Source of the DNA: Chthoniobacterales bacterium
Lineage (GTDB): Bacteria > Verrucomicrobiota > Verrucomicrobiia > Chthoniobacterales > UBA10450
Length of the DNA stretch: 64,000 nt
Reading direction: 5' to 3'
Assembly: GCA_035274845.1 (NCBI GenBank)
Contig: DATENU010000019.1
Location: 124,001-188,000 of the forward strand
Part shown: positions 1 to 64,000 of the stretch, one piece after another
Position numbering within the stretch: position 1 is the stretch's first letter
How the letters are laid out: the number at the start of each line of letters is the position of its first letter
The notes under the pieces: model-generated
Seen by the model: the letters and a program-made list of their open reading frames with translations, nothing else
What the model was told of the DNA's origin: nothing
Database searches by the model: none
Translations under genes and position numbers: made by a program

Positions 1-847
1 AAGCTCGAACCTCGTCCTCGTACGACCAATCCGTGAACTTCACTAGACCGATGATGCTATCCTTTTTTTTCGGAGCATCGCCGTACAGCTGCTCCGGGAC
101 GTCGTAATGACTTTCCTCTTCAGAGTATGAGAACTGATGTATCAGTCGGTGAAAGGCGTTCACCTTCGGCGGCATGTGCCGATAGACGACCCGATGGAGT
201 TTGAGGTGTTCGTCTCGATAGAACCCGAGTTCCGTTGCCCCGATCACGTTCGCCGACGGCCGACTGCCCGACAGGACCGTAATCGGAGAGTTCACGTGAA
301 TAGTGCAGTCCGTACTCTCATAGACAACGACGAAGCCAGATTCGGCCGATGCATAGTGGCCCCACATCGTGGGGTTAGTCGCGTCCGTAGAGAATGACGC
401 GACGTACTGCTGTTCTTCCAGTGATCGAGGTAGCTGCTTGGTGATCACATCCGCAGCCAGCTCTGTGAACAATGTCCAGTTAATTTCCAGAGCCGTATCG
501 CGCGAAACCTCAGCTAGTGCGGCGAGAAACGCTTTCCTGAATACGTCGATGCTTAGATCTCGGTTACGGGCGAACTTCTTTAGCTGGTGCGCGATCGGTT
601 CACTCAAGCGCAGCAGTTCGCCGATAGCTCGCGAGCGTTCTTCACGATAAAAGTCTGGACCAAAGCAAACTCGCTCCAACACAAACTTCGACAATCGGCG
701 CCAGAGCTCTTCGGTCCCGTTTAGGACGAAGTGGGGACGAAACTCGTTTGCGTCATTTAGCTCCGCATACGACGGAAAGTAAATTTCGCCCCTGCGGAGC
801 ATGCTAAACTCGAGGTGTCCGGCGGTGCGATACTTGAAGAAGTACAT
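1..847 (-). CDS. DUF2971 family protein (partial, cut by left edge)
   Basis: An open frame runs from an ATG at 847 to base 1 without a stop, giving 282 residues of an incomplete protein. The start reads MYFFKYR, followed by a region resembling the family's usual N-terminus (LRRGEIYFPSYAELNDANEF). About residue 160 is the typical core ending in NPTMWGHYASAESGF, the FS..N..MW.HYA..G pattern of DUF2971. The family is often found in defence and mobile-element contexts, but its biochemical function is unknown. It lies 23 bp downstream of an AraC remnant. The C-terminus is outside the window. Confidence 0.8.
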   Translation of the reverse strand, partial: MYFFKYRTAGHLEFSMLRRGEIYFPSYAELNDANEFRPHFVLNGTEELWRRLSKFVLERVCFGPDFYREERSRAIGELLRLSEPIAHQLKKFARNRDLSIDVFRKAFLAALAEVSRDTALEINWTLFTELAADVITKQLPRSLEEQQYVASFSTDATNPTMWGHYASAESGFVVVYESTDCTIHVNSPITVLSGSRPSANVIGATELGFYRDEHLKLHRVVYRHMPPKVNAFHRLIHQFSYSEEESHYDVPEQLYGDAPKKKDSIIGLVKFTDWSYEDEVRA

Positions 848-870
848 AGCGAAGCAACCTACGACCCCGA

Positions 871-1155
871 CTATAATGCGCTCCGAAAGTCCGTTGGCCT
901 AACACCGACCATCCGTCGAAAAACCTGCGCGAAATGGCTTGGGTTCTTGTAGCCGACGTCGAGGCCAATCTCGATCAGGCTGCGCCTGGTTGGAAAGCCC
1001 GGCCGTTGCTTCGCAGCCGTTACGGCGCGGATGAGTTGCTGGGCGCGGGTGATCCGCATCATGGCAAGGCGCGACGCAGCAGACGTTGCAAGGAACGATT
1101 GCCCTCGGTTACGCCCGCTTCGACTATTCACGTGCGGATTAACGACTTGGCGCAC
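871..1155 (-). pseudogene. AraC-family regulator, C-terminal half only
   Basis: The frame encodes the second helix-turn-helix of an AraC/XylS domain: ITRAQQLIRA, then IEIGLDVGYKNPSHFAQVFR and RPTDFR at the end. The first helix-turn-helix and any effector domain are absent. The roughly 30 residues upstream of RITRAQ do not look like AraC sequence, and the frame overlaps the ArsR gene. A matching N-terminal half, broken at the same ITRA position, lies at 2890-3045 on the same strand. I read this as the displaced 3' half of one disrupted gene. Confidence 0.7.
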
Positions 1156-1513
1156 TGCTCCGCGGCTTTTTGCTTGGTCGTTGGGCGCGGGACTGGATCT
1201 TATGCGCGTGGATGATCGCTTTGATCAACCCCGGAAAACGGTGCTCGATCTCGGCGCAGCGTGAGGTGTTCTGCATCTCGACGCCGCGGCGCTCACCGCG
1301 GATCAGGCCGGCGTGGCGCAAGGCCGTGAAATGCTGCGAGAGGGTCGACTTCGGAATGTCCCGGTCGACTACAGTCAGGAAGTCGGAGCAACGCTGCGAG
1401 CATTGCGAGTTCGCGATCTGCGAAAAGATCGCGACGCGCACCGGATCGGAGAGGGCGTGGAGGATTGCTTCCACGGTCACGTCCTCGATCGAAGGATGAA
1501 AAAGAGGCCTCAT
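1139..1513 (-). CDS. ArsR-family winged-helix transcriptional regulator
   Basis: A 124-residue protein with a winged-helix domain at about residues 8-90: EAILHALSDPVRVAIFSQIAN, then the recognition helix region IPKSTLSQHFTALRHAGLI and the wing GERRGVEMQN. The start is placed at ATG 1513 (MRPLFHPS), the usual N-terminus of this subgroup; an upstream in-frame ATG at 1552 would add 13 residues. It is transcribed divergently from the SDR gene at 1646 and probably represses it and itself from the 130 bp between them. No metal-binding cysteine motif typical of ArsR/SmtB is obvious, so the inducer is unknown. Confidence 0.85.
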   Translation of the reverse strand: MRPLFHPSIEDVTVEAILHALSDPVRVAIFSQIANSQCSQRCSDFLTVVDRDIPKSTLSQHFTALRHAGLIRGERRGVEMQNTSRCAEIEHRFPGLIKAIIHAHKIQSRAQRPSKKPRSSAPSR

Positions 1514-1645
1514 GAATGCGGTAAGGATATCACAGTTTGACACTTGTTCCATTGTTCGTAAGTTCAGAACTATAGCGGAAGATCAAGCAGGCGGCGCAAG
1601 GTGCGGCGCCTCGGTTCGTCCGGCAGAAGAAAGAACCCAATCATC

Positions 1646-2395
1646 ATGAGCAAACTCACCGGCAAGGTCGCCATCGTCACTGGAGCTTCCAAAGGTATCG
1701 GCGCAGCCATCGCCACCCATCTCGCCGCGGCCGGCGCGTCCGTCGTGGTCAATTATTCATCGAGCAAAGAAGGCGCGGGCCGCGTCGTGGATACCATCAT
1801 CAAGCGCGGCGGCAAAGCCACCGCGGTGCAGGCGAACGTGGCGAAGAAACCCGACATCGACCGCCTCTTTGCCGAAACCAAGAGTGCCTTCGGCCGCGTC
1901 GATATTCTCGTCAACAACGCCGGCATCTTCGACTTCAAGCCCCTGACGGAAGTCACGGAGGAGCACTTCCATAAGCAGTTCGACGTAAACGTCCTCGGTC
2001 TTCTCCTGGCCTCGCAAAAGGCCGCCGAAGCTTTCGGCGATGAAGGCGGCAGCATCATTAATATCAGCTCCGTTGTCTCTGTGAGTCCGCAGCCCGGCGG
2101 TGCGGTTTACTCCGCGACCAAAGCCGCCGTCGATGCGATCACGAACTCGCTCGCGAAAGAACTCGGCGCCCGCAAGATCCGCGTGAACTCGCTCAATCCC
2201 GGAATGGTCGAAACCGAAGGTTTCCACTCCGCCGGCATCGCCGGCAGCGACTTCCAAAAAATCGTCGAAGGGCAGACGCCACTCGGCCGCATCGGGCAGC
2301 CCGACGACATCGGCCCCGTCGCTGTCTTCCTCGCCTCCGAAGACTCCCGTTGGATCACCGGCCAGGCCGTGCTCGTTTCCGGCGGACAGAAGTAA
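1646..2395 (+). CDS. SDR family NAD(P)-dependent oxidoreductase
   Basis: A 249-residue classical short-chain dehydrogenase/reductase. It has the cofactor motif TGASKGIG near residue 12, NNAG near 90, the catalytic serine region ISSVVS near 140, and the catalytic YSATK near 155. The start ATG 1646 gives MSKLTGKVAIVTGAS, the normal N-terminus; an in-frame upstream extension from 1601 is not family-like. The C-terminal region ends with the usual WITGQ.. and V.GG pattern. The substrate cannot be told. It is followed after 18 bp by the DUF5069 gene and sits divergent to ArsR, so ArsR-controlled expression is likely. Confidence 0.93.
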   Translation: MSKLTGKVAIVTGASKGIGAAIATHLAAAGASVVVNYSSSKEGAGRVVDTIIKRGGKATAVQANVAKKPDIDRLFAETKSAFGRVDILVNNAGIFDFKPLTEVTEEHFHKQFDVNVLGLLLASQKAAEAFGDEGGSIINISSVVSVSPQPGGAVYSATKAAVDAITNSLAKELGARKIRVNSLNPGMVETEGFHSAGIAGSDFQKIVEGQTPLGRIGQPDDIGPVAVFLASEDSRWITGQAVLVSGGQK

Positions 2396-2413
2396 AATGA
2401 AACCTGCAAACAT

Positions 2414-2872
2414 ATGAGCAACCTTACCTCTCTCGATCTCACTCAACGCCCACCCCGCAGCCCGCGCGTCACGCTCGGCGGCTACGTTCTGCTGCCCCGC
2501 ATCCTCGATAAATGTCGCGCGACTATTGCAGGTAAGTCAGGCGAATTCCGTTTCGGCGCCCAAAGCATGGACCGGCACTTCCTGAACTTCACCGGCATCG
2601 AGGAAGCTGCCCTGAAGGCCGAAGTCGCCACCGGCAAGAGCGACAGCGAAATGCTCGCGTGGGTGCAAGCCAACGCGAAGACGCCACGCGAGCCGTGGGA
2701 AGTTGCGCAATGGAGCAACTACCAGATCCAGCGCAGCTCCGACAGCGACGCCGAAACGCTGCAGTTCTTCGCCGAAGCCGTCGCCAAATTCTCGACCACC
2801 CGCGAAGACATCAAGACGTGGTTCGACCTGCTCGATCTCGACGATTACGTCACCTTCGGCGGCCAACCCTGA
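2414..2872 (+). CDS. DUF5069 domain-containing protein
   Basis: A 152-residue soluble protein resembling the DUF5069 family: LDLTQRPPRSPRVTLGGYV at the start, LPRILDKCRA, then FLNFTGI.. and a C-terminal W.DLLDLDDYVTFGG. The family is frequent in Verrucomicrobiota and related groups; its function is unknown. The gene follows the SDR gene by 18 bp in the same direction, so the two are probably co-transcribed. There is no signal peptide. Confidence 0.85.
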   Translation: MSNLTSLDLTQRPPRSPRVTLGGYVLLPRILDKCRATIAGKSGEFRFGAQSMDRHFLNFTGIEEAALKAEVATGKSDSEMLAWVQANAKTPREPWEVAQWSNYQIQRSSDSDAETLQFFAEAVAKFSTTREDIKTWFDLLDLDDYVTFGGQP

Positions 2873-2889
2873 CCGAAAAAAGCGCGCCG

Positions 2890-3045
2890 CCCGCGAGCCG
2901 CTGTTGTTCTTGACGGGCGCGGGTGATTCCTTCGCGGGTGACAAACTGAAGCGGGGACGTGCCGGTGGTCTGCTTGAAGACGCGCGAGAAGTTGAACGCC
3001 GGGCCAGCCTTGTTCTGCGATCATTTTCTCCAGCGACGCGGAGCG
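2890..3045 (-). pseudogene. AraC-family regulator, N-terminal half of the DNA-binding domain (frameshifted)
   Basis: On the minus strand one frame reads SLEKMIAEQ and a shifted frame continues AGPAFNFSRVFKQTTGTSP then LQFVTREGITRARQ, the first helix-turn-helix of an AraC domain. At least one frameshift separates the parts and there is no complete gene around them. The AraC similarity ends at ITRA, exactly where the C-terminal fragment at 871-1155 begins; both carry the 13-mer GGGCGCGGGTGAT (2915-2927 and 1041-1053). No intact gene can be made here. Confidence 0.65.
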
Positions 3046-3067
3046 CGAGCGCGTTCAGAGTATCGCG

Positions 3068-4318
3068 ATGCGTCCCACGACTGAAGCGCCGGCGAACAGC
3101 CCGCCGGCTTGCGTCGACGACGATGTCGAGCCGGCAGCGGTCCCGGCTGCACCGGTTTTCGGCGTTCTCTTCGCGCTGAGTTTCGCGCACCTCGTTAACG
3201 ACACTCTCCAGTCGCTGATCCCCGCGATTTATCCAATCCTGAAAATGGAGCTGCGGCTCGACTACAGCCACATCGGCTTGATCACCCTCACGAATCAGCT
3301 CACCGCGTCGTTGCTCCAACCGTTCGTCGGCGCATTCACTGACAAACATCCGCAGCCTTTTTCCCTGGCGCTCGGAATGGCTTCGACGCTGACCGGTCTG
3401 GTCCTGCTTTCGATTGCACCGAATCTTGGGCTCCTCCTCATAGCCGTCGCGTTCGTCGGGATCGGTTCCTCCGTTTTTCATCCGGAAGCGTCGCGTGTCG
3501 CGCACCTGAGCTCAGGCGGACGCTTCGGCTTTGCCCAATCGGTTTTCCAGGTAGGCGGGAATGCCGGCAGCTCTCTTGGGCCACTCCTCGCCGCGGCGAT
3601 CGTCGTTTATCGCAGCCAGATCGCCTGGTTTTCGCCACTCGCGCTCGCCGGCATTATTGTCCTCTCGCGGATCGGTGTCTGGTATCGCGACTATCTTGGC
3701 CGTCATCATGCCGCCAGGCGGCCCGCTTCCCTGCATCGCGAGACCGGCCTGACCCGCAAACGCGTGGCTTTGTCCCTCGGCATCCTGATCGTGCTTATTT
3801 TTTCGAAGTATTTTTATCTCGCGAGCATGAGCAGCTACTACACGTTTTTCCTGATCGAAAAATTCAACCTCTCGGTGCGGGACTCGCAGTTGCATCTCTT
3901 CATCTTCCTCGCCGCTATCGCTGCCGGCACCTTTCTCGGGGGCCCAGTCGGCGACCGCATCGGGCGCAAAGCCGTCATCTGGGTCTCCATCCTCGGCGTC
4001 GCGCCGTTCGCCCTCGCGCTTCCTTACGCGAATCTCTTCTGGTGCGCCGTCCTCAGCGCAGTCATCGGGGTCATCCTGGCCTCAGCCTTTTCGGCCATCC
4101 TCGTCTATGCGCAGGAGCTCGTGCCAGGCAAAGTCGGCACCATGTCCGGCCTCTTTTTCGGTCTCGCCTTCGGCTTGGGCGGCATCGGTTCGGCGGTCCT
4201 TGGCGCGCTTGCGGATCACCATGGCGTTTCGTTCGTTTTCCAGGTCTGCTCATACCTGCCGCTCATCGGCCTCCTCACCGCGTTCCTGCCGGACTTGGGC
4301 AGGCGTTTCCGCGCCTGA
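3068..4318 (+). CDS. MFS transporter, fosmidomycin resistance (Fsr) type
   Basis: A 416-residue inner-membrane protein with about 12 hydrophobic segments. The first helix reads LFALSFAHLVNDTLQSLIPAIYP, a hallmark of the Fsr branch of the major facilitator superfamily, followed by GLITLTNQLTASLLQP and FVGAFTDKHPQP. The second half carries GGPVGDRIGRKAVIW, the MFS A-loop signature. The family exports fosmidomycin and other small drugs; the actual substrate here is unknown. It starts at ATG 3068 with a hydrophilic 35-residue leader. A gene-poor AraC remnant lies directly upstream on the other strand. Confidence 0.88.
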   Translation: MRPTTEAPANSPPACVDDDVEPAAVPAAPVFGVLFALSFAHLVNDTLQSLIPAIYPILKMELRLDYSHIGLITLTNQLTASLLQPFVGAFTDKHPQPFSLALGMASTLTGLVLLSIAPNLGLLLIAVAFVGIGSSVFHPEASRVAHLSSGGRFGFAQSVFQVGGNAGSSLGPLLAAAIVVYRSQIAWFSPLALAGIIVLSRIGVWYRDYLGRHHAARRPASLHRETGLTRKRVALSLGILIVLIFSKYFYLASMSSYYTFFLIEKFNLSVRDSQLHLFIFLAAIAAGTFLGGPVGDRIGRKAVIWVSILGVAPFALALPYANLFWCAVLSAVIGVILASAFSAILVYAQELVPGKVGTMSGLFFGLAFGLGGIGSAVLGALADHHGVSFVFQVCSYLPLIGLLTAFLPDLGRRFRA

Positions 4319-4398
4319 ATCAGTTCTCGCGCGCGGCTGGCGCGCTGGTATCGTGCGCGACTGCGGGCTCGCCCTGGCTGCAAAAACACACCAAATCT

Positions 4399-6471
4399 AT
4401 GCAAAGGATCCTCTTCGTCGCGATAGCGACCGCGCTCTTCTCCGTTTCTTCTCAGGCTAAACCACCCGCGCCTTCCCCCAAGCCTGACAAGACAACGAAG
4501 CCCGCCACGGCCGAGAACTACCTCGACCAGTTCATCGACCGCTCGGTCTCGCCGCGGAATGACTTTTTTCATTTCGCCGTCGGCAAATGGCTCAAAGCGC
4601 ATCCGATTCCGCTGTCCGAGAAATCCTGGGGAATTTCTCACGTCGTCCAGGAGGAAACCTACAATCGGATCGTCGCCCTGAATAAAGAGGCGGCGGCCGA
4701 CAAAGCCGCGGCGGCCGGTTCGAACCAGCAGAAGATCGGCGATTTTTGGACGGCCGGGATGGACGAAGCCGGAAACGCGAAGCAGGGATTTACGCCGCTC
4801 GCGCCGGAATTCGAACGGATCGCCGCAATCAAGGACCAGCATGGCCTCCTCGAAACGATCGCGCGCCTCCAGTACATCGGAGTCAACGCGATGTTCGCCC
4901 CGGCGATCGGCCAGGATGAAAAGAACAGCGACAAATATGTCCTTCACCTTTTCCAAGGCGGCCTCGGGCTCCCGAATCGCGACTACTACTTCGATACGGA
5001 CAGCCGCGCCACCATGCTGCGGACGGAATATGTGAAACACGTCGCCCGCATGTTCGCCCTCCTCGGTGACGATGCTAAACAGGCCGCAGCTAACGCCGAC
5101 ACCGTTATGCGTCTCGAGACCGAGCTTGCCCGCGCCTCCCGCAAGCTCGAAGACCTGCGCGACCCGCAGAAGAACTACATTGCCATGTCGCTCGACGAGG
5201 TCACGGCGATCACGCCTTCGATTCGCTGGCGGGAATTCCTGGGAGCCGCGCGGATCACCGGCATCGACGGCGTCATCGTGGGACAACCTGAGTTTTTCAA
5301 GCAGGTCGAATCGTCCCTCGGCAGCCAGTCGCTCGAGAACTGGAAAACTTACCTGCGCTGGGCGCTCGCCCACACCTTCGCCGATAAGGCCGGTGGCAAG
5401 TTCGACGCCGAGAACTTCCATTTCTTCGGCACGATCCTGAACGGCACGCCGAAACAGCGGGAGCGCTTCAAACGTGTGCTCGACGCCGAGGAAGAGCATC
5501 TCGGTTACGCCCTCGGCCAGCTCTATGTGCAGAAGTATTTCACTCCGCAGGCCAAGGAACGTTACACGAAACTTACGAACGAAGTCTTCACCGTCATGGG
5601 CGACCACATCCGCGCCCTCGATTGGATGACGCCGCCGACCAAGGAACGCGCCCTCGGCAAGCTCGCCACCGTCGTGAAAAAGGTCGGTTACCCCGACAAG
5701 TGGCGTGATTACTCCACCTACCACGTCGATCGCACGTCGTACCTGATGAATTGCGTCCGGGGCAACATCTGGCAGACCGAGTACGAGATCGCCAAGCTCC
5801 ACAAACCGGTCGATCGCACCGAATGGGAGATGACCCCGCAGACCTATAACGCCTACTACAACCCCTCCAACAACGAGATCATCCTGCCCGCCGCCGCCTT
5901 CATCCTGCCGGGCATCGATGATTCACAAATCGACGACGCCATCGTTTACGGTTACGCCGCCGGCAGCACCATCGGGCACGAGCTCACCCACGGATTCGAC
6001 GACGAAGGCCGCCAGTTCGACGAGCGCGGCAATCTCAAGGAATGGTGGACGAAAGAAGACGCCGACGAGTTCAAGAAGCGCGCCGAGGGGATCGTGAAAC
6101 AGTTCAACGACTACATCGCCACCGGCACGATCCACGTCAACGGCAGCGCCACCCAGGGCGAAAACATTGCCGACTTGGGCGGCATCACCATCGGCTGGGA
6201 CGCGTTCAAGAAAACCGAGCAATACAAGAGCGGCAAAACGATCGGCGGCTTCACCCCTGCGCAACGTTACTTCATTGGCTGGGCCATAAGCTGGATGAAC
6301 CAGATCCGCCCCGAGAACCTCGCCGTCCGCGTCAAAACCGACGTCCACGCCCCGAGCTTCCTCCGTGTCACCGGCCCCGTCACCAACATGGTCCCCTTCT
6401 ACGAAGCCTTCGACATTAAACCCGGCGACAAGATGTTCCGCGCCGATGATGTGCGGGTAAAGATCTGGTAG
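4399..6471 (+). CDS. M13 family (neprilysin/PepO-like) zinc metallopeptidase
   Basis: A 690-residue secreted endopeptidase. The start at ATG 4399 gives MQRILFVAIATALFSVSSQAK, a clear signal peptide; the frame is open further upstream but that part overlaps the MFS gene and is not family-like. The N-terminal M13 domain begins YLDQFIDRSVSPRNDFFHFAVGKW. NAYYNPSNNEIILPAA precedes the zinc site GHELTHGFDD near residue 526 (HExxH), with the third ligand in ENIADLGG near 588. The C-terminus ends in the K.W motif (VRVKIW) usual for M13. It probably degrades peptides in the periplasm. Full family length, apparently intact. Confidence 0.96.
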   Translation: MQRILFVAIATALFSVSSQAKPPAPSPKPDKTTKPATAENYLDQFIDRSVSPRNDFFHFAVGKWLKAHPIPLSEKSWGISHVVQEETYNRIVALNKEAAADKAAAAGSNQQKIGDFWTAGMDEAGNAKQGFTPLAPEFERIAAIKDQHGLLETIARLQYIGVNAMFAPAIGQDEKNSDKYVLHLFQGGLGLPNRDYYFDTDSRATMLRTEYVKHVARMFALLGDDAKQAAANADTVMRLETELARASRKLEDLRDPQKNYIAMSLDEVTAITPSIRWREFLGAARITGIDGVIVGQPEFFKQVESSLGSQSLENWKTYLRWALAHTFADKAGGKFDAENFHFFGTILNGTPKQRERFKRVLDAEEEHLGYALGQLYVQKYFTPQAKERYTKLTNEVFTVMGDHIRALDWMTPPTKERALGKLATVVKKVGYPDKWRDYSTYHVDRTSYLMNCVRGNIWQTEYEIAKLHKPVDRTEWEMTPQTYNAYYNPSNNEIILPAAAFILPGIDDSQIDDAIVYGYAAGSTIGHELTHGFDDEGRQFDERGNLKEWWTKEDADEFKKRAEGIVKQFNDYIATGTIHVNGSATQGENIADLGGITIGWDAFKKTEQYKSGKTIGGFTPAQRYFIGWAISWMNQIRPENLAVRVKTDVHAPSFLRVTGPVTNMVPFYEAFDIKPGDKMFRADDVRVKIW

Positions 6472-6517
6472 GGGGCTTGCTGTGGCGTTCGCGCTCCGAT
6501 GTTTGCTCGACGAGGCA

Positions 6518-6542
6518 AACCAAGGAGCGGCGCTTTCCAAAC
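6518..6542. repeat. Dispersed 25-bp repeat, inverted copy of 60366-60390
   Basis: The 25 bases here are the exact reverse complement of 60366-60390; the core contains AAGGAGCGGCGCTTTCC. Diverged relatives occur at 43471-43527 and 56721-56805. It lies in the 209-bp gap between the M13 gene and the next gene, where I see no coding sequence. Confidence 0.8.
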
Positions 6543-6680
6543 CGCCGTCTTCTGTAGCCGCGCCCTGTGGGCCGCCTAGAACCTTAATGGGCACACGCCA
6601 GACGAAAAATTCGCAGGGTAACAACTGGGTTACTTTTCACGGATAGCCAGGTAAATGTCAGGCGTGTATTTGTCGCCCCC

Positions 6681-7505
6681 ATGCAACCAAAACTACTGCT
6701 CAAAAACCTGTCGTTAGGCGCGCTCGCGCTCCTCGCGATTCCCACTATCACTCAGGCCGACGTCGAGGATCGTCTTTACGATTTCACGGATGCCTACTAC
6801 ATGCAGAACGGCATCAACCCCGCCGCTATCTCCGGCCGCCGGCAGCCAGGTCCCAACGCGGCGGAAGATACGCCGATCTTCTGGTACCAGCGCAATGTCC
6901 GGGCGCTCAGTACTTCGCCCGCTTACGATCATAGCGGCAATATCTGGTACTTCAGCGTGATGGGCGGCGCCAGCGTCGCTACCTTCACTGCGGATGCCGC
7001 CGGGCAGCGCGAACGGCAGATTGCCGACGCCAGCCGGGAATACGTGTTCCCGAAGCGCGGCACAAACCCGGTCGGTCTCGGGGCCGCGCGGCAGTCGGTT
7101 ATTCTCGATATGCGCAACGGCTACTTCAGCAACAATCACCTCGGCATGTGGGTCCACGTCTGGATCAGTTACACCGATAAGGCGCTGAATACCCGTGACG
7201 GGATCAAGATGATGAACGACCTCGCCGCGAAGAACGGCCGCGACCTCGACGGGACCGCGATCATTCGCACCGTGAGCGACATTGATAACCTTTACTCGAA
7301 GGGTTACATCACGAAAACGCTCCGGCCGGAAAACGATCCAGTCCGTTACGCCTTCTGCCCGGTCATCAACGACCCGCGGGACGGTGGCATCGCCCCCGAT
7401 CAATTCCTGACTTACACCCGCAAGCCTGATGGCTCCCCCCTCGAGCCGTTTTTCCTGCAAAACTTCGAAAGCCTGCGGCTCACCGGCCGTCCGGCGAACA
7501 ACTAA
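6681..7505 (+). CDS. Secreted protein of unknown function
   Basis: A 274-residue protein with a signal peptide (MQPKLLLKNLSLGALALLAI, cleavage near TQADV). The mature part has motifs such as AYYMQNGINPAAI, DTPIFWYQRNVRAL, and NNHLGMWVHVWISY. I do not recognise the family. There are no membrane segments after the signal, and only a single cysteine late in the protein. The ATG at 6681 is the only start that gives a complete signal peptide. It is the first of two unknown genes in the same direction (26 bp gap to the next). Confidence 0.75.
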   Translation: MQPKLLLKNLSLGALALLAIPTITQADVEDRLYDFTDAYYMQNGINPAAISGRRQPGPNAAEDTPIFWYQRNVRALSTSPAYDHSGNIWYFSVMGGASVATFTADAAGQRERQIADASREYVFPKRGTNPVGLGAARQSVILDMRNGYFSNNHLGMWVHVWISYTDKALNTRDGIKMMNDLAAKNGRDLDGTAIIRTVSDIDNLYSKGYITKTLRPENDPVRYAFCPVINDPRDGGIAPDQFLTYTRKPDGSPLEPFFLQNFESLRLTGRPANN

Positions 7506-7530
7506 ACCCTAACCAAACATCAACCACGCG

Positions 7531-8046
7531 ATGAAGCTGCCCTGGTCCGCCGGGGCGGCTTCTGTCGTTTCGCTCGTTGCTCAGGGCGAGGAAAAAATGT
7601 TCGCTTTCGATGAGTCCGTCCGTCTAATTCTCCTTATTCGAACACGCACGTATCTCCGATTTAAGGCGGACTATCCAACTCCTCAGCCGGGCCAATCTGG
7701 TGCTGGGTCCGTGGCGATGGTGCTCGTTGCGGGTCTCCGCGCCCAAGGCTTCAACCCGACAGAGCCGGAGGATCAGGAGTTCGCTCATTTCGTGCGGTGC
7801 CCCTCCGGTCCGCGTGAATACGAGATCATGGTCGCTTTTGATTTCGTTGATGGTCAGACATGGGAGATAAGCTGTCCACGAACGCTCGGTTTTCTTTCGC
7901 GGTTATTTGGAGCGGGCGAAGAGCCGGAGCTCTCGGCGCTCATTAACGCCATCCACACGACAATAAGTTCCGATTCCCGTGTGAAAGCGATGTCTTGGTA
8001 TCCGTCGTATGGAGACAAGAGAAATGGATCGTCGAACCCGGGGTGA
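7531..8046 (+). CDS. Conserved-looking hypothetical protein
   Basis: A 171-residue soluble protein. The central region has a regular alternation of hydrophobic and charged residues (EYEIMVAFDFVDGQTWEISC, then TLGFLSRLFGAGEEPELSAL) consistent with a small alpha/beta domain, ending in IHTTISSDSRVKAMSWYP. I do not recognise the family. The first about 20 residues may not be translated; a second ATG (EEKMFAFDESV) would give a 149-residue protein. It follows the secreted protein at 6681 by 26 bp. Confidence 0.55.
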   Translation: MKLPWSAGAASVVSLVAQGEEKMFAFDESVRLILLIRTRTYLRFKADYPTPQPGQSGAGSVAMVLVAGLRAQGFNPTEPEDQEFAHFVRCPSGPREYEIMVAFDFVDGQTWEISCPRTLGFLSRLFGAGEEPELSALINAIHTTISSDSRVKAMSWYPSYGDKRNGSSNPG

Positions 8047-8151
8047 CTTTAACACCATGCGAGGCAGCAAATTGCCCGTCCGAGTCATCCGCGCAATCCG
8101 CGGTTATCACAGTGATACCGAGACCGCCGCTACAGCTTGGCGCTCAGCACC

Positions 8152-8637
8152 TCAATTACACTCAACTTTCAACGCTTTAAGAATGCTTTTCGGGATTCCT
8201 TTCAGGTCTTCGCATTGATAATCGCCTTCGGAGAGCGCAACTCTCTTCCATTCCGTCCCGCGTAATTTCAATATCTGCGCAGTGCTCTGCGTGCTTTTCC
8301 GCTTGTCTTTGTGCATGAGACTCAGACCCACTTCGGCATACGCACCGGCGAATCCGCCGCTCGGATTTTCCGTCTTGCTTTGGCTAACCACCCGGCCGGA
8401 GGCAAGCTCAGCGGTGTACTCGGTTTTCCCGATCGTGACCACGAGATAAAAGTCTTCCTCCCCATGAGAATCCGGGTGGTTGGCTTCTTTCACAAGATGC
8501 GCAATCAGCGAAGCCTCCTTGGCCGGCACTTTCTTCGCCGACTGGGCTTCCGCCCTTTGAAAGGCTAACGCCAGCGTCAGACCAAGGCCGACGATCACAG
8601 TCAAAAATGTCGTGTGACGAATGCAGTGGTAAATCAT
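8152..8637 (-). CDS. Small secreted protein of unknown function
   Basis: A 161-residue protein with an N-terminal hydrophobic segment (FLTVIVGLGLTLALAFQ, cleavage near AEAQS) and a hydrophilic mature domain containing FYLVVTIGKTEYTAELASG. No family recognised. It is convergent with the unknown genes at 6681-8046. The mature domain could be a beta-rich fold, but this is only an impression from the alternating pattern. Confidence 0.6.
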   Translation of the reverse strand: MIYHCIRHTTFLTVIVGLGLTLALAFQRAEAQSAKKVPAKEASLIAHLVKEANHPDSHGEEDFYLVVTIGKTEYTAELASGRVVSQSKTENPSGGFAGAYAEVGLSLMHKDKRKSTQSTAQILKLRGTEWKRVALSEGDYQCEDLKGIPKSILKALKVECN

Positions 8638-8761
8638 AAAAAGCAGTCTATTCGCGACGCGCGCGCTGCCGCGAGCACAGAGAGAGCGCGACGCGCCGTG
8701 GCCTGCTGGCCGTTACGGCGCAGCAAACTACTTTTTGCCTGTGCGGTTTCGCTTGCGCGGC

Positions 8762-8932
8762 CTACAGTTTCCCCATCACCAGAAGGATAATCAGGATGAG
8801 AAGGAGCAATCCGCCTGGGCCGTAGTAGAGGCCGCCACCACCATAAAAGCCCCCGCCGAGGGCGAGGATCAAAAGAATGATCAGGATAATACCGAGCGTG
8901 CTGATTGCGAGGGTGCGACGAGCGAGTTTCAT
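8762..8932 (-). CDS. DUF3309-like small membrane protein
   Basis: A 56-residue protein. It starts MKLARRTLAISTLGIILIILL, continues with a glycine- and tyrosine-rich turn (LGGGFYGGGGLYYGPGG) and ends with a second hydrophobic helix LLLLILIILLVMGKL. Two short helices around a glycine-rich loop are the pattern of DUF3309, found across many soil bacteria, function unknown. The start ATG at 8932 follows GAATCACC. Confidence 0.7.
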   Translation of the reverse strand: MKLARRTLAISTLGIILIILLILALGGGFYGGGGLYYGPGGLLLLILIILLVMGKL

Positions 8933-9112
8933 GAATGGTGATTCTCAGAAAGGCGTGAGCGTGTCAATCCTTTCGCGCTGCGCGCCTGGTTTTGCCACGG
9001 GCAGAATGGAAGATGGGCGGTTTGCCCTTCGGTTGGACTCAGGGCCTTGAGCCTGTCGAAACGGGAAAGCGCCCTTCTTTGGTCAAGAGTTCGTTATTGC
9101 CGAGAGCCGGAT

Positions 9113-9141
9113 AATCTTGACGGCTTTAAGCCGTCAAGATT
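9113..9141. repeat. Perfect 29-bp palindrome, copy 1
   Basis: Two 14-bp arms (AATCTTGACGGCTT and its reverse complement) around a single T. A second copy at 62531-62559 is identical except that the central base is A, so it is the reverse complement of this one. It lies in the 374-bp non-coding stretch 8933-9306, which also holds the palindrome at 9168-9188 and a further repeat at 9273-9296; I see no gene there. Confidence 0.85.
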
Positions 9142-9167
9142 CTGGACGCGCGGGTATCGAAGGCAGC

Positions 9168-9188
9168 GGACGCCGCGGCGCGGCGTCC
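9168..9188. repeat. 21-bp GC-rich inverted repeat
   Basis: Nine-base arms GGACGCCGC / GCGGCGTCC around GGC form a strong hairpin. Part of the repeat-rich gap downstream of the DUF885 gene; it could act as a terminator for that gene, though no T-run follows. Confidence 0.55.
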
Positions 9189-9272
9189 CTACCACGTCCG
9201 TTGCCGGCGGCCTGACTGCCAAGGCGAAGCGAGCGAAGTTGGGGGCGGCGTTGGAACGCGCGCCAGAGTCGT

Positions 9273-9296
9273 CGACGGTCGGAGACCGCCGCTCCA
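9273..9296. repeat. Dispersed CGACGGTC..GACCGCCGCT repeat, copy
   Basis: This 24-mer differs at two or so positions from the copies at 11154-11178 and 21893-21916, and the reverse copy at 11106-11130. A partial copy (last 16 bases) occurs at 8119-8134. It sits 11 bp past the stop codon of the DUF885 gene. Confidence 0.75.
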
Positions 9297-9306
9297 AGAG
9301 CGCGGG

Positions 9307-11058
9307 TTATTTACTCGCTGTCTTTGTCCCCTGGTCTTTGATCCAGCGCTCGACGCGTTCCTGGAGGAGATCGAGCGGCATCGAGCCACCGTTCAGGATT
9401 TCATCGTGGAAGGCTTTGATGTCGAACTTTGCCCCGAGCTCGGTCTTCGCTTTCTCGCGGAGCTTGCGAATGGCCAGCTGTCCCATCTTGTAGGCCAACG
9501 CCTGACCCGGCCAGGCAATGTAGCGATCGGTCTCGGTTTGCGCGACGGCATCGACCACGTCGTTGGCGTGCATGTAGTCGATCACTTTTTCGCGGCTCCA
9601 GTTCTTGTCGTGAATGCCGGTATCGACGACCAGCCGGACCGCGCGGAACAGCTCCGAGTTCAGCCGGCCGTAATCGGACACCGGGTCTTTGTAGAACCCG
9701 ATCTCTTTGCCGAGCTCTTCCGAATACAAGGCCCAGCCTTCTGCATACGAAGAGTAACCGCCGTGGAGCCGGAACTTCGGCAGGTCAGGCAACGTCTGGG
9801 CAATGCTGATCTGCATGTGATGTCCGGGAACGCCCTCGTGGTAGGCCACGGCTTCGTCGTCAATCAGCGAACGCTTCGTCGGATCAGACACCGCGACGAC
9901 CACTCGGCCAGGGCGTTTGCCGTCCGGTGTTCCGCCGACGTAATGCGTAGCCGCGGCCTTCGCGAAGTCTGGGATCGGTTCCACCGTCACCGGCGCCTTC
10001 GGCAGCAGGCCGAAGAGCTGAGGGAGCTTTGGCTGCATCTGATCGATGTATTTCTTAAAATCGTCCACGATTTGCTGTTCGCTTTTCGGCTTCCACTTCG
10101 GATCGTTGTTGATCGCTTCGCGGAAGCTTGCGAGGTCGTTCTTCCCCTGCGCCTTCGCCAGCTTGGTCATTTCCGCCGTAATGCGCTCCACTTCCTTGAG
10201 TCCGAGCTCGTGCACCTCCGCCGGAGTCACCTCCAGCGTCGTCATCATCTTGACCGCTTCGGCGTAACGACGCTTGCCGTCGGGCAACGTCTCGACGGAG
10301 ATATCGGGACGGCCTTTCGGGTCGTATTCGCTTCGCAGGAATTCGGCGAACTTCTTGTACGCCGGCATGACGTCGTCGTTGACTGCTTTCGTCATCTCAT
10401 CGGTCAGCCGCTTTTTGTCTTCCTCGGAGAATTCTTTCGGGAACTTCTTGCTCGGCAGGAGGAACGGGTTCGCGGAAATGATGCCGTCGCATTGGCCGGG
10501 CAACTTCTCGAGCACCAGCTTCGGCGGCATCAGGGAGTCCTTCATGCCTTGGCGAAGCACTTCAGTCACCTGGTCGAGGACGCGTGGAACTTGATGCAGC
10601 CGCGAGATGTAATCCTGGTAGTGCGGCACGGAATCGAGCGGAACGCTCAGCGGCAAATCGGCCAGGCGGGTGTGGACGCCGTTCTGCTGGTTAATCGGCA
10701 TTTCAAAATTCTTCAGGTCGTAATTCACGTTTTCGCGTTCGAGCTGCCGCTCGAGGAGCCGATGACTCAGGAGGTCCTTGTCGCCCATCCCGTCGGTGGG
10801 GATTGCCTGGAGGCGCTTGAGAAATTCGTTGGCTTCGCCGTGCATCCGCGCGATGTCCGCGAGCGAATATTGCCCGAGCTGCGAGTTGTAGCGGTAATCG
10901 CCGACGGCCGTGGCGCGCTCGGGTGAATTCTTCAGCCCGTTTTCATAGAATTCGTCGAAGAGCGCGTTTTGCTTCGCCACCCGCTCTTCCAGAGGAGCCG
11001 TTTGAGCGAACGCGGACGAGGCCAGCGCGAGAACAATTGCCGAAATAAGATGTCGCAT
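9307..11058 (-). CDS. Secreted DUF885 family protein (putative zinc peptidase)
   Basis: A 583-residue protein with a signal peptide (MRHLISAIVLALASSAFAQ). The start at 11058 is preferred over an upstream in-frame start at 11091, which would put non-signal residues in front. The DUF885 hallmark HEGVPGHHMQ lies near residue 406, followed by GYSSYAEGWALYSE (a likely metal-ligand glutamate) and later WPGQALAYKMGQL. The family resembles M32/M2-type gluzincin peptidases and is presumed to hydrolyse peptides in the periplasm; this is inference from the HExxxH-like motif. It is complete. Confidence 0.92.
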   Translation of the reverse strand: MRHLISAIVLALASSAFAQTAPLEERVAKQNALFDEFYENGLKNSPERATAVGDYRYNSQLGQYSLADIARMHGEANEFLKRLQAIPTDGMGDKDLLSHRLLERQLERENVNYDLKNFEMPINQQNGVHTRLADLPLSVPLDSVPHYQDYISRLHQVPRVLDQVTEVLRQGMKDSLMPPKLVLEKLPGQCDGIISANPFLLPSKKFPKEFSEEDKKRLTDEMTKAVNDDVMPAYKKFAEFLRSEYDPKGRPDISVETLPDGKRRYAEAVKMMTTLEVTPAEVHELGLKEVERITAEMTKLAKAQGKNDLASFREAINNDPKWKPKSEQQIVDDFKKYIDQMQPKLPQLFGLLPKAPVTVEPIPDFAKAAATHYVGGTPDGKRPGRVVVAVSDPTKRSLIDDEAVAYHEGVPGHHMQISIAQTLPDLPKFRLHGGYSSYAEGWALYSEELGKEIGFYKDPVSDYGRLNSELFRAVRLVVDTGIHDKNWSREKVIDYMHANDVVDAVAQTETDRYIAWPGQALAYKMGQLAIRKLREKAKTELGAKFDIKAFHDEILNGGSMPLDLLQERVERWIKDQGTKTASK

Positions 11059-11105
11059 GGGTGAACCTAGCAGAGCACGTCCGCGGCGCATGGAAGAAAG
11101 CAGAT

Positions 11106-11178
11106 TTGTAGCGGCGGTCTCTGACCGTCGCCTCGTTCCTGTCCGAACCGGATCGACGGTCTGAGATCGCCGCTACAA
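11106..11178. repeat. Inverted pair of the 25-bp dispersed repeat
   Basis: The 25-base left arm (11106-11130) and right arm (11154-11178) are reverse complements with two mismatches, separated by 23 bp. The arm contains GCGGCGGTCTCTGACCGTCG. Single copies are at 9273-9296 and 21893-21916. It lies between the divergent DUF885 and C39-like genes and can form a long stem-loop. Confidence 0.85.
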
Positions 11179-11215
11179 TTGAAACTACGCTGCGTCTGGA
11201 CTTAAGTACGAAACT

Positions 11216-11863
11216 CTGAAGCGCTTCTTTTTCATTCTCGTTCTGTTCGTCCTCGGCGCCGTGACGGGCGTTTACATCGATTGGATTTGGAAACGGCCGC
11301 TCGCGCCGCGCGGTGGCCGCTACTTTTTTCATCGGGTGGAGATTGCAGTGCCTTCCTTTCGCCAGGGCGATGAAAAGTGGAGCGAAGATCCGCTCGGCGG
11401 CATGGAAGAGAATGGCACCATGGGCAGCGCTGGGTGCGCGGTCGCTTCCGCGGCCATGGTCTTTAGATCGTATGGCATCAACGTCGATCCGCAGCAGTTG
11501 AATTGGTTCCTCACCGACACCAGCGGCTACACCGAGCAAGGCTGGCTTTACTGGGACCGCGCCGCCTGGTGGGCGCCGGACCGGGTTCGCCATGTCTATG
11601 AAGATTTGCCGTCGTATCAGCTCATCGATTCGAACCTCGCGCGGGGCAATCCCGTCATCGTGCGCGTGCGTTTCCCGAGCGGCATCACCCACTTCGTCGT
11701 CATCGCCGGGAAGGAGGGATTCGATTACCTCATCCGCGACCCCGGCGCGGGCGCGAAAAAAGGCCTCTACCCGCTGCGCGAACTCGGCAGCAACATAGAG
11801 GCGCTCCGCTTTTACGAACCGCTGGGCGCGGTCGATTCGCGGGTCGCCGCCCGCGAAAGATAA
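11216..11863 (+). CDS. Membrane-anchored C39-like (papain-fold) protein
   Basis: The recognisable part contains TMGSAGCAVASAAMVFRSYG with a likely catalytic cysteine, GNPVIVRVRF, then ITHFVVIAG with a likely catalytic histidine, and LIRDPGAG. This is the Cys-His-Asp pattern of peptidase_C39_2-type domains. A GTG at 11261 is the first conventional start, but it would cut into a hydrophobic segment (LKRFFFILVLFVLGAV) that lies in frame just upstream and only becomes complete with a rare CTG start at 11216. With CTG the protein is 215 residues with an N-terminal anchor. The exact start is uncertain; the frame is closed by TGA near 11183. Confidence 0.7.
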   Translation: MKRFFFILVLFVLGAVTGVYIDWIWKRPLAPRGGRYFFHRVEIAVPSFRQGDEKWSEDPLGGMEENGTMGSAGCAVASAAMVFRSYGINVDPQQLNWFLTDTSGYTEQGWLYWDRAAWWAPDRVRHVYEDLPSYQLIDSNLARGNPVIVRVRFPSGITHFVVIAGKEGFDYLIRDPGAGAKKGLYPLRELGSNIEALRFYEPLGAVDSRVAARER

Positions 11864-11943
11864 CCACCCCTCGGAGCGCTGGCTCAGCGCGTAACAAGAA
11901 GGATTAGCGCCGGTTTACGCGACAGTGGCGAGTTGTGCTCTGG

Positions 11944-12405
11944 TCAATTTGCAACCGCACTCGGGCGTTGCCTTAGACGGTTGAATTGGGCTTCGGGTTG
12001 GAAGCGCACTGCGGCCACTCGAAGCCGGCGTTCACCATAAGGAACCGACCACCTGAATTCATCGCCGACCCGATACCCGATCATGGCGGCACCCAAGGGC
12101 GCCAGGACCGAAATCTTGCCTTCTTCGATGTTCGCGTCCGCTGGATATACCAGGGTAAATTCCATGCGTTCCGCCGTCTCCAGGTCGAGCAACTCCGCCC
12201 GGCTGTTCATCGTAATCACATCCGCAGGCATGTCGGAGGCTGGGACGATTTCAGCCCGCGTCAATTCGCGTTCCAAAGCGGCGATTTCCTCCAGGCCGCG
12301 CTGGCTTAGCCGGCCCGCGGCAGCGACGACACAACGAAGTTCCTCGTGATCCGCCGCGCTCATGATGATGGCTTGCTTTTTCATATCGATGGCGCGCGTT
12401 TTCAT
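11944..12405 (-). CDS. rnk: Rnk-like GreA/GreB-family protein (nucleoside diphosphate kinase regulator)
   Basis: A 153-residue protein with an N-terminal helical segment and a C-terminal GreA/GreB-type domain: VITMNSRAELLDLETAERMEFTLVYP, then ISVLAPLGAAMIGYRVGDEF. The family binds RNA polymerase (Rnk type). The ATG at 12405 forms an ATGA overlap with the stop of the small upstream gene, which supports this start over the TTG at 12420 or ATG 12384. The tail after RFQPEAQ is short and basic. It forms an apparent stress-related operon with the gene upstream. Confidence 0.85.
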   Translation of the reverse strand: MKTRAIDMKKQAIIMSAADHEELRCVVAAAGRLSQRGLEEIAALERELTRAEIVPASDMPADVITMNSRAELLDLETAERMEFTLVYPADANIEEGKISVLAPLGAAMIGYRVGDEFRWSVPYGERRLRVAAVRFQPEAQFNRLRQRPSAVAN

Positions 12406-12605
12406 TTCCGGGAAGGCCAAGAGGCGTCTGTTTTTTCGACGCGCCCAAAGATTCGCTCGGGAGCGACGGGCGGGTGGAGTTCATGAGCGCGTGCTGCTTC
12501 GGGCTGGCCGGCCGATGAACGGAGCCATCCCATAAACAGCCGGGCGACAACGTAACCGCCGGCAACTACGGCTCCGGCAAGCAGGAGATAATCTATTGGT
12601 GTCAT
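12402..12605 (-). CDS. Small membrane protein translationally coupled to rnk
   Basis: A 67-residue protein with one transmembrane helix (YLLLAGAVVAGGYVVARLFMGWL) and a hydrophilic, proline-containing tail. The stop overlaps the start of rnk by the tetranucleotide ATGA. No family recognised. The conserved overlap and clean helix make it a likely real gene. Confidence 0.6.
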   Translation of the reverse strand: MTPIDYLLLAGAVVAGGYVVARLFMGWLRSSAGQPEAARAHELHPPVAPERIFGRVEKTDASWPSRK

Positions 12606-12631
12606 GTCGTATCGTACTGGTTTCGAGTCAT

Positions 12632-13012
12632 TCAGCTAAGACTGATAGTCGATCGGTTCGATAGGTTATCGTTATCTATTGAACCGGGCTTCTTTGTTGG
12701 GCGACGCGCCATCCGCGAGAGGCGGGTTTTGCGTTTGCGAGAGAGCCGGCCCAGGCGGTCCACCAGTCGATTCACCGCCCCATACAGACTCGGATGGGTT
12801 GCGCCGCCATGCACGTCCCGGCCGGGCAACGCGAGCCTGGCGTTGACGGAAAACTCATGGGACGCACCGGAGGGACCGCGCAGGACGACTTCGGCGGAGA
12901 GAATATCTCCAGCAAAACGCGCCAAGGAGGAGATTTTTATCCGCACGAATTCGCGAACAGCGTTGCTGACCTTCAGATGATGCGGGGTGATATGGAGCGG
13001 GATGGTTTTCAT
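12632..13012 (-). CDS. hpf: Ribosome hibernation factor, HPF/RaiA (short form)
   Basis: A 126-residue protein resembling the HPF/YfiA sigma-54 modulation family: MKTIPLHITPHHLKVSNAV, IKISSLARFAGDILSAEVVL, then FSVNARLALPGRDVHG and a helix LYGAVNRLVDRLGRL. These proteins dimerise or inactivate 70S ribosomes in stationary phase. The start is ATG 13012 (five residues inside a longer open frame). The C-terminal tail is basic (KRKTRLSRMARR), without the second domain of long HPF. It is divergent from the NhaR gene. Confidence 0.85.
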   Translation of the reverse strand: MKTIPLHITPHHLKVSNAVREFVRIKISSLARFAGDILSAEVVLRGPSGASHEFSVNARLALPGRDVHGGATHPSLYGAVNRLVDRLGRLSRKRKTRLSRMARRPTKKPGSIDNDNLSNRSTISLS

Positions 13013-13054
13013 TTGCCCCAAAATCACCCGTGGTTATTCGAGCGACCAAGACTA

Positions 13055-13066
13055 CTAATCGATTAG
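13055..13066. promoter_or_regulatory. 12-bp palindrome between hpf and nhaR-like gene
   Basis: CTAATCGATTAG is a perfect palindrome in the 87-bp region between the divergent starts at 13012 and 13100. LysR regulators usually bind imperfect dyads next to their own start, so it is a candidate operator; no binding is shown. Confidence 0.4.
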
Positions 13067-13099
13067 ACTGATAGCTTCTTTCTAACCTACTATGCAGCC

Positions 13100-13999
13100 A
13101 TGGAATGGTTGAATTTTCATCATCTCCGCTACTTTTGGATGGTGGCCCGAAAAGGCGGCGTCCGAAAAGCGGCCGAGGCGCTGCACGTTTCGCAGCCATC
13201 GATTAGTGCGCAATTGCGTCTCCTGGAGGAGTCGCTGGGAGAGCAACTTTTCAAGCGCACCGGCCGCAGTCTCGTTCTCACCGAGGCCGGTCATCTCGTC
13301 CTTAGCTACGCGGATGAAATTTTCTCCGCGGCCCGCGAACTGATGAGCTCAATCAAGAAAGGCGCCGGCACGCGGCCGCTGCGCCTTAATATCGGAATAA
13401 CAGATGCCGTCTCCAAACTCATTACTTTTGAGATCCTCCGGGCAGCGTTTCGCAACATCGACGCGATCCATGTCGTCTGCCGCGAGGGGGAACTCGGACC
13501 GCTTGTTCATCAGTTGCAGGCGCACCGGCTCGATATTGTTCTCGCCGACGAACCGGCCTCGAGCAGTCTCAAAACAAAGACATTCAATCATCGCCTTGGA
13601 CGCTCCGGCATTACCTTCTGCGCCGTGCCGGCCCTGGCGAAAAAACTGCGTCGCAATTTTCCCCAGTCGCTGCACGGTGCGCCCGCGCTCCTCCCGAGCG
13701 AAAACATGGGGGTGCGGGCCGCGCTCGAGACCTGGTTCGACGCCCACGGCATTCGCCCCCGCCTCATCGGGGAGTTCGAAGATTCGGCCCTGATGGAAGT
13801 CTGTTCCGCGGAGGGCCGTGGCTTCACCATCGTCCATACGGTCGTCGATCGCACCGCGCTAAAACACTACGGACTCCGAGTCATTGCCAAGGTGGAGGAG
13901 TGCGGCACCGACTTCTATGCCATCACCGCGGAGCGGCGAGTGAAACATCCGGCCGCCGTCGCCATCACGGAGCACGCCTATTCGCATCTTTTTGCTTAG
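13100..13999 (+). CDS. nhaR: NhaR-type LysR-family transcriptional regulator
   Basis: A 299-residue regulator. The N-terminal helix-turn-helix spans residues 5-65 (NFHHLRYFWMVARKGGVRKA, then LHVSQPSISAQLRLLEESLG), with the NhaR-specific NFHHLRYFW start and SLVLTEAGHLVLSYADEIF. The substrate-binding domain follows. In E. coli NhaR activates the Na+/H+ antiporter gene nhaA; no antiporter gene is nearby here, so the target is unknown. It is divergent from the hpf gene. Confidence 0.85.
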   Translation: MEWLNFHHLRYFWMVARKGGVRKAAEALHVSQPSISAQLRLLEESLGEQLFKRTGRSLVLTEAGHLVLSYADEIFSAARELMSSIKKGAGTRPLRLNIGITDAVSKLITFEILRAAFRNIDAIHVVCREGELGPLVHQLQAHRLDIVLADEPASSSLKTKTFNHRLGRSGITFCAVPALAKKLRRNFPQSLHGAPALLPSENMGVRAALETWFDAHGIRPRLIGEFEDSALMEVCSAEGRGFTIVHTVVDRTALKHYGLRVIAKVEECGTDFYAITAERRVKHPAAVAITEHAYSHLFA

Positions 14000-14107
14000 G
14001 CCGCGGCAATTCGCGTGGACTGGAAAAGAGGAATCATCGGTCGCGAGGCCTTCAAAGCGTGGTTTATTCCACTCCGAAACCTCACAAGACAAAACAGAAA
14101 CAAATTC

Positions 14108-14671
14108 ATGAAATCAATCATCCTGACAATTGCCCTGGCTGCCTTGTTCGTCTTTTCGGCGAGCGCCGCGGACACTTACAAAATTGATCCCGTCCACTCG
14201 TCGGTCGCCTTCAGCGTGGTCCACCTCGGGGTGACGAACTTTTACGGTAACTTCAAGGACATCGCCGGCACGGTTACCTTCGACCAGGCGGATCCCGCCA
14301 AAAGCGTGGTTGATATCTCGGTCCCGATCGAAAGCATCGAGACGCGCAACGACAAACGGAATGCGCATCTAAAAAGTCCGGATTTTTTTGATGCCCAGAA
14401 ATTTCCGGCCATGACTTTCAAGAGCACGAAAGTGGAGGGGAGGGGAAACAATTACAAAGTGACCGGTGATTTCACGCTCCACGGCGTGACCAAGCCGTTG
14501 ACGGTCGAGTTTAAGAAAGGGCCGGAAGGAAAGGGAATGCAGGGAGAAGTTCGCGGTGGCGGCGAAACGCGCTTCACCATCAAGCGGAGCGATTTCGGGA
14601 TGACGTTCATGGCGAACGCGATCGCGGACGAGATCAATATCGTCTTAAGCGTGGAAGGCGTTAAGCAATAG
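14108..14671 (+). CDS. Secreted YceI-family lipid-binding-like protein
   Basis: A 187-residue protein with a signal peptide (MKSIILTIALAALFVFSASA). The YceI lipocalin-like barrel begins DTYKIDPVHSSVAFSVVHLG and shows DFFDAQKFPAMTFKS, then GDFTLHGVTKPLTVE, the family signature, and ends RSDFGMTFMANAIADEINI. YceI proteins bind isoprenoids in the periplasm. The start is ATG 14108; upstream frame extension (from 14015) is not signal-like. The gap to the nhaR stop is about 110 bp with nothing else. Confidence 0.93.
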   Translation: MKSIILTIALAALFVFSASAADTYKIDPVHSSVAFSVVHLGVTNFYGNFKDIAGTVTFDQADPAKSVVDISVPIESIETRNDKRNAHLKSPDFFDAQKFPAMTFKSTKVEGRGNNYKVTGDFTLHGVTKPLTVEFKKGPEGKGMQGEVRGGGETRFTIKRSDFGMTFMANAIADEINIVLSVEGVKQ

Positions 14672-14751
14672 TCGCCCGAGGCGCATCGCTTTTACAAACC
14701 ACTGACGCCGGCCGAGCAGCGGTGCCGGCCCGTAGGCGAAGGAAGGTTCGC

Positions 14752-15303
14752 CTACTTGACGCCCTTCGCCGGGTCCCAGTTTCCCTTCATCTTGCGAATG
14801 TAGATGATCTGGCCGGTGTGATAGGCGTTGTGGGTGCTGATCCGGGCAATGATGGAATACCACTTCGCCAGCTTCGCGTCGTCGGCTTCTTCGATCGCTT
14901 TCTCCCAGGCGACCAGGACTTCGTCGATCTGTTTCACGCTTGCTTCCCAGCTCGCCTTGTCCAAACCGGCAAACGTCTCCTTGTTATCGCCGCTGAATGG
15001 CGCCGGCTTTTCGCCCTTGAACTTGGTGAGCTGCTGTTGATTCCAGAAGATCAGGTGATTCACCAGTTGCGCGATGGAATGGTTCTCATTCGGATCCTTC
15101 CACGCGGCCTGCTCCGGCGTGAGGCCTTCAATGGCGATCTTCACCGGCACGAACCAGTCTTCCTGGTTATGGGTGGTTTTTAGTTGCTCGAGAAGAACCG
15201 ACTTGAGGGTAGGGGATGCCGGGCTGGGTTGGGCGGCCGCCATCGAAGCGGAAAGCAAAAGACTGGTGAGACAAAGCCGGGTCAGGAGTCGAGCAGAATA
15301 CAT
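14752..15303 (-). CDS. Secreted DinB-family protein
   Basis: A 183-residue protein with a signal peptide (MYSARLLTRLCLTSLLLSAS, cleavage near AAAQP). The rest matches the DinB four-helix fold: SIAQLVNHLIFWNQQ supplies the first metal histidine and ISTHNAYHTGQIIYIR the H..YHxGQ motif near the end. DinB-like enzymes are metal-dependent; the reaction is unknown here. A secreted form is unusual, since most DinB proteins are cytosolic. Confidence 0.85.
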   Translation of the reverse strand: MYSARLLTRLCLTSLLLSASMAAAQPSPASPTLKSVLLEQLKTTHNQEDWFVPVKIAIEGLTPEQAAWKDPNENHSIAQLVNHLIFWNQQQLTKFKGEKPAPFSGDNKETFAGLDKASWEASVKQIDEVLVAWEKAIEEADDAKLAKWYSIIARISTHNAYHTGQIIYIRKMKGNWDPAKGVK

Positions 15304-15422
15304 AATTTTCCTTCGGTGAAGCTGCGCCTCGAGTGGTGCAGCGATACTGAATCCTAGGAAGTTGACTAGCGGCTGCTCAAGGTAAATCGCGGCGCTGACT
15401 GCTGGTGCTTCAGAGCTGCACG

Positions 15423-16034
15423 CTACTTATGTTTCTGGCGCTCGAGTTGGATTTGCTGAAGCAATTCCTTTTCGAGTTTCTCAAATTCCTCAAAGAACTT
15501 TCCGGCATCCTCGAGGCTCTGCGGATATTTCTCGAACCGCTTTCGCAATTTCTTCGTCGCAGGATCGTAGAAGAACTCCGGCCCCTGGTCGACGTTGGGC
15601 ACGATGAGCTGGTCGCTCAGTTTCTGGTATCGCTCCATCAAGCCGAGCCACGCCCGCACGCGGGACTCGACTTTGCGCAGGGCGGCAAGCGTTTTCGGGT
15701 CGAGCAATTCCACCCCGCCGGCCTGGAGAAGCGTTGCCACATCAGTCGGGTTGTAGTCCGTGATGAAGACAAAGGGATAGAGCGGGGGCATTTCCCCCGC
15801 GTCGACCTTCGCGCGGAAGGCGGCGGCGTCCTGCCCTAACTTCTCGGCGCGTTCGTGGGCTACACCGATCGAGCCGCGGACGTCTTCCTCGAGCGATGCC
15901 AGAAGCACGTCACGGCGTTGCGCGTCGCGGTGACGTTCCTGATAACTGTTGAGCCAGAAGGCCGCGTAGGCGCCGATGAAAACCAGGAGCAATTCGGCGG
16001 TCCATTTCCCGATTTTTCGCGCCGTGGGTCGCAT
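15423..16034 (-). CDS. Membrane-anchored protein of unknown function
   Basis: A 203-residue protein with one N-terminal transmembrane helix (WTAELLLVFIGAYAAFWLN) followed by a mostly charged, probably coiled-coil domain (RHRDAQRRDVLLASLEEDV and the C-terminal FFEEFEKLEKELLQQIQLE). The arrangement resembles the family with a short N-terminal helix annotated as DUF6090-like, but the similarity is only a visual impression. It is followed upstream by the AHSA1-like gene on the same strand (9 bp gap), so they may be one operon. Confidence 0.6.
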   Translation of the reverse strand: MRPTARKIGKWTAELLLVFIGAYAAFWLNSYQERHRDAQRRDVLLASLEEDVRGSIGVAHERAEKLGQDAAAFRAKVDAGEMPPLYPFVFITDYNPTDVATLLQAGGVELLDPKTLAALRKVESRVRAWLGLMERYQKLSDQLIVPNVDQGPEFFYDPATKKLRKRFEKYPQSLEDAGKFFEEFEKLEKELLQQIQLERQKHK

Positions 16035-16043
16035 TGCTTGGTC

Positions 16044-16496
16044 TTAAGATTGATCGGGAATTTCGGCCTCGACCAATTTTGCGAGCAGAACGAGCGACTC
16101 CTGCCAGCCGAGATAACACATTTCGGCCGGGATAACGTCAGGCACGCCTTCCTGCACGATGTTCACGTCCGTCCCACCGAGGACCTTCTTCAACGTTACC
16201 GTCACCTGCATTTCGCCCGGCAGATTCGGGTCGTCGAACTTGTCGGTGTAGCGAATCCGCTCGTTAGGCGTGAGCTCAACATAGGTGCCGCCGAAGGAGT
16301 GGCTTTGGCCGGTGGTAAAATTCGTGAACGACATTTTGTGGCCGCCGCCGACTTTGGCATCCATGTGGTGCACCTTGCCGGTGAATCCGTTAGGTGGCAG
16401 CCATTTCACCATCGCGTCTGGGTCCAGGAAGGCGCGGTAAATTCTATCGGAGTCGGCGCGGATCACGCGGTGAAGTCGGATCGTGTTGGTAGCCAT
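16044..16496 (-). CDS. SRPBCC (AHSA1-like) family protein
   Basis: A 150-residue protein with the START/AHSA1-type pattern: IRADSDRIYRAFLDPDAMVKWLPP at the N-terminus, YVELTPNERIRYTDKF in the middle and CYLGWQESLVLLAKLVEAEI at the end. These proteins bind hydrophobic ligands in a helix-grip fold; no specific ligand can be assigned. The start is ATG 16496; a longer reading from 16559 overlaps the divergent VOC gene's start. The pair with the VOC protein is typical of soil bacteria that carry many such small genes. Confidence 0.88.
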   Translation of the reverse strand: MATNTIRLHRVIRADSDRIYRAFLDPDAMVKWLPPNGFTGKVHHMDAKVGGGHKMSFTNFTTGQSHSFGGTYVELTPNERIRYTDKFDDPNLPGEMQVTVTLKKVLGGTDVNIVQEGVPDVIPAEMCYLGWQESLVLLAKLVEAEIPDQS

Positions 16497-16558
16497 GATT
16501 GCCCGTTCTTTCGCCTCGCTCCGATTGCGATGCAACGTTGGAAGCGATAGTTTTCGCA

Positions 16559-16915
16559 ATGAACATTCACAACGCGATCGCGAGCGTTGCCGTTAAGAAT
16601 GTGAAGTCGGCGGCGGCGTGGTACGAAAAACTTTTCGAGCGCGGGCCCGACTCAACCCCGATGCCAGAGGTCGCGGAATGGAAGTTCGAGCGGGGTGGCT
16701 GGCTGCAGGTGTATCAATTGCCGGAACGTGCCGGCCAGGGCTCGTGCACGCTTGCCGTTAAGGATATGGAGAGCGTCATCCAGCGTCTGGCAGCTCTTGG
16801 CATCGACACGAGTGAGAGAACGGCCGGGGAAAAGGTCAAAACGGTGATGATTACCGATCCTGACGGGAACCACCTTGCGTTTGCCGAAGTGATCGATTCA
16901 ACCATGGCGCGTTAA
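16559..16915 (+). CDS. VOC (glyoxalase/bleomycin-resistance) family protein
   Basis: A 118-residue protein with one VOC module: IASVAVKNVKSAAAWYEKLF at the start and TVMITDPDGNHLAFAEV at the end, the conserved PDGN..E. A second metal-ligand position is not obvious because it has one module; these proteins act as dimers. The start ATG at 16559 is divergent from the AHSA1-like gene, separated by 62 bp. Confidence 0.85.
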   Translation: MNIHNAIASVAVKNVKSAAAWYEKLFERGPDSTPMPEVAEWKFERGGWLQVYQLPERAGQGSCTLAVKDMESVIQRLAALGIDTSERTAGEKVKTVMITDPDGNHLAFAEVIDSTMAR

Positions 16916-16962
16916 CCCCGAGCGGCGGCAGATTCGGTGAGGACAGCGGCCGTGAAGATGAA

Positions 16963-19833
16963 TTACGGCGCGGGATTAAGCGGGATGGTGATCTCCCAGA
17001 CGTCAGCGCCCTCCACGGTCTTCACCCGTTGCGCGTCATAGACCCACTCCCATTCGGTGGCCGGTTGGTAACCGTTGGCCGACGCCTTGAGCAGTTTGCC
17101 GTTATCATAGTTGTTGAACGGATTCTGCGTCGGGTTTGCCATCCAGCTGAACTCGAATGCTCCGGAGCCAAGATCCACCACCGGTTCCTCTGCTCCTGCA
17201 ACGCCGCTTGGGGTGGGGCGATGCCACATCCGCAGCGCCGATCCGGCGATGGGCTGCCCGGTTACAGCATCAACGATCGTCACCCGGACGTGCGACAAAT
17301 CCGGAAGTGTAGTCCGCGCGCTCCGGGAGTCGTCCGCGTTACGATAGCAACCATTGATGACGCCGCCGCTGGTCAGAGAGAAATTCACTGCGTCGAGCAG
17401 GCCGGTGAGCGTCGTAGGTGAACCGATGCGATAGTTGTCCCAGACGTTGCGAAGGAGCGGGTCCGCCCAAAAGTCGCTGTGCGCATTAAAGAACGGGTCC
17501 GCCGGCGCGAAGTAGTCAACATCATAGACCGGCGCAATGCCGGTCAGGTCTTTGAAGCCGGTGAAGCTGTAGTATTCGCCCAACCCGCCGCCGAAGGTAT
17601 GTTCGAACTCGTGGGTGATGTGGTCGATTTGCTTCCAATACTCGAAGAGCTCGGTTGAGCCATCAATCAGGGTCGAGGGATCGTAAATCTGCGTCCAGTG
17701 CATCCCATCCGCCCCGCCGGCGCCACTTACGTCCAGACCACCGTTGCCCCCATAACTTCCAAAGACGCTTCCGTTCGACCAGTCCGCATAGGCCCACACT
17801 TCGAAACCGTACTCCGGCAAGGGCGGAAACGCGTTGTGCGAAAAAGGCGACGCTGTCACGATGCTGATGTCCGTCGTCGGATCGAACGTAAACCGGCGCA
17901 GCGTTTGGCGATGCCAGATTGTCTGGAGGTGGGCCACGTATTGACTGAGGCGTGCTTGCAAATCAGCGGTCGAGAGCCCGGCGACGAGATCCTGATGGAG
18001 GAAGAAACGCAGGCGGTGAGTCATATGGTAGGTGGCTTCGACCACCTGGACCTCACCGGTTGTGACCGTCACGCTACTCGGCGGTGGGACTTCCAGTCCG
18101 CTGGCGGGCTGAAACTCGAGGGTGTGCGTGCCTGCACTTGCCGCCGCCGGGTCACCGGCGCGATTCCACGCGCCACCGTCTACCCGCCACTGCGCGAGAC
18201 CAATCTCGGAAAGATATGCGGGAATGGTTTTGACGTGGAGGTAAGCGTTTGAGGCGTCGCGATAGTTGCGGGTCAGATTGGCCGATTGGTTGTTGCGCAT
18301 CCAAACTGTCTCGGTCGGCGGCGCGATGTAGCCCGCAGCCGGCGTGTACTCCAGCGTGTGGGCGGCGGGGGTCAGGTTGAAGAGAACGCTGCTGCTGAGC
18401 TGCCAGGCTCCTCCGTCCACGCGCCACTGGCCTACGGCCGGGGCGAGGTTCACGGTCAGCGAGGGCGCGCCGCCATAGATGCGGTTCAAAACTTTTTGTT
18501 CGCCGGACGCCAGGTAAAAGGTGTCCCTTGGCGGCGTGGTCATCCCGGCCACGGCCGAGTATTCGACTGTGCAATTACCGCTCGAAAGTGCGCCCAGCGT
18601 TGAGCCGCTCGATTGCCAGGCGCCTCCGTTTAGCCGCCAGGTTGCGCTCCCGGGCGCGGTAGTAACTGTGATGGAAGCGTGCCTCGAATAGCTGTAGCTG
18701 AGATTTTTGTTTTCGCTTTCCGCCAGCGTGACCCCGTAGGTCGGAATTTGAAAATAACCGGGGACACTCGAAAACTGAATGGCGTAGCTGCCGGGTCTGA
18801 GCCCGCTTAAAGTAGCGCCGCTGGCCTGCCAGGAACCGGTACCCAAACGCCATTGTCCTTCAGTTGGCGAAAGTAAAACTGTGATGGAGCCGGGCAAGAG
18901 ATAGCTCCGGGACAGGGTCTGATCCAGACCCGTGCTCAGGAAAACACTTTCGTTTGGGGGCGCGGTGTAGCCACTGGCCCCGGTGTACTCGACCGAATGA
19001 GAGCCGCCGGTCAGCTGGCCTGCGCGGTCTCCGCTGTTGCGCCAGGCGCCGCCGTCCACGCGCCATTGTCCGACGGCCGGGGTCAGATTGATGACCAGCC
19101 CGGATTCAGTCGTGTACGAACGACTGAGGGTAAGGTTTTGAGCCGCCACAATGGTGATCGTTTCCGTTGGCGGCGTGAGCTTGGTCGCGACGGGCGAGTA
19201 GTCGATGGTGTGGGTACCGGCCGGGAGCAATCCACTATAGGTCCCGGAGGGACGCCACACGCCACCATCAACCCGCCATTGCGCGGTATTCGGGGAAAGC
19301 ATTACCACAACCTGACCAGCCGGCGTATAGGAGCGTGAGATCGAGGTTGTTTGGCCTGATACCAGGGAGGTGGTTTCCGTCGCCGGGGCGATCTGGTTCG
19401 CGAGCGCGCTATAGCTGATCGAGTGCGCCCCCGGCGTGAGGCCGGTCGCCGTCGTCCCGCTGTTGCGCCAGACGCCTCCATCGAGCTGCCACTGTCCTGA
19501 AGTCGGGCTAAGCGTTACGACGAGGGACGCAGGCGGGACATACGTGCCCGTTACCGTTGTGGTTACACCATTGACGAGAGTGACAGTTGCTGGGGCAGGT
19601 GCGACCCAACCGGTGATGGTTTTGTAGGCAACGGTATGGGCGGCGTTGCTGAGATTTTTCACGGTTGCTCCGCTCGCCTTCCAAGCGCCGCCGTCGACCT
19701 GCCATTGGGCGCCCGCGCTCACCGCGGCGGATGGCGTGATGTTGACGGTCAGATTGCCGGCGAGAGCTGTGCCGGTCGCGACCAGAACAAACACGGCCGA
19801 AAGGAACGAAAGAGAGGAACGGGCGGATTTCAT
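16963..19833 (-). CDS. Large secreted protein: eight W(R/Q)xDGGxW repeats plus a HEFEH zinc-peptidase-like domain
   Basis: A 956-residue protein with a signal peptide ending near TALAG. Residues about 25-600 form eight repeats of about 70 residues; each contains a WQVDGGAW/WRVDGGAW-like core, a W.xxxG stretch, L..G.H.V.Y and a Y..P...V.L. segment. These resemble PEGA or IPT-like surface repeats; they may bind cell-wall or polysaccharide. After residue 600 is a distinct domain with LQTIWHRQT, then HITHEFEHTFGGGLGEYYS near residue 741, an HExxH zinc-binding motif followed by a C-terminal region with carboxypeptidase-regulatory-like sequence (VRVTIVDAVTGQPIAGSAL). No known family is clear. Confidence 0.75.
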   Translation of the reverse strand: MKSARSSLSFLSAVFVLVATGTALAGNLTVNITPSAAVSAGAQWQVDGGAWKASGATVKNLSNAAHTVAYKTITGWVAPAPATVTLVNGVTTTVTGTYVPPASLVVTLSPTSGQWQLDGGVWRNSGTTATGLTPGAHSISYSALANQIAPATETTSLVSGQTTSISRSYTPAGQVVVMLSPNTAQWRVDGGVWRPSGTYSGLLPAGTHTIDYSPVATKLTPPTETITIVAAQNLTLSRSYTTESGLVINLTPAVGQWRVDGGAWRNSGDRAGQLTGGSHSVEYTGASGYTAPPNESVFLSTGLDQTLSRSYLLPGSITVLLSPTEGQWRLGTGSWQASGATLSGLRPGSYAIQFSSVPGYFQIPTYGVTLAESENKNLSYSYSRHASITVTTAPGSATWRLNGGAWQSSGSTLGALSSGNCTVEYSAVAGMTTPPRDTFYLASGEQKVLNRIYGGAPSLTVNLAPAVGQWRVDGGAWQLSSSVLFNLTPAAHTLEYTPAAGYIAPPTETVWMRNNQSANLTRNYRDASNAYLHVKTIPAYLSEIGLAQWRVDGGAWNRAGDPAAASAGTHTLEFQPASGLEVPPPSSVTVTTGEVQVVEATYHMTHRLRFFLHQDLVAGLSTADLQARLSQYVAHLQTIWHRQTLRRFTFDPTTDISIVTASPFSHNAFPPLPEYGFEVWAYADWSNGSVFGSYGGNGGLDVSGAGGADGMHWTQIYDPSTLIDGSTELFEYWKQIDHITHEFEHTFGGGLGEYYSFTGFKDLTGIAPVYDVDYFAPADPFFNAHSDFWADPLLRNVWDNYRIGSPTTLTGLLDAVNFSLTSGGVINGCYRNADDSRSARTTLPDLSHVRVTIVDAVTGQPIAGSALRMWHRPTPSGVAGAEEPVVDLGSGAFEFSWMANPTQNPFNNYDNGKLLKASANGYQPATEWEWVYDAQRVKTVEGADVWEITIPLNPAP

Positions 19834-19963
19834 GGGTTTATTGGAAGAGCGTGGAAACCAAGCAGTCGTTATGCCAGCGATGACGGCGCTGGTGGTGCGA
19901 CCCGCGGCCCGGTCTGAGTCGCTCGCTAGTTCAGTCGATCACGCCAAAACAGCGTTCGGTCGA

Positions 19964-20398
19964 TCAAAGATTTGCATTTCTGCCGAGGAGGTGCCGGGAA
20001 ATAAATGCCCCGACAATGCCCATGACGAACGCCGGGATGAAACCGATTATGCCTACCCAGAAAAGCGGTTTCAGGATGTAGGCGAACAGATCGAAGTTTT
20101 GTTCGAGAAACATCGATACAGTGGATCCGGAAAGTACGCCCACTAGGAAGCTCAAGACACCGAAAAAGCCGGCGAGAATTAGACGGTCGGTACACGCTGA
20201 ACCCCATCGCGGCGCGACGATCCATCCAAAGAGAGCCGTGATGAGGAGGCCGCAAACTATCTGAATGGGAAGAGTTGCCACCAAATGAATCGCATCTCGC
20301 AACCCGAGAACGAGGACGCAGGTGACGGCCAGCATTGGCAGCGAAAGCCCAAGCGTCCAAACGATCGCTTTACGAAAACAACGTTCCTGGTGGCTCAT
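19964..20398 (-). CDS. Integral membrane protein, four helices, unknown
   Basis: A 144-residue hydrophobic protein with four predicted helices, for example LGLSLPMLAVTCVLVLGL and IIGFIPAFVMGIVGAFISR. Its start codon overlaps the stop of the upstream membrane gene by ATGA, so the two are coupled. No family recognised. An alternative open frame on the same strand overlaps 19926-20360 but has a less regular hydrophobic pattern, so this frame is preferred. Confidence 0.6.
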   Translation of the reverse strand: MSHQERCFRKAIVWTLGLSLPMLAVTCVLVLGLRDAIHLVATLPIQIVCGLLITALFGWIVAPRWGSACTDRLILAGFFGVLSFLVGVLSGSTVSMFLEQNFDLFAYILKPLFWVGIIGFIPAFVMGIVGAFISRHLLGRNANL

Positions 20399-20784
20399 CG
20401 CGACGCCAGTTGATCAGGCTGTTTCGCGGTCAGAGTCGCTATCAGCGCGACGATGGCGAGCAGAACGCCGATTCCCTTGATGGCCAGGATCGCGCTCGAT
20501 GGAATTGGCGCCGGATCGATCTCTCCGAGGCGATATTGGCGAAGCTGTTCGAAGAAGCTGTAGTAGCCTAGTCCGCAAGTGAATCCCCAGGCGGCAGCGA
20601 GGAGGCGCTGGCCCGCCACAAATCTCCGGCCGACCAGCCACGCGCCCGCGAGAAGCAACGCTCCCATGATATAGTCATCGAACAGCGCCGGCGGATATTC
20701 CCGCCAGGTTCCCCAGCGCCGGACCGTCTCGGCCACGGGTGCTCCCACGCCAAAGATAATTGCTAATGCGCGGCTAAATTTCAT
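20395..20784 (-). CDS. Membrane protein of unknown function
   Basis: A 129-residue protein with several hydrophobic segments, including ALFDDYIMGALLLAGAWLVG and ILAIKGIGVLLAIVALIATL. Starting at ATG 20784 (MKFSRALAIIFGVG) rather than 20823. It overlaps the next gene by ATGA, forming a two-gene membrane operon. No known family; the conserved-looking ETVRRWG.W.E.P..FDDY suggests a real gene. Confidence 0.6.
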   Translation of the reverse strand: MKFSRALAIIFGVGAPVAETVRRWGTWREYPPALFDDYIMGALLLAGAWLVGRRFVAGQRLLAAAWGFTCGLGYYSFFEQLRQYRLGEIDPAPIPSSAILAIKGIGVLLAIVALIATLTAKQPDQLASR

Positions 20785-20847
20785 CGGCTTCGGGGACGGC
20801 TCGCAACGAAGCGTGCTTCGCATGGCGAAGCGGCTCCAGCCAGAAAC

Positions 20848-21096
20848 TTACTTCCGGCTCTTCTTTTTCTTGCGGGAACCGTATTTGACGGCGCGGTGCT
20901 CGGCCTTGGCGATCGCGGCGTTATCCGTCTTCTCGTTCATGCGAAGCTTGGCCTTCATCCCAGCCTCCTTGTACAGCACTTCGCGAATCGCGGCCGACTT
21001 GTTCCCGCAATGTTTTTGATCGGCCAATGCCTGGAGCGCCCGGTCAAGAGCCAGAGGGAGAGTGATCGTGATAGCTGTGGATTCCTTGTCCCGCAC
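20848..21096 (-). CDS. Ribbon-helix-helix-like protein
   Basis: An 82-residue protein with a CopG/MetJ-like pattern: AITITLPLALDRALQALADQ (beta strand then helix) and KSAAIREVLYKEA. The C-terminal half is very lysine- and arginine-rich (KYGSRKKKKSRK). It starts at GTG 21096. No adjacent toxin gene exists, so it is not obviously an antitoxin. It is divergent from a second small RHH-like gene at 21181. Confidence 0.6.
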   Translation of the reverse strand: MRDKESTAITITLPLALDRALQALADQKHCGNKSAAIREVLYKEAGMKAKLRMNEKTDNAAIAKAEHRAVKYGSRKKKKSRK

Positions 21097-21180
21097 GTCG
21101 CCGACCGTGTCCTATTTACGATGAAGCGGCAAGAAAATTCGGTCTTGACACTGTGTATGATACAATAATACAGATGCCTT

Positions 21181-21363
21181 ATGCCCAGAACGAAGCTGCC
21201 GAAAGGCAGTGCCCCGCTGACGTTCCGCCTTCCGCTCCAGACCAAGAACGCTTTGGTAAAGAGAGCGCGGCGTGAGCAGCTGAGCCTGGCTGAATTCATC
21301 CGGCGCGCCTTGCGCCGCGAACTCGAGGGCGCCCGAGGGCGCAACTCCCGCCATGAACGCTGA
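21181..21363 (+). CDS. Small ribbon-helix-helix-like protein
   Basis: A 60-residue protein with TFRLPLQTKNALVKRARREQ and LSLAEFIRRALRREL, the RHH pattern of a beta strand and two helices. TTGACA at 21145-21150 is a possible -35 element, though the -10 spacing is unclear; GTATGATAC (21155-21163), a short palindrome, lies between, a possible operator. It is not followed by an obvious toxin gene. Confidence 0.55.
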   Translation: MPRTKLPKGSAPLTFRLPLQTKNALVKRARREQLSLAEFIRRALRRELEGARGRNSRHER

Positions 21364-21662
21364 GCTGCTTGAATCTGCCTCTCCTGGCGGCAAATGCCGG
21401 AGTTTGAACTTTGCTTTCCGCGCGCTTTTGGGTCGCCGATATGGGAGCTGGTCCCCCCATTCAAGTGTCCCGCACGCGCCGCGTTCCAACGGCTGGAGGT
21501 GCCGTGTGATCAGGGCGGCGACAGCGAAGGAGGGGTTCTTCGCGATCACGGTCGACGACGTTGACACGATCGGGGTGATCGTGGGTGTTGAGCTGGAACG
21601 CGGCGCAGCGGAATGGAAAGGTTTGCCGGGGTCCGAGTGGTTTGACTGAGCGAAGAAGCATC
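21364..21662. other. Region with no supported gene
   Basis: About 300 bp between the RHH gene and the DUF2283 gene. One open frame (21353-21649, +) is present but its N-terminal half is low in family-like features and neither strand shows a recognisable domain. I cannot decide whether the last 60 residues (VIRAATAKEGFFAITVDDVD) are coding. Confidence 0.4.
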
Positions 21663-21875
21663 ATGGGCGATAAACTGAAACTCTGGTTCTACCCAGAAGC
21701 GGATTACCTCGAAGTGACTTTTTCGGACGCGCACGGCTACATGCGGCCGACAAACAGTGGCGCGGTAATGAAGCGCGTGGACGAGGAAGGCAAGGTGATC
21801 GGTTTTAGCGTGTTTGGAGTGAGCCGATTCCAGAAGGATCGCCCGCTTGAATTCGAACTGGTCACGGGAGCGTAG
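21663..21875 (+). CDS. DUF2283 domain-containing protein
   Basis: A 70-residue protein beginning MGDKLKLWFYPEADYLEVTF and ending RPLEFEL. DUF2283 proteins share the YY.E.D.LYI.F and E.G.V.GI.I. pattern. Function unknown; often near toxin-antitoxin loci. Confidence 0.8.
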   Translation: MGDKLKLWFYPEADYLEVTFSDAHGYMRPTNSGAVMKRVDEEGKVIGFSVFGVSRFQKDRPLEFELVTGA

Positions 21876-21892
21876 ATTTGACGCTACAGGTT

Positions 21893-21916
21893 CGACGGTC
21901 AGAGACCGCCGCTACA
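21893..21916. repeat. Dispersed CGACGGTC..CCGCCGCTACA repeat overlapping a gene end
   Basis: A 24-mer that matches the right arm at 11154-11178 and the relative at 9273-9296. It overlaps the last codons of the aminotransferase gene; the terminal residues CSGGL and the TGA stop come from the repeat. Confidence 0.8.
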
Positions 21917-22792
21917 GATCCGGGCGCGGAAGGCGTCGAGCAGCTGAAGCGTGATGGGGCCAGGTCTGCCGGCGCCAATTGCTCGATCATCGACAGCGAC
22001 GATGGGCAACACTTCGCGGGTGGTGCTGGTGAGAAAGGCTTCATTGGCCGCGAAGAGATCGTCGTCGCGCAGGACCTGTTCGCGAACCTCAACTCCGATT
22101 TCGGGGCCGATTTCGAACAGGAACTCGCGCGTGATTCCGGGGAGCAGCCCGCATGCGAGAGGCGGGGTGAGCGCGGAGCCATTGCTGACGATAAACAAAT
22201 TGGACTGCGTGCCCTCGGTGAGCTCGCCGCGATAATTTCGCATCACAGCTTCGAAGCCGCCCCGCTTCAAGGCCTCCTGCGCGGCGAGGGCCGAATTCAT
22301 GAGGTTATTGCTCTTGATCATCGGGTTCACCGATTGCGGGTGGTTCCGGACGACGCCGGTCAGGACAACGCGCACTCCTTTTTCGTAGGTCTCGGCGGAA
22401 GGCGGGGAAAGCGGTTTGACAATGATGACCGACGAAGGCGTCGGGGTCGCTTTTGGGTCGTAGGTCAGCTCGCCGACGCCGCGGGTGACGAGAACGCGGA
22501 CGTAGGCTTCCTGTGGGCGGCCAGAGCGCGGTGCTAGAGGAAGGTTCGCGGCGGCGATCGTTTCCTGGATGCGCGCCGCCAGCTCGTCGTCAGTGAAGGG
22601 AAGGGGCAGATCGATCAGCCGCGCCGAATTTCGTAACCGGCGCAGGTGGCGATCGAAGAGAAACAGGCGGCCATCATAGGTTCGCAACGTTTCGTAAATT
22701 CCTTCGCCGTAAAGAAACCCATGGTCGAAGACAGGAATGACGGCTTCGTGCTCGCCGGAGATTCGTCCATTTACATTTACGGTCGCAGCCAT
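21899..22792 (-). CDS. Class IV PLP-dependent aminotransferase (BCAT/DAAT/ADC lyase family)
   Basis: A 297-residue protein of fold-type IV. Motifs: VFDHGFLYGEGIYETLRTYD near residue 20, the PLP lysine in NPMIKSNNLMNSALAAQEAL near 155, and ELTEGTQSNLFIV near 185 with the PLP-binding Glu and the cofactor-phosphate loop. This could act as a branched-chain or D-amino-acid aminotransferase, or aminodeoxychorismate lyase; the sequence alone does not decide. The last five residues derive from a dispersed repeat, which replaced or extended the original C-terminus. Confidence 0.92.
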   Translation of the reverse strand: MAATVNVNGRISGEHEAVIPVFDHGFLYGEGIYETLRTYDGRLFLFDRHLRRLRNSARLIDLPLPFTDDELAARIQETIAAANLPLAPRSGRPQEAYVRVLVTRGVGELTYDPKATPTPSSVIIVKPLSPPSAETYEKGVRVVLTGVVRNHPQSVNPMIKSNNLMNSALAAQEALKRGGFEAVMRNYRGELTEGTQSNLFIVSNGSALTPPLACGLLPGITREFLFEIGPEIGVEVREQVLRDDDLFAANEAFLTSTTREVLPIVAVDDRAIGAGRPGPITLQLLDAFRARICSGGL

Positions 22793-22843
22793 GCCTGAGA
22801 ATGGTGGTGGACGAGGCGGGAGGAAAGTCTCTAAACCTCACTT

Positions 22844-23866
22844 GTGACAATAAATCGTCCGTTTCTCCTGGCGGCCGTCATCGCGCTCAACGCGTTCGGT
22901 GTCAGCGCGAGAGCAGAGGCGCCAGCTTCCACGGAGGCGATCGCGCAAATCGCGAAACAATTCGACGACCATCCGCTAATCATGATCGGCGAATTGCATC
23001 GCTGGGAGCAGTTGCACGCTTTCATCCGGGAGATGCTCCGCGATCGCGAGTTTGTCTGCCGGGCGGACGACATCGTGATCGAATTTGGGAACTCGCGTCT
23101 GCAAAGCGTGGCGGACGCTTACGCCTTTGGACGCAACATCTCCGACGCTCAACTCCAAAGTCTCTGGCGGGAAACCGCGGTGCCGTTCACCTGGAATTCG
23201 CCGATCTACCGGCAACTCCTCGAGACCATTCGCGACATCAACCAACGGAAGCTCTGCGATCATCCGATCAGGATCGTGCTGGGCGATCCGCCCCTGGATT
23301 GGTCGAAGATCAAAACCGCAAAGGATTACGGGCCCTGGACCAATCGTGACGCGAGCTATGCCGAGGTAGTCGAGCGAGAGGTTTTGGCGAAGCATCACCG
23401 CGCGTTCCTGCTGGCCGGGCAATATCACGTCGTGAAAAAGCTTCCAGAAGGGGAGAACGATGGGCCGCGCGCGGCGCAGATCATCGAACGCAAACATCCC
23501 GGCGCCCTTTTTTGCATTGTCGCCCCATTGCCGCCGGTGGCCGAAGCTTTGCATCTGGCACGCGCGCCCAGTTTCAAAGCGGTGAAGGGAAGCGAACTCG
23601 AGCGCGCCGACTTTGGCCCGATCACCACCGTCGTGCCTCCGAAGAAATGGCCGCCGCTGGGCGAAGTGGTCGATGGGATCCTCTTCGTGGGCGAACAAAC
23701 GCCGCGGTATCCTTCTCCGGCGATTTATCTGGATCCCGATTACCAGCGCGAGCTGCGCCGGCGCATCGCGATCATCAAGGAATTCAGCGGCCAGGATTTC
23801 GGCCCGGGCCTGGACGACCTCATCAAGGAGGCCGGCAAAGCGAAAACGGAAAGCCCCAGGCGCTAG
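22844..23866 (+). CDS. Secreted ChaN/EreA-like protein of unknown function
   Basis: A 340-residue protein with a signal peptide (RPFLLAAVIALNAFGVSARA); GTG 22844 is the start. The mature part begins DDHPLIMIGELHRWEQLHAF then DDIVIEFGN, the (I/V)GE.H pattern of the ChaN/TraB/EreA superfamily, with a histidine-containing AFLLAGQYHVVKKL and the final DPDYQRELRRRIAII. A role in haem binding or hydrolysis is suggested only by fold. The gene is complete. Confidence 0.65.
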   Translation: MTINRPFLLAAVIALNAFGVSARAEAPASTEAIAQIAKQFDDHPLIMIGELHRWEQLHAFIREMLRDREFVCRADDIVIEFGNSRLQSVADAYAFGRNISDAQLQSLWRETAVPFTWNSPIYRQLLETIRDINQRKLCDHPIRIVLGDPPLDWSKIKTAKDYGPWTNRDASYAEVVEREVLAKHHRAFLLAGQYHVVKKLPEGENDGPRAAQIIERKHPGALFCIVAPLPPVAEALHLARAPSFKAVKGSELERADFGPITTVVPPKKWPPLGEVVDGILFVGEQTPRYPSPAIYLDPDYQRELRRRIAIIKEFSGQDFGPGLDDLIKEAGKAKTESPRR

Positions 23867-23926
23867 GATTCGCTGCCCGAAATTCGTCGATGCGGACCGG
23901 GCAGAGTGATGATTTCATCGGATCGC

Positions 23927-24400
23927 ATGACAACTTCCAACTTTCGTATTGTTCCTTTGCCGACCGACGTTGCCGACGCTGCGCGCGAAGCGGCCAGGCG
24001 CGGTGCGCGCGACCACGCCATCGTTAACGTTGCCGCACCGCACACCGCTCCCTGCCGTCATTGTTTGCGCTGGGCGCAACCAGGCGAGCGCGTGATCCTG
24101 TTTCCCTACGCTTCCATTCCGCCCGATCGTCCCTATACCGAAAGCGGGCCGATCTTCGTCCACGAAGCGCCTTGTGAATCGTATGGCGCGACGAACAACT
24201 ACCCGCCCGATTTTCGCCAGGGCCGCGTTCTGCGGGCTTACGATTCGCAAGACAATATGATCGATGCCTCTGTCGTGGAGGGCGAGGAACCCGAAGCCGT
24301 GATCGCGAAATTATTCCAGAATCCGGAGGCGGCCTTTCTCCAGGCCCGCAGCGCCACGCGCGGTTGCTTCACCTTCAGAGTCGAGCGGGCTTCTCCTTGA
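23927..24400 (+). CDS. DUF1203 domain-containing protein
   Basis: A 157-residue protein with the DUF1203 pattern: a first segment FRIVPLP, then CRHCLRWAQPGERVILFPYA, and GPIFVHEAPCESY followed by GRVLRAYDSQDNM. The family has a conserved cysteine pair and unknown function. The start at ATG 23927 fits the family; an in-frame GTG at 23906 would add seven residues. The stop overlaps the PadR promoter. Confidence 0.85.
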   Translation: MTTSNFRIVPLPTDVADAAREAARRGARDHAIVNVAAPHTAPCRHCLRWAQPGERVILFPYASIPPDRPYTESGPIFVHEAPCESYGATNNYPPDFRQGRVLRAYDSQDNMIDASVVEGEEPEAVIAKLFQNPEAAFLQARSATRGCFTFRVERASP

Positions 24401-24441
24401 CAGCTTAGGGGAGCGGCCGCTATTCTCCTAAGCATCTTAGG
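24397..24441 (+). promoter_or_regulatory. Sigma70-like promoter with PadR-type operator
   Basis: TTGACA (24397-24402) and TATTCT (24421-24426) are separated by 18 bp. Directly behind the -10 lies CCTAAGcatCTTAGG (24427-24441), a perfect six-base dyad, and an additional CTTAGG half-site occurs at 24404-24409 inside the spacer. PadR regulators bind such dyads to repress their own operon. The ATG of the PadR gene is 4 bp after the dyad. Confidence 0.7.
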
Positions 24442-24445
24442 AAAC

Positions 24446-24787
24446 ATGAGCGACGAAGCTGAACTTCTGCCCGGAACTCTGGATCTTCTCATTTTGAAGG
24501 CGGTCTCCCTCGGGCCGCTCCACGGCTACGGCGTCCTCCTGCGCATCGGGCAAATCTCGGGGCAAAAACTTCTGATCGAGCAGGGGGCGCTTTACCCGGC
24601 TCTCTTTCGGCTGGTCCGGCAGGGCCTGCTCAAGGCAGAGTGGGATAAGTCGGACAACAATCGCCGCGCCAAGTATTACGAGTTGACGGCGAAAGGCCGC
24701 AAGCGTCTGCGCGAAGAAACGGAGTGGTGGAATCGTTTGGCGGCGGCAGTGGCTACGGTCCTGGCGGCGGAACCTGAGAAAGCATGA
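24446..24787 (+). CDS. PadR-family transcriptional repressor
   Basis: A 113-residue winged-helix regulator. The PadR pattern is visible: LPGTLDLLILKAVSLGPLHG, YGVLLRIGQIS, then GALYPALFRLVRQGLLKAEW, NNRRAKYYELTAKGRKRL. The stop overlaps the start of the ADOP permease by ATGA. This pair (PadR plus FtsX-like permease) is common in Acidobacteria and Verrucomicrobia. Autoregulation through the dyad upstream is likely. Confidence 0.93.
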   Translation: MSDEAELLPGTLDLLILKAVSLGPLHGYGVLLRIGQISGQKLLIEQGALYPALFRLVRQGLLKAEWDKSDNNRRAKYYELTAKGRKRLREETEWWNRLAAAVATVLAAEPEKA

Positions 24788-27450
24788 GAGCGTCTTTTCG
24801 TTCGCTGGCCACGAGATTCCTCCGTCGCTCGCAAACCGATCGCGAGCTGGACGAGGAACTTCGCTCGCACATCGAACATCGCCTCGCCGACTTGGAACGG
24901 TCCGGCTTGGACCGGGCCGCCGCTGAGCGCCAGGCGCGGATCGAATTTGGGAGTCACGAACGCTTCAAGGAGGAATGCCGCGAAGCGCTCGGCGGGAATT
25001 TTCTCGAGGGCGTGATTCAAGACGCGCGTTTCAGTTTTCGCGCCTTGCGCCGGGCGCCGGGATTCTTTTTGATCGCGGTCCTCACCCTTGCCTTGGGAAT
25101 CGGCGCTACCGTGGCGGCCTTTAGCGTCGTCAACGTTGTCCTTCTGCGCCCCTTCGGTTTTTTGGAGCCGGATCGGCTGGTGTGGATCTACTCGCAACGG
25201 CCGGATAATCCGCGCACGAATTTTTCCGTACCCGAATACTGCGATTATCGGGACCAGAACAACTCGTTCGAGGGCTTGGCCGCCGTCGCTTCATTCAATC
25301 CGAGTCTGGCGGACGCAGGTCGCGCCGAGCGGGTCCAGGGGGTCCGAATGACGGCGAACGCTTTCGGTCTTTTCGGGATCCGGCCTTTGCTCGGGAGGAC
25401 GCTCGTTGCGGCCGACGATCGAAGTGGCGCGCCCCCGGTCGTCGTGATCAGTCACGGCCTCTGGTCGCGGCGATATGGCAAAGACCCGGGAGTGATTGGT
25501 CGCAGCGTGAATTTGAACGGCGAGACGAGGGAGATCGTCGGTGTGCTGCCGGACAGTTTCGCCCTCCCTAATCTCGACAGCGACATTGTCGTTCCTTTGC
25601 AGCCGGATTCCGATCCGCGCCGGAACGCGCGGAACTCGGTAAATTTTCTGCGGATGATGGGCCGACTCAAACCAGGCGTCACGTCGCAACAGGCGCACGC
25701 CGAGCTCGATTCCATTCGGCAGAATCTTCACCGGCAGTTCCCCGATTTTTACACGGGAAAAATTGGGATAACGATGGTCCGGCTGACGGAGGAAATCGTC
25801 ACCAACATCCGGGCGGTGTTGATCACGATTTTCTGCGCGGCCGGCGCTGTTCTTCTCATCGGCTGCATCAACATTGCCGGAATTTCCCTGGCGCGCGCGG
25901 CTGCGCGCCAGCGGGAGCTGGCCGTGCGCACGGCGTTGGGAGCGAGCCGCGGTCGACTAACCCGGCTTCTGCTGGTGGAGAGTTTCATCCTTGTCCTGGC
26001 CGGCGGGTCGTTAGGCGTGATCCTCGAAATTTGGGGACAGCGCGGCCTTCTTCGCCTGGTTCCCACGGACCTGCCCAGGATCGAAAGTTTTTCCATCGAC
26101 TGGCAGGTATTTGCCTTCACCAGTCTTCTCGTTTTGCTGGCCACGCTTGTCTGCGGTCTGGCGCCGGCGTGGTTGCTCTCACGCTCCGACCTCCGTGATT
26201 CGCTTCTCTCGGGAGGCCGCGGCTCCGTCGGCGGGCAAACGCAATCCCGCCTCCGCACGGGCCTGGTTATCGGCCAGATTGCTCTGGCGCTCGTTCTCCT
26301 CGTTAATGCCGGTCTGTTGTTCCGGAGTTTTGTCCGGGTCAGCCGGGAACAACCGGGATTCGATTCCTCCGATCTGATGGCGGCGCGCTTTTCTCTGCCC
26401 CAAGTCGGGTACACCGATCGCGCGGCGATCGTGCAATTCTACGAACAGCTGCAACCTCGCCTCGCCGCGATGCCCGGCGTGAAAGCGACCGGACTCGTCT
26501 CGATTCTGCCGCTTGCACCCAAGAGCATTTCTTTCATTCACTTCACCCGCCCCGATTTGCCCCCGGGAAAACCAGAAGACACGCCGTCGACCAATTACCG
26601 GATCATTAGTCCCGATTACTTTCGCGCCATGGGGATTCCGCTGCTTGGCGGCCGTTATTTCTCCGAGGAAGACAACGGCGAGCGTCCTCCGGTTGCGATC
26701 ATTAGCGCGGTGCTCGCGAAAAACCATTTTGCCGATCGGTCGCCGATCGGACAGCGTGTTCTGATCGATGATACCGACGCCGAACCGAGACCGGTAGAGA
26801 TCGTCGGAGTAGTTGGCGCGGTGAAACAGACGAACCTGGAAATGCCAGCGAAGGCGGACATCTATTTGCCGCTGCGACAAGTCCCGAAGGACGGCGTTCC
26901 ATTCCTGCGCAACAGCACCTACTGGGTGATGAAAATGTTGCCCGGAGAGAGGGAGGTCGACCAGTTTTTGCAGACGGAAATCCGCAAGGTCGACCCAAAC
27001 ATAGCAGTGAGCCGCGCCCGGCCCATGAGCGAAGTCGTTGGCGCGGCGCTGGCGGCGAGACGATTCAGTCTCTTAATCATTGGATGCTTTGCCAGCGCGG
27101 CGGTGTTTCTGGCCGCGGCGGGGCTGTATGCTGTGATCTCATACGGCGTTCAACAACGGACGCGCGAGATCGGCGTCCGCCTCGCCCTGGGCGCAACGCA
27201 TCGAAGTATCCTGGGAATGATTTTCAAAGAGGGAACGTTCCTCCTCGCGGTCGGCACTGCCACCGGCGTCGCGATTGCGCTCAGCATGGCGAAACTCCTC
27301 GCGAATCAAATGTACGGAGTGAGCGAACGCGACCCACTCAGTTTCGCCGCCGTGACTCTCTTGCTCGCGATGGTTTCCCTCCTGGCGTGCTGGCTCGCGG
27401 CGCGCCGCGCCCTGCGAGTCGATCCGATCGTTGCTCTGCGATCCGACTAG
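24784..27450 (+). CDS. ADOP-family FtsX-like ABC permease
   Basis: An 888-residue membrane protein of the Acidobacterial duplicated orphan permease (ADOP) type. Residues about 1-75 form the permease-prefix domain (LDEELRSHIEHRLADLERSG). Then one TM helix (FFLIAVLTLALGIGATVAAF), a periplasmic MacB-like core, a block of TM helices near residues 345-480 (including QRELAVRTALGASRGRLTRL), a second core and three C-terminal helices with RTREIGVRLALGATHRS. No ATPase gene is adjacent, consistent with orphan status. Substrate unknown; perhaps drug or peptide export. Confidence 0.94.
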   Translation: MRASFRSLATRFLRRSQTDRELDEELRSHIEHRLADLERSGLDRAAAERQARIEFGSHERFKEECREALGGNFLEGVIQDARFSFRALRRAPGFFLIAVLTLALGIGATVAAFSVVNVVLLRPFGFLEPDRLVWIYSQRPDNPRTNFSVPEYCDYRDQNNSFEGLAAVASFNPSLADAGRAERVQGVRMTANAFGLFGIRPLLGRTLVAADDRSGAPPVVVISHGLWSRRYGKDPGVIGRSVNLNGETREIVGVLPDSFALPNLDSDIVVPLQPDSDPRRNARNSVNFLRMMGRLKPGVTSQQAHAELDSIRQNLHRQFPDFYTGKIGITMVRLTEEIVTNIRAVLITIFCAAGAVLLIGCINIAGISLARAAARQRELAVRTALGASRGRLTRLLLVESFILVLAGGSLGVILEIWGQRGLLRLVPTDLPRIESFSIDWQVFAFTSLLVLLATLVCGLAPAWLLSRSDLRDSLLSGGRGSVGGQTQSRLRTGLVIGQIALALVLLVNAGLLFRSFVRVSREQPGFDSSDLMAARFSLPQVGYTDRAAIVQFYEQLQPRLAAMPGVKATGLVSILPLAPKSISFIHFTRPDLPPGKPEDTPSTNYRIISPDYFRAMGIPLLGGRYFSEEDNGERPPVAIISAVLAKNHFADRSPIGQRVLIDDTDAEPRPVEIVGVVGAVKQTNLEMPAKADIYLPLRQVPKDGVPFLRNSTYWVMKMLPGEREVDQFLQTEIRKVDPNIAVSRARPMSEVVGAALAARRFSLLIIGCFASAAVFLAAAGLYAVISYGVQQRTREIGVRLALGATHRSILGMIFKEGTFLLAVGTATGVAIALSMAKLLANQMYGVSERDPLSFAAVTLLLAMVSLLACWLAARRALRVDPIVALRSD

Positions 27451-27514
27451 GGCGCGCGCTTTCGAACAACGAACAGGTTTTGACGGCTCGGGACGAGCCC
27501 GCTAGAACGGGCGC

Positions 27515-28459
27515 GTGAATCAACGGACGCGCCGGTCGAGTTATGGGCCCTGGCTCGTCGGGCTGGGCGCCGCCCTTTGGGGAACCGAGAGCGCCTGGCG
27601 CATTCTGCTCAACGATCTCTTCGATGCGGAGGTGATCGTTTTTTGGGAGCACATCCTCATTCTGTTGATGTTCCTGCCCATTCTTCTTTTGCACTTCGGC
27701 GAGATCCGCAAGATCGACAAACGCAGCTGAGGCTACCTTCTCCTCTCCGGATTCGCCGGCTCGGCCGTGGGCACGATCTTCTTCACGCTCGCCCTGAAAA
27801 ACGGGAACCCGACCGTGGTCAATGTCATCCTGAATATTCAGCCGGTGATCTCGACCGTCGGCGCCTTCTTCATTTTTGGGGACCGCCTCACGCCACGATT
27901 TTTCCTCTTCGCGAGCACCGCCGTCATTGCCGGCATTTTTCTTTCAGTGGAACATCCGACGCTCATCGGCGTTTCGTTTGCGCAAGCGGGGTTGAACCTC
28001 GGCACGGCCTACGCCCTGGTTTGCGCGTTTTTTTGGGGACTCTCCACCGTGGCGGGCCGCGGCGTCATGATCGGCATCCCACTTCGGCTCGCCGCCAGCC
28101 TGCGGATTGTCGTCGGGCTGATCTGTATGACCGGCATTCTCGTTGCGTATGGAAAACTCAACCTCCCATCGCTCTGGCCCGCTGCCGCCCAGGCGCACGC
28201 CGGGACCGCGATTATCGCGCTCATTCTCCTCGCATCGATCTCAGGCGCGGTTCCGTTGCTCATCTATTTTGAAGGGCTGCGCCTGACGCGCGCTTCTACC
28301 GCCGGTTATTTTGAAATGATGCAAACGCTAGCAGCGGTTTGCATCACTTGGGGTTTCTTTCACGCCGCGCTCCGGCCCCATCAGATCATCGCCGGTATTA
28401 TTTTAATAGCCGCCGTCGCGATGGTGCAGAAATCTCAGGCCGTCGTCGAAGTCGACTAA
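27515..28459 (+). pseudogene. EamA/DMT-family transporter interrupted by an in-frame TGA
   Basis: One reading frame from GTG 27515 carries 71 codons of DMT-type sequence (SYGPWLVGLGAALWGTESAW, LILLMFLPILLLHFGEI), then TGA (27728-27730), and the same frame continues without any shift through GYLLLSGFAGSAVGTIFFTL, NVILNIQPVISTVGAFFIFG and LRLTRASTAGYFEMMQTLAA to a stop at 28459. The interrupting codon could be a mutated TGG. Together the frame gives a normal-length EamA protein of about 314 residues with two EamA repeats. An internal GTG at 27767 could express the C-terminal part alone. Either a pseudogene or a sequencing error. Confidence 0.85.
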
Positions 28460-28582
28460 CCGGATGTTTCAGGGATCGTCGTCGGCTCGGACTTGGGCCG
28501 GATCGTTCAAGGCGCGACAGGCTTCTCCCGCTCGCGTCGTCGTCGGGGTGCCGCAGGGATCTGTTTCAAATGACGTCGAAGC

Positions 28583-28609
28583 ATGACATACGTGAATCAC
28601 GTATGTCAT
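28583..28609. repeat. Palindrome copy A (perfect)
   Basis: A 27-bp perfect palindrome: arms ATGACATACGTGA and its reverse complement around a central A. It lies 37 bp past the stop of the Xre gene. Two related copies are at 28893-28919 and 29118-29144. Between the DMT gene and this element (28460-28582) I see no gene. Confidence 0.85.
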
Positions 28610-28646
28610 CCTTGCTGGAAACGCGGCAAAACTACGGGCTGATTTA

Positions 28647-28865
28647 TTAGCCGCCGATTATTTTATTGATCGCGATCAGGGCGAGGTGTCTCGGGCGGGC
28701 ACGGCCCTGTTCCCATTCTTGTAACGTTCGGGTGGAAATCTGCAATTTCAGCGCAGCCTCACTCTGTGAAAAATCGTTTCGTCTTCGCCAGTCATAAAGT
28801 CTTTCCTTCAAGTCCATCTTCACGGATGCCCCGCGTTTCTTCCGCGAGCGAGCTCTACAACTCAT
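28647..28865 (-). CDS. Small Xre/HTH_3-like DNA-binding protein
   Basis: A 72-residue protein with a helix-turn-helix: LYDWRRRNDFSQSEAALKLQ, ISTRTLQEWEQGRARPRHLA, the Xre pattern of the type found in toxin-antitoxin systems. The start at 28865 is preceded by a strong ribosome binding site (GGAGAGGAGAG on the minus strand) and gives a basic N-terminus (RARSRKKRG). Palindrome copy B lies about 28 bp upstream of the start and is a candidate operator. No partner toxin is apparent. Confidence 0.75.
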   Translation of the reverse strand: MSCRARSRKKRGASVKMDLKERLYDWRRRNDFSQSEAALKLQISTRTLQEWEQGRARPRHLALIAINKIIGG

Positions 28866-28892
28866 TCTCTCCTCTCCAGAACTGACTACTGA

Positions 28893-28919
28893 ATGACATA
28901 CGTGATTCACGTATAGCAT
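28893..28919. promoter_or_regulatory. Palindrome copy B, candidate operator of the Xre gene
   Basis: Left arm ATGACATACGTGA is identical to copy A; the right arm TCACGTATAGCAT differs in two positions near its end. The centre is T instead of A. It lies 27 bp upstream of the Xre start, a usual place for an operator. Confidence 0.65.
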
Positions 28920-29117
28920 CGAAGCTGGGTTCGCTGTCAACAATGCAACAGATCGGACCGATCCGCCAACGGAGCCCTGGATGGGAGGCCCGCAGGTCGT
29001 CTGCGCGCGCGGCTCTCTCCGGGCGGTTATGCGGGTTGCGATTCGATCGCCGAATGTGCTCCGGCTCGCGTCAAGCGGATTTCGGCCGCTTCGCAATTCA
29101 ATCTGGGCGAGCGGAAG

Positions 29118-29144
29118 AGCGTATACGTGAATCACGTATGTCAT
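29118..29144. repeat. Palindrome copy C
   Basis: Right arm TCACGTATGTCAT is identical to copy A; the left arm AGCGTATACGTGA differs near its outer end. The shared core is TACGTGAATCACGTA. The 198 bp between copies B and C hold no supported gene. Copies A, B and C are spaced about 310 and 225 bp apart. Confidence 0.75.
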
Positions 29145-29217
29145 TCCCGATGGCGGTGGATTGCTTACCGACTCTCAATCGGGCCGGCCGGGTTGACATA
29201 ATTCGGAGGGTGGACGG

Positions 29218-30213
29218 CTACTGGACGAAGTCGAAGCGCGTCGCGATTCCTTGCCGGCACGCTTTTTCATAGACCGCTACCGCAGCGACGGCGTCTTCGA
29301 GAGCGATGCCGGTGCTGTCGAAGATGGTGATCTCGTTGTCGCCGGCCCGCCCAGGCTTCTTGCCAGCGACGAGTTCGGACAACTCCCCATGGACATCTTC
29401 TTTTCGCATCAAGCCGGCGGCGATGGCGTGGTGGAGATCGCCGATGGTGCAGGATTGGTCGAGGTTGTCGGCGACAACTTTTGCAGACGCCATCAGGGCG
29501 GGCTCGATTTCCTGTTTATGACTATCGTCGGCGCCGACGGCGGCGATAAAGGTGCCGGGCCTAACGTCTTCTCGTCTGACGAAGAATTGAGTGGCGGTAG
29601 TACAGGTGACACAGACGTCGCTGCGCTCTAGCGCAGAACACAGATCACGAAGTGGCTCGATGGAGATGGAGGATTCCGCTGTGAGAGTGGCGGCGAAATT
29701 TTCCGCGGCAGCAAAGTCTGCATCGAACGCGTAGATTTTTCGGAGCGGAAGCACCGCGCAGATCGCGGACACTTGCGCGGCGGCTTGCTGGCCGCAGCCG
29801 CAGATCGTCGCGGTGGAAGAATCCGGACGGGCCAGATATTTCGCAGCGACGGCGGAAGCGGCGGCGGTGCGTTTGATGGTGATGTCGATCGAATCCATCA
29901 CCGCCAGCGGACGTCCGTTCTCGCCGTCGCAGACCACGATCAATCCCTGGATTGTGGGCAGATCGTGCCTGGCGCGATTGTGCGGGAAATTTGTGTTCAG
30001 CTTCGCGACGATGAAATCGCGTTCTCCCGGAAGGAGACCGGCCTTGATGTGAAGGCCGCCCTCTTTCGATTTGATCCCGAGAATGCCGGGCGGCGGCAAT
30101 TTCCCTTCGCCGAGGCGCCGAAACATCTTTTCCACGGCATCGATGCACTCCGGCATCATGAGCAACTGGGCGACTTCGCTCCGCGAGAGGAGCAGCGTCG
30201 GCTCCGATTTCAT
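29218..30213 (-). CDS. Ornithine cyclodeaminase / mu-crystallin family protein
   Basis: A 331-residue protein of the OCD/mu-crystallin (NAD(P)-dependent) family. Features: GGLHIKAGLLPGERDFIVAKLNT near residue 50 with the substrate arginine/lysine region, GLIVVCDGENGRPLAVMDS, the cofactor segment ATICGCGQQAAAQVSAICAV near 130, and ADNLDQSCTIGDLHHAIAAG and IFDSTGIALEDAVAA near the C-terminus. The G.GxQ motif is CGCGQQ. Probable substrate: ornithine, alanine-type or a related amino acid; not resolved. It overlaps the pepE gene by ATGA. Confidence 0.93.
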   Translation of the reverse strand: MKSEPTLLLSRSEVAQLLMMPECIDAVEKMFRRLGEGKLPPPGILGIKSKEGGLHIKAGLLPGERDFIVAKLNTNFPHNRARHDLPTIQGLIVVCDGENGRPLAVMDSIDITIKRTAAASAVAAKYLARPDSSTATICGCGQQAAAQVSAICAVLPLRKIYAFDADFAAAENFAATLTAESSISIEPLRDLCSALERSDVCVTCTTATQFFVRREDVRPGTFIAAVGADDSHKQEIEPALMASAKVVADNLDQSCTIGDLHHAIAAGLMRKEDVHGELSELVAGKKPGRAGDNEITIFDSTGIALEDAVAAVAVYEKACRQGIATRFDFVQ

Positions 30214-30926
30214 TCGGGCGCTCCAACCAGGCTGGAAAGTTCGTCGCCGGTATCTTTTTCGACGGGCGGTTCGCCGCGCCGAAAAATGCGGGCGCCCCTG
30301 GTTCCGCCGAGGAGAACGGTTCCCTGGCTCGCGCGCACCCAGGCGCCTTCGCGCAGGCCAAGCACCGGCGTTTCGTTTTCCTCGTGAAACTGCGCGATCC
30401 GTTCCTCGCGGGTCTCGCCCATGTGCGTCGAATTCGGATCAGGATCTTGAAAATGCGGGTTGAGTTGAAATGGCACCAGCCCCAGCGCCTCGAAACTCCG
30501 TGGCTCCACGATCGGCATATCGTTCGTCGTCTTGATTGTGGGACCGGCCACGTTCGAGCCGGCGCTGCTGCCAATGTAGGGCGCACCGCCCCTGACTCGC
30601 TGGCGAATCGGGTCGAGCCACTCGGAATCCTGAAGCGCTTTCAGCAGCCGGAAGGTGTTTCCGCCGCCAATGAAGAATGCATCCGTCTCGGCGACGGCTT
30701 TCCGCGGATCGGCCGCGTTGTGAGCCGAGCTGAGCTCATAACCCATCGCGGCAAATCGTTCGCGGGCTTTGGCCGCGTAGCCGTCGCGATCGTGGAGTGC
30801 GAATGGAAAAAACAGGATCCGCTTCGCGGGGCCGAGGATGTCTCTGATTTCGTCCTCGGCGTGGTCGAGATAGCCACGTCCGTGAAGGGTGGAGTTACTA
30901 ATGAGAAGGATGCGCCGAACAGCCAT
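30210..30926 (-). CDS. pepE: Dipeptidase E (S51 aspartyl dipeptidase)
   Basis: A 238-residue cytosolic peptidase. It shows RILLISNSTLHGRGYLDHAE at the N-terminus, the helix with AFFIGGGNTFRLLKALQD, and the nucleophile serine in PYIGSSAGSNVAGPTI near residue 122, followed by FQLNPHF. PepE cleaves N-terminal Asp-X dipeptides. It overlaps the OCD gene by four bases; the two probably form an operon. Confidence 0.94.
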   Translation of the reverse strand: MAVRRILLISNSTLHGRGYLDHAEDEIRDILGPAKRILFFPFALHDRDGYAAKARERFAAMGYELSSAHNAADPRKAVAETDAFFIGGGNTFRLLKALQDSEWLDPIRQRVRGGAPYIGSSAGSNVAGPTIKTTNDMPIVEPRSFEALGLVPFQLNPHFQDPDPNSTHMGETREERIAQFHEENETPVLGLREGAWVRASQGTVLLGGTRGARIFRRGEPPVEKDTGDELSSLVGAPE

Positions 30927-31044
30927 GACGGCAGGGTATGACGAAGAGATATAGAACTATGCCCCGGCGCGCAAAACCTAACTTTGCTCGGGCCAGCCAT
31001 CTCGCATTCGCCAAGCGAAAGCAGGTGGTCGAGAGTGGCGGTCC

Positions 31045-31190
31045 ATGACAAAACTCGGCCTCAGCGTCGCGCTCCTTTTGGCGGCGACTCTCGCACACTG
31101 AGAACCGCTCCTGCCTGTCGCGGACGGGACCACGTGGCGCTACGAGTCGACCGAGGAGTTCGGCGGACCGGCCGCGGGGCCGCCGGTGAC
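31045..31190 (+). pseudogene. Truncated copy of the 34370 secreted-protein gene
   Basis: The frame begins with a signal-like MTKLGLSVALLLAATLAH, meets TGA, and continues EPLLPVADGTTWRYEST then EEFGGPAAGPPV, which parallels the intact gene (DPLLPVAEGTTWRYES). Identity ends at GTGACCCGG near 31190, where unrelated sequence begins. The copy stops about 50 codons in. Confidence 0.8.
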
Positions 31191-31193
31191 CCG

Positions 31194-31394
31194 GTGGCCT
31201 GCAGTAGCCTGGTCAGGTGGGCATACTCCCCATGCGCGTCGCTCATCGCGAGGACCCGGGTAAACGGCTTCAGGTCGTCGATCTGGACCACGCCGGGATT
31301 GGAATCGGCGGGCGCTTGGTTGCACTGCAGTGATTGGCAGGAGCAGAAGCGCTGGCCCGGCTAAACGGAACCATCGGCGAAAAATGGAGCTCAT
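31194..31394 (-). pseudogene. Metallophosphoesterase N-terminal fragment (frameshifted)
   Basis: On the minus strand ATG 31394 opens a signal peptide (SSIFRRWFRLAGPALLLLPI) that, after a shift, continues LKPFTRVLAMSDAHGEYAHL then TRLLQATG. The SDAHGEY segment matches the first metal-binding motif (D.HG) of calcineurin-like phosphoesterases. The fragment ends at the same place, about 31194, where the neighbouring pseudogene ends. No intact gene remains here. Confidence 0.75.
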
Positions 31395-31478
31395 TGTGTG
31401 TTAGGAATTGCTTTCTAAAGCGACCACCGCCGGAGGATCGCATCCGGCAGTGGAGGCCGCTGCATTTCAGACGATCCA

Positions 31479-33296
31479 TCAACGCGATCCGACGCTGCTC
31501 GCGGTATCCGGTGCGGGCAACTCTTCGCCCTTCTCCAGGGCGGCCAACGTTGGGCGGCCTTCGATTATTTGTTTGACCACGTGATAGGCCGACAAGACGG
31601 CGCCCTCCTGCCAGCCTGGCAGGTAAGATACCTGATCGCCGCCCACATAGAATCGCTTATCGGGGCTGAGCAGTTGATTGTATGCATCCCTGTGTTGCGG
31701 GTCATTTCGATTCCAGTTCGCCCACCCGCCCCCAATAAACGGCACGCGCTGCCATGCGATGGACAGGCCTCTGTCCAACGGCACTTCGCGCTTGAATTCA
31801 GGATGCAACAGCTGCCCGCCTTGCTGCGCAAGCTCGAGTCTTTCTTTTAGCGACAGGTTGCCGAACGCGTCTGCTACGGCGTCGTAGTTGTAAGCCCCCG
31901 TGAGAATGGCCGGCCCTTTTCCAAAGAAACCCTCCGACGGATACCACATCTGGGTAATGTCATGATTGGTCCAGCTGATGCCTCCAAAAATCTGCGGGCC
32001 GTTTTTTCGATCCGGTGGGCCAGCCCCCGGATTGAGCCGGAGTTCTTCCCAGAACCGGCTCTCCGCCTGCCAGCCGACTTTGCAGGTTTTGGCAAACTGG
32101 ACGACCCTGACCGCCTGAAGGAATTTCTCGGTGAAACCAGTTTTGGGCAACCCCGAGAGCAACGGCAGCGGAATCGTGCTGAAGCAATAATGCGCGGCAC
32201 GAGGCTTGCCGCCCACGGTGACGACAACGCCGTCGTTGCCATTTTTGATTTCTGTCACTGGAGCTCCCGTTATGATCTCACTGCGGGGATCGGTTTGCGG
32301 GAGTCTGTCAAAAGCGTTGACAATCGTACTGACGATGAATCGCATGCCGCCCTTCGGCTGAAACAAGGTAGGCTGCCACAGATAGTCTTCCGGCTGATAG
32401 AACCTGTGCGTCCAGAATTCGGATTCCAACAGCGCCGCCAGGTCGAGTTTGGGCGGCTGAGTGCCCGCCTCGGTCACGCCCGGATCGACGATATAGCCGC
32501 TGCGCGTTGATCCTGTGTAATCGAAAGGCTTCGATCCGATGTTGCCGAAGGTGCCCAGCAAGTTCAACAGCCTTGTCTTGCCGAGATCCCCTAGCTGGAA
32601 GGGCGTCAGCTCCTCGTCCAGCGCCCCCTTATCTACTGCCTTGGCCAGCAACGATGCGATATAACCCCGGGTATCGTTGGCGATCCGGCGGTTCTCGACT
32701 GCGGCATTGTCGAAGGCTCCATTTTTCTGGAAACGATTGGTCCGCGTTTCCATGATGTACGGTTCCAGCGCAATGGTGAGCTCGCGACACAGCTCCAGCA
32801 GAGCGATATGGTGGTACGGAATGCGCCCGGGACCGGCTTCGAAATATTGCTTGGACGGATCTCCGACGAATTTGCATTGCTGACTCGACCCGTTTTCGAC
32901 AATGACATTGCCGTGATTGGCAGTGGCGGTGCTGACCGTGAAATTTCGGCCACCGATACGGTTCGAAGCTTCGATCACGGTGACGGAATACTTCGCTTGG
33001 CGCAATCGATAGGCGGCGACCAAACCGGCAACGCCCGCCCCCAGCACAAGCACCGATTTTCCTTTGCCGGGCGCCCCACTGGTATTCGGAGGCCCGGCAA
33101 ACGCCGTCGGCGTCGCCAGCAAGCCCATGGCCACCATGGTCTCGTAGACCGCGGCCGCGCCTCCGGCAGCCCCCACCATTTCAAGAAATCTGCGCCGCGT
33201 CAGCGGCGGTTTTCCTTCTTCGTTCCTCAGGGGAGCGGTCTCGCCGAGCGAGTCCGTCTGCCCGGGTGCTTTGCTGAATTTCGGTTCTCGCGACAT
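31479..33296 (-). CDS. Tat-exported FAD-dependent amine oxidase
   Basis: A 605-residue flavoprotein. A twin-arginine-like signal (LTRRRFLEMVGAAGGAAA) lies at residues 32-50. The FAD-binding GxGxxG is VLVLGAGVAGLVAAYRL near 82, followed by EASNRIGGRNFTV. Near the C-terminus is FYVGGDQVSYLPGWQEGAVL, the flavin monoamine oxidase ending. It may oxidise L-amino acids or polyamines outside the cytoplasm. The upstream spacer has no clear partner. Confidence 0.93.
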   Translation of the reverse strand: MSREPKFSKAPGQTDSLGETAPLRNEEGKPPLTRRRFLEMVGAAGGAAAVYETMVAMGLLATPTAFAGPPNTSGAPGKGKSVLVLGAGVAGLVAAYRLRQAKYSVTVIEASNRIGGRNFTVSTATANHGNVIVENGSSQQCKFVGDPSKQYFEAGPGRIPYHHIALLELCRELTIALEPYIMETRTNRFQKNGAFDNAAVENRRIANDTRGYIASLLAKAVDKGALDEELTPFQLGDLGKTRLLNLLGTFGNIGSKPFDYTGSTRSGYIVDPGVTEAGTQPPKLDLAALLESEFWTHRFYQPEDYLWQPTLFQPKGGMRFIVSTIVNAFDRLPQTDPRSEIITGAPVTEIKNGNDGVVVTVGGKPRAAHYCFSTIPLPLLSGLPKTGFTEKFLQAVRVVQFAKTCKVGWQAESRFWEELRLNPGAGPPDRKNGPQIFGGISWTNHDITQMWYPSEGFFGKGPAILTGAYNYDAVADAFGNLSLKERLELAQQGGQLLHPEFKREVPLDRGLSIAWQRVPFIGGGWANWNRNDPQHRDAYNQLLSPDKRFYVGGDQVSYLPGWQEGAVLSAYHVVKQIIEGRPTLAALEKGEELPAPDTASSVGSR

Positions 33297-33424
33297 AGAC
33301 TATTTCCTTTCAATGAGGTTTGATCGGGACCGATTCGACACCATGCCCCGGTGGCGAGGGGTGAAAGTGCCAGGAAGTACGCCTCCAGGCGCCCGGAATA
33401 AATTCGCTCCAGCGCATCGAGCCG

Positions 33425-33691
33425 TCATTTTAGCCGATCCAGAGCTTCCGCTCCGGTAACTCCCACTTTCACTCCAAGGGCACCCGCGGCTTTCGAAACC
33501 TTAACAACCCTTGCGCTCAACATTTGCTCGAACGTAGAGACGCCGGTCACTATTGCGCAGGCCTCTTCGGTTATGTCGCATGTCGCTACGTCAATGTAGG
33601 CGCAGGCCAGAAACCCCTTGCGTCCGCGGATGATAAGCAGTGGTCTCTTCAGACAATCGAGACGAAACCTTTCGAAACCGTCCAAGTTCAT
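33425..33691 (-). CDS. DUF1805 family protein
   Basis: An 88-residue protein with RGRKGFLACAYIDVATCD, then EEACAIVTGVSTFEQMLSA and GVKVGVTGAEALDRL. This is the DUF1805 (YunC-like) pattern. Function unknown. The gene is short and apparently complete. Confidence 0.75.
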   Translation of the reverse strand: MNLDGFERFRLDCLKRPLLIIRGRKGFLACAYIDVATCDITEEACAIVTGVSTFEQMLSARVVKVSKAAGALGVKVGVTGAEALDRLK

Positions 33692-34369
33692 GCTCGAGCC
33701 CTCGATAACAGCACCAAGACGAGACCGAGACTAATGCTGACAATTACAGGCGCCCAGCCGTGCCGGGCGCGGCAACCGATTCTCCAGTTCAGAGGCATGG
33801 GGGTGAGGGGATCACCTGGGTTCGAAAGGTTTCGCCCCTTCGCCGGCATGATGCGGTTGAGTCGAGGCGATTAGCAAGACTCTTTTTTCGCCAATCTGAC
33901 GGTCTTGCCGGTCCTCCACTTGCGCTAAATCTTTGTTCATGCCAGCAGCGGAGGAAGTGAACAAGAAGACCGGGCTCATCGGCACCGCTGGCTAAGCGGA
34001 ACCGCATCGGAGAAAGAGTTGGGCCGCATCGAAGAATCCTCCAGGCAGCCGGACTTCCTCTAGCGTCGTTGATGCCTCGAAGGTCAGCGCACCTAGACGC
34101 CGAAAACGGCACACCCGCCGACTCCTAGCCATTCCCCGTGCGCCGGCGAAGTGAAAATTATCGCGATCTCTGATTCCCAAATTGCGGTGTCCGCGCTCGG
34201 ACAGAAGACTGCCGGTTAGGAGGATTGTCGGGCTTGGAACCGGTGGACTTCGTTTCATTCTCCTCTCGTGTGGTCGCTTGGCTTCCAAACTTGAATGAAA
34301 CGTCTCTTCCCATTGCCTGCTCTTGCTCTTGATCCTGATCCTGCTTTGATGTTTCGCCGCACGGCCATT
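33692..34369. other. Intergenic region without recognised gene
   Basis: About 680 bp between DUF1805 and the secreted-protein gene. Short open frames occur on both strands but none has a recognisable domain, signal peptide or ribosome binding site. I see no clear repeat or RNA. Confidence 0.4.
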
Positions 34370-35452
34370 ATGCGAATGAGAAAATTATCCCTGACCGCCG
34401 CACTTTTTTTGGTCATGGCCGTTGCGCGCGCGGATCCGCTTCTTCCCGTCGCGGAGGGAACCACGTGGCGATACGAATCGAACGAGGTGTTCAACGGACC
34501 GGCGGCGGCGCCCCCGGTGACTGCGACCGTCGAAATCAGGGTCGGCCGCCAATCTTTCCAGGGGAAGGAGTTCTTGAAATTCGAGACGAGGACCGACGGG
34601 GTCCTCACCAAAACCGAGCTGATGACACTCGACGATCACGGTTTAGTCTGCCACGCCCGAGGGGGCAGGGACGGTCGGATGGCGAAGCTCGATCCGCCCC
34701 AAACGATTGTTCCAGCGAGCCTGAAGGCAGGCGATGCGTGGGACTCGGATGGCGAAGTGGCCGGAATGGAGATGCACCAGCATTTCGTAGTCGCCAAGGA
34801 AGAGACGGTGATCGTGGCGGCCGGGACGTTTCGCGCTTTTCGCATTCACTGCGAGGATTCTTCCCTCATGGCAGCGACTCTGGACCGGTGGTTCTCTCCT
34901 GAGGTTGGATTTGTGAAAGAGACGACCGTGGTGCGCGGTCCGACCGGCGGATTATTGCAGCGCGTGACTCTCGAACTGCAAAAGAAGCCTGAGGTCATTG
35001 CGAAACCAACGGCCACTCCCGCCCCATCCCCGACAGCGACGGTGGCAGCCGTGGTTACGCCCACGGCCTCGCCGCCTATCAGCGGCCCCGCGATTGTAAC
35101 GGACCCGGCCAAGGTGGGAAAAAAGTTAATTGTCGAAGTTTCGACCGACGCGGGTGGCGGATCGAAAACTGAATTCAAATCCAATGTCGAAAATATTTAC
35201 GTGCGTTGGCATGGTCGCGGTCTGCCGGATAAGGCCAGAGTCCGCGTGGCGTGGATTGCGGAAGACGTGGGCGATCTGGTCGAGCCGAACTTTGTTATCG
35301 ACGAAACCGAGACCGAAGCTCCCGCTCCCGATTCCAGCGCTCGCTTCACCCTGGCCCGGCCGCCGGACGGCTGGGCGGAAGGGAAATATCGGGTCGAGTT
35401 CTACATCAACGATGAGCTGGAGGAGACGGTGAGGGTAACAATCGTCAAATAG
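34370..35452 (+). CDS. Secreted protein of unknown function with proline/threonine linker
   Basis: A 360-residue protein. The signal peptide is MRKLSLTAALFLVMAVARA; the ATG at 34370 or 34376 is the likely start. The mature N-terminal domain (LLPVAEGTTWRYESNEVFNG) is followed by a proline- and threonine-rich linker (TPAPSPTATVAAVVTPTAS) and a C-terminal domain (VRVAWIAEDVGDLVEPNFVI, then WAEGKYRVEFYINDELEETV). No family recognised. A truncated paralogue lies at 31045-31190. Confidence 0.75.
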   Translation: MRMRKLSLTAALFLVMAVARADPLLPVAEGTTWRYESNEVFNGPAAAPPVTATVEIRVGRQSFQGKEFLKFETRTDGVLTKTELMTLDDHGLVCHARGGRDGRMAKLDPPQTIVPASLKAGDAWDSDGEVAGMEMHQHFVVAKEETVIVAAGTFRAFRIHCEDSSLMAATLDRWFSPEVGFVKETTVVRGPTGGLLQRVTLELQKKPEVIAKPTATPAPSPTATVAAVVTPTASPPISGPAIVTDPAKVGKKLIVEVSTDAGGGSKTEFKSNVENIYVRWHGRGLPDKARVRVAWIAEDVGDLVEPNFVIDETETEAPAPDSSARFTLARPPDGWAEGKYRVEFYINDELEETVRVTIVK

Positions 35453-35530
35453 GCGTTAACCCTGCGAAATATTTGTCTTGAGCATCCCACGATCATCTTG
35501 CTAGTCCTTCGGGAACCGAAGGAGTTCCTT

Positions 35531-38524
35531 ATGATCAACCCAAAATTGCGGATGTTCGGATTTTTCCAGACATTCCTCGCTCTAAATCTATCCCTCGTCC
35601 TCGCGACCAGCGTCCTTGCCCAGGAAACGTCGCCTCCGACGACTGAATCGACCACGGTCCGTTCGTTCAACGAAAACGGGACGGAGGAAGCCAGCACGGA
35701 ACGCGTGTTCGTTACGGGGTCCGCGATTCCGACGGCGGCGGAAGTGGGGCCAAACCCGGTCCTCAATGTGACGCGCGACCTGATTAACAAGTCCGGAGAA
35801 CGCAATACGGAGGAACTTCTCCGCAACCTGACCGTGTCGAACGCGAACGGGGTGCCTGTCTCCAACAACGAGAACGGCTCGAACACCGCGGTGGGCGCGG
35901 CCACGATCGCCCTGCGCGGATTCGACGCCCGGGCGACCCTCATCCTGCTCGATGGCCGCCGGGTTGCGCCTTATCCCACGGGCAACCGCCGCGTCGTCTT
36001 CGTCGATTTGAATACGATTCCGGAATCGGCCATCCAAAGCATTGAGATTTTGAAAGATGGCGCGTCCACCACCTACGGCGCGGATGCAGTCGCAGGCGTG
36101 GTGAACATCAAGCGCTGGAAGGACTATCGCGGCGCGGAAGCGAAATTCGAATACGGCAACACGACCGACAAAGACTCGGGCTCGATCAATACCGCGTTGA
36201 CCTTTGGGGTCGGCGACGGAAAGACGAACGTCTCCGGGACCGTCAATTACTACCATCGCAATTCGATCTTCAATCACGACCGCGATTATTCCGCGGTGCC
36301 GCCGTTTCTAAGCAGCAACGCGAGTCCATACAATCTCCAGGTCACCAACGCCGCCGTGGCGGAAGCGGGCGGAACCGTGATTCCGGCCCCCAATGGCAAC
36401 CAGTTCGCGAGCGCCCCCAACGGCACGAACGGGCTGGCTCCGGCCAACACTTATCTCTACGGGGCGGGCCGGCCGAGGTCGGGTCCGAATGGATTTAACT
36501 TCAACGAATTCTCGCTCTCGTTTCCGGAATCCGAGCGGTATGGCGGTTATGTCGCGATGGATCACAAGATCTTCGGCGAACAACTCGTCATCTATGCCGA
36601 CGGGATGTATCAAAATGTAAAGACGCACAATGAGCTGGCGGCTCCGGCCACGGGGAACTTCCAGACGCCCGGGTTTGTCACCATCGCTATCCCTCCGCGG
36701 GTGGCCAATCCCGCGGGAACGACTCCCTTCGGCGGACCCACTTATGCCGAAACCGGCGTGGCTCCCGGCGCGTTCAATCCCTTTAATCCATTCAACCAAA
36801 TCATTTCCGGCGGGACGCGAGCGCGCCTCGCGGAATTCGGCAACCGCCTCTTCGACAATGAGAGTGAAGCCTGGCTCGCTACCCTCGGCTTTCGCGGCGA
36901 TAAATTATTCAATGGCACCTGGGGTTACGACACCGGCTTCCGCTATAGCCAGATCAAGAACACCACCACGGGGCAGCAGGTCTCGATCTCGCGCTTTAAC
37001 CGCATCCTGAACCAGGCGGACCCGATCTTTAATCCGAACTCGCCGGAATTCATTGGAACAACGGTCGCCTTCAATCCCTTCGGCGATTTCCGCGTTCCGA
37101 TTCCGTCGAATGACGCTTCGGTCGAGTTTGCTCGCGTCCATCCGGTAGACCTGGATACGTCGAAGCTCGCTACCATCGATGCGACCATTTACACGACCGC
37201 CCTGTTCGATTTGCCGGCGGGTGGAATCGGATTTGCCCTCGGGGGTCAGTTCCGGCGGGAAACGCTGGACGAAAATCCCGACCAGCTCAACATCAACGGC
37301 GATATCGCCGGTAATTCGGCGATTGCCACGGCGCACGGCGGACGAAAATCCTACGCCATCTTTGTCGAGACGAGCATTCCCATCTTCAGCGAGAAAAATG
37401 CAATCCCCGGATTTTACGCTCTCGATATCAACGCCGCCGGGCGTTACGAAGCGTTCCTGAACAACGATACGGATGTCGCCGTGCCGAAGATAGGAGTGCG
37501 CTGGCAACCGTTTGACAACTCGTTCACGGTGCGATTCACCTGGGGGCTCGGGTTCCGGGAACCGTCGCTGGAGGAACTCTATTCTGCTCCCATTTCCGAT
37601 ATCCAGCCGTCGCATGATCCGATGAATGGAGGCGCGTTCGAGCCGGAAACGACTACTCTCATCCAGAGCACGCCGGACTTGGCGCCGGAGGATTCAGAGA
37701 CATTCAGCGGCGGCATTGTCTGGACGCCGAAGTTTGTTCCCGGCCTGACCATTTCGACCGATCTTTGGCAGATCGAGCGGACTGGCGTGGTCCAGTCCGC
37801 GTTTCTCGATGCGGTTTTGGCGCGCGAGTTCGCAGGCATGTTGTTGCCGGGGGAAAGAGTGGAACGCCTGCCAGACGGCACCATCACCCGGATTGTCGTT
37901 TCGAACCGAAACGAAGCGTCCCAGAAAGCCAACGGCGTCGATTTCGGGATGCAATATCAATACCCCTCGAGCTTCGGCACCTTTACTTCGATAACCCAGC
38001 TCACCTATCTCAACTCGTTTGAAATCCAGCGGGTCGAAGGCGGTGTGACGGAACAACTGGCCGGAGTGACGACCGATCCGGGACAGTCCCAGGAGGGTTA
38101 TTATCGGTGGAGAGGCAACACCAGTCTCGACTGGGCCTGGAACGGATTCGATCTCCTCGGAAGGGTTCGCTTGATTAGCGGCTTTATCGAGCAGGATCCC
38201 GACCTGAACATCCGGAACGTGGACCGGCGGTGGCTCTTTGACCTTCAGGCCTCCTACGATTTCAGCTCTCTGGTTCACGAAACTTCGGAAAGCCCGAGCA
38301 GTTCAAAAGACAGCAAAACCACCGTTTCCACATCGGCGTCCGGCCGGCTGAGCTTCTGGGATACCCTCCTGAAGGGCACTACGTTTACGGTCGGCTGTAA
38401 CAATGTCTTTGACACCGATCCGCCGTTCGCATCCGGTCAGGGTGGAAACTCAGTGGGTTATCCCGGCTTCACCTACGATGCGACCGGCCGTTTCTACTAC
38501 CTGCGTCTGACGAAGAAATTCTGA
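35531..38524 (+). CDS. TonB-dependent outer-membrane receptor
   Basis: A 997-residue receptor. It starts at ATG 35531 with an ideal ribosome binding site AAGGAG six bases upstream and has a signal peptide ending in SVLAQE. The plug domain contains the family motifs VFVTGSAIP, NTEELLRNLTV, ATIALRGFDARATLILLDGR and ILKDGASTTYGADAVAGVVN. The C-terminal barrel ends with the aromatic FYYLRLTKKF. No SusD-like partner is nearby. Substrate unknown (possibly iron chelate, vitamin B12 or oligosaccharide). The following gene, on the same strand, has an unrelated function. Confidence 0.95.
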   Translation: MINPKLRMFGFFQTFLALNLSLVLATSVLAQETSPPTTESTTVRSFNENGTEEASTERVFVTGSAIPTAAEVGPNPVLNVTRDLINKSGERNTEELLRNLTVSNANGVPVSNNENGSNTAVGAATIALRGFDARATLILLDGRRVAPYPTGNRRVVFVDLNTIPESAIQSIEILKDGASTTYGADAVAGVVNIKRWKDYRGAEAKFEYGNTTDKDSGSINTALTFGVGDGKTNVSGTVNYYHRNSIFNHDRDYSAVPPFLSSNASPYNLQVTNAAVAEAGGTVIPAPNGNQFASAPNGTNGLAPANTYLYGAGRPRSGPNGFNFNEFSLSFPESERYGGYVAMDHKIFGEQLVIYADGMYQNVKTHNELAAPATGNFQTPGFVTIAIPPRVANPAGTTPFGGPTYAETGVAPGAFNPFNPFNQIISGGTRARLAEFGNRLFDNESEAWLATLGFRGDKLFNGTWGYDTGFRYSQIKNTTTGQQVSISRFNRILNQADPIFNPNSPEFIGTTVAFNPFGDFRVPIPSNDASVEFARVHPVDLDTSKLATIDATIYTTALFDLPAGGIGFALGGQFRRETLDENPDQLNINGDIAGNSAIATAHGGRKSYAIFVETSIPIFSEKNAIPGFYALDINAAGRYEAFLNNDTDVAVPKIGVRWQPFDNSFTVRFTWGLGFREPSLEELYSAPISDIQPSHDPMNGGAFEPETTTLIQSTPDLAPEDSETFSGGIVWTPKFVPGLTISTDLWQIERTGVVQSAFLDAVLAREFAGMLLPGERVERLPDGTITRIVVSNRNEASQKANGVDFGMQYQYPSSFGTFTSITQLTYLNSFEIQRVEGGVTEQLAGVTTDPGQSQEGYYRWRGNTSLDWAWNGFDLLGRVRLISGFIEQDPDLNIRNVDRRWLFDLQASYDFSSLVHETSESPSSSKDSKTTVSTSASGRLSFWDTLLKGTTFTVGCNNVFDTDPPFASGQGGNSVGYPGFTYDATGRFYYLRLTKKF

Positions 38525-38604
38525 GCGCCGAACGGACGATAATCAGCGACGCCCCGTAGCGCCCTTCTTGCGGCGCCAGCGGGGAACGTATAGGGCTTGG
38601 ATAA

Positions 38605-41430
38605 GTGCGTGTCGCGATTGTCTCCGCCATTCTCTTCCTTTCAGGATGTAGCGCGCTTCTCTTCCAGACTCTCTGGCTCCGGCTGAGCGGTCTGGCTTTC
38701 GGAAATTCGGTTTGGTCCGCCGCCCTGATTCTTTCGAGCTTCATGGCCGGCCTCGCCCTTGGAAGTGCCGTCGCGGCTTCGAGTACCTTGGGACGTCTTC
38801 GCCCGCTGCGGGTTTATGCCGGATTGGAAATGAGCGTGGCGATTTTTGGTTGCACCCTGGTTTTTGGAATCCCCGTCCTGGGGGAATGGATGCGCGCGGG
38901 ATTTCAAGCCCTCTGGGATCACCAGGAATTGCTCAACGTTATTCGTTTCACGGTCTCGTTTCTGATTCTCCTTCTTCCGACGACGGCGATGGGTTTAACC
39001 CTGCCCGTGTTGCTGGAAGATCCGGTTCTAAAACGCCAGGAGTTCGGCCGCGGCATCGGCTTGCTTTATGGAGGGAACACGCTCGGGGCCATGGCCGGCG
39101 CGCTGCTCGGCGAAATCTATCTGGTCCAGCGGTTCGGACTTTTGGGAACCGCATGGGCTGCGGCTGCCTTGGGCTGTGCGGCAGCCGCTCTGGCCTGGAT
39201 CTTCGCCCGGGCTGAGCCGAAGTCGGCCAGGAAAGCTCGAATGCGGCTGCGCGTCCGGTTTTCGTTCGAATCCAGGCCGCCTTGGAAAGTACTCCTGGTT
39301 AGCCTGGCGGCCGGCGCCGTTTTTCTTGGCCTCGAAGTAATCTGGGTTCGCTTCCTCCGTCTCTACGTCGCGTCCACTTCCATCGCCTTTTCTATCGTGC
39401 TCGCGGTCGTCCTGGCCGGTATCGGCCTCGGGAGCATTGCCGGCAGCCTGATTCCGGACCGGGCCCTTCGCCGACAGCACCTGATGCCCCTGCTCCTGAT
39501 CCTCGCTGCCAGCGCGACGCTTCTATCTTATGTCTTTTTCCCGGTCCCAGTTCGCCCACCTAACATTCCTACCTTCGACCGAGCTTTCGCGCTGCAAGTC
39601 GGGCTCCTCTCTCTGGCCTTGATGTTTCCAGTTGCCTTTCTCTCAGGAGCTCTGCTCCCAGCGATCGCCACCGGTGTGCAATTCGAGGTGGCCGGCCGAA
39701 TGAATAGCACCGGCCTCACCATCCTTTTCAATACCATCGGTGCGGCCTGCGGCCCTTTGCTCGCCGGATTCGTCTTTCTCCCTCGGCTCGGATTTCAGTC
39801 GAGTTTGATTCTTTGCGCGGCCGTTTACGCCGCGCTCGCTGTGTTCGTGAGCAAAAAAGAGAGCTGGTCTCTGCGACGACTCTCTGGAATTGCGCTGCCT
39901 TCGTTCAGCGCCCTCTTCATTTTGATCCTCGCGATCTTTCCCTACCATCGCGACGATACCCATCTCGCGAATGCGCGTCGCCTCTACGAAGGCGACGGCT
40001 CGGTCCTCTCCCGGAAGATCGAAGGCACGGCGGACACCTACCAGCTGCTCCGTCGCGATCTTCACGGTCAACCCTACTCCTACCGGCTGGTCACCAACTC
40101 GTATTCCATGTCGGGAACCGCGCCGCGCACGCAACGTTACATGCGGATGTTTGCCTACTTGCCTCTTATCTTGCGGCCCGGAAGCGAGAATGCCCTTTTG
40201 ATTTGCTATGGCGTCGGCGTGACGGCGGATGCCTTTACGCGCGATCCACATCTCAGGCACCTCGACATCGTCGATATTTCGAAGGAGATCTTCGACCTCG
40301 CTGATTCATACCCAGGCGCAGGCTATCCAAATCCGCTGCGTGATTCCCGGGTCACGCCCCTTGTCCAGGATGGCCGCTTTTTTCTCCAGGCTTCGCCGAC
40401 GAGCTATGACATCATCACGGGGGAACCGCCGCCCTTGAAGGTCGCAGGAGCCGTCAATCTCTATACTCAGCAATTCTTTTCGCTGATGAAGGCGCGGCTC
40501 AAGGAGGGCGGAATCGTCAGCTTCTGGTTGCCCATTTACCAGGTCACGGTGGACGAAACCAAGGCAATCCTTCGGGCTTTCCACAACGTTTTCCCGAATG
40601 CTTCACTTTGGGCGACCTCCGATCTGGAATGGGTCATGATCGGAATGAAACCGCCAATCGGAAAGCCCGATGAAGCGCTGGCCCGGAAACTCCTTACCGA
40701 CGCCGCTTTGGGACCGGACCTGGCTCGAACCGGCATCGAAGTCCCCGAGCAAATACCCGCTTTGTTCCTGATGGACGGTGAGGAAATCGACCGGTTGACC
40801 CAGGGGGTCGCCCCGCTGGACGACTTTTATCCCAAGCGCCTGACTGATGCCCAGCCGGACATGAAACCGATTTATCGGCTGGCCAACGATTATCTTCTGG
40901 GCCCTGCCGCCTTGGAGCGCTTCTTTGCCTCCTCGTTCATCCGTGAGCTGTGGCCTAACGAACAAAAGGAGGCGCTGGAGCCGCTTTTCCTCATTCGTGA
41001 AGTGCGGTTTCGCGCGGAGCTCGCCGGCAGCAACTGGTTGGCCGAGCTTGATTTTTACCTGCGGCATTCGCAACTCCGGGCCCCGGTCCTGGAGGTCCTC
41101 AAAACAGATCCACTTCGCGTTTCCCTCGCGAAAAAATTAGCGGCCACCTCGTCTTCCTTGCCGGCCGAGGCCGTCCGTGATCTCGTGGCGGACGCGCTCG
41201 CCCAGAGAGATTTTGGCGCTGCCATTCGATTGCTCGAGGGAGAAAGGGATCGAGGTTTCTCGAATATCAACGACTGCTTCCTTCTCATTTATCTCTACTG
41301 TCACACGGGGAAAGTGGAGGAGGCGGAAGGCCTCGCGCAGAGCCAGGCGGGCTCAATCTCCAGGGACGGTTTTGTTAGCTGGCTCTGGGGAGAATTGCAG
41401 GCGGAATTTGGCTTTCGACCTCCGCGTTGA
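38605..41430 (+). CDS. Multi-pass membrane protein with spermidine-synthase-like domain
   Basis: A 941-residue protein starting at GTG 38605. The N-terminal about 420 residues hold roughly 12 hydrophobic helices (SAILFLSGCSALLFQTLWLR, SFMAGLALGSAV, and others), related to the membrane half of fused spermidine synthases. Residues about 470-680 resemble the Rossmann methyltransferase fold of spermidine/spermine synthase: NALLICYGVGVTADAFTRDP, HLDIVDISKEIFDLADSYPG, then DPLVQDGRFFLQASPTSYDI is close to the usual D.R.fl......yDvi. The last about 150 residues are helical. Many proteins of this type have unknown substrates, so polyamine synthesis is not certain. Confidence 0.85.
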   Translation: MRVAIVSAILFLSGCSALLFQTLWLRLSGLAFGNSVWSAALILSSFMAGLALGSAVAASSTLGRLRPLRVYAGLEMSVAIFGCTLVFGIPVLGEWMRAGFQALWDHQELLNVIRFTVSFLILLLPTTAMGLTLPVLLEDPVLKRQEFGRGIGLLYGGNTLGAMAGALLGEIYLVQRFGLLGTAWAAAALGCAAAALAWIFARAEPKSARKARMRLRVRFSFESRPPWKVLLVSLAAGAVFLGLEVIWVRFLRLYVASTSIAFSIVLAVVLAGIGLGSIAGSLIPDRALRRQHLMPLLLILAASATLLSYVFFPVPVRPPNIPTFDRAFALQVGLLSLALMFPVAFLSGALLPAIATGVQFEVAGRMNSTGLTILFNTIGAACGPLLAGFVFLPRLGFQSSLILCAAVYAALAVFVSKKESWSLRRLSGIALPSFSALFILILAIFPYHRDDTHLANARRLYEGDGSVLSRKIEGTADTYQLLRRDLHGQPYSYRLVTNSYSMSGTAPRTQRYMRMFAYLPLILRPGSENALLICYGVGVTADAFTRDPHLRHLDIVDISKEIFDLADSYPGAGYPNPLRDSRVTPLVQDGRFFLQASPTSYDIITGEPPPLKVAGAVNLYTQQFFSLMKARLKEGGIVSFWLPIYQVTVDETKAILRAFHNVFPNASLWATSDLEWVMIGMKPPIGKPDEALARKLLTDAALGPDLARTGIEVPEQIPALFLMDGEEIDRLTQGVAPLDDFYPKRLTDAQPDMKPIYRLANDYLLGPAALERFFASSFIRELWPNEQKEALEPLFLIREVRFRAELAGSNWLAELDFYLRHSQLRAPVLEVLKTDPLRVSLAKKLAATSSSLPAEAVRDLVADALAQRDFGAAIRLLEGERDRGFSNINDCFLLIYLYCHTGKVEEAEGLAQSQAGSISRDGFVSWLWGELQAEFGFRPPR

Positions 41431-41466
41431 GGTTTGCGCTCCGTCCCACGAGTTGTAAAGTCAGAT

Positions 41467-41745
41467 GTGATCATCAGGCTTCCTGTCTTTGTCATGGGTC
41501 TCACCGCGGCTCTCTTGCTTGCTCCCGCTGTGTTTGCCGGAAAGCCGATCGAGCAACAGTCCAACGAACGCGCGGTATTCGTGACTGGCTCGCTGATTCC
41601 GCAGCGGGTCAGGTTGAAGGCGGTCGGCACAAACACGGTTTCACCAATCCGAATTATCGATCGTCGGGAAATAGACTCGACTGGACGTCAGACAATCCGG
41701 GGAGTGTTGGTCGTAGATCCTTCCATTCGCGTAACCGGCCCCTGA
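41467..41745 (+). CDS. Secreted stand-alone TonB-plug-like peptide
   Basis: A 92-residue protein starting at GTG 41467 with a signal peptide (RLPVFVMGLTAALLLAPAVF, cleavage near AGK). It continues AVFVTGSLIPQRVRL, then VSPIRIIDRREIDSTGRQTI, which parallels the start of the TonB plug of the receptor at 35531 (VFVTGSAIP). No barrel follows; the stop is at 41745. It could be a remnant of a receptor or a small secreted protein that mimics the plug start. Confidence 0.6.
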   Translation: MIIRLPVFVMGLTAALLLAPAVFAGKPIEQQSNERAVFVTGSLIPQRVRLKAVGTNTVSPIRIIDRREIDSTGRQTIRGVLVVDPSIRVTGP

Positions 41746-41756
41746 GGCGGGATGAC

Positions 41757-43448
41757 CTAGCTGTCGGCTCCGCCAAAGCGCTCGATCCAGGCGGTTAATT
41801 GTTCGGGCTCAATCTTGGCGAAGAGGACGTCGGGGACCGTGATGGCCGCCTCCGGTTCGAGTGAATCTGCTATTTTGTCAGGCCACGGCAGCGAACTCTT
41901 CTTTTTCCCGAGGGCGCCGGAGATTATGGCCGACGCGTGCGGAATGAAAGGCTCAGCCAGCGCGGCGAACACCATCGCCAGGTTTAAGGCGTAGCGAATC
42001 GACACTCCCGCCGCGGCCGGGTCCGACTTGATCTTCATCCACGGTTCGGCCTTCTGGAGATATTCGTTCCCGATTACCCACATCGATCTCAGCTCGATCG
42101 CCGATTTGCGGAACTCCATCGCTTCCATTTGCGCGGTGAGGGTGCTGAGACGTTGCTCGAGAGCCGCAGTCGTTTCCGCTTCGAGCGCGCCGTATTCGCC
42201 GCTCGCCGGGACGACTCCACCGAGACGCGCATGGCAGAACTTCGCGATCCGGTTGACGAAGTTGCCGAGCACATCGGCCAACTCGTGGTTTACCGTCGCC
42301 TGGAAATGTTCCCAGGTGAAATTGGAGTCGTCGGACTCGGGAGCATTCGCGAGGAGATACCAGCGCCAGTAATCAGCCGGCAACAATTCGAGGGCGTGGT
42401 CCATGAAAATCCCGCGATGGCCCGAGGTGGAGAACTTGCCGCCGTAGTAGTTCATCCAGTTCAAACCTTTGATGTAGTCGACGACTTTCCACGGTTCGCC
42501 GGAGCCGAACAACGTGACCGGAAAGCCCACGGTGTGAAACGGCACGTTGTCCTTTCCCATGAACTCGACGTAGCGAACGTCGCTGGCGCCCTGGTCTTCG
42601 CGCCACCAGCGTTTCCAATCGCGGTCGTTCCATTCCATCGTGGCGCCGACGTATTCGATGGGAGCATCGAACCAGACGTAGAAAACCTTTCCTTCGAAGC
42701 CGGGACGAACCTGGCCCTGGTAAGCCACCGGGATTCCCCATTCCAGGTCGCGGGTGATGCTGCGATCCTTCAATCCTTCATCGAGCCATTTGCGCGCAAT
42801 CGACGTAACGAGCACGGGCCAGTCTTTCCTGGAATCGATCCACTCGCGCAATCGTCCGACCATCTGCGATTGCTTCAGGAAAAGGTGTTTCGAATCGCGC
42901 AGCTCTATGTTGGTCGAACCGGAGACGGCGGAGCGCGGGTTGATCAGGTCGGCCGGATCGAGCACGCGGGTGCAGTTTTCGCATTGGTCGCCCCGGGCGC
43001 GTTCGTATCCGCAATGCCGGCAGGTGCCGATCACGTAGCGGTCCGGCAAAAATCGCTTGTCGTCGATCGAATAGACCTGTCGCGTGGTGCGCTCTTCGAG
43101 CAGGCCGTTTTGGTCGAGCACATGATAAAAATGCTGGGTGATTTCGTGGTTCTGCGGTGAGTGAGAACGGCCGAAATGATCGAAAGAAAGGCCGAAGCGA
43201 TCGCCCAGGTCTTTCTGGACGGCGTGCATCTTCGCGCAGTACTCGTCGATGGGAAGACCGGCCTCGTGGGCGGCGAGCTCAGCCGGGGTGCCGTGTTCGT
43301 CCGTGGCGCAGATGAACAGGACCTCGTGGCCGCGGGCCCGCTGGAAGCGCGCATAAGCATCTGCCGGCAACATTGAGCCAACCAGATTGCCCAGGTGCTT
43401 TACCCCGTTGATGTAGGGCAACGCGGACGTGATGAGGTAGCGGTTCAT
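41757..43448 (-). CDS. metG: Methionine--tRNA ligase (MetRS)
   Basis: A 563-residue class I aminoacyl-tRNA synthetase. The N-terminal catalytic core shows [19 protein letters not shown] with the HIGH-type motif (HLGN), [10 protein letters not shown], and a four-cysteine zinc knuckle ([17 protein letters not shown]). The KMSKS-type loop appears as [13 protein letters not shown], followed by [17 protein letters not shown]. The anticodon domain is included; there is no C-terminal dimerisation domain, which makes it a short MetG. It is convergent with the plug-like gene. Confidence 0.97.
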
Positions 43449-43470
43449 TCGGTTAGTCGGAATTCGCGAT

Positions 43471-43527
43471 CAAGGAGCGGCGGCGACCGCCAAAGAAGGG
43501 CGGTTTGGAAAGCGCCCATCCTTGTTT
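43471..43527. repeat. Diverged inverted copy of the 25-bp dispersed repeat
   Basis: CAAGGAGCGGCG (43471-43482) and GTTTGGAAAGCGCCCATCC (from 43503) are opposite arms related to the repeats at 6518-6542 and 60366-60390. It lies between metG and the M2 gene and touches the stop codon of the latter. Confidence 0.6.
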
Positions 43528-45322
43528 ACTCCCACCCGATCTGGCGGCCTTTGTTTTGTTCCTCGAGCCAGGTTTGCAAAGGCTTAAAGTATTCCGCCAT
43601 CGCGCGGGTCGAAATATCTTCGCCGGTCGCTTCCTTCAACACTTTTCGCCAGTCTTCGGTGCTGCCTTTCTTGAGAATGTTATCCAGCCATTTCCCGACT
43701 TCCTTGTTGTCGGCGTAATTACACGATTGCGGCGACTGCTTCAGGATCTTGCGCGCGATGTAGTCGTGCAGTTGAAATTTGAACACGGTGGCAAAGGCGT
43801 AGTTGTAATAGTAGGCCGGGGTGTCGTTGATATGCGTCTTGGTCGCCGCGTCGCAGAATTCCTCGCCGCGCGGGGCGGGGGGCTCGACTCCCTGGAAATC
43901 GGAAACGTATTTCCACCAGCGCGCGTTCCATTGGTCCGCTGGAAGATTCTCTGCATACACATCGGCTTCCCAATGCGGCATCGTCCCGCACGAGAAAAAG
44001 ATGAACGGAATGGCGCGGGAAAGCGCGTCGTCGAGCAGGAACGCCGTCGTATCCGCCTTGAAATCTTTCGGCAAAATTCCGCGGGACTGAAGATACGGCA
44101 CCTGGCTGGAGGCGAGCGAGATCAGATCGCCGATGCCTTCGTGGAAGCCAGGCGCGGCGCCGGTGCGCAGGAGCGGCGGCACCTCTGGCCGCGTGTAGGC
44201 CTTGAAATAATAGCCGTGTCCCAGCTCGTGGTGGGCGGTATAAAACCAGCGCGAATTCGGCTCGATGCTTTGGAGCGAACGGATGTCGTTCTCCAGGTCG
44301 ATATGCCAGCAGGAGGCGTGGGTGTTTTTCTTCCGCTTGGAGTCGGCCGGCAGCGGATAGAGGTCAGATCTTTCCCAGAAAGTTTGCGGCAACGGGCCGA
44401 ACCCAAGCCCGGTGTAAAACTGCTCCGCCGTCTTGATGACCCACTCCGGTTGCCGGCCCTCAAAGAATTTATCGATATTCGCCGCTTCGACGAGTCCTTC
44501 CCATTCCTGCGACCAACGATTGTTGATCCAGTGCGCCGGGATCTTTTTCGGGACGGGCTGGTGATATTTCTCAGCGAGTTTGTATTTCGTCCAGGTGTGG
44601 AGCTGGAGATAGAGCGGGCGAAGTGTCGTCATCCAGCTCTCCAGCATTTTGAGCATCTCGTCGGTGGTCATCCCGTAGTTTGAAACTTGGAGCGTGAAGT
44701 AATCGGGATACTTCATTTCCTTGGCCACGCCGTTCCGGAGGTCGCGGAGCGTGACCAGGTTCGGCTTTAACGCGGGGCCGGATTGCTTCGACGCTTCCCA
44801 GACGGCTTTGCGCTCGGCCAGATCGGTGCTCTTCTCGAGCGAATTGTCGATGTCGTTCGCGGTGACCGTTTTCCCGTTCAGCTTGAACTCAAAGCTGTTG
44901 AGAATGGACGCTTGCTTCGTCTCCGCCGCGACTCGTTTGGCGACCAGTTCGGGATTGGTCATCGGTCCCTCAGCCGCGTTCAGCAACAACTGCTTCAACT
45001 GCCGGACCGTGATCTCATTCAACGCCTTCTCGTGCGTCAGCAGCTCCCGCGCTTCCGTGATCAAGGCGGGGTTTCCGTTGAACGCCGCGTAAGCTTTCCC
45101 TGCCGCTTCAGCAGCGGCATCGTGCTCCGGCGTCACGTCGGTGACAGCGAGCCACTGCGCTTCGTTGAAGACGCGATACAAACCCTGGTAACCGGCGTTG
45201 GCCAGGGAGAGAAACCGGTCAGCCCGGTCTTGAACCTGGGACGGCGCGCCCAGCGCGGCGACCGCGCCGGTCACACAGAGGAGCGCAATCGTCCTGGAGA
45301 TCGAAAGCAATCGGTAATGCAT
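43526..45322 (-). CDS. M2 family (angiotensin-converting-enzyme-like) metallopeptidase
   Basis: A 598-residue secreted dipeptidyl carboxypeptidase. A signal peptide covers residues 1-25 (TIALLCVTGAVAALGAPSQ). The zinc site is FYTAHHELGHGYYFKAY near residue 363 (HExxH), with the third ligand in GFHEGIGDLI about 25 residues further. This is the M2/ACE arrangement. Bacterial homologues cleave dipeptides from peptide C-termini. Complete, single domain. Confidence 0.94.
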   Translation of the reverse strand: MHYRLLSISRTIALLCVTGAVAALGAPSQVQDRADRFLSLANAGYQGLYRVFNEAQWLAVTDVTPEHDAAAEAAGKAYAAFNGNPALITEARELLTHEKALNEITVRQLKQLLLNAAEGPMTNPELVAKRVAAETKQASILNSFEFKLNGKTVTANDIDNSLEKSTDLAERKAVWEASKQSGPALKPNLVTLRDLRNGVAKEMKYPDYFTLQVSNYGMTTDEMLKMLESWMTTLRPLYLQLHTWTKYKLAEKYHQPVPKKIPAHWINNRWSQEWEGLVEAANIDKFFEGRQPEWVIKTAEQFYTGLGFGPLPQTFWERSDLYPLPADSKRKKNTHASCWHIDLENDIRSLQSIEPNSRWFYTAHHELGHGYYFKAYTRPEVPPLLRTGAAPGFHEGIGDLISLASSQVPYLQSRGILPKDFKADTTAFLLDDALSRAIPFIFFSCGTMPHWEADVYAENLPADQWNARWWKYVSDFQGVEPPAPRGEEFCDAATKTHINDTPAYYYNYAFATVFKFQLHDYIARKILKQSPQSCNYADNKEVGKWLDNILKKGSTEDWRKVLKEATGEDISTRAMAEYFKPLQTWLEEQNKGRQIGWE

Positions 45323-45493
45323 GGGCGCAACCTAGCGGCGCGGCGCGAGCTTGTGAAGCGCCGCTTTTCGCTTCGTGCGTGCCTTTCTGTAGCCTGGCCC
45401 TGTGGGCGACGTTGTAGCGTGCGCTGGCACCAGCGCATCCAACGAGAATCCTCTGAGACAGCGGACACTACAGCGCTTCGCACAGCGAAGCGG

Positions 45494-46165
45494 CTACAGA
45501 ACAGCTCCGCTGCTCCAGCGGCCCATCCACGTGCCCCAGCCGTAAAACCCGAGCGGCACCAGGCGCCCAGCCCCGACGAGCTCGTCCACCTGCGCGCGGG
45601 TCGGACCGGCTTTGTCGGTCGCGCTGATGTAGTCGTCGATCACCACCCAGCAGCCGTCCGCGAGCAGGTCGCCGTAGCAATCGATGTCGCGCCGGACGTT
45701 TGCGTCGGCGTCGAAAATGAAAAAGCCAACTTCTCCCGGAGCCAGCTTTGCTTTGACCGTCGCGACGATGTTTGGATCGAACGAGGAGCCATTCAGGAGA
45801 GTAACAGCGTCGGATAAGCCGGCTCGGGAGACATGCTTTGTCAGGTCTTTGAAAATGTTTTTCGTGGCGAGTTTGTGATCCTTTAGTGCACCGCCGGGCT
45901 CAATGCTGACGAACTTTTTCACTCGGCCGGAATCGCGCGCGCCCATGCCGGCGGCCACGGTCGACGCGCCGAGGAATGATCCGATCTCGAGAATGCTGCC
46001 CTCACAGACTTTAGCCATGTGATAAATCAGGACGAGGACATCCTCCGACAGCATCGAGTAGTCGGCCGCCTTCATAATCTGGTGGTGCAACGCCTTCTCG
46101 TAGCGATACCCGATGAGCTTTTGCATCAGCTCAAAGGATTCAGCGACCTGGTCGCGCGGATTCAT
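45494..46165 (-). CDS. Class I SAM-dependent methyltransferase-like protein
   Basis: A 223-residue protein with GSILEIGSFLGASTVAAGMG (the SAM-binding loop) near residue 55, KFVSIEPGG with the acidic residue, then GEVGFFIFDADANVRRDID and CWVVIDDYISATDKAGP. It resembles class I or O-methyltransferase-like proteins; substrate unknown. The start at ATG 46165 is 8 bp after the stop of the APC transporter gene, so the genes are one operon. The gap 45323-45493 holds GC-rich repeat-like sequence, including CGCTTCGCACAGCGAAGCG, but no gene. Confidence 0.85.
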   Translation of the reverse strand: MNPRDQVAESFELMQKLIGYRYEKALHHQIMKAADYSMLSEDVLVLIYHMAKVCEGSILEIGSFLGASTVAAGMGARDSGRVKKFVSIEPGGALKDHKLATKNIFKDLTKHVSRAGLSDAVTLLNGSSFDPNIVATVKAKLAPGEVGFFIFDADANVRRDIDCYGDLLADGCWVVIDDYISATDKAGPTRAQVDELVGAGRLVPLGFYGWGTWMGRWSSGAVL

Positions 46166-46173
46166 GGCGGGGC

Positions 46174-48000
46174 TCAGCCGTAGATCACGAGCCGGATCGA
46201 ATCGGGCAACTGCTGCGCCACGTTCGTGACGACGCTGCCGCCGAGCAGTTTCGCCATCGCGGTGCGTTGCGAAGCGCCGATGATCAGGTAATCGACGCCC
46301 AGCGTTGCCGAAAGATCGAGAATCGTGGCGGCAGCGTCTTCGCTGACCGCGTAAACCGGTTGCACCGGTATGTCGCGCTCGGCGCCGAGGCGCATGGTCA
46401 ACGACATGATCGCGTTCGCCGCGGGATCGTCCTGCCATTTCGCGCGGCCGAGATTCGTCGGTGCGCCGGTGAAATAGACCGAGATTTCCTTCACGTAGAG
46501 AACACAGAGAGTCGCCTTGCGCAGTTGGGCTTCCTCGAGGGCGAAGGCGAGCGCCGGCGTGACGCCGCGTGCGGCCACCATGATTTTCTGGCCCTCGGAC
46601 AAGCGTGGCGCCATCGTCGCGGCGAGATCGGGTGTCACCATCTCCGCGACCTGCTTCGCCACGATCATCGTTCGTAGCCCCGAGACTTTATGCGAATAGG
46701 CCCGCAACGCGTACCCGGCGCCGAGGACGCATGCAGCGAAGAAAAGCGCTTCGGGCTTCGTCTTGGCGATGGTCACTTCGACCGCCGCCAGGACCACGAA
46801 GGTCGCCCCCATGATGAGGCGTTGATACCAGGGAAGGCCGAGCCGTTTGTTGAACGTGCACGATCCAAGATTGACCGCGATCGCGCCGACGACCCCGATC
46901 GCGTATAGACCGGCGAGAGATTCAAAATCCTTCGTGACCGCCAGGACGATGATCGGAATCACAACGGCAATCAGCAACGGGATCTGGGGCACGCCGTGCG
47001 AATTGAGCTTAGCGAGCGGCCGCGGCATCTCGCCATCCTGCGCCATCATGTAAATCACGCCGATCAGTGCGACCACCGCCGTGTTCACCGCGCTCAGCAG
47101 GAGCAAACCGAACACGATCCCGACGATGACGCTCAAGACGTGGCCGACGACGAGCCCTCCCGCCATCGCGCCGTAGACCTCGCCGAGGTAGCGCAACATG
47201 TCTTCCTTGTGCGCCGTCAACTGCGGCAAAAGATTTCGCGGAAACGAGAGCATCGCCCAGCCGAGGAGCGCGGTGCCCACCACCACCTCGATGGCGACCG
47301 GCACGATCGCCTTGGTCGCGGTGCGGGTAACCTTCGGGTGCTCCGGGGTCGAATCCGGATCGGCCTTCATCACGCCGGTGATGTTGGCGATGGCTTCGAC
47401 ACCGCTCAGCGCCAGGATTACGCCGACAAACGCGACCCAGGTGTGGGCCAGATTTTCGTGGGGCGGCTCGAGGTAGTCCGTGTTGAGATGGGGCGCCGCC
47501 AAAAGGATGATTGTCGCGACCACGATCACCGCCGGGATCGCCAGCCAGATGGAAACGCTGCCGCTGTGTTTTGGGCCGAAGAAATTGATGACCCCGACAG
47601 CGAGAATGAGTCCCATCGTCGCTACCGGCGCATATTTGGTCGGCACGCCGAGATAGCTGACGGCGGCCCATCCGCTCAGCGCGGCGGTGACAATGAAATT
47701 CGCGATGAGCAGGAGGGCGCCGGTCGAGGCGAGGAACCGGCTCTGTTGCCGGGCCGCCGAATAGACGCCGCCGCCATCAGGAAAGTGGGCGCAAACGATG
47801 ATGTAATTATAGGCGACCACCGCGGTCAGGATGCAGACCGCCAGGATGATCGGCAGGGAAGCGAACCCCGCCGCGACGAACGCCAGCCCGATCACATAGG
47901 CTTTGCTCGTGCCCCAGTCGCCATAGAGAAGGGCGGCGGCACGCTTCCAATCCACATTACGCGGCCGGTGCACAGCCGTCGGATCGACAATAGTAGCCAT
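46174..48000 (-). CDS. APC-superfamily transporter with C-terminal UspA-like domain (copy 1)
   Basis: A 608-residue inner-membrane protein. About 12 helices are followed by a C-terminal cytosolic domain of about 145 residues ending in GVDYLIIGASQRTAMAKLLGGSV, a UspA-like ATP-binding G.S.....(L)GSV motif. The first helix carries LLYGDWGTSKAYVIGLAF, similar in placement to the YGDxGTSPLY motif of Kup potassium transporters. ALSGVEAIANITGV lies in the middle. A close paralogue is at 56838. Substrate unknown: an amino acid or cation. Start ATG 48000; an upstream extension is not family-like. Confidence 0.9.
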   Translation of the reverse strand: MATIVDPTAVHRPRNVDWKRAAALLYGDWGTSKAYVIGLAFVAAGFASLPIILAVCILTAVVAYNYIIVCAHFPDGGGVYSAARQQSRFLASTGALLLIANFIVTAALSGWAAVSYLGVPTKYAPVATMGLILAVGVINFFGPKHSGSVSIWLAIPAVIVVATIILLAAPHLNTDYLEPPHENLAHTWVAFVGVILALSGVEAIANITGVMKADPDSTPEHPKVTRTATKAIVPVAIEVVVGTALLGWAMLSFPRNLLPQLTAHKEDMLRYLGEVYGAMAGGLVVGHVLSVIVGIVFGLLLLSAVNTAVVALIGVIYMMAQDGEMPRPLAKLNSHGVPQIPLLIAVVIPIIVLAVTKDFESLAGLYAIGVVGAIAVNLGSCTFNKRLGLPWYQRLIMGATFVVLAAVEVTIAKTKPEALFFAACVLGAGYALRAYSHKVSGLRTMIVAKQVAEMVTPDLAATMAPRLSEGQKIMVAARGVTPALAFALEEAQLRKATLCVLYVKEISVYFTGAPTNLGRAKWQDDPAANAIMSLTMRLGAERDIPVQPVYAVSEDAAATILDLSATLGVDYLIIGASQRTAMAKLLGGSVVTNVAQQLPDSIRLVIYG

Positions 48001-48051
48001 CAGGATTTCACAGGAAACGCGGCGAAGATTGCACCATCCGGTGCGCCGTGA

Positions 48052-48068
48052 CCAGTTCAATCGAAATC
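48052..48068. repeat. 17-bp direct repeat, left copy
   Basis: CCAGTTCAATCGAAATC occurs here and at 49393-49409. Both are followed within about 25 bp by TCAAACTTC. The two copies bracket 1.3 kb containing the MazF-type and RelE-type toxin-antitoxin genes. Confidence 0.75.
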
Positions 48069-48164
48069 CGATAGGGGCGAGGTCCGACTTCAAACTTCCC
48101 TGGGGCAGTTAATTCATCGTCGGCTCCGGCGGGTGTCGCTGATCGTATTCGCGGTCGATGTTGT

Positions 48165-48485
48165 TTACTCCATCCCGGTCGCGAATGCGAGTGCCTCGCG
48201 GATTTGCCGCAGCACATCGGATGGCACCTCACCCAGTTTGCGCTCCAGGCGAGTTCCGGCCAATGAAGCGACACCCTGGACATTCGCCACGCTCGTCTCA
48301 CGCAGAAAAACTAGCTTCGGTAGTTCTACCTCGTACCTGCTCCCTCGGTTCTGCGTCGTCAGCGGCACATAAATGATCAGCGCGCGTGGGGCCTGTGGGT
48401 CATGTCGCGATACGACTACTACCGGGCGAGTCTTTGCAGCAAGGCCGAGATCAGCCAGCCACACTTCACCGGGACGCGGGCTCAT
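48165..48485 (-). CDS. MazF/PemK-family toxin
   Basis: A 106-residue protein with RPGEVWLADLGLAAKTRPVV at the start, then ALIIYVPLTTQ and LPKLVFLRETSVANVQGVAS, the PemK/MazF ribonuclease pattern. MazF toxins cleave mRNA at short sites. It overlaps the antitoxin gene by 20 bp. Confidence 0.88.
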   Translation of the reverse strand: MSPRPGEVWLADLGLAAKTRPVVVVSRHDPQAPRALIIYVPLTTQNRGSRYEVELPKLVFLRETSVANVQGVASLAGTRLERKLGEVPSDVLRQIREALAFATGME

Positions 48486-48660
48486 CTAGCTGGTTTAGCA
48501 CTTCCTGTTCGACGACGCGAGAGCGCACCAGATCGAGAGCATCGTTGTCAGCCGCATCAATCACCTGCGATACAAGCGCTCGCACTTCTTGCGAGATTTC
48601 AGGCTTCCACTTGCTCAGCTTGGTGTCTAGCTTTTCGACGATAGCGTCCACAGCCAGCAT
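48466..48660 (-). CDS. Antitoxin of the MazF-type pair
   Basis: A 64-residue acidic protein (AVDAIVEKLDTKLSKWKPEI, then QEVRALVSQVIDAADNDALD). It is not clearly MazE; the helix pattern fits a small antitoxin of unknown class. Start at ATG 48660; the 3' end overlaps the toxin start. The gene order antitoxin-toxin is typical. Confidence 0.7.
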   Translation of the reverse strand: MLAVDAIVEKLDTKLSKWKPEISQEVRALVSQVIDAADNDALDLVRSRVVEQEVLNQLDEPASR

Positions 48661-48832
48661 TTTACCTCCACCGCTTTCGTGACGCAACCCGCAACCACCC
48701 CAAGCCGTCGCTCTATTCAACGAAGGTGATTTCGAAGCGGCGGCGCGGCCCGCGCACAATCAACTTGCCCTCGCTTTCCCCGAGAGCTTCGCCGGCATGT
48801 TGCAATCATACGGCTTCAGTGAAGAATGAGGG

Positions 48833-49030
48833 ATGCTCGAGGAGAACAACGTGGAGGTTGAGCTGGTGAAGCTCGCCGACGGGGCGCGCTTGCTCCGTTT
48901 CACGGATGCGATCTCTGGCCTTTCGGTCGAGCGGAAGCTCGATGCTGGTCGTTCGGTTGAGAAGCAGAAACGACAGCTCCGGGACGTTTTCGAAGCCGCC
49001 GTCAAACGCGCGCAACTCGCGTTCACCTGA
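48833..49030 (+). CDS. Small hypothetical protein
   Basis: A 65-residue charged protein: VEVELVKLADGARLLRFTDA, then VEKQKRQLRDVFEAAVKRAQ. No family recognised. Its frame is complete, but its opposite strand also has open frames, so the coding status is uncertain. Confidence 0.45.
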   Translation: MLEENNVEVELVKLADGARLLRFTDAISGLSVERKLDAGRSVEKQKRQLRDVFEAAVKRAQLAFT

Positions 49031-49036
49031 ACGCAG

Positions 49037-49117
49037 AGTCCGCTTCGTTACCTGCCTGCTCGGCCCCGGCAAGTCTCGATACGACTTCCAAAACTCAGTC
49101 GTTCCCGACGATTTCAT
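49037..49117 (-). pseudogene. RelE/HigB-type toxin, N-terminal remnant
   Basis: The minus strand frame starts at 49117 (23 bp overlap with the antitoxin) and gives SGTTEFWKSYRDLPGPSRQV then TKRT, the usual first 25 residues of this toxin class; the remainder is replaced by unrelated sequence. The active-site residues of a complete toxin would lie beyond, so it is inactive. Confidence 0.7.
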
Positions 49118-49316
49118 CCCTCGACCGGGTTTTGCCGCTCGCGTATTCTTCTTTCGCGCGCGCAATCACGCTATCAAAGCGGCCAGCTTCGACATCGTCT
49201 CCAAATTGTTTGTCCCAAAGGGCGTCGAGATGTTCACGAAGCTCCGCGGCCAGCTGCCATGCGTCTTTCGGCAGCAATTTGCGGATCGCTTCACGAATTT
49301 CACTCACGGTGCTCAT
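49095..49316 (-). CDS. Antitoxin-like protein (partner of the broken RelE-type toxin)
   Basis: A 73-residue protein: TVSEIREAIRKLLPKDAWQL, then ELREHLDALWDKQFGDD and a disordered tail. It is the kind of small antitoxin with an AbrB- or addiction-module-like N-terminal helix. Start ATG 49316. The toxin behind is truncated, so the antitoxin may be an orphan. The gap 49317-49615 holds the right copy of the direct repeat (49393-49409) and no gene. Confidence 0.65.
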   Translation of the reverse strand: MSTVSEIREAIRKLLPKDAWQLAAELREHLDALWDKQFGDDVEAGRFDSVIARAKEEYASGKTRSRDEIVGND

Positions 49317-49392
49317 TGGTTTGATTCTACAGTAGGAACGAGACGGATCAAAGCCGAGAGACCCCAACACGCCGGCTCCCGCCGGTTATTGG

Positions 49393-49409
49393 CCAGTTCA
49401 ATCGAAATC
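49393..49409. repeat. 17-bp direct repeat, right copy
   Basis: Exact copy of 48052-48068 (CCAGTTCAATCGAAATC). Could mark the edge of an inserted segment, but there is no integrase or other mobility gene. Confidence 0.75.
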
Positions 49410-49615
49410 GAGAGAAGTCCCGGTGTCAAACTTCTCCTCGCGGTCGCTGGTTGAAGCACCATCGGATGGCCCTCAAGGCGTGAGAGCGACTTTTCCGCTT
49501 TGCTGGTTGCACCGCCAGTGGCAGCGCTGATAAATTGCCCCCAACCCTCCTGCCATGTCCTCTGCCTTTCTCCTCTAACCGAGATAGATGGAAAATTTAT
49601 TGTCTAAGTCTCCTT

Positions 49616-49882
49616 ATGCCGCTCGACCATTTGGCTATGAATACCAATACACATATTAGCGAATTCGTTCCTGGGCGAGGATACCGCGTTTTCGTGTCCG
49701 ACGCGGACCTCGTCTCATTTCGCATTTATGTCGCGAAAGCCAGCGCCGAAGAGCGTGAGCGATACTCTCTCACGTCTGCTGAGGAGCCAGCGACCGGTGG
49801 AGCATATTACTTTCTTGGGTTATACCGAACTCCGAGCGAGATGGACCGCTTTCTGATCGAGTGGCATCTTCGTATAGACTGA
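49616..49882 (+). CDS. Small hypothetical protein
   Basis: An 88-residue protein (ATG 49616; ATG 49637 is an alternative). Core: ISEFVPGRGYRVFVSDADLV and PSEMDRFLIEWHLRID. No family recognised. It is the first of several same-direction small genes in an AT-richer accessory stretch. Confidence 0.5.
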   Translation: MPLDHLAMNTNTHISEFVPGRGYRVFVSDADLVSFRIYVAKASAEERERYSLTSAEEPATGGAYYFLGLYRTPSEMDRFLIEWHLRID

Positions 49883-49951
49883 CACCGTTCCAGCCCGCGC
49901 TCATTCTCGGTGGCCGTTGCATCTCTCTCTTTAGTCGTTCGCTAGTTCGTT

Positions 49952-50173
49952 ATGGAATCCGACCCAATCATGCTCTCGCTTTTTGATGTTGTCGGCTTCG
50001 AGAACCGTTTGAACCGGATCGGCTTGAATGACCTCTTTCACGCGTACGACGCCCTGATCAAAGTCGTTGATGCGATGGATGGGGGACTGGTTTTCGGTCC
50101 TGCCTCCAGCGGCGGAGGCAAGATTGAAGTGATTTATGGCACGGACCATCCACAAAATGAACCGAAACTCTAA
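49952..50173 (+). CDS. Small hypothetical protein, perhaps N-terminal fragment
   Basis: A 73-residue protein starting MESDPIMLSLFDVVGFENRL then IGLNDLFHAYDALIKVVDAM. The SLFDVVGFE..L...GL pattern looks like the start of a larger protein type that I cannot name with certainty, so truncation is possible. It is followed by the next gene after 3 bp. Confidence 0.5.
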   Translation: MESDPIMLSLFDVVGFENRLNRIGLNDLFHAYDALIKVVDAMDGGLVFGPASSGGGKIEVIYGTDHPQNEPKL

Positions 50174-50176
50174 GCA

Positions 50177-50524
50177 ATGCCGCGTAAGAGAAAGACCGCT
50201 GATGAGCGCCGCGCGGAACGCGATGAGGCCGTATGGCGTGCGTGGAACGAGTTCCGGCCGAAGCTTGAAGCGATTCAATCATACGCGGAGGCGCTGAACT
50301 TGGTGGCACACGCGCCCCCTGTTGATACTCCTGGTCGTCCGTTCTACTCGAATCTCGGCTTTTTCCTTCAGGCATTTACCCCGCCCCTTGGAGCCACGGC
50401 TCGCGAGAAAAGCATTTATATCACGCTCATTAAGCGGATGGATGCCACGGGCGAGTTGAAGGCGGGTGAGGCGCCTCGAATCATAGCGGCGTTAGAAAAA
50501 GCGATTTCGGAACAATGGTGGTAG
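50177..50524 (+). CDS. Hypothetical protein
   Basis: A 115-residue charged protein starting RKRKTADERRAERDEAVWRA and ending EKAISEQWW. No family recognised. It lies 3 bp after the 49952 gene and about 66 bp before the HEPN-like gene, in the same direction. Confidence 0.5.
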   Translation: MPRKRKTADERRAERDEAVWRAWNEFRPKLEAIQSYAEALNLVAHAPPVDTPGRPFYSNLGFFLQAFTPPLGATAREKSIYITLIKRMDATGELKAGEAPRIIAALEKAISEQWW

Positions 50525-50590
50525 TGATTCCAACGCGCGCAGGAACCAGGCAATGCGGCGAAGTCGAAAGCGTTCGGAGTCGCTGGTCTT

Positions 50591-51316
50591 GTGTCTCGTG
50601 AGGCGGCTTCCGTGGCGATATTGAAATCGAATCGTTCAGAGTTCGAGACTGTGAACAATCTATTATTGCTCGACAGTAATCTACATCATATCGCCTTTGA
50701 GCTATCGCGTCCCCGTCCCAGCTTCTTTCGGGCTGCCCGTGAATCACATCTTGCGTTACTCCGTTCGATGGTCGAGGCCCTTCGCGACACAGCTAACCTC
50801 GCAATCGTCGGCCGCCGAAAAAAGGATCGCCGGACACAATACCAGATCGGCAATCAACCGTGGCTGGAGATCCAGCGGATCGAGGTTGCCGGATGCCGGA
50901 AGGCGTGGCGCTTCTCACCCCCACATCCGTGCTCCCCTCCCCACATCGCGCCATCAAAACCGCAACAATCCGTGGCGAACGGAAAGCACCTGGTTGGCTT
51001 CTACGAATTGCTTGCGATGATTCAGACCGATTGTTTCATGGTTCACGCTCATGGTGCGCGTCCGCCCCAAATCAGCGATGAAGAGCTTCGCGAGATCGAA
51101 TGGCTTCACGAGAATGTCCGCAACGAGTTCGAGCATTACATCCCGAAGTCATATTATGTCGGCATTGCCGCTCTCGTGTCCGCTGCTCATCTTGCGCTTC
51201 GCATTACCCACTGGCTACTTTACGATTCTGGCACCGTGCTTTCCATTTACATTCCACGTGGCGGACGCACCCGGCTTGCGCGAATCATCAGCCGCCTTCA
51301 ACGCCTCGCCTCGTGA
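50591..51316 (+). CDS. HEPN-like protein (putative)
   Basis: A 241-residue protein from GTG 50591. Near residue 177 it has IEWLHENVRNEFEHYIPKSY; RNEFEH fits the RNxxxH (Rx4H) motif of HEPN RNase domains, and the flanking helices (LVGFYELLAMIQTDCFM and AALVSAAHLALRITHWLLYD) fit an all-helical domain. HEPN proteins act as toxins or RNases in many defence and toxin-antitoxin systems. No nucleotidyltransferase partner is next to it; the next gene overlaps by GTGA. Function inferred from one motif. Confidence 0.55.
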   Translation: MSREAASVAILKSNRSEFETVNNLLLLDSNLHHIAFELSRPRPSFFRAARESHLALLRSMVEALRDTANLAIVGRRKKDRRTQYQIGNQPWLEIQRIEVAGCRKAWRFSPPHPCSPPHIAPSKPQQSVANGKHLVGFYELLAMIQTDCFMVHAHGARPPQISDEELREIEWLHENVRNEFEHYIPKSYYVGIAALVSAAHLALRITHWLLYDSGTVLSIYIPRGGRTRLARIISRLQRLAS

Positions 51317-51730
51317 ACTGGCAACTTCTTGGACCACTCCTCATCACGACCGCCCTTGCCGTTGGCGGTTGGATTGTCGGTCACGTTCTCGCCGCTCGGC
51401 GCGACCGAGCGAACAAGAGGCGAGAACAACTCATTGGTTATCTTATCGAGGCTTATCGACGTTTGGAGTCATCAGCACACCGCCGAGATCAGTTGGACGC
51501 CTCTAAATTCGAGTCAGCTGTTGCAACTCAATCTGCCGGGCAGTTCCAAACCGCTGAATGTCTGGTTCAGACGTTGATTGCCGAGTTCGTCGCCGGAGGC
51601 GGCGCTATTATGGACGACTTTGATTAAGCATTTTCGGCGTGATCTCAGAGCGGAGTTGCGATTGCAGTCTGTGCCCGATCAAGTTTTACATTTGCGCGTC
51701 CGGGATGAGAAGCGTCCGAGGCTGAAATGA
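51313..51730 (+). pseudogene. Membrane-anchored protein, frameshifted near its end
   Basis: GTG 51313 overlaps the stop of the HEPN-like gene. The first 104 residues hold a TM helix (GPLLITTALAVGGWIVGHVL) and NKRREQLIGYLIEAYRRLES, then stop at 51627. In the +1 frame similarity-like sequence continues (LIKHFRRDLRAELRLQSVPD, then QVLHLRVRD) to TGA at 51730. One extra T in GACTTTGATTAAG near 51616 would explain both. The expected product would be about 138 residues. Confidence 0.65.
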
Positions 51731-51916
51731 ATCGCGATTTGATCATCATTGAAGAGACCTCAACTGGCTATTCCGCCTACTCGCCGGATGTGCCCCGCCT
51801 GCATGGCGACGGGACGCACCCAGCCCGAGGTGGAAAATGAGATGCACGACGCTATCGAATTCCATCTCGAAGGATTACAAGCGGAGGGAATGCCGATTCC
51901 CGAGCCGTTGCGCTAA
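51727..51916 (+). pseudogene. HicB-family antitoxin, frameshifted
   Basis: ATG 51727 (ATGA overlap with the previous gene) begins NRDLIIIEETSTGYSAYSPD then VP, the start of a HicB protein, but runs to a premature stop at 51840. A shifted frame continues ACMATGRTQPEVENEMHDAI then EFHLEGLQAEGMPIPEP to the stop at 51916, the rest of a HicB. A single base change in the GTGCCCCGCCTGC stretch would restore the frame. No HicA toxin is next to it. Confidence 0.8.
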
Positions 51917-51924
51917 AACAACGC

Positions 51925-52293
51925 TCACTTCCGGTTTTTGTCCGCCAGGGCCATCAAACCGATCATCGCTATCACGAGAACTCCGAACGCGACCGAAGCT
52001 CGAGCATTAACCGCGTATATCAACTCAAGAACGCCTTGCACCACAAGAATGCCGCCAATCCAGCCTGCCGCGAAGATGAATATCGACAGCTTGCGGTTCT
52101 TCGTTGGCAGGCCGTCTCTAAAAATTATCGTAGTACCGACGAGAAGGGGCAAAGCTAAAGCAAATTTCCACATAGCGCCGCGGTCTACGTCTTGTGGATC
52201 AGACTTAACCGCTAACTGTGTAATTGCGACAAAAGATGCGCCCGCGAGAGCAGCGAACAGAGCGCTGAAAACTCTTTCGTATTTCGGACTCAT
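51925..52293 (-). CDS. Four-helix membrane protein of unknown function
   Basis: A 122-residue protein with four hydrophobic segments (ALFAALAGASFVAITQLAV, FALALPLLVGTTIIFR, IFIFAAGWIGGILVVQGVLE, VAFGVLVIAMIGLMALAD). No family recognised. It is convergent with the HicB-like remnant. Confidence 0.6.
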   Translation of the reverse strand: MSPKYERVFSALFAALAGASFVAITQLAVKSDPQDVDRGAMWKFALALPLLVGTTIIFRDGLPTKNRKLSIFIFAAGWIGGILVVQGVLELIYAVNARASVAFGVLVIAMIGLMALADKNRK

Positions 52294-52474
52294 GAAGCGA
52301 TCTTATCACGGTGAAACCGAAGAGCGAATTCGACTGCCGGCTACCGGTCACTTCGAAGCGTTCCGCGACAATGGACAGGGTGGCTCGCAGATAGCTTGGT
52401 CATAATCTCGCCGAGATTTGAACGCCGTTGCTTCAAAACGTGCTTTTGACGGCGACGCAGCGCCCCCCCACAGC

Positions 52475-54409
52475 TCAAACTTCCACCCGCGCTCCGAGCT
52501 CAACGACCCCGTTCGGGGGGAGGCAGAAGTAGGAGGTGACGTCGCCGGCGTTTCGGGTCATCCAGGCAAAGATGGAGCCGCGCCAGGAGGAGAGACCGAG
52601 TTTGCGGGTGGCGAGGATCGTTTCCCGGCCGATGAAGTACGTCGTCCGCATCGGATTGAACTGGACGCGCTTTTCGTTCGCGGTTTTCAAGGCGGCGGGG
52701 ACGTCCGGTTTTTCCATGAAACCAAAGTGAATCTGGACTCGCCAGAAACCTTCCTCCAGTTGTTCGATCGCGACCCGGTCTTTCGAGTTGGTCAGATATG
52801 GGACTTCCTCGGTTCGGACGGTCAACACGACCACCTGTTGGTGCAGGACTTTGTTGTGCTTGAGATTGTGGAGAAGGGCGAGGGGAGTTCCGTCGCGATT
52901 TCCCGACATGTAAACTCCGGTCCCGGGCACGCGCGGGATATTTTGGCTTTTCAGATCGGAAAGAAAACCATCGAGCGGGAGGCACATCTCGCCGAGCCGG
53001 TTCCGCAGGACGCGGCGCCCTTTTCGCCAGGTCAACATCAGAAACAGAATGCAGGCCGAGACCAGGAGCGGAAACCAGCCGCCGTGCGCGACCTTGAGCA
53101 TGTTGGCGCTGAAGAAGGCGAGGTCGATGATGATGAAAAACGCGGCCACGGGCAGCGCCGCGAACGCCGGCCAATGCCAGCGACGCCGGGCCACGACATA
53201 AAAGAGGATCGTGGTAATCAGCATTGTCGTCGTGATGGCCACGCCGTAAGCGGCGGCGAGGTTGCTCGAAGATCCGAAGCCGAGCACGAGGCCGATGGAG
53301 GAAAGCATCAGCGCCCAATTAACGATGGGCACGTAGATCTGGCCGATAATTCTTGCCGACGTGTATTTCACTTTCAGGCGTGGCATGTAACCGAGCTGAA
53401 TCGCCTGCATGGTCAGCGAAAACGCGCCGCTAATGATGGCCTGCGACGCAATCACGGCCGCGGCCGTGGCCAGGATGACCATTGGGAAAAGTGTCCAGGA
53501 AGGGGTCATGTGGAAAAACGGATTCACGGCGGCATCGGGGTGCCGGAGCAGGAGCGCGCCTTGCCCGAAATAATTCAGGGTCAACGCCGGGAGTACCACC
53601 GCAAACCAGGTCAGACGAATCGGTCGCGTCCCGAAATGCCCGATGTCGGCATAGAGCGCCTCACCGCCGGTGATGGCGAGGAAGACGGCACCGAGAACCA
53701 CGAATCCGCGGGAACCGTTGTTCACGAAAAATTGGATTCCCTGGAGGGGATTAATCGCCGAGAGCACTTCCGGAACGCGCTGGATTTGGTGAATTCCAAG
53801 CAGCGCGATCGCGGCAAACCAGAGTAGCGTCACCGGGCCAAAGACTTTGCCCACGCCGGTGGTTCCGCGGGATTGGAAGAGGAACAAACCGATCAGGATC
53901 ACGATCGCGATCGGGACGACGAACCGATTGAGCAGCGGCGTCGCCACATCCAATCCTTCGACGGCGCTCATGACCGAGATGGCGGGCGTGATCATGCCGT
54001 CGGCGTAGAGCAGGGCCGCGCCGAATAATCCCAGGAGGAAGAAAATCTTCCCGCGCCGGACGACGTCAGTGACGAGGGTAGCGAGGGCGAGGATCCCGCC
54101 TTCACCGCGATTATCGGCGCGGAGAATCAGGATCAGGTATTTGACGGAAATGATGAGGAGGAGCGACCAGAGAATGAGGGAGAGCACCCCAATGACATTG
54201 GCGGGGCTGGGAGGAATGGCGTGTGGCCCGTAAAAGCATTCGCGGAGCGCGTAAAGGGGGCTCGTCCCGATGTCGCCATAAACGATCCCCAGGCTGGCGA
54301 GACAGAGAAACAGCAGCCGCTTTTTATGGTCCTTTGATTCTGTCGCGGCGGGCAACTGAGGCGTCACTTTGGGAGGATCGGCGGTCAGGGTTGGCGGAGC
54401 AGAGTTCAC
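52475..54409 (-). CDS. kup: Kup-type low-affinity potassium transporter
   Basis: A 644-residue K+ uptake permease. The family hallmark GIVYGDIGTSPLYALRECF is near residue 41, followed by LRADNRGEGGILALATLV, and GDIGHFGTRPIRLTWFAVVL (usually GHFG...I..sW). The C-terminal cytosolic domain ends the protein. The start is GTG 54409. It is divergent from the KdpD-like kinase, which suggests regulation by K+ limitation. Confidence 0.96.
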   Translation of the reverse strand: MNSAPPTLTADPPKVTPQLPAATESKDHKKRLLFLCLASLGIVYGDIGTSPLYALRECFYGPHAIPPSPANVIGVLSLILWSLLLIISVKYLILILRADNRGEGGILALATLVTDVVRRGKIFFLLGLFGAALLYADGMITPAISVMSAVEGLDVATPLLNRFVVPIAIVILIGLFLFQSRGTTGVGKVFGPVTLLWFAAIALLGIHQIQRVPEVLSAINPLQGIQFFVNNGSRGFVVLGAVFLAITGGEALYADIGHFGTRPIRLTWFAVVLPALTLNYFGQGALLLRHPDAAVNPFFHMTPSWTLFPMVILATAAAVIASQAIISGAFSLTMQAIQLGYMPRLKVKYTSARIIGQIYVPIVNWALMLSSIGLVLGFGSSSNLAAAYGVAITTTMLITTILFYVVARRRWHWPAFAALPVAAFFIIIDLAFFSANMLKVAHGGWFPLLVSACILFLMLTWRKGRRVLRNRLGEMCLPLDGFLSDLKSQNIPRVPGTGVYMSGNRDGTPLALLHNLKHNKVLHQQVVVLTVRTEEVPYLTNSKDRVAIEQLEEGFWRVQIHFGFMEKPDVPAALKTANEKRVQFNPMRTTYFIGRETILATRKLGLSSWRGSIFAWMTRNAGDVTSYFCLPPNGVVELGARVEV

Positions 54410-54513
54410 CGGTCAACCAAACCTTAGACAGAGCACCGGCCCGGAAATAATTAAAACGGTACTAAAATCGGGAAGGCCTGTTTTGCGCGGGGCCGGATTG
54501 GCTACATTACGGC

Positions 54514-55623
54514 GTGCTGGAACAATCCAGTTCGTCTACGACCGAGGAGAACGCCTCCTCGTTTGCCCCGCTGAAGGAATACGTCATCGCCGTTACCGGG
54601 GTGGCGGGGCTCACGGTCGCCTGTTGGCTGCTGACTCCGCTGACGGGGTATGCCGCCATCTCGCTCATTTATCTGCTGGGGGTGCTGCTGGCGGGCATGG
54701 TCTTCAGTCGCGGCCCGGTCTTGCTCGTCGCCACCCTCAGCGCGCTCTCCTGGAATTTCCTGTTTATCCCGCCGCGCTTCACCCTCCACATCGACAAACT
54801 GGAGGACGCTTTGACGTTCCTGACCTACTTCATTATTGCGCTGACGGTGGGCGGCTTAACGGCGCAATTAAGGGCTCGGGAACATCTCGCCGCCCAGGTG
54901 CAACTGGCGAAGAATTCCGAGCGGCTCCGCAAGACATTGCTCGATTGTGTCTCGCACGAATTGAAAACGCCGCTGGCAGCGATCGGGGCGGCCAGCCAGG
55001 AGTTGCTGCGATTATCGCCGAACGGCGCGAACGGCGAAATGCTCAGGGAGCTCGCGAGCGAAATCCATGACGGTTCGCATCGCTTGAATCGCGTCGTCAA
55101 TAACCTGCTCGACATGAATCGGCTCGAAAGCGGCGTGGTTCAGCCAAACCTGGAATGGTGCGATGTGCGCGAGCTGCTGCAATCCGCGATCGAGATCGAA
55201 CGGGAATCGCTGAACGGCCGCGATGTCCGGCTGGACGTTCCCGAGAACATACCCCTGGCGCTCATCGATCATCTCCTGATGGAGCAGGCGGTCGCCAAGC
55301 TGATTGCGAATGCCGGGAGTCATACGCCTGCGCGGCTGCCGATCGAGATCGATGCGGAGTGCCGGGATGGGAAGCTTTTCATCTCGGTAAGCGATCGGGG
55401 CGCGGGAATTCCGCCTGAACTTTGCGAGCGAGTCTTCGAGAAGTTTTATCGCGGCGACGGCCGGCGGGCCGGTGGGCTCGGCCTGGGGCTCGCGATCGCG
55501 CGTGGCTTCGTCGAAGCGCACGGGGGAAAGTTAACGGCCGAGAACCGGGACGGGGGCGGTGCGCGGTTCACCATCGACCTGCCGGTGCGGGTGACCGACG
55601 CGAGCGCGTTGGAGGCAACCTGA
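54514..55623 (+). CDS. Short KdpD-like sensor histidine kinase (DUF4118)
   Basis: A 369-residue kinase from GTG 54514. Four TM helices (DUF4118) at residues 20-115 are followed by the phosphoacceptor region [20 protein letters not shown] (His near 148) and the ATPase with [20 protein letters not shown] and [19 protein letters not shown]. The large N-terminal KdpD (Usp-like) half of classical KdpD is missing. Start codon overlap (TGATG) with the response regulator gene indicates an operon. It may sense K+ limitation or turgor and control kup. Confidence 0.9.
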
Positions 55624-56309
55624 TGAAATCGGCCCACACCGCGCTCATTATCGACGACGAAAAGCAGATTCGCCGGCTGCTTCGGCTCGCCTTGGAAGGG
55701 GCGGACCACCAGGTGTTCGAAGCGCAGTCCGGCGAAGAGGGCCTGGCCGAGATCGTTCACCGCCGGCCCGACGTGGTCTTGCTTGATCTTGGGTTGCCCG
55801 ACATGGAAGGCGTGAAAGTGCTCCGGCGCCTGCGCGAATGGTCGGACGTGCCGGTCCTGATCCTGTCGGTCCGCGACGACGCGGAGGAAAAAGTCGCGGC
55901 CCTCGATGCCGGCGCCGACGATTACGTGACCAAGCCGTTCGACACGGCGGAGCTTTTGGCGCGTGTCCGCGTCGCGCAACGCCGCTCGCTCATCGAAACG
56001 GGCGAACCCGTGTTCACCTCCGGTTCTCTCTGCGTCGACTTTTCAGCGCGGCAGGTCAAGCTGAGCGGCTCGGAAATAAAGCTGACGCCGACTGAGTACT
56101 CCCTCCTTCGCGTCCTGGTTCAGAATGCCGGGAAAGTTGTGACGCATCGACAGTTGTTGCGGACGGTTTGGGGCGAGAAAGCCGAAAGCCAGGCGCAATA
56201 TCTCCGCGTTTACGTGACCCATCTCAGGAAAAAACTCCAGACCAGCACCAGCGCGCCGAGTCTCATCAAGACTGAAGTGGGCATCGGCTACCGATTATCG
56301 GCGGGGTAG
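55623..56309 (+). CDS. kdpE: KdpE-like response regulator
   Basis: A 228-residue OmpR-family regulator. Receiver: TALIIDDEKQIRRLLRLALE, phospho-acceptor in VVLLDLGLPDMEGV (D55), and the switch lysine in GADDYVTKPFDTAELLARVR. DNA-binding: LTPTEYSLLRVLVQNAGKVV, RVYVTHLRKKLQ, and GYRL at the end. KdpE usually activates K+ uptake genes. Confidence 0.94.
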   Translation: MKSAHTALIIDDEKQIRRLLRLALEGADHQVFEAQSGEEGLAEIVHRRPDVVLLDLGLPDMEGVKVLRRLREWSDVPVLILSVRDDAEEKVAALDAGADDYVTKPFDTAELLARVRVAQRRSLIETGEPVFTSGSLCVDFSARQVKLSGSEIKLTPTEYSLLRVLVQNAGKVVTHRQLLRTVWGEKAESQAQYLRVYVTHLRKKLQTSTSAPSLIKTEVGIGYRLSAG

Positions 56310-56410
56310 GGACGTCGCGTGGCTGCGGCTTTGGCGACGATCACCCCCAGCGGCCTGGGGGCCGGCCGCCTCCATTGCGCACGGGAGACGCGTTCCGCTT
56401 TCCGTTGGAG

Positions 56411-56430
56411 ACGGCACGCCATCGTGCCGT
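56411..56430. repeat. Palindrome ACGGCACG..CGTGCCGT
   Basis: Perfect arms of eight bases around CCAT. The inner 16-mer GGCACGCCATCGTGCC recurs at 62629-62644. Confidence 0.75.
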
Positions 56431-56733
56431 GGAGGGAACGCGTCGCCGGCTCTTTAACGAAGTTTTAGCGCTTTCCGCTTGGATTTTAATTAACGGTCGC
56501 GCCAACCGCCGCGCGAGGCTTGGGCATGAAGGCAATCGTGTTTGTGTTCACGCGGGCTCAGAACGGCCAGGTTCCATCAGAGCAAGCGCTCGCAGTTCGT
56601 CCCGGCGACACGCTGCGGGCGCAGGCCCGCTTGAACGGCGCAAACGCGGCGGTTCGGCAACTTCCTCCTGCGGATCAAACGACCGCGCCATTCTGGACGT
56701 GGTTCATCGAAAATCCGCGACGCTTTTCAAGGA

Positions 56734-56755
56734 GGGGCGATTTCCAAATCGCCCC
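56734..56755. repeat. 22-bp palindrome GGGGCGATTT..AAATCGCCCC
   Basis: Ten-base perfect arms with a two-base centre (CC). Confidence 0.7.
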
Positions 56756-56837
56756 ATCAGCCGACGGCTCCGCAGTGGCGGGATAAACCGCCGCTCCTTG
56801 TTATCCACTCGCTCGGCGCATCGACCGCGCGCGTGAT

Positions 56838-58658
56838 ATGATCCCGACCAACGTAAAACGCCCGCGGAATGTCGACGTTCCGCGCGCGGCGGCCATCCTG
56901 TACGGCGACTGGGGCACAAGCAAGGCCTACGTCATCGGCCTCGCCTTTGCCGTGGCCGGATACGCTTCGTTCTGGCTCATCGCGGCGATGTGCGTCCTCA
57001 CCGCTCTCGTCGGCTTCAATTACATGATCATCTGCCGCCTGTATCCCGACGGCGGCGGCGTGTATGCGAGTGTCCGGCACCGGAGCGAAGTCATTTCCAT
57101 CGTCGGCGCATTTCTCCTCATCGCCGATTATCTGGTCACGGCGGCTATCAGCGCGCTCTCCGCGTTTCAATATCTCGGCGTTCCGCAACCGGAGAAATTC
57201 GCGGCCGGCGCGATCCTGGTAATTGGCCTGCTGAATTTGCTCGGGCCAAAACATACCGGCGGACTCGCGTTTCTCATTTCGGTTCCGACCGCGATCGTCG
57301 TGGTGGTGCTGGGACTGTTCTGCCTGCCGCACCTCGGCGAAGCCGTTGGTCATCTCCAGAGGTTGCACGGAACATTCGGGCAGAACTGGGCGGGCTTCGT
57401 TGGAATTGTCCTGGCGCTCTCCGGAGTGGAAGCGATCGCCAACGCCACCGGGGTGATGAAGCTTGATTCCGGGAGCACCGAGGCGCGGCCCTCGGTGCGC
57501 AAGACATCCACGCCGGCGCTGCTCATGGTCATGATCGAAGTCTGCCTCTTCACGGCGTTATTCGGCCTCGCAGCCCATGCGCTCAGCGGATTGCAGGTGG
57601 CTGACGGCGATGTGAACGCGCCCGGAGCGGCGGGTGTTCGTGATTACATGCTCCGCTACATGGGCCAGATTTTTGTCGGCGGCGCGCTTGGATCGGCGTT
57701 CGGTCACGTGTTCGCAGTCGTCGTCAGCATCGTTTTTGGCCTTCTCCTCCTCTCCGCCGCGAACACCGCGATCGTCGACCTGGTCGCGATCCAATTCCTG
57801 ATGTCGCGCGATCGCGAGATGCCGTCGCTCTTTCAACGCCTCAATAAATGGGGCGTGCCGAGCGCCGGTGTCTTGCTCGCCACCATTGTGCCGATGGTCC
57901 TGGTCGTCGTCGTGAAAGACATGTCAGGGCTCGCCGATCTTTACGCGGTCGGGGTGGTTGGCGCGATCGCGACGAATCTCGGCGCTACTTCGACGGATCG
58001 GAAATTGTCCATCAAGAATTCGGAGCGCGGGTTCATGTTCGTGACTTTTCTTGTCATGGCGGCCATCGAAGTGTCGTTGCTCATCGACAAGCCGAACGCG
58101 CGTTATTTCGCCGTCACGATTCTCGCGGGCGGCTTGATCTTGCGCGGCCTGGCCCAGGAACGGCGCGCTAAGAAAGCGGCGAGAGTTCCTGCCGGGAGAG
58201 GTCAGGTCGAGCCGGCCGCCCGGCCTGTGGAGGACGAATCAGTGGTGGTCGGGGCGGAATCAATTCTTTGCGCGATTCGTGGCACCGGACGGACGCTCGA
58301 TTTTGCCCTGCGTGAAGCGCGTGAAACGAAACGGCGCCTTTATCTGCTCTTCGTTCGCGAGCAGGCCTACATAACCGAGCAGGACGTCGGACGAAAATGG
58401 CAGGAGGACGACGAGGCGCGCCGGATTTTCGAAGAAGCCAAACGGAAAGCCGGCGACGAGCCTCCGCCGCTGTTCGCCTATGCCGTCAGTCCATCGGCGG
58501 CGGATACGATTGTCGATATTGCCGCGACCCTCGGCGTTTCGCGCCTGATCCTGGGCGCGCCGAAGCGCAACGCCCTCGTGAACCTTCTCCGCGGAAACGT
58601 TATTCGCGAAGTTTCAAGCCTGCTCCCCGAAGAAATCGACTTGATCGTGTATGCCTGA
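56838..58658 (+). CDS. APC-superfamily transporter with C-terminal UspA-like domain (copy 2)
   Basis: A 606-residue paralogue of the 46174 gene, with ILYGDWGTSKAYVIGLAFAV at the start, PDGGGVYASVRHRSEVISIV, ALSGVEAIANATGVMKLDSG and a C-terminal domain ending GVSRLILGAPKRNALVNLLR. The YGDxGTSxxY motif resembles the Kup motif. It follows kdpE after about 530 bp and its stop overlaps the start of the porin gene by eight bases. Possibly an ion or amino-acid transporter regulated through its Usp domain. Confidence 0.9.
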   Translation: MIPTNVKRPRNVDVPRAAAILYGDWGTSKAYVIGLAFAVAGYASFWLIAAMCVLTALVGFNYMIICRLYPDGGGVYASVRHRSEVISIVGAFLLIADYLVTAAISALSAFQYLGVPQPEKFAAGAILVIGLLNLLGPKHTGGLAFLISVPTAIVVVVLGLFCLPHLGEAVGHLQRLHGTFGQNWAGFVGIVLALSGVEAIANATGVMKLDSGSTEARPSVRKTSTPALLMVMIEVCLFTALFGLAAHALSGLQVADGDVNAPGAAGVRDYMLRYMGQIFVGGALGSAFGHVFAVVVSIVFGLLLLSAANTAIVDLVAIQFLMSRDREMPSLFQRLNKWGVPSAGVLLATIVPMVLVVVVKDMSGLADLYAVGVVGAIATNLGATSTDRKLSIKNSERGFMFVTFLVMAAIEVSLLIDKPNARYFAVTILAGGLILRGLAQERRAKKAARVPAGRGQVEPAARPVEDESVVVGAESILCAIRGTGRTLDFALREARETKRRLYLLFVREQAYITEQDVGRKWQEDDEARRIFEEAKRKAGDEPPPLFAYAVSPSAADTIVDIAATLGVSRLILGAPKRNALVNLLRGNVIREVSSLLPEEIDLIVYA

Positions 58659-59910
58659 TTCTGGTTCAGTCCGCGGCATCAAGAAGCTGACCTCAATCCT
58701 GGTGGCGGGTTTGGTTTCGATAGCGGCACTCCCCCTGGGCGCGCAAACCCTCACGCCCATGGAGGAAGCGGCCAAGAGCGACTCGGACAAAGCCCAGGAG
58801 GAGAAGGCGGGTTTCAAGATCTCCGGCTGGATTGAGTCCGGCTTCACCGGGAACTTCGATAGCCCGAGAGACAACCAAAACTTCGGACGGCTTCTGGACG
58901 ATCGCAGCAACGAGTTCGTCATGAACCAGGCGGCGATCACCGCCGAACGAGTTTTCAACTCAAAGCTCGATTTCGACTGGGGATTCAAGATCCAACTGCT
59001 CTACGGCACCGATGCGCGCTATATCCATTCGCTCGGCATGCCTTTCGATCAGGCCGGCACTGGCCTCTATCAGGGTGATGTGCCCGAGGCCTATTTAATC
59101 CTTCACGGCGGTGGAGAGGGAAAAAAAGGGGTCGAGCTGCAACTGGGGAAATTCATCAGCCTCGAAGGCGCGGAATACGTCGCCCCGGTCGAAAACCCGT
59201 TCTACTCGCACACCTACATGTTTAATTTTGGGATTCCCACGAGTCACACGGGCGCGCTCATGACGATTCACGCCAATGAGACGCTCGATTTCATGGCCGG
59301 GGTAACGCGCGGGGTGAACACCGCCATCGACGACAACAACGATGCCCCCGCTTTTCACGGAGGCGTCAAGGTGGTGCTCGACGGTGGCAAAATTGAAGTT
59401 GTCGCTTCCACGCACATCGGTCCGGAAACCCACGGCGACAACAGCGACCCCCGGTATTTCAACGATGTCGTGATTACCTGGCGCGAGGGCAATTTCAAAT
59501 TCATTACCAACTTGAATTATGTTCGGGACGATCTCGAGGACGCCGAGGCGTACGGTGTGGCGCAATACCTGATCTATTCGATAAACAAGAAGCTGAGTGT
59601 CGGGATTCGCGGCGAGCTTTGGCGCGATGACGACGGCTTTTATGTTGGGCAATACGCGGATCCGAGTGACCTTACGCGTTCGGTCAACGGCGAACCGACC
59701 ATCGATCCGCGGACCATTGGCGGTGAGCCGACCACCTACGGCGCTCTCACGATCGGTCTAAACATCGATCTGCCGCTGTCGAAGCCGCTGGAGCGCCTGA
59801 TCATTCGCCCCGAGCTGCGAGTCGATCACGCTTTTGATGGGCGCCCGTTTAACGACTCGAGCGACGACACCATGTTTACCGCGGCCATTGATGCCATCGT
59901 CACGTTCTGA
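58651..59910 (+). CDS. Outer-membrane beta-barrel protein (BBP2-like)
   Basis: A 419-residue protein. It has a signal peptide (LTSILVAGLVSIAALPLGAQ) and then FKISGWIESGFTGNFDSPRD, an outer-membrane beta-barrel pattern, with YVAPVENPFYSHTYMFNFGI and a C-terminal strand ending VTF. This is the BBP2/DUF1597-type barrel, often called OmpL-like. It overlaps the APC gene stop by eight bases, so the two are probably co-expressed. Substrate unknown; perhaps the outer-membrane partner for the transporter. Confidence 0.85.
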   Translation: MPDSGSVRGIKKLTSILVAGLVSIAALPLGAQTLTPMEEAAKSDSDKAQEEKAGFKISGWIESGFTGNFDSPRDNQNFGRLLDDRSNEFVMNQAAITAERVFNSKLDFDWGFKIQLLYGTDARYIHSLGMPFDQAGTGLYQGDVPEAYLILHGGGEGKKGVELQLGKFISLEGAEYVAPVENPFYSHTYMFNFGIPTSHTGALMTIHANETLDFMAGVTRGVNTAIDDNNDAPAFHGGVKVVLDGGKIEVVASTHIGPETHGDNSDPRYFNDVVITWREGNFKFITNLNYVRDDLEDAEAYGVAQYLIYSINKKLSVGIRGELWRDDDGFYVGQYADPSDLTRSVNGEPTIDPRTIGGEPTTYGALTIGLNIDLPLSKPLERLIIRPELRVDHAFDGRPFNDSSDDTMFTAAIDAIVTF

Positions 59911-59922
59911 TAACCGAGAGGG

Positions 59923-60345
59923 ATGGAACGAAAGCGCCTTCCGGTTGGGATCGTCCTCCTGGTGGTTTTTTTTGCCGCGGGAACGCTGATCTGCGCGCTC
60001 ATCATGCTCGCGCTCGCCTTTCCCGGCGGCGTGTTCGAATGGGTCTGGACGTTGCGGCCCGACGCCCGGCTGGAATTCGATGAGTTTGGTCAATGGTCGA
60101 TCGGGCTCATGGCGGCGGTGGGCGCCGGCTGCGGCCTCGCGGCGTTTGGTCTGGCGCGCCGCGCCGAGTGGGGACGCCGCATCGCAATCGGCGTCCTGAC
60201 TGTCAATCTGATCGGCGATATGTTTAACGCCGTCTTTCGCGGCGACCTTCGCACGCTGATCGGCGTGCCAATTGCCGGATTGATGCTCTGGTATTTAACC
60301 AGGAGCGCTCCGGAAACCGCCCCAAATTCTGACGGCGGTGTTTAA
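59923..60345 (+). CDS. Integral membrane protein of unknown function
   Basis: A 140-residue protein with four hydrophobic segments (VGIVLLVVFFAAGTLICALI, IGLMAAVGAGCGLAAFGLAR, IAIGVLTVNLIGDMFNAVF, IGVPIAGLMLWYLTRS). It lies 12 bp downstream of the porin gene in the same direction and may be in the same operon. No family recognised. Confidence 0.65.
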   Translation: MERKRLPVGIVLLVVFFAAGTLICALIMLALAFPGGVFEWVWTLRPDARLEFDEFGQWSIGLMAAVGAGCGLAAFGLARRAEWGRRIAIGVLTVNLIGDMFNAVFRGDLRTLIGVPIAGLMLWYLTRSAPETAPNSDGGV

Positions 60346-60365
60346 ACCGGGCGACTAAGACTGCA

Positions 60366-60390
60366 GTTTGGAAAGCGCCGCTCCTTGGTT
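60366..60390. repeat. Dispersed 25-bp repeat, direct partner of 6518-6542
   Basis: GTTTGGAAAGCGCCGCTCC and six further bases, exactly the reverse complement of 6518-6542. It lies 20 bp after the membrane protein gene. Confidence 0.8.
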
Positions 60391-60428
60391 ACCCTCGCGC
60401 TGGAGACAGCGCACGCTACAACTCATTG

Positions 60429-61448
60429 TTAGCCGCCGCGCACGGTCTTCATCCCGTTCCGGATGATCTTGTTTATCAATTGCGGATAGGTCAGCCCCGC
60501 TTTTCCGGCCGACTGCGCGAAGTCTTCGTCGGCCGCCAGGATCGGGTTCGGATTAGCCTCGATGAAATAGACTTCGTTATTCGGCGTCAGTCGCAGATCG
60601 ATGCGCGCGTAACCCTCGATCGTGAGGAGACTGTAAATTCGCCGGCAGACTTGCTCGATGTGCGCGACGAGTCCCGGCTCGAGCTCGGCGAACCGGTTCA
60701 CCAGGCCCCAGCGTTTGCGATATTCCTCGTCCCATTTCGCGCGGTAGGTCGCAATCCTCGGTTCGTTCGGCGGCACTTCCCTGAAGATCAATTCGCGGAT
60801 CGGAAACACCGTGGGCCGCAGATTGCCCAACAGGCTCACGTAAAGCTCGCGCCCCTCGATGTATTCCTCCGCGATCACATCGGCGTCGTGTTTCTCGTGG
60901 ATGAAAGCGACCCGTTCCTTGAACTGTTCGTCGCTCTCGACAAAAGACGCCTGCGAAATGCCGTAGGACGCTTCTTCCTTCACCGGTTTTACGAGGAGCG
61001 GGAACTTTGGACGCTTCAGTCGCGCGATCCGCTGCCCGCGCGGGATCACGACGAAATTCGGAACGTGGATGTGGTGATAGCCGAGGATTTTCTTGGAGAT
61101 GCCCTTGTGCTTGCAAAGGACGAGACCGGTTGCGCCGCACCCGGTGAACGGAACCCCCTGCATCTCGAGCAGCGAAACAATGTTCTGGTCGAATCCGCGG
61201 TTGTTCTTGAACTGGTCGGCGAGGTTGAAAAGCACGTCGGGGGCGAAGCTCGTTAGTTTTTGCCGGACCAAATCGAGGTCGTCGAAAATGGCCAGGTGCT
61301 CCGCGGTGTGGCCGAGCTCGCCGAGAGCAGCGAAGACGTCTTTCTCCGTTTTCCAATCCTCCGTCTTCATTTCCGCGCTGAGATCCTGGTCGATCTTGGT
61401 GGGACGGATCGCGTCGAACAGGGCGAGGACTTTGAGTTTTTTCTTCAC
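60429..61448 (-). CDS. ATP-grasp (D-Ala-D-Ala-ligase-like) enzyme
   Basis: A 339-residue protein. It begins KVLALFDAIRPTKIDQDLSA; the central part has APDVLFNLADQFKNNRGFDQ and GVPFTGCGATGLVLCKHKGI (D-Ala-D-Ala ligase-like), then PLLVKPVKEEASYGISQASF (ATP-binding loop), EEYIEGRELYVSLLG and ARIDLRLTPNNEVYFIEANP then NP, the metal-binding end. The start is GTG 61448, which overlaps the stop of the upstream peptidase gene by one base. The product could be a dipeptide or another amide; unknown. The overlap with a zinc peptidase suggests a functional pair. Confidence 0.9.
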   Translation of the reverse strand: MKKKLKVLALFDAIRPTKIDQDLSAEMKTEDWKTEKDVFAALGELGHTAEHLAIFDDLDLVRQKLTSFAPDVLFNLADQFKNNRGFDQNIVSLLEMQGVPFTGCGATGLVLCKHKGISKKILGYHHIHVPNFVVIPRGQRIARLKRPKFPLLVKPVKEEASYGISQASFVESDEQFKERVAFIHEKHDADVIAEEYIEGRELYVSLLGNLRPTVFPIRELIFREVPPNEPRIATYRAKWDEEYRKRWGLVNRFAELEPGLVAHIEQVCRRIYSLLTIEGYARIDLRLTPNNEVYFIEANPNPILAADEDFAQSAGKAGLTYPQLINKIIRNGMKTVRGG

Positions 61449-62455
61449 TATTTGGTCCGTTTGAATTTGCCGGTGAAAAGATAATTCATCACCAGCGTGG
61501 TAATGAAAGAGGTAACGCGAAAATCCTGCTCGGGATCGTCATTGAGGACGTGGAGATCGAGCTGGTCGCAACGCTCAGCCAGGCGGGCGAGAAGTTTGTT
61601 CACCCGGAATTTTTTCTCGTTGGTCCACTGGCAGACCGCATTCATCAGCCGCCGCCGGCGCAGCCGCAGATATCTGGCCGCGGTGATCCCGGCGGGCGCG
61701 GAAAAGAGCTGGCGGAGATCAGCGTCGTAGAAATCCGGATAGGTGTCAGCGTAGAGCTTCCGTTTGCGCGCGTAGTAGGTCTTGAGCTTGAGATTGAGGC
61801 AATCGTATTCGGCCGCCCGATATTCCGGGGCGTGGAGCGGCGGTTTCCCGGCCAGGGAGCGCATCAGCTCATCGACGTATTCGAGTTTTTCGAGCGCCTT
61901 CCAGCCGGCGTAACGGGCGCGCCAGTCGACCTCCGGCGCGAGCCAGACCGCGAACGTCTCCGCGAAATCCTCGTCCGGATGGCTTTGCGCGTACCAATCA
62001 TCGAGGTTTACGACATAACTGCGGCTGAACGGCTGCGGGTGATAAACATCCGGCGTCTGGTCCCGCGAGGTGCGCCCGAAATGTTCCTGCCATTTTTTCT
62101 TTTTCGGCAACCGGTAGGCGTAGCTGTAAGCGTGAGCCGCCTCGTGCCTGATCAATTTCATGAACCACTCTTTTGTCCCGCCCTCGACCTCGAGCATCAT
62201 CGTTTTCTCGAGGGCGCGGAGGCGGTCGTGGACGAGGAAGAACGGAATGAAAATCGCCGGGATGCCGACGGGGACGAACCATTCATCGCCGATGTGGCAG
62301 GGCGGATGAAAGACGAGGCCCTTGGCGGAAAGCTCGTCCTGGAATTGCCGGATGAGCGGTTCGAGGGCGGTGCCTTCGAGGCGGAGGCCGAGCTTGGAAA
62401 TCCGGCGTTCGAGAAGGTCCTGGTCGCTCAGTGACGCCCAATCCGCTGCTTCCAT
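61448..62455 (-). CDS. Putative zinc-binding metallopeptidase
   Basis: A 335-residue protein resembling the putative zinc-binding metallopeptidase family. Near residue 105 is MKLIRHEAAHAYSYAYRLPK (HExxH), and SYVVNLDDWYAQSHPDEDFA then ETFAVWL carries a likely third ligand. The C-terminal end (ERCDQLDLHVLNDDPEQDFR) is helical. No signal peptide. It is upstream of and coupled to the ATP-grasp gene. Confidence 0.85.
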   Translation of the reverse strand: MEAADWASLSDQDLLERRISKLGLRLEGTALEPLIRQFQDELSAKGLVFHPPCHIGDEWFVPVGIPAIFIPFFLVHDRLRALEKTMMLEVEGGTKEWFMKLIRHEAAHAYSYAYRLPKKKKWQEHFGRTSRDQTPDVYHPQPFSRSYVVNLDDWYAQSHPDEDFAETFAVWLAPEVDWRARYAGWKALEKLEYVDELMRSLAGKPPLHAPEYRAAEYDCLNLKLKTYYARKRKLYADTYPDFYDADLRQLFSAPAGITAARYLRLRRRRLMNAVCQWTNEKKFRVNKLLARLAERCDQLDLHVLNDDPEQDFRVTSFITTLVMNYLFTGKFKRTK

Positions 62456-62530
62456 TTGGCCGCACCGTATCAGGCCAGAGCAACGGTGTCATGTCGTACC
62501 GTCGCGGAATGGGGCTGGAACGCGCTTGAG

Positions 62531-62559
62531 AATCTTGACGGCTTAAAGCCGTCAAGATT
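62531..62559. repeat. Perfect 29-bp palindrome, copy 2
   Basis: Same 14-base arms as 9113-9141 (AATCTTGACGGCTT) but with A instead of T in the centre; the copy is inverted relative to the first. The copies are 53 kb apart. Confidence 0.85.
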
Positions 62560-62628
62560 TCGTTGGGTAGCCATTCGGCCGGAGGTACCGGAGACAGCCT
62601 GTCTCTGGCTGTTGCTTTTGATGGAGCC

Positions 62629-62644
62629 GGCACGCCATCGTGCC
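62629..62644. repeat. Repeat GGCACGCCATCGTGCC, second copy
   Basis: Identical to the inner 16 bases of the palindrome at 56411-56430. Six-base arms around CCAT. Confidence 0.7.
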
Positions 62645-62716
62645 CTACGGGATCTGCTGCGATGCTAATCCCAACGGCTCGTTGGCGAGCCGTCTCCATT
62701 TGAGAGGTCTCCAAGC

Positions 62717-64000
62717 CTAGAACTTCTTGGTCAGGGCGACGTAATAGTAGCGATTCCGGATCGAGTAGAGCGAGGTGTCGTAGTTATCGTTGAACGCTGC
62801 CAGCACCGTCGGTGGATTCCGGTCGAAGGCGTTGTTGACGCCGACCGTCAATCTCGTGCCCCAAAGCAATCGTTGCCAGATCGATGAGGTGTCGGCGGCT
62901 GTCGGGGTGACGCTCTTGCTCTCTTTCACATAAGGCGCTGGCTCCGGCGGCGGTTTCACAAACTCGTAGCTCAGTTGCAGATCGAGGGTGAGGTAGCTCG
63001 GGACGTTCCGGCGTCCGTCGCGGGGATAATTAAAATTATCGAAGGCCGGATCATCTCGGAAATCCCCAACATAATTTCCGGTGGCGACGAGATCGAGATG
63101 TCTCCATTCCCATTCGCCGCGAAGAAATCCTTTGTTCCAAGGGATTGCTCCGGGGACAAAGGGCAGCGTCTGATTGTCGTAATTTCCGAGAAAGCTGCGG
63201 TACGGTCCTGTCCCGGGCTGCGCCTTCCAGGTGAAGAAATGATTCCATCCGCCGGAGAACGTGAATTTACCCCATCGCTCTGTTGGAATCTCATAGATTG
63301 CCGTCACGTCCAATCCCTGAACATGGCGTTTGCCGGCGTTGCCGAAGGGAGAGTAGACGCACTGGACAGTCCCATTGGCGTCCCGGACTACGCCGATATT
63401 TGTGACGGGATCGATGCTCGCATCGCAGAAAGGAGCGCCAGTTGGATCAACCTGGCGAGGTGCCAGGATGTTCTGATCAATTAATACCTGCGCGAAGGTC
63501 TCAGGCTCCAGAATCAGGTTCGTGGTGTAGAGCTGATAAAAGTCGGCCGTCATCGTAAAGCCAGGAGCATACTTCGGCGCCCAGACCACGCCGGCCGAGT
63601 AGGAGTCGGTCGTCTCGGCTTTGAGGGTCGGATTTCCACTCGCAATCACAGGGGGAGGCAGAGGAGGGAAGCCTACTCCAAAAAGCGGGGTGAAAACCTC
63701 GGTAATGGGCGTGAAAAGCTCGACGAAATCAGGCGGACGGATCGATTGCCCCCAGGAAGCGCGTACTACCAGATCCGGAATAGGTTGATATCGAAGCGCA
63801 AGGCGCGGCGAGCCGCCGAAGTTTTCATCGGGATTGTCGTTCGCAAAGGAGGCCGATCTGGAAAACGAAGGCGGTGTTGTCTGCAAAAGATTCGTGTCAG
63901 TAAATTCCTCGTGACGCCAGGCGAGCGACAAATCGAGCGAACGGACGAACGGCACGTTCATGGATGAAGTAATCAGCGGAATTGCGACCTCGAAAAACCA
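62717..64000 (-). CDS. TonB-dependent receptor, C-terminal part (cut by right edge)
   Basis: The frame runs through the right edge, 428 residues in the window. Just inside the edge it reads WFFEVAIPLITSSMNVPFVR then SLDLSLAWRHEEF, a normal beta-barrel segment; later SIRPPDFVELFTP, AGVVWAPKYAPGFTMTADFY and the C-terminal strand YYYVALTKKF. The same closing pattern is in the receptor at 35531. The N-terminal plug is outside. Confidence 0.92.
   Translation of the reverse strand, partial: WFFEVAIPLITSSMNVPFVRSLDLSLAWRHEEFTDTNLLQTTPPSFSRSASFANDNPDENFGGSPRLALRYQPIPDLVVRASWGQSIRPPDFVELFTPITEVFTPLFGVGFPPLPPPVIASGNPTLKAETTDSYSAGVVWAPKYAPGFTMTADFYQLYTTNLILEPETFAQVLIDQNILAPRQVDPTGAPFCDASIDPVTNIGVVRDANGTVQCVYSPFGNAGKRHVQGLDVTAIYEIPTERWGKFTFSGGWNHFFTWKAQPGTGPYRSFLGNYDNQTLPFVPGAIPWNKGFLRGEWEWRHLDLVATGNYVGDFRDDPAFDNFNYPRDGRRNVPSYLTLDLQLSYEFVKPPPEPAPYVKESKSVTPTAADTSSIWQRLLWGTRLTVGVNNAFDRNPPTVLAAFNDNYDTSLYSIRNRYYYVALTKKF

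What the first reader, a model, noticed from the sequence alone, without database searches (positions are those of the whole stretch)
49616..51916. Candidate HEPN-based accessory operon
Six same-direction genes with short gaps or overlaps: 49616, 49952, 50177, the HEPN-like 50591 (RNEFEH motif near residue 177), a membrane-anchored protein overlapping by GTGA, and a HicB-like gene overlapping by ATGA. None but HicB is a known family, and they lie beside toxin-antitoxin loci. This may be an undescribed RNase-based defence or addiction unit with a membrane component.
Basis: inference. Interest (0 to 1): 0.65.

Follow-up and report, generated by a model that had tools for sequence, protein, structure and literature searches.

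The report
Decayed integron cassettes with HEPN gene
The six genes look like an eroded string of mobile gene cassettes left by an integron rather than one working operon; one cassette still encodes an intact-looking RNA-cutting (HEPN-type) enzyme of a family missing from the domain databases searched, while the membrane gene and the HicB gene are broken.

Summary
The 241-aa ORF belongs to a small, diverged family with no Pfam, NCBIfam, PADLOC or PHROGs match. R and H of the RNEFEH motif are invariant in 10 homologues, and a relative's predicted structure matches HEPN structures best (2hsb Z 10.0, HEPN toxin 8yuf Z 8.7, then Csm6). The "operon" lies in a 4.4-kb insert between two conserved genes; a congener has about 139 bp there. 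Degraded copies of the genus's integron attC sites lie just upstream of the HEPN gene (50550-50604), between genes 1 and 2 (49885-49926) and at the insert's left end (48114-48159). They are the three best profile hits in 64 kb; 0 of 400 shuffles reach them. Congeners carry integron integrases; this genome has 35 attC hits but no full integrase. The membrane gene's closest relative (78% identity, another species) is a single integron cassette between attC sites, without HEPN. Here it has a 1-nt frameshift, and HicB is frameshifted and truncated. HEPN and membrane families co-occur in none of 12 other loci. Best reading: remnant cassette array carrying one integron-type HEPN RNase gene.

The parts
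48064..52470 (.). Whole insert between the permease gene (minus strand, ends 46174-48093) and the kup gene (minus strand, 52475-54409)
   Evidence: Congener G410 has the two flanking genes about 139 bp apart
48114..48159 (+). Degraded attC site (3' half)
   Evidence: Best ungapped weight-matrix hit in 64 kb, 21.4 bits; second-best profile hit; BLAST E 0.002 to a congener attC
48165..48485 (-). MazF/PemK-type toxin gene, with a partner antitoxin-like ORF at 48466-48759
   Evidence: PF02452 E 1.2e-14; partner from ORF list only
48806..49370 (-). Two small overlapping ORFs resembling a second toxin-antitoxin pair; no family match
   Evidence: ORF list; no Pfam match; toxin-antitoxin reading is a guess
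49616..49882 (+). Gene 1, 88 aa, no known family
49885..49943 (+). Degraded attC site between genes 1 and 2
   Evidence: Third-best profile hit in 64 kb; second covariance-model hit, E 2.3; 0 of 400 shuffles reach the third-best score
49952..50173 (+). Gene 2, 73 aa, no known family
50177..50524 (+). Gene 3, 115 aa, no known family
50550..50604 (+). Degraded attC site immediately upstream of the HEPN gene
   Evidence: 75% over 56 nt to a G407 attC, E 8e-5; best profile hit in 64 kb; best covariance-model hit, E 1.2; 0 of 400 shuffles
50591..51316 (+). HEPN-family gene, 241 aa from GTG 50591, more likely 234 aa from GTG 50612; RNxxxH at 51119-51136
   Evidence: R and H invariant in 10 homologues; model of relative matches HEPN folds
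51313..51730 (+). Membrane-anchored protein gene, frameshifted: open frame 51313-51627, displaced C-terminal frame 51628-51730
   Evidence: Alignment with intact 136-aa G407 gene; displaced frame matches the family profile at E 1e-6
51727..51916 (+). HicB-like antitoxin gene, frameshifted near 51797 and truncated at its end
   Evidence: PF15919 match in the second frame; intact relatives in the family
51925..52293 (-). 122-aa hydrophobic ORF at the right end of the insert, no family match

Best explanation
The run is the remnant of an integron cassette array (a cluster of attC sites without an integrase) that accreted between two conserved genes and is decaying; it is not a purpose-built operon. 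One cassette still carries an intact-looking gene for a HEPN-fold protein with an R-N-x3-H active site, predicted to be a metal-independent RNase. Most likely it works alone as a stress- or phage-triggered RNA-cutting protein, as proposed for other integron-borne HEPN proteins. The membrane gene and the HicB gene are separate former cassettes, now frameshifted, and their overlaps with their neighbours are probably deletion junctions. Shown: the insert, attC relics, frameshifts, motif conservation, lack of co-occurrence. Supported by a model: the HEPN fold. Inferred: RNase activity, its trigger, and whether this copy is expressed at all.
For: Empty site in congener G410. Three degraded attC sites inside the insert, at gene boundaries, same strand; best three profile hits in 64 kb and 0 of 400 shuffles. 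Integron integrase above the curated cut-off in 5 of 7 congeners, 35 attC hits in this genome and 124 in congener G409, arrays on the same contig. Closest relative of the membrane gene is a lone cassette between attC sites in G407. Frameshifts in membrane gene and HicB. Two HEPN relatives in G165 end in attC-form hairpins, and G165 has an integron integrase. HEPN motif and fold. HEPN in integron cassettes is already described (PMC3710099).
Against: Each degraded attC is weak on its own (nhmmer E 0.025-0.23; covariance model E 1.2 and 2.3). No attC trace remains between HEPN, membrane gene and HicB, so these three could once have shared one multi-gene cassette. The two frameshifts are single-base insertions in an assembled genome and could be assembly errors, although the long flanking genes are intact. 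The conserved W39 of the HEPN family is missing in the window copy, so this copy may be drifting too.
Confidence: 0.78

Rival explanations
1. One reading: HEPN, membrane protein and HicB form one translationally coupled toxin or defence operon (perhaps one multi-gene cassette), with the membrane protein as anchor or sensor and HicB as antitoxin.
For: Stop/start overlaps GTGA and, in the displaced frame, ATGA; no attC trace between the three genes; HEPN motif conserved.
Against: Families do not co-occur in 12 other loci; the membrane gene stands alone in an integron cassette in G407; both partners are frameshifted here.
Confidence: 0.1
2. The HEPN-like protein is not an RNase but a non-catalytic helical-bundle protein, e.g. 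a regulator or an RNA-binding partner.
For: No database family names it; no sequence match to any solved structure; Foldseek finds nothing; Z of 8-10 can be chance for helical bundles (note); the best match 2hsb belongs to a HEPN group that usually lacks the histidine.
Against: R, H and one proline are the only invariant positions in 10 sequences that are 17-28% identical to the window protein; the motif sits at a helix end and loop start, as described for HEPN RNases; six of the seven best VIA-align matches are HEPN proteins.
Confidence: 0.15
3. The insert arose by ordinary illegitimate recombination or a transposon, and the attC resemblance is chance.
For: A 20-bp direct repeat brackets the toxin-antitoxin block; single attC relics are weak.
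Against: Three best hits all in the insert, on one strand and at gene boundaries, 0 of 400 shuffles; closest membrane-gene relative is an integron cassette.
Confidence: 0.08

Closest known systems
Integron cassette HEPN family (PDB 3jrt; Anantharaman et al. 2013, PMC3710099)
   Same: HEPN domain protein carried by an integron cassette; RNase role proposed for stress-induced dormancy
   Different: No sequence match to any PDB chain, so it is another HEPN family; it has a beta-hairpin segment between helices in the long subfamily; found in a lineage outside Gammaproteobacteria
CALIN elements (clusters of attC sites lacking an integron integrase; IntegronFinder, PMC9024848)
   Same: Small, mostly unknown genes, attC sites, no integrase nearby
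   Different: The attC sites in the window are degraded and below the detection level of a covariance model of intact sites
HEPN/MNT (HepT/MntA) toxin-antitoxin systems (PMC7641770)
   Same: HEPN-type RN-x3-H motif; HEPN toxin 8yuf among the best structural matches
   Different: No nucleotidyltransferase partner among the neighbouring ORFs with a Pfam or NCBIfam match
HicB-like antitoxins (PF15919)
   Same: Sequence of the last gene matches, and intact relatives occur in the same family of bacteria
   Different: Frameshifted and truncated here, no HicA partner recognised

Membership tests
HEPN superfamily | Rx4-6H motif with a polar residue (N, D or H) after R | tested here: met
   R and H invariant in 10 of 10, N in 9 and D in 1; definition from PMC3710099
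HEPN superfamily | All-helical HEPN fold with the motif at the end of helix 3 | tested here: inconclusive
   Model of relative L006 (pLDDT 83) ranks HEPN structures first, Z up to 10.0, but such Z can be chance for helical bundles and Foldseek found none
HEPN superfamily | Metal-independent RNase activity | not testable with these tools
   Needs a biochemical assay
Integron cassette HEPN (3jrt family) | Sequence relationship to 3jrt | tested here: inconclusive
   No PDB chain matched profiles of the family; 3jrt not listed by VIA-align, which does not exclude it
Integron cassette array / CALIN | attC sites between the genes | tested here: inconclusive
   Three degraded sites, jointly beyond 400 shuffles, each weak alone
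Integron cassette array / CALIN | Host lineage with integron integrase and attC arrays | tested here: met
   Integrase over cut-off in 5 of 7 congeners; 35 attC hits in this genome
Complete integron | Integron integrase next to the array | tested here: not met
   No integrase over the cut-off in the genome
   0 of 12 other loci
HEPN/MNT toxin-antitoxin | Adjacent nucleotidyltransferase antitoxin | tested here: not met
   No such match among neighbouring ORFs
Known anti-phage defence systems (PADLOC) | Profile match of a component | tested here: not met
   No match for the window ORFs or the 10 HEPN family members

The most novel reading that the evidence does not exclude
An undescribed HEPN RNase family, spread by integron cassettes and plasmids, acts as a single-gene phage-triggered defence, with a family-specific beta-hairpin segment as its sensor.
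Probability: 0.2. Interest if true: 0.55.

Novelty: new member of a known kind. Interest (0 to 1): 0.33.

Why it matters
It shows how a decaying integron array can look like a purpose-built toxin operon once its attC sites have eroded, a warning for guilt-by-association searches for defence systems. It also adds a HEPN family missing from Pfam, NCBIfam, PADLOC and PHROGs whose motif is kept across distant bacteria, and documents rich integrons in a lineage that is probably Chthoniobacterales (inference). Work cited in PMC12444791 found that many Vibrio cholerae cassettes of unknown function encode phage defence, so intact members of this family are reasonable candidates for a test.

Tried and rejected
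Pfam, NCBIfam, PADLOC and PHROGs for the ORFs: no family except HicB-like. Phage records and IMG/VR scans for the HEPN family, the membrane family, gene 1 and gene 3: nothing. Plasmid scans for genes 1 and 3: nothing. Weak hits L004, L005, L007 and L008 were discarded as not convincing homologues. Foldseek against PDB gave no match. A covariance model of intact attC sites is not sensitive to the degraded sites. A consensus pattern count was not informative. The Burkholderia plasmid gene beside the membrane homologue was tested as a HEPN relative: DUF5677 only at E 0.11 and no match to the family profile. Repeating the HEPN search in the class gave the same few genomes. 3jrt appeared in neither PDB comparison.

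Full report
What is in the sequence. Two corrections matter. The ORF at 51313 ends at 51627 only because of a one-base insertion near 51622. Aligned with an intact homologue from a congener (G407, L011:8243-8653, 136 aa, 78% identical), the rest of the gene continues in another frame to 51730, and that displaced frame alone matches the family profile at E 1e-6. The HicB gene is also broken: ATG 51727 gives 37 codons, the homology resumes in another frame near 51797, and it ends about ten residues before its intact relatives do.

Where it sits. The run is part of a 4.4-kb insert (about 48064-52470) between an APC-type permease gene and a kup-like gene (names by eye from the translations). In congener G410 these two genes are about 139 bp apart. 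Next to the six ORFs, on the other strand, lie a PemK/MazF-family toxin, an antitoxin-like partner and two more small ORFs.

Integron traces. In G407 the membrane gene is a single gene between attC sites: a 119.8-bit covariance-model hit directly upstream at L011:8103-8225 and further sites at 8571-8698 and 9133-9200 (the first and the last two were among the 15 sites used to build the model). Five of seven congeners carry an integron integrase above the curated cut-off, and attC arrays lie beside those I fetched. This genome has no integrase over the cut-off but has 35 attC hits, including two arrays on the same contig. Five attC sequences from G407, chosen before looking at the window, were compared with it by BLAST: the best match, E 8e-5, is 50550-50604, immediately upstream of the HEPN gene, and the next is 48123-48153. 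A profile of 18 congener attC sites puts its three best hits in 64 kb, both strands, at 50564-50603, 48114-48150 and 49885-49926, all inside the insert and on the + strand. None of 400 dinucleotide shuffles of the insert reaches the best or the third-best score. One by one the hits are weak (nhmmer E 0.025 to 0.23, covariance model E 1.2 and 2.3), as expected for degraded sites. The GTG at 50591 lies inside such a site, so translation more likely begins at GTG 50612.

The HEPN gene. Searches in 387 genomes of the phylum and 384 of the class found relatives in four other genomes (G165 with two copies, G233, G491, G469), and in Alteromonas, Methylomonas, Sphingobium and Methylobacterium plasmids. 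In an alignment of 10 sequences, R, H and one proline are the only invariant positions, and N after R is kept in 9 of 10. A model of relative L006 has pLDDT 83 and pTM 0.84. VIA-align ranks a HEPN protein (2hsb, Z 10.0, 124 aligned of 126 residues, rmsd 3.5), a HEPN toxin (8yuf, Z 8.7) and Csm6 RNases (Z 7.8, 6.4, 5.6) at the top. Z values of this size can arise by chance for helical bundles, and Foldseek alone found nothing, but the agreement of motif, motif position and ranking makes HEPN the best reading. Anantharaman et al. [quoted passage not shown] PMC3710099). Both G165 relatives end in sequences of attC form within runs of small co-directional genes; four of five such sites fold more stably than nearly all shuffles, although the site at the end of the L028 copy does not fold as one single attC hairpin in that prediction.

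Is it a unit? Profiles of the membrane family and the HEPN family were run over loci holding either one: 0 of 9 HEPN loci have the membrane gene, and 0 of 3 other membrane loci have HEPN. Homology to the G407 membrane gene starts exactly at the start codon in the window, with HEPN sequence instead of attC upstream, which reads as a deletion junction. A former multi-gene cassette cannot be excluded, because no attC trace remains between HEPN, membrane gene and HicB.

Mechanism. Most likely the HEPN protein is a metal-independent RNase that uses R and H to cleave RNA and is toxic or protective when triggered. Its trigger, its target and the expression of this copy are unknown. This is inference from the superfamily, not shown here.

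Verdict. Ordinary in kind, instructive in detail: a decayed integron array with one member of a previously unnamed HEPN family. The taxonomic placement (probably Chthoniobacterales, from the very small genomes held in the same order) is an inference.

Noticed in passing
window 48049-48068 and 49390-49409: A 20-bp direct repeat (core CAGTTCAATCGAAATC, only these two copies in the 4.5-Mb genome) brackets the minus-strand toxin-antitoxin block; a diverged single copy lies at the G410 empty site. It may mark a separate insertion step.
   Followed up: partly
G409 (congener), contig C54 and others: 124 attC hits, a large sedentary integron in this lineage.
   Followed up: no
G000 contig C19:74343-76757 (L086) and C19:28633-29935 (L087): Intact attC arrays without integrase on the same contig as the window but outside it.
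   Followed up: partly
L072:2024-3624 (Sphingobium sp. YG1 plasmid): A HEPN-family relative starts on the last base of an upstream gene annotated as HNH endonuclease signature protein, a possible two-gene defence pair.
   Followed up: no
L013 (Dongshaea marina plasmid) and L012 (Burkholderia ubonensis plasmid): Homologues of the membrane gene lie beside transposon recombinase or integrase genes, so that family is a mobile accessory gene in its own right.
   Followed up: no
window 51925-52293 (minus strand): 122-aa hydrophobic ORF at the right end of the insert without a family match.
   Followed up: no
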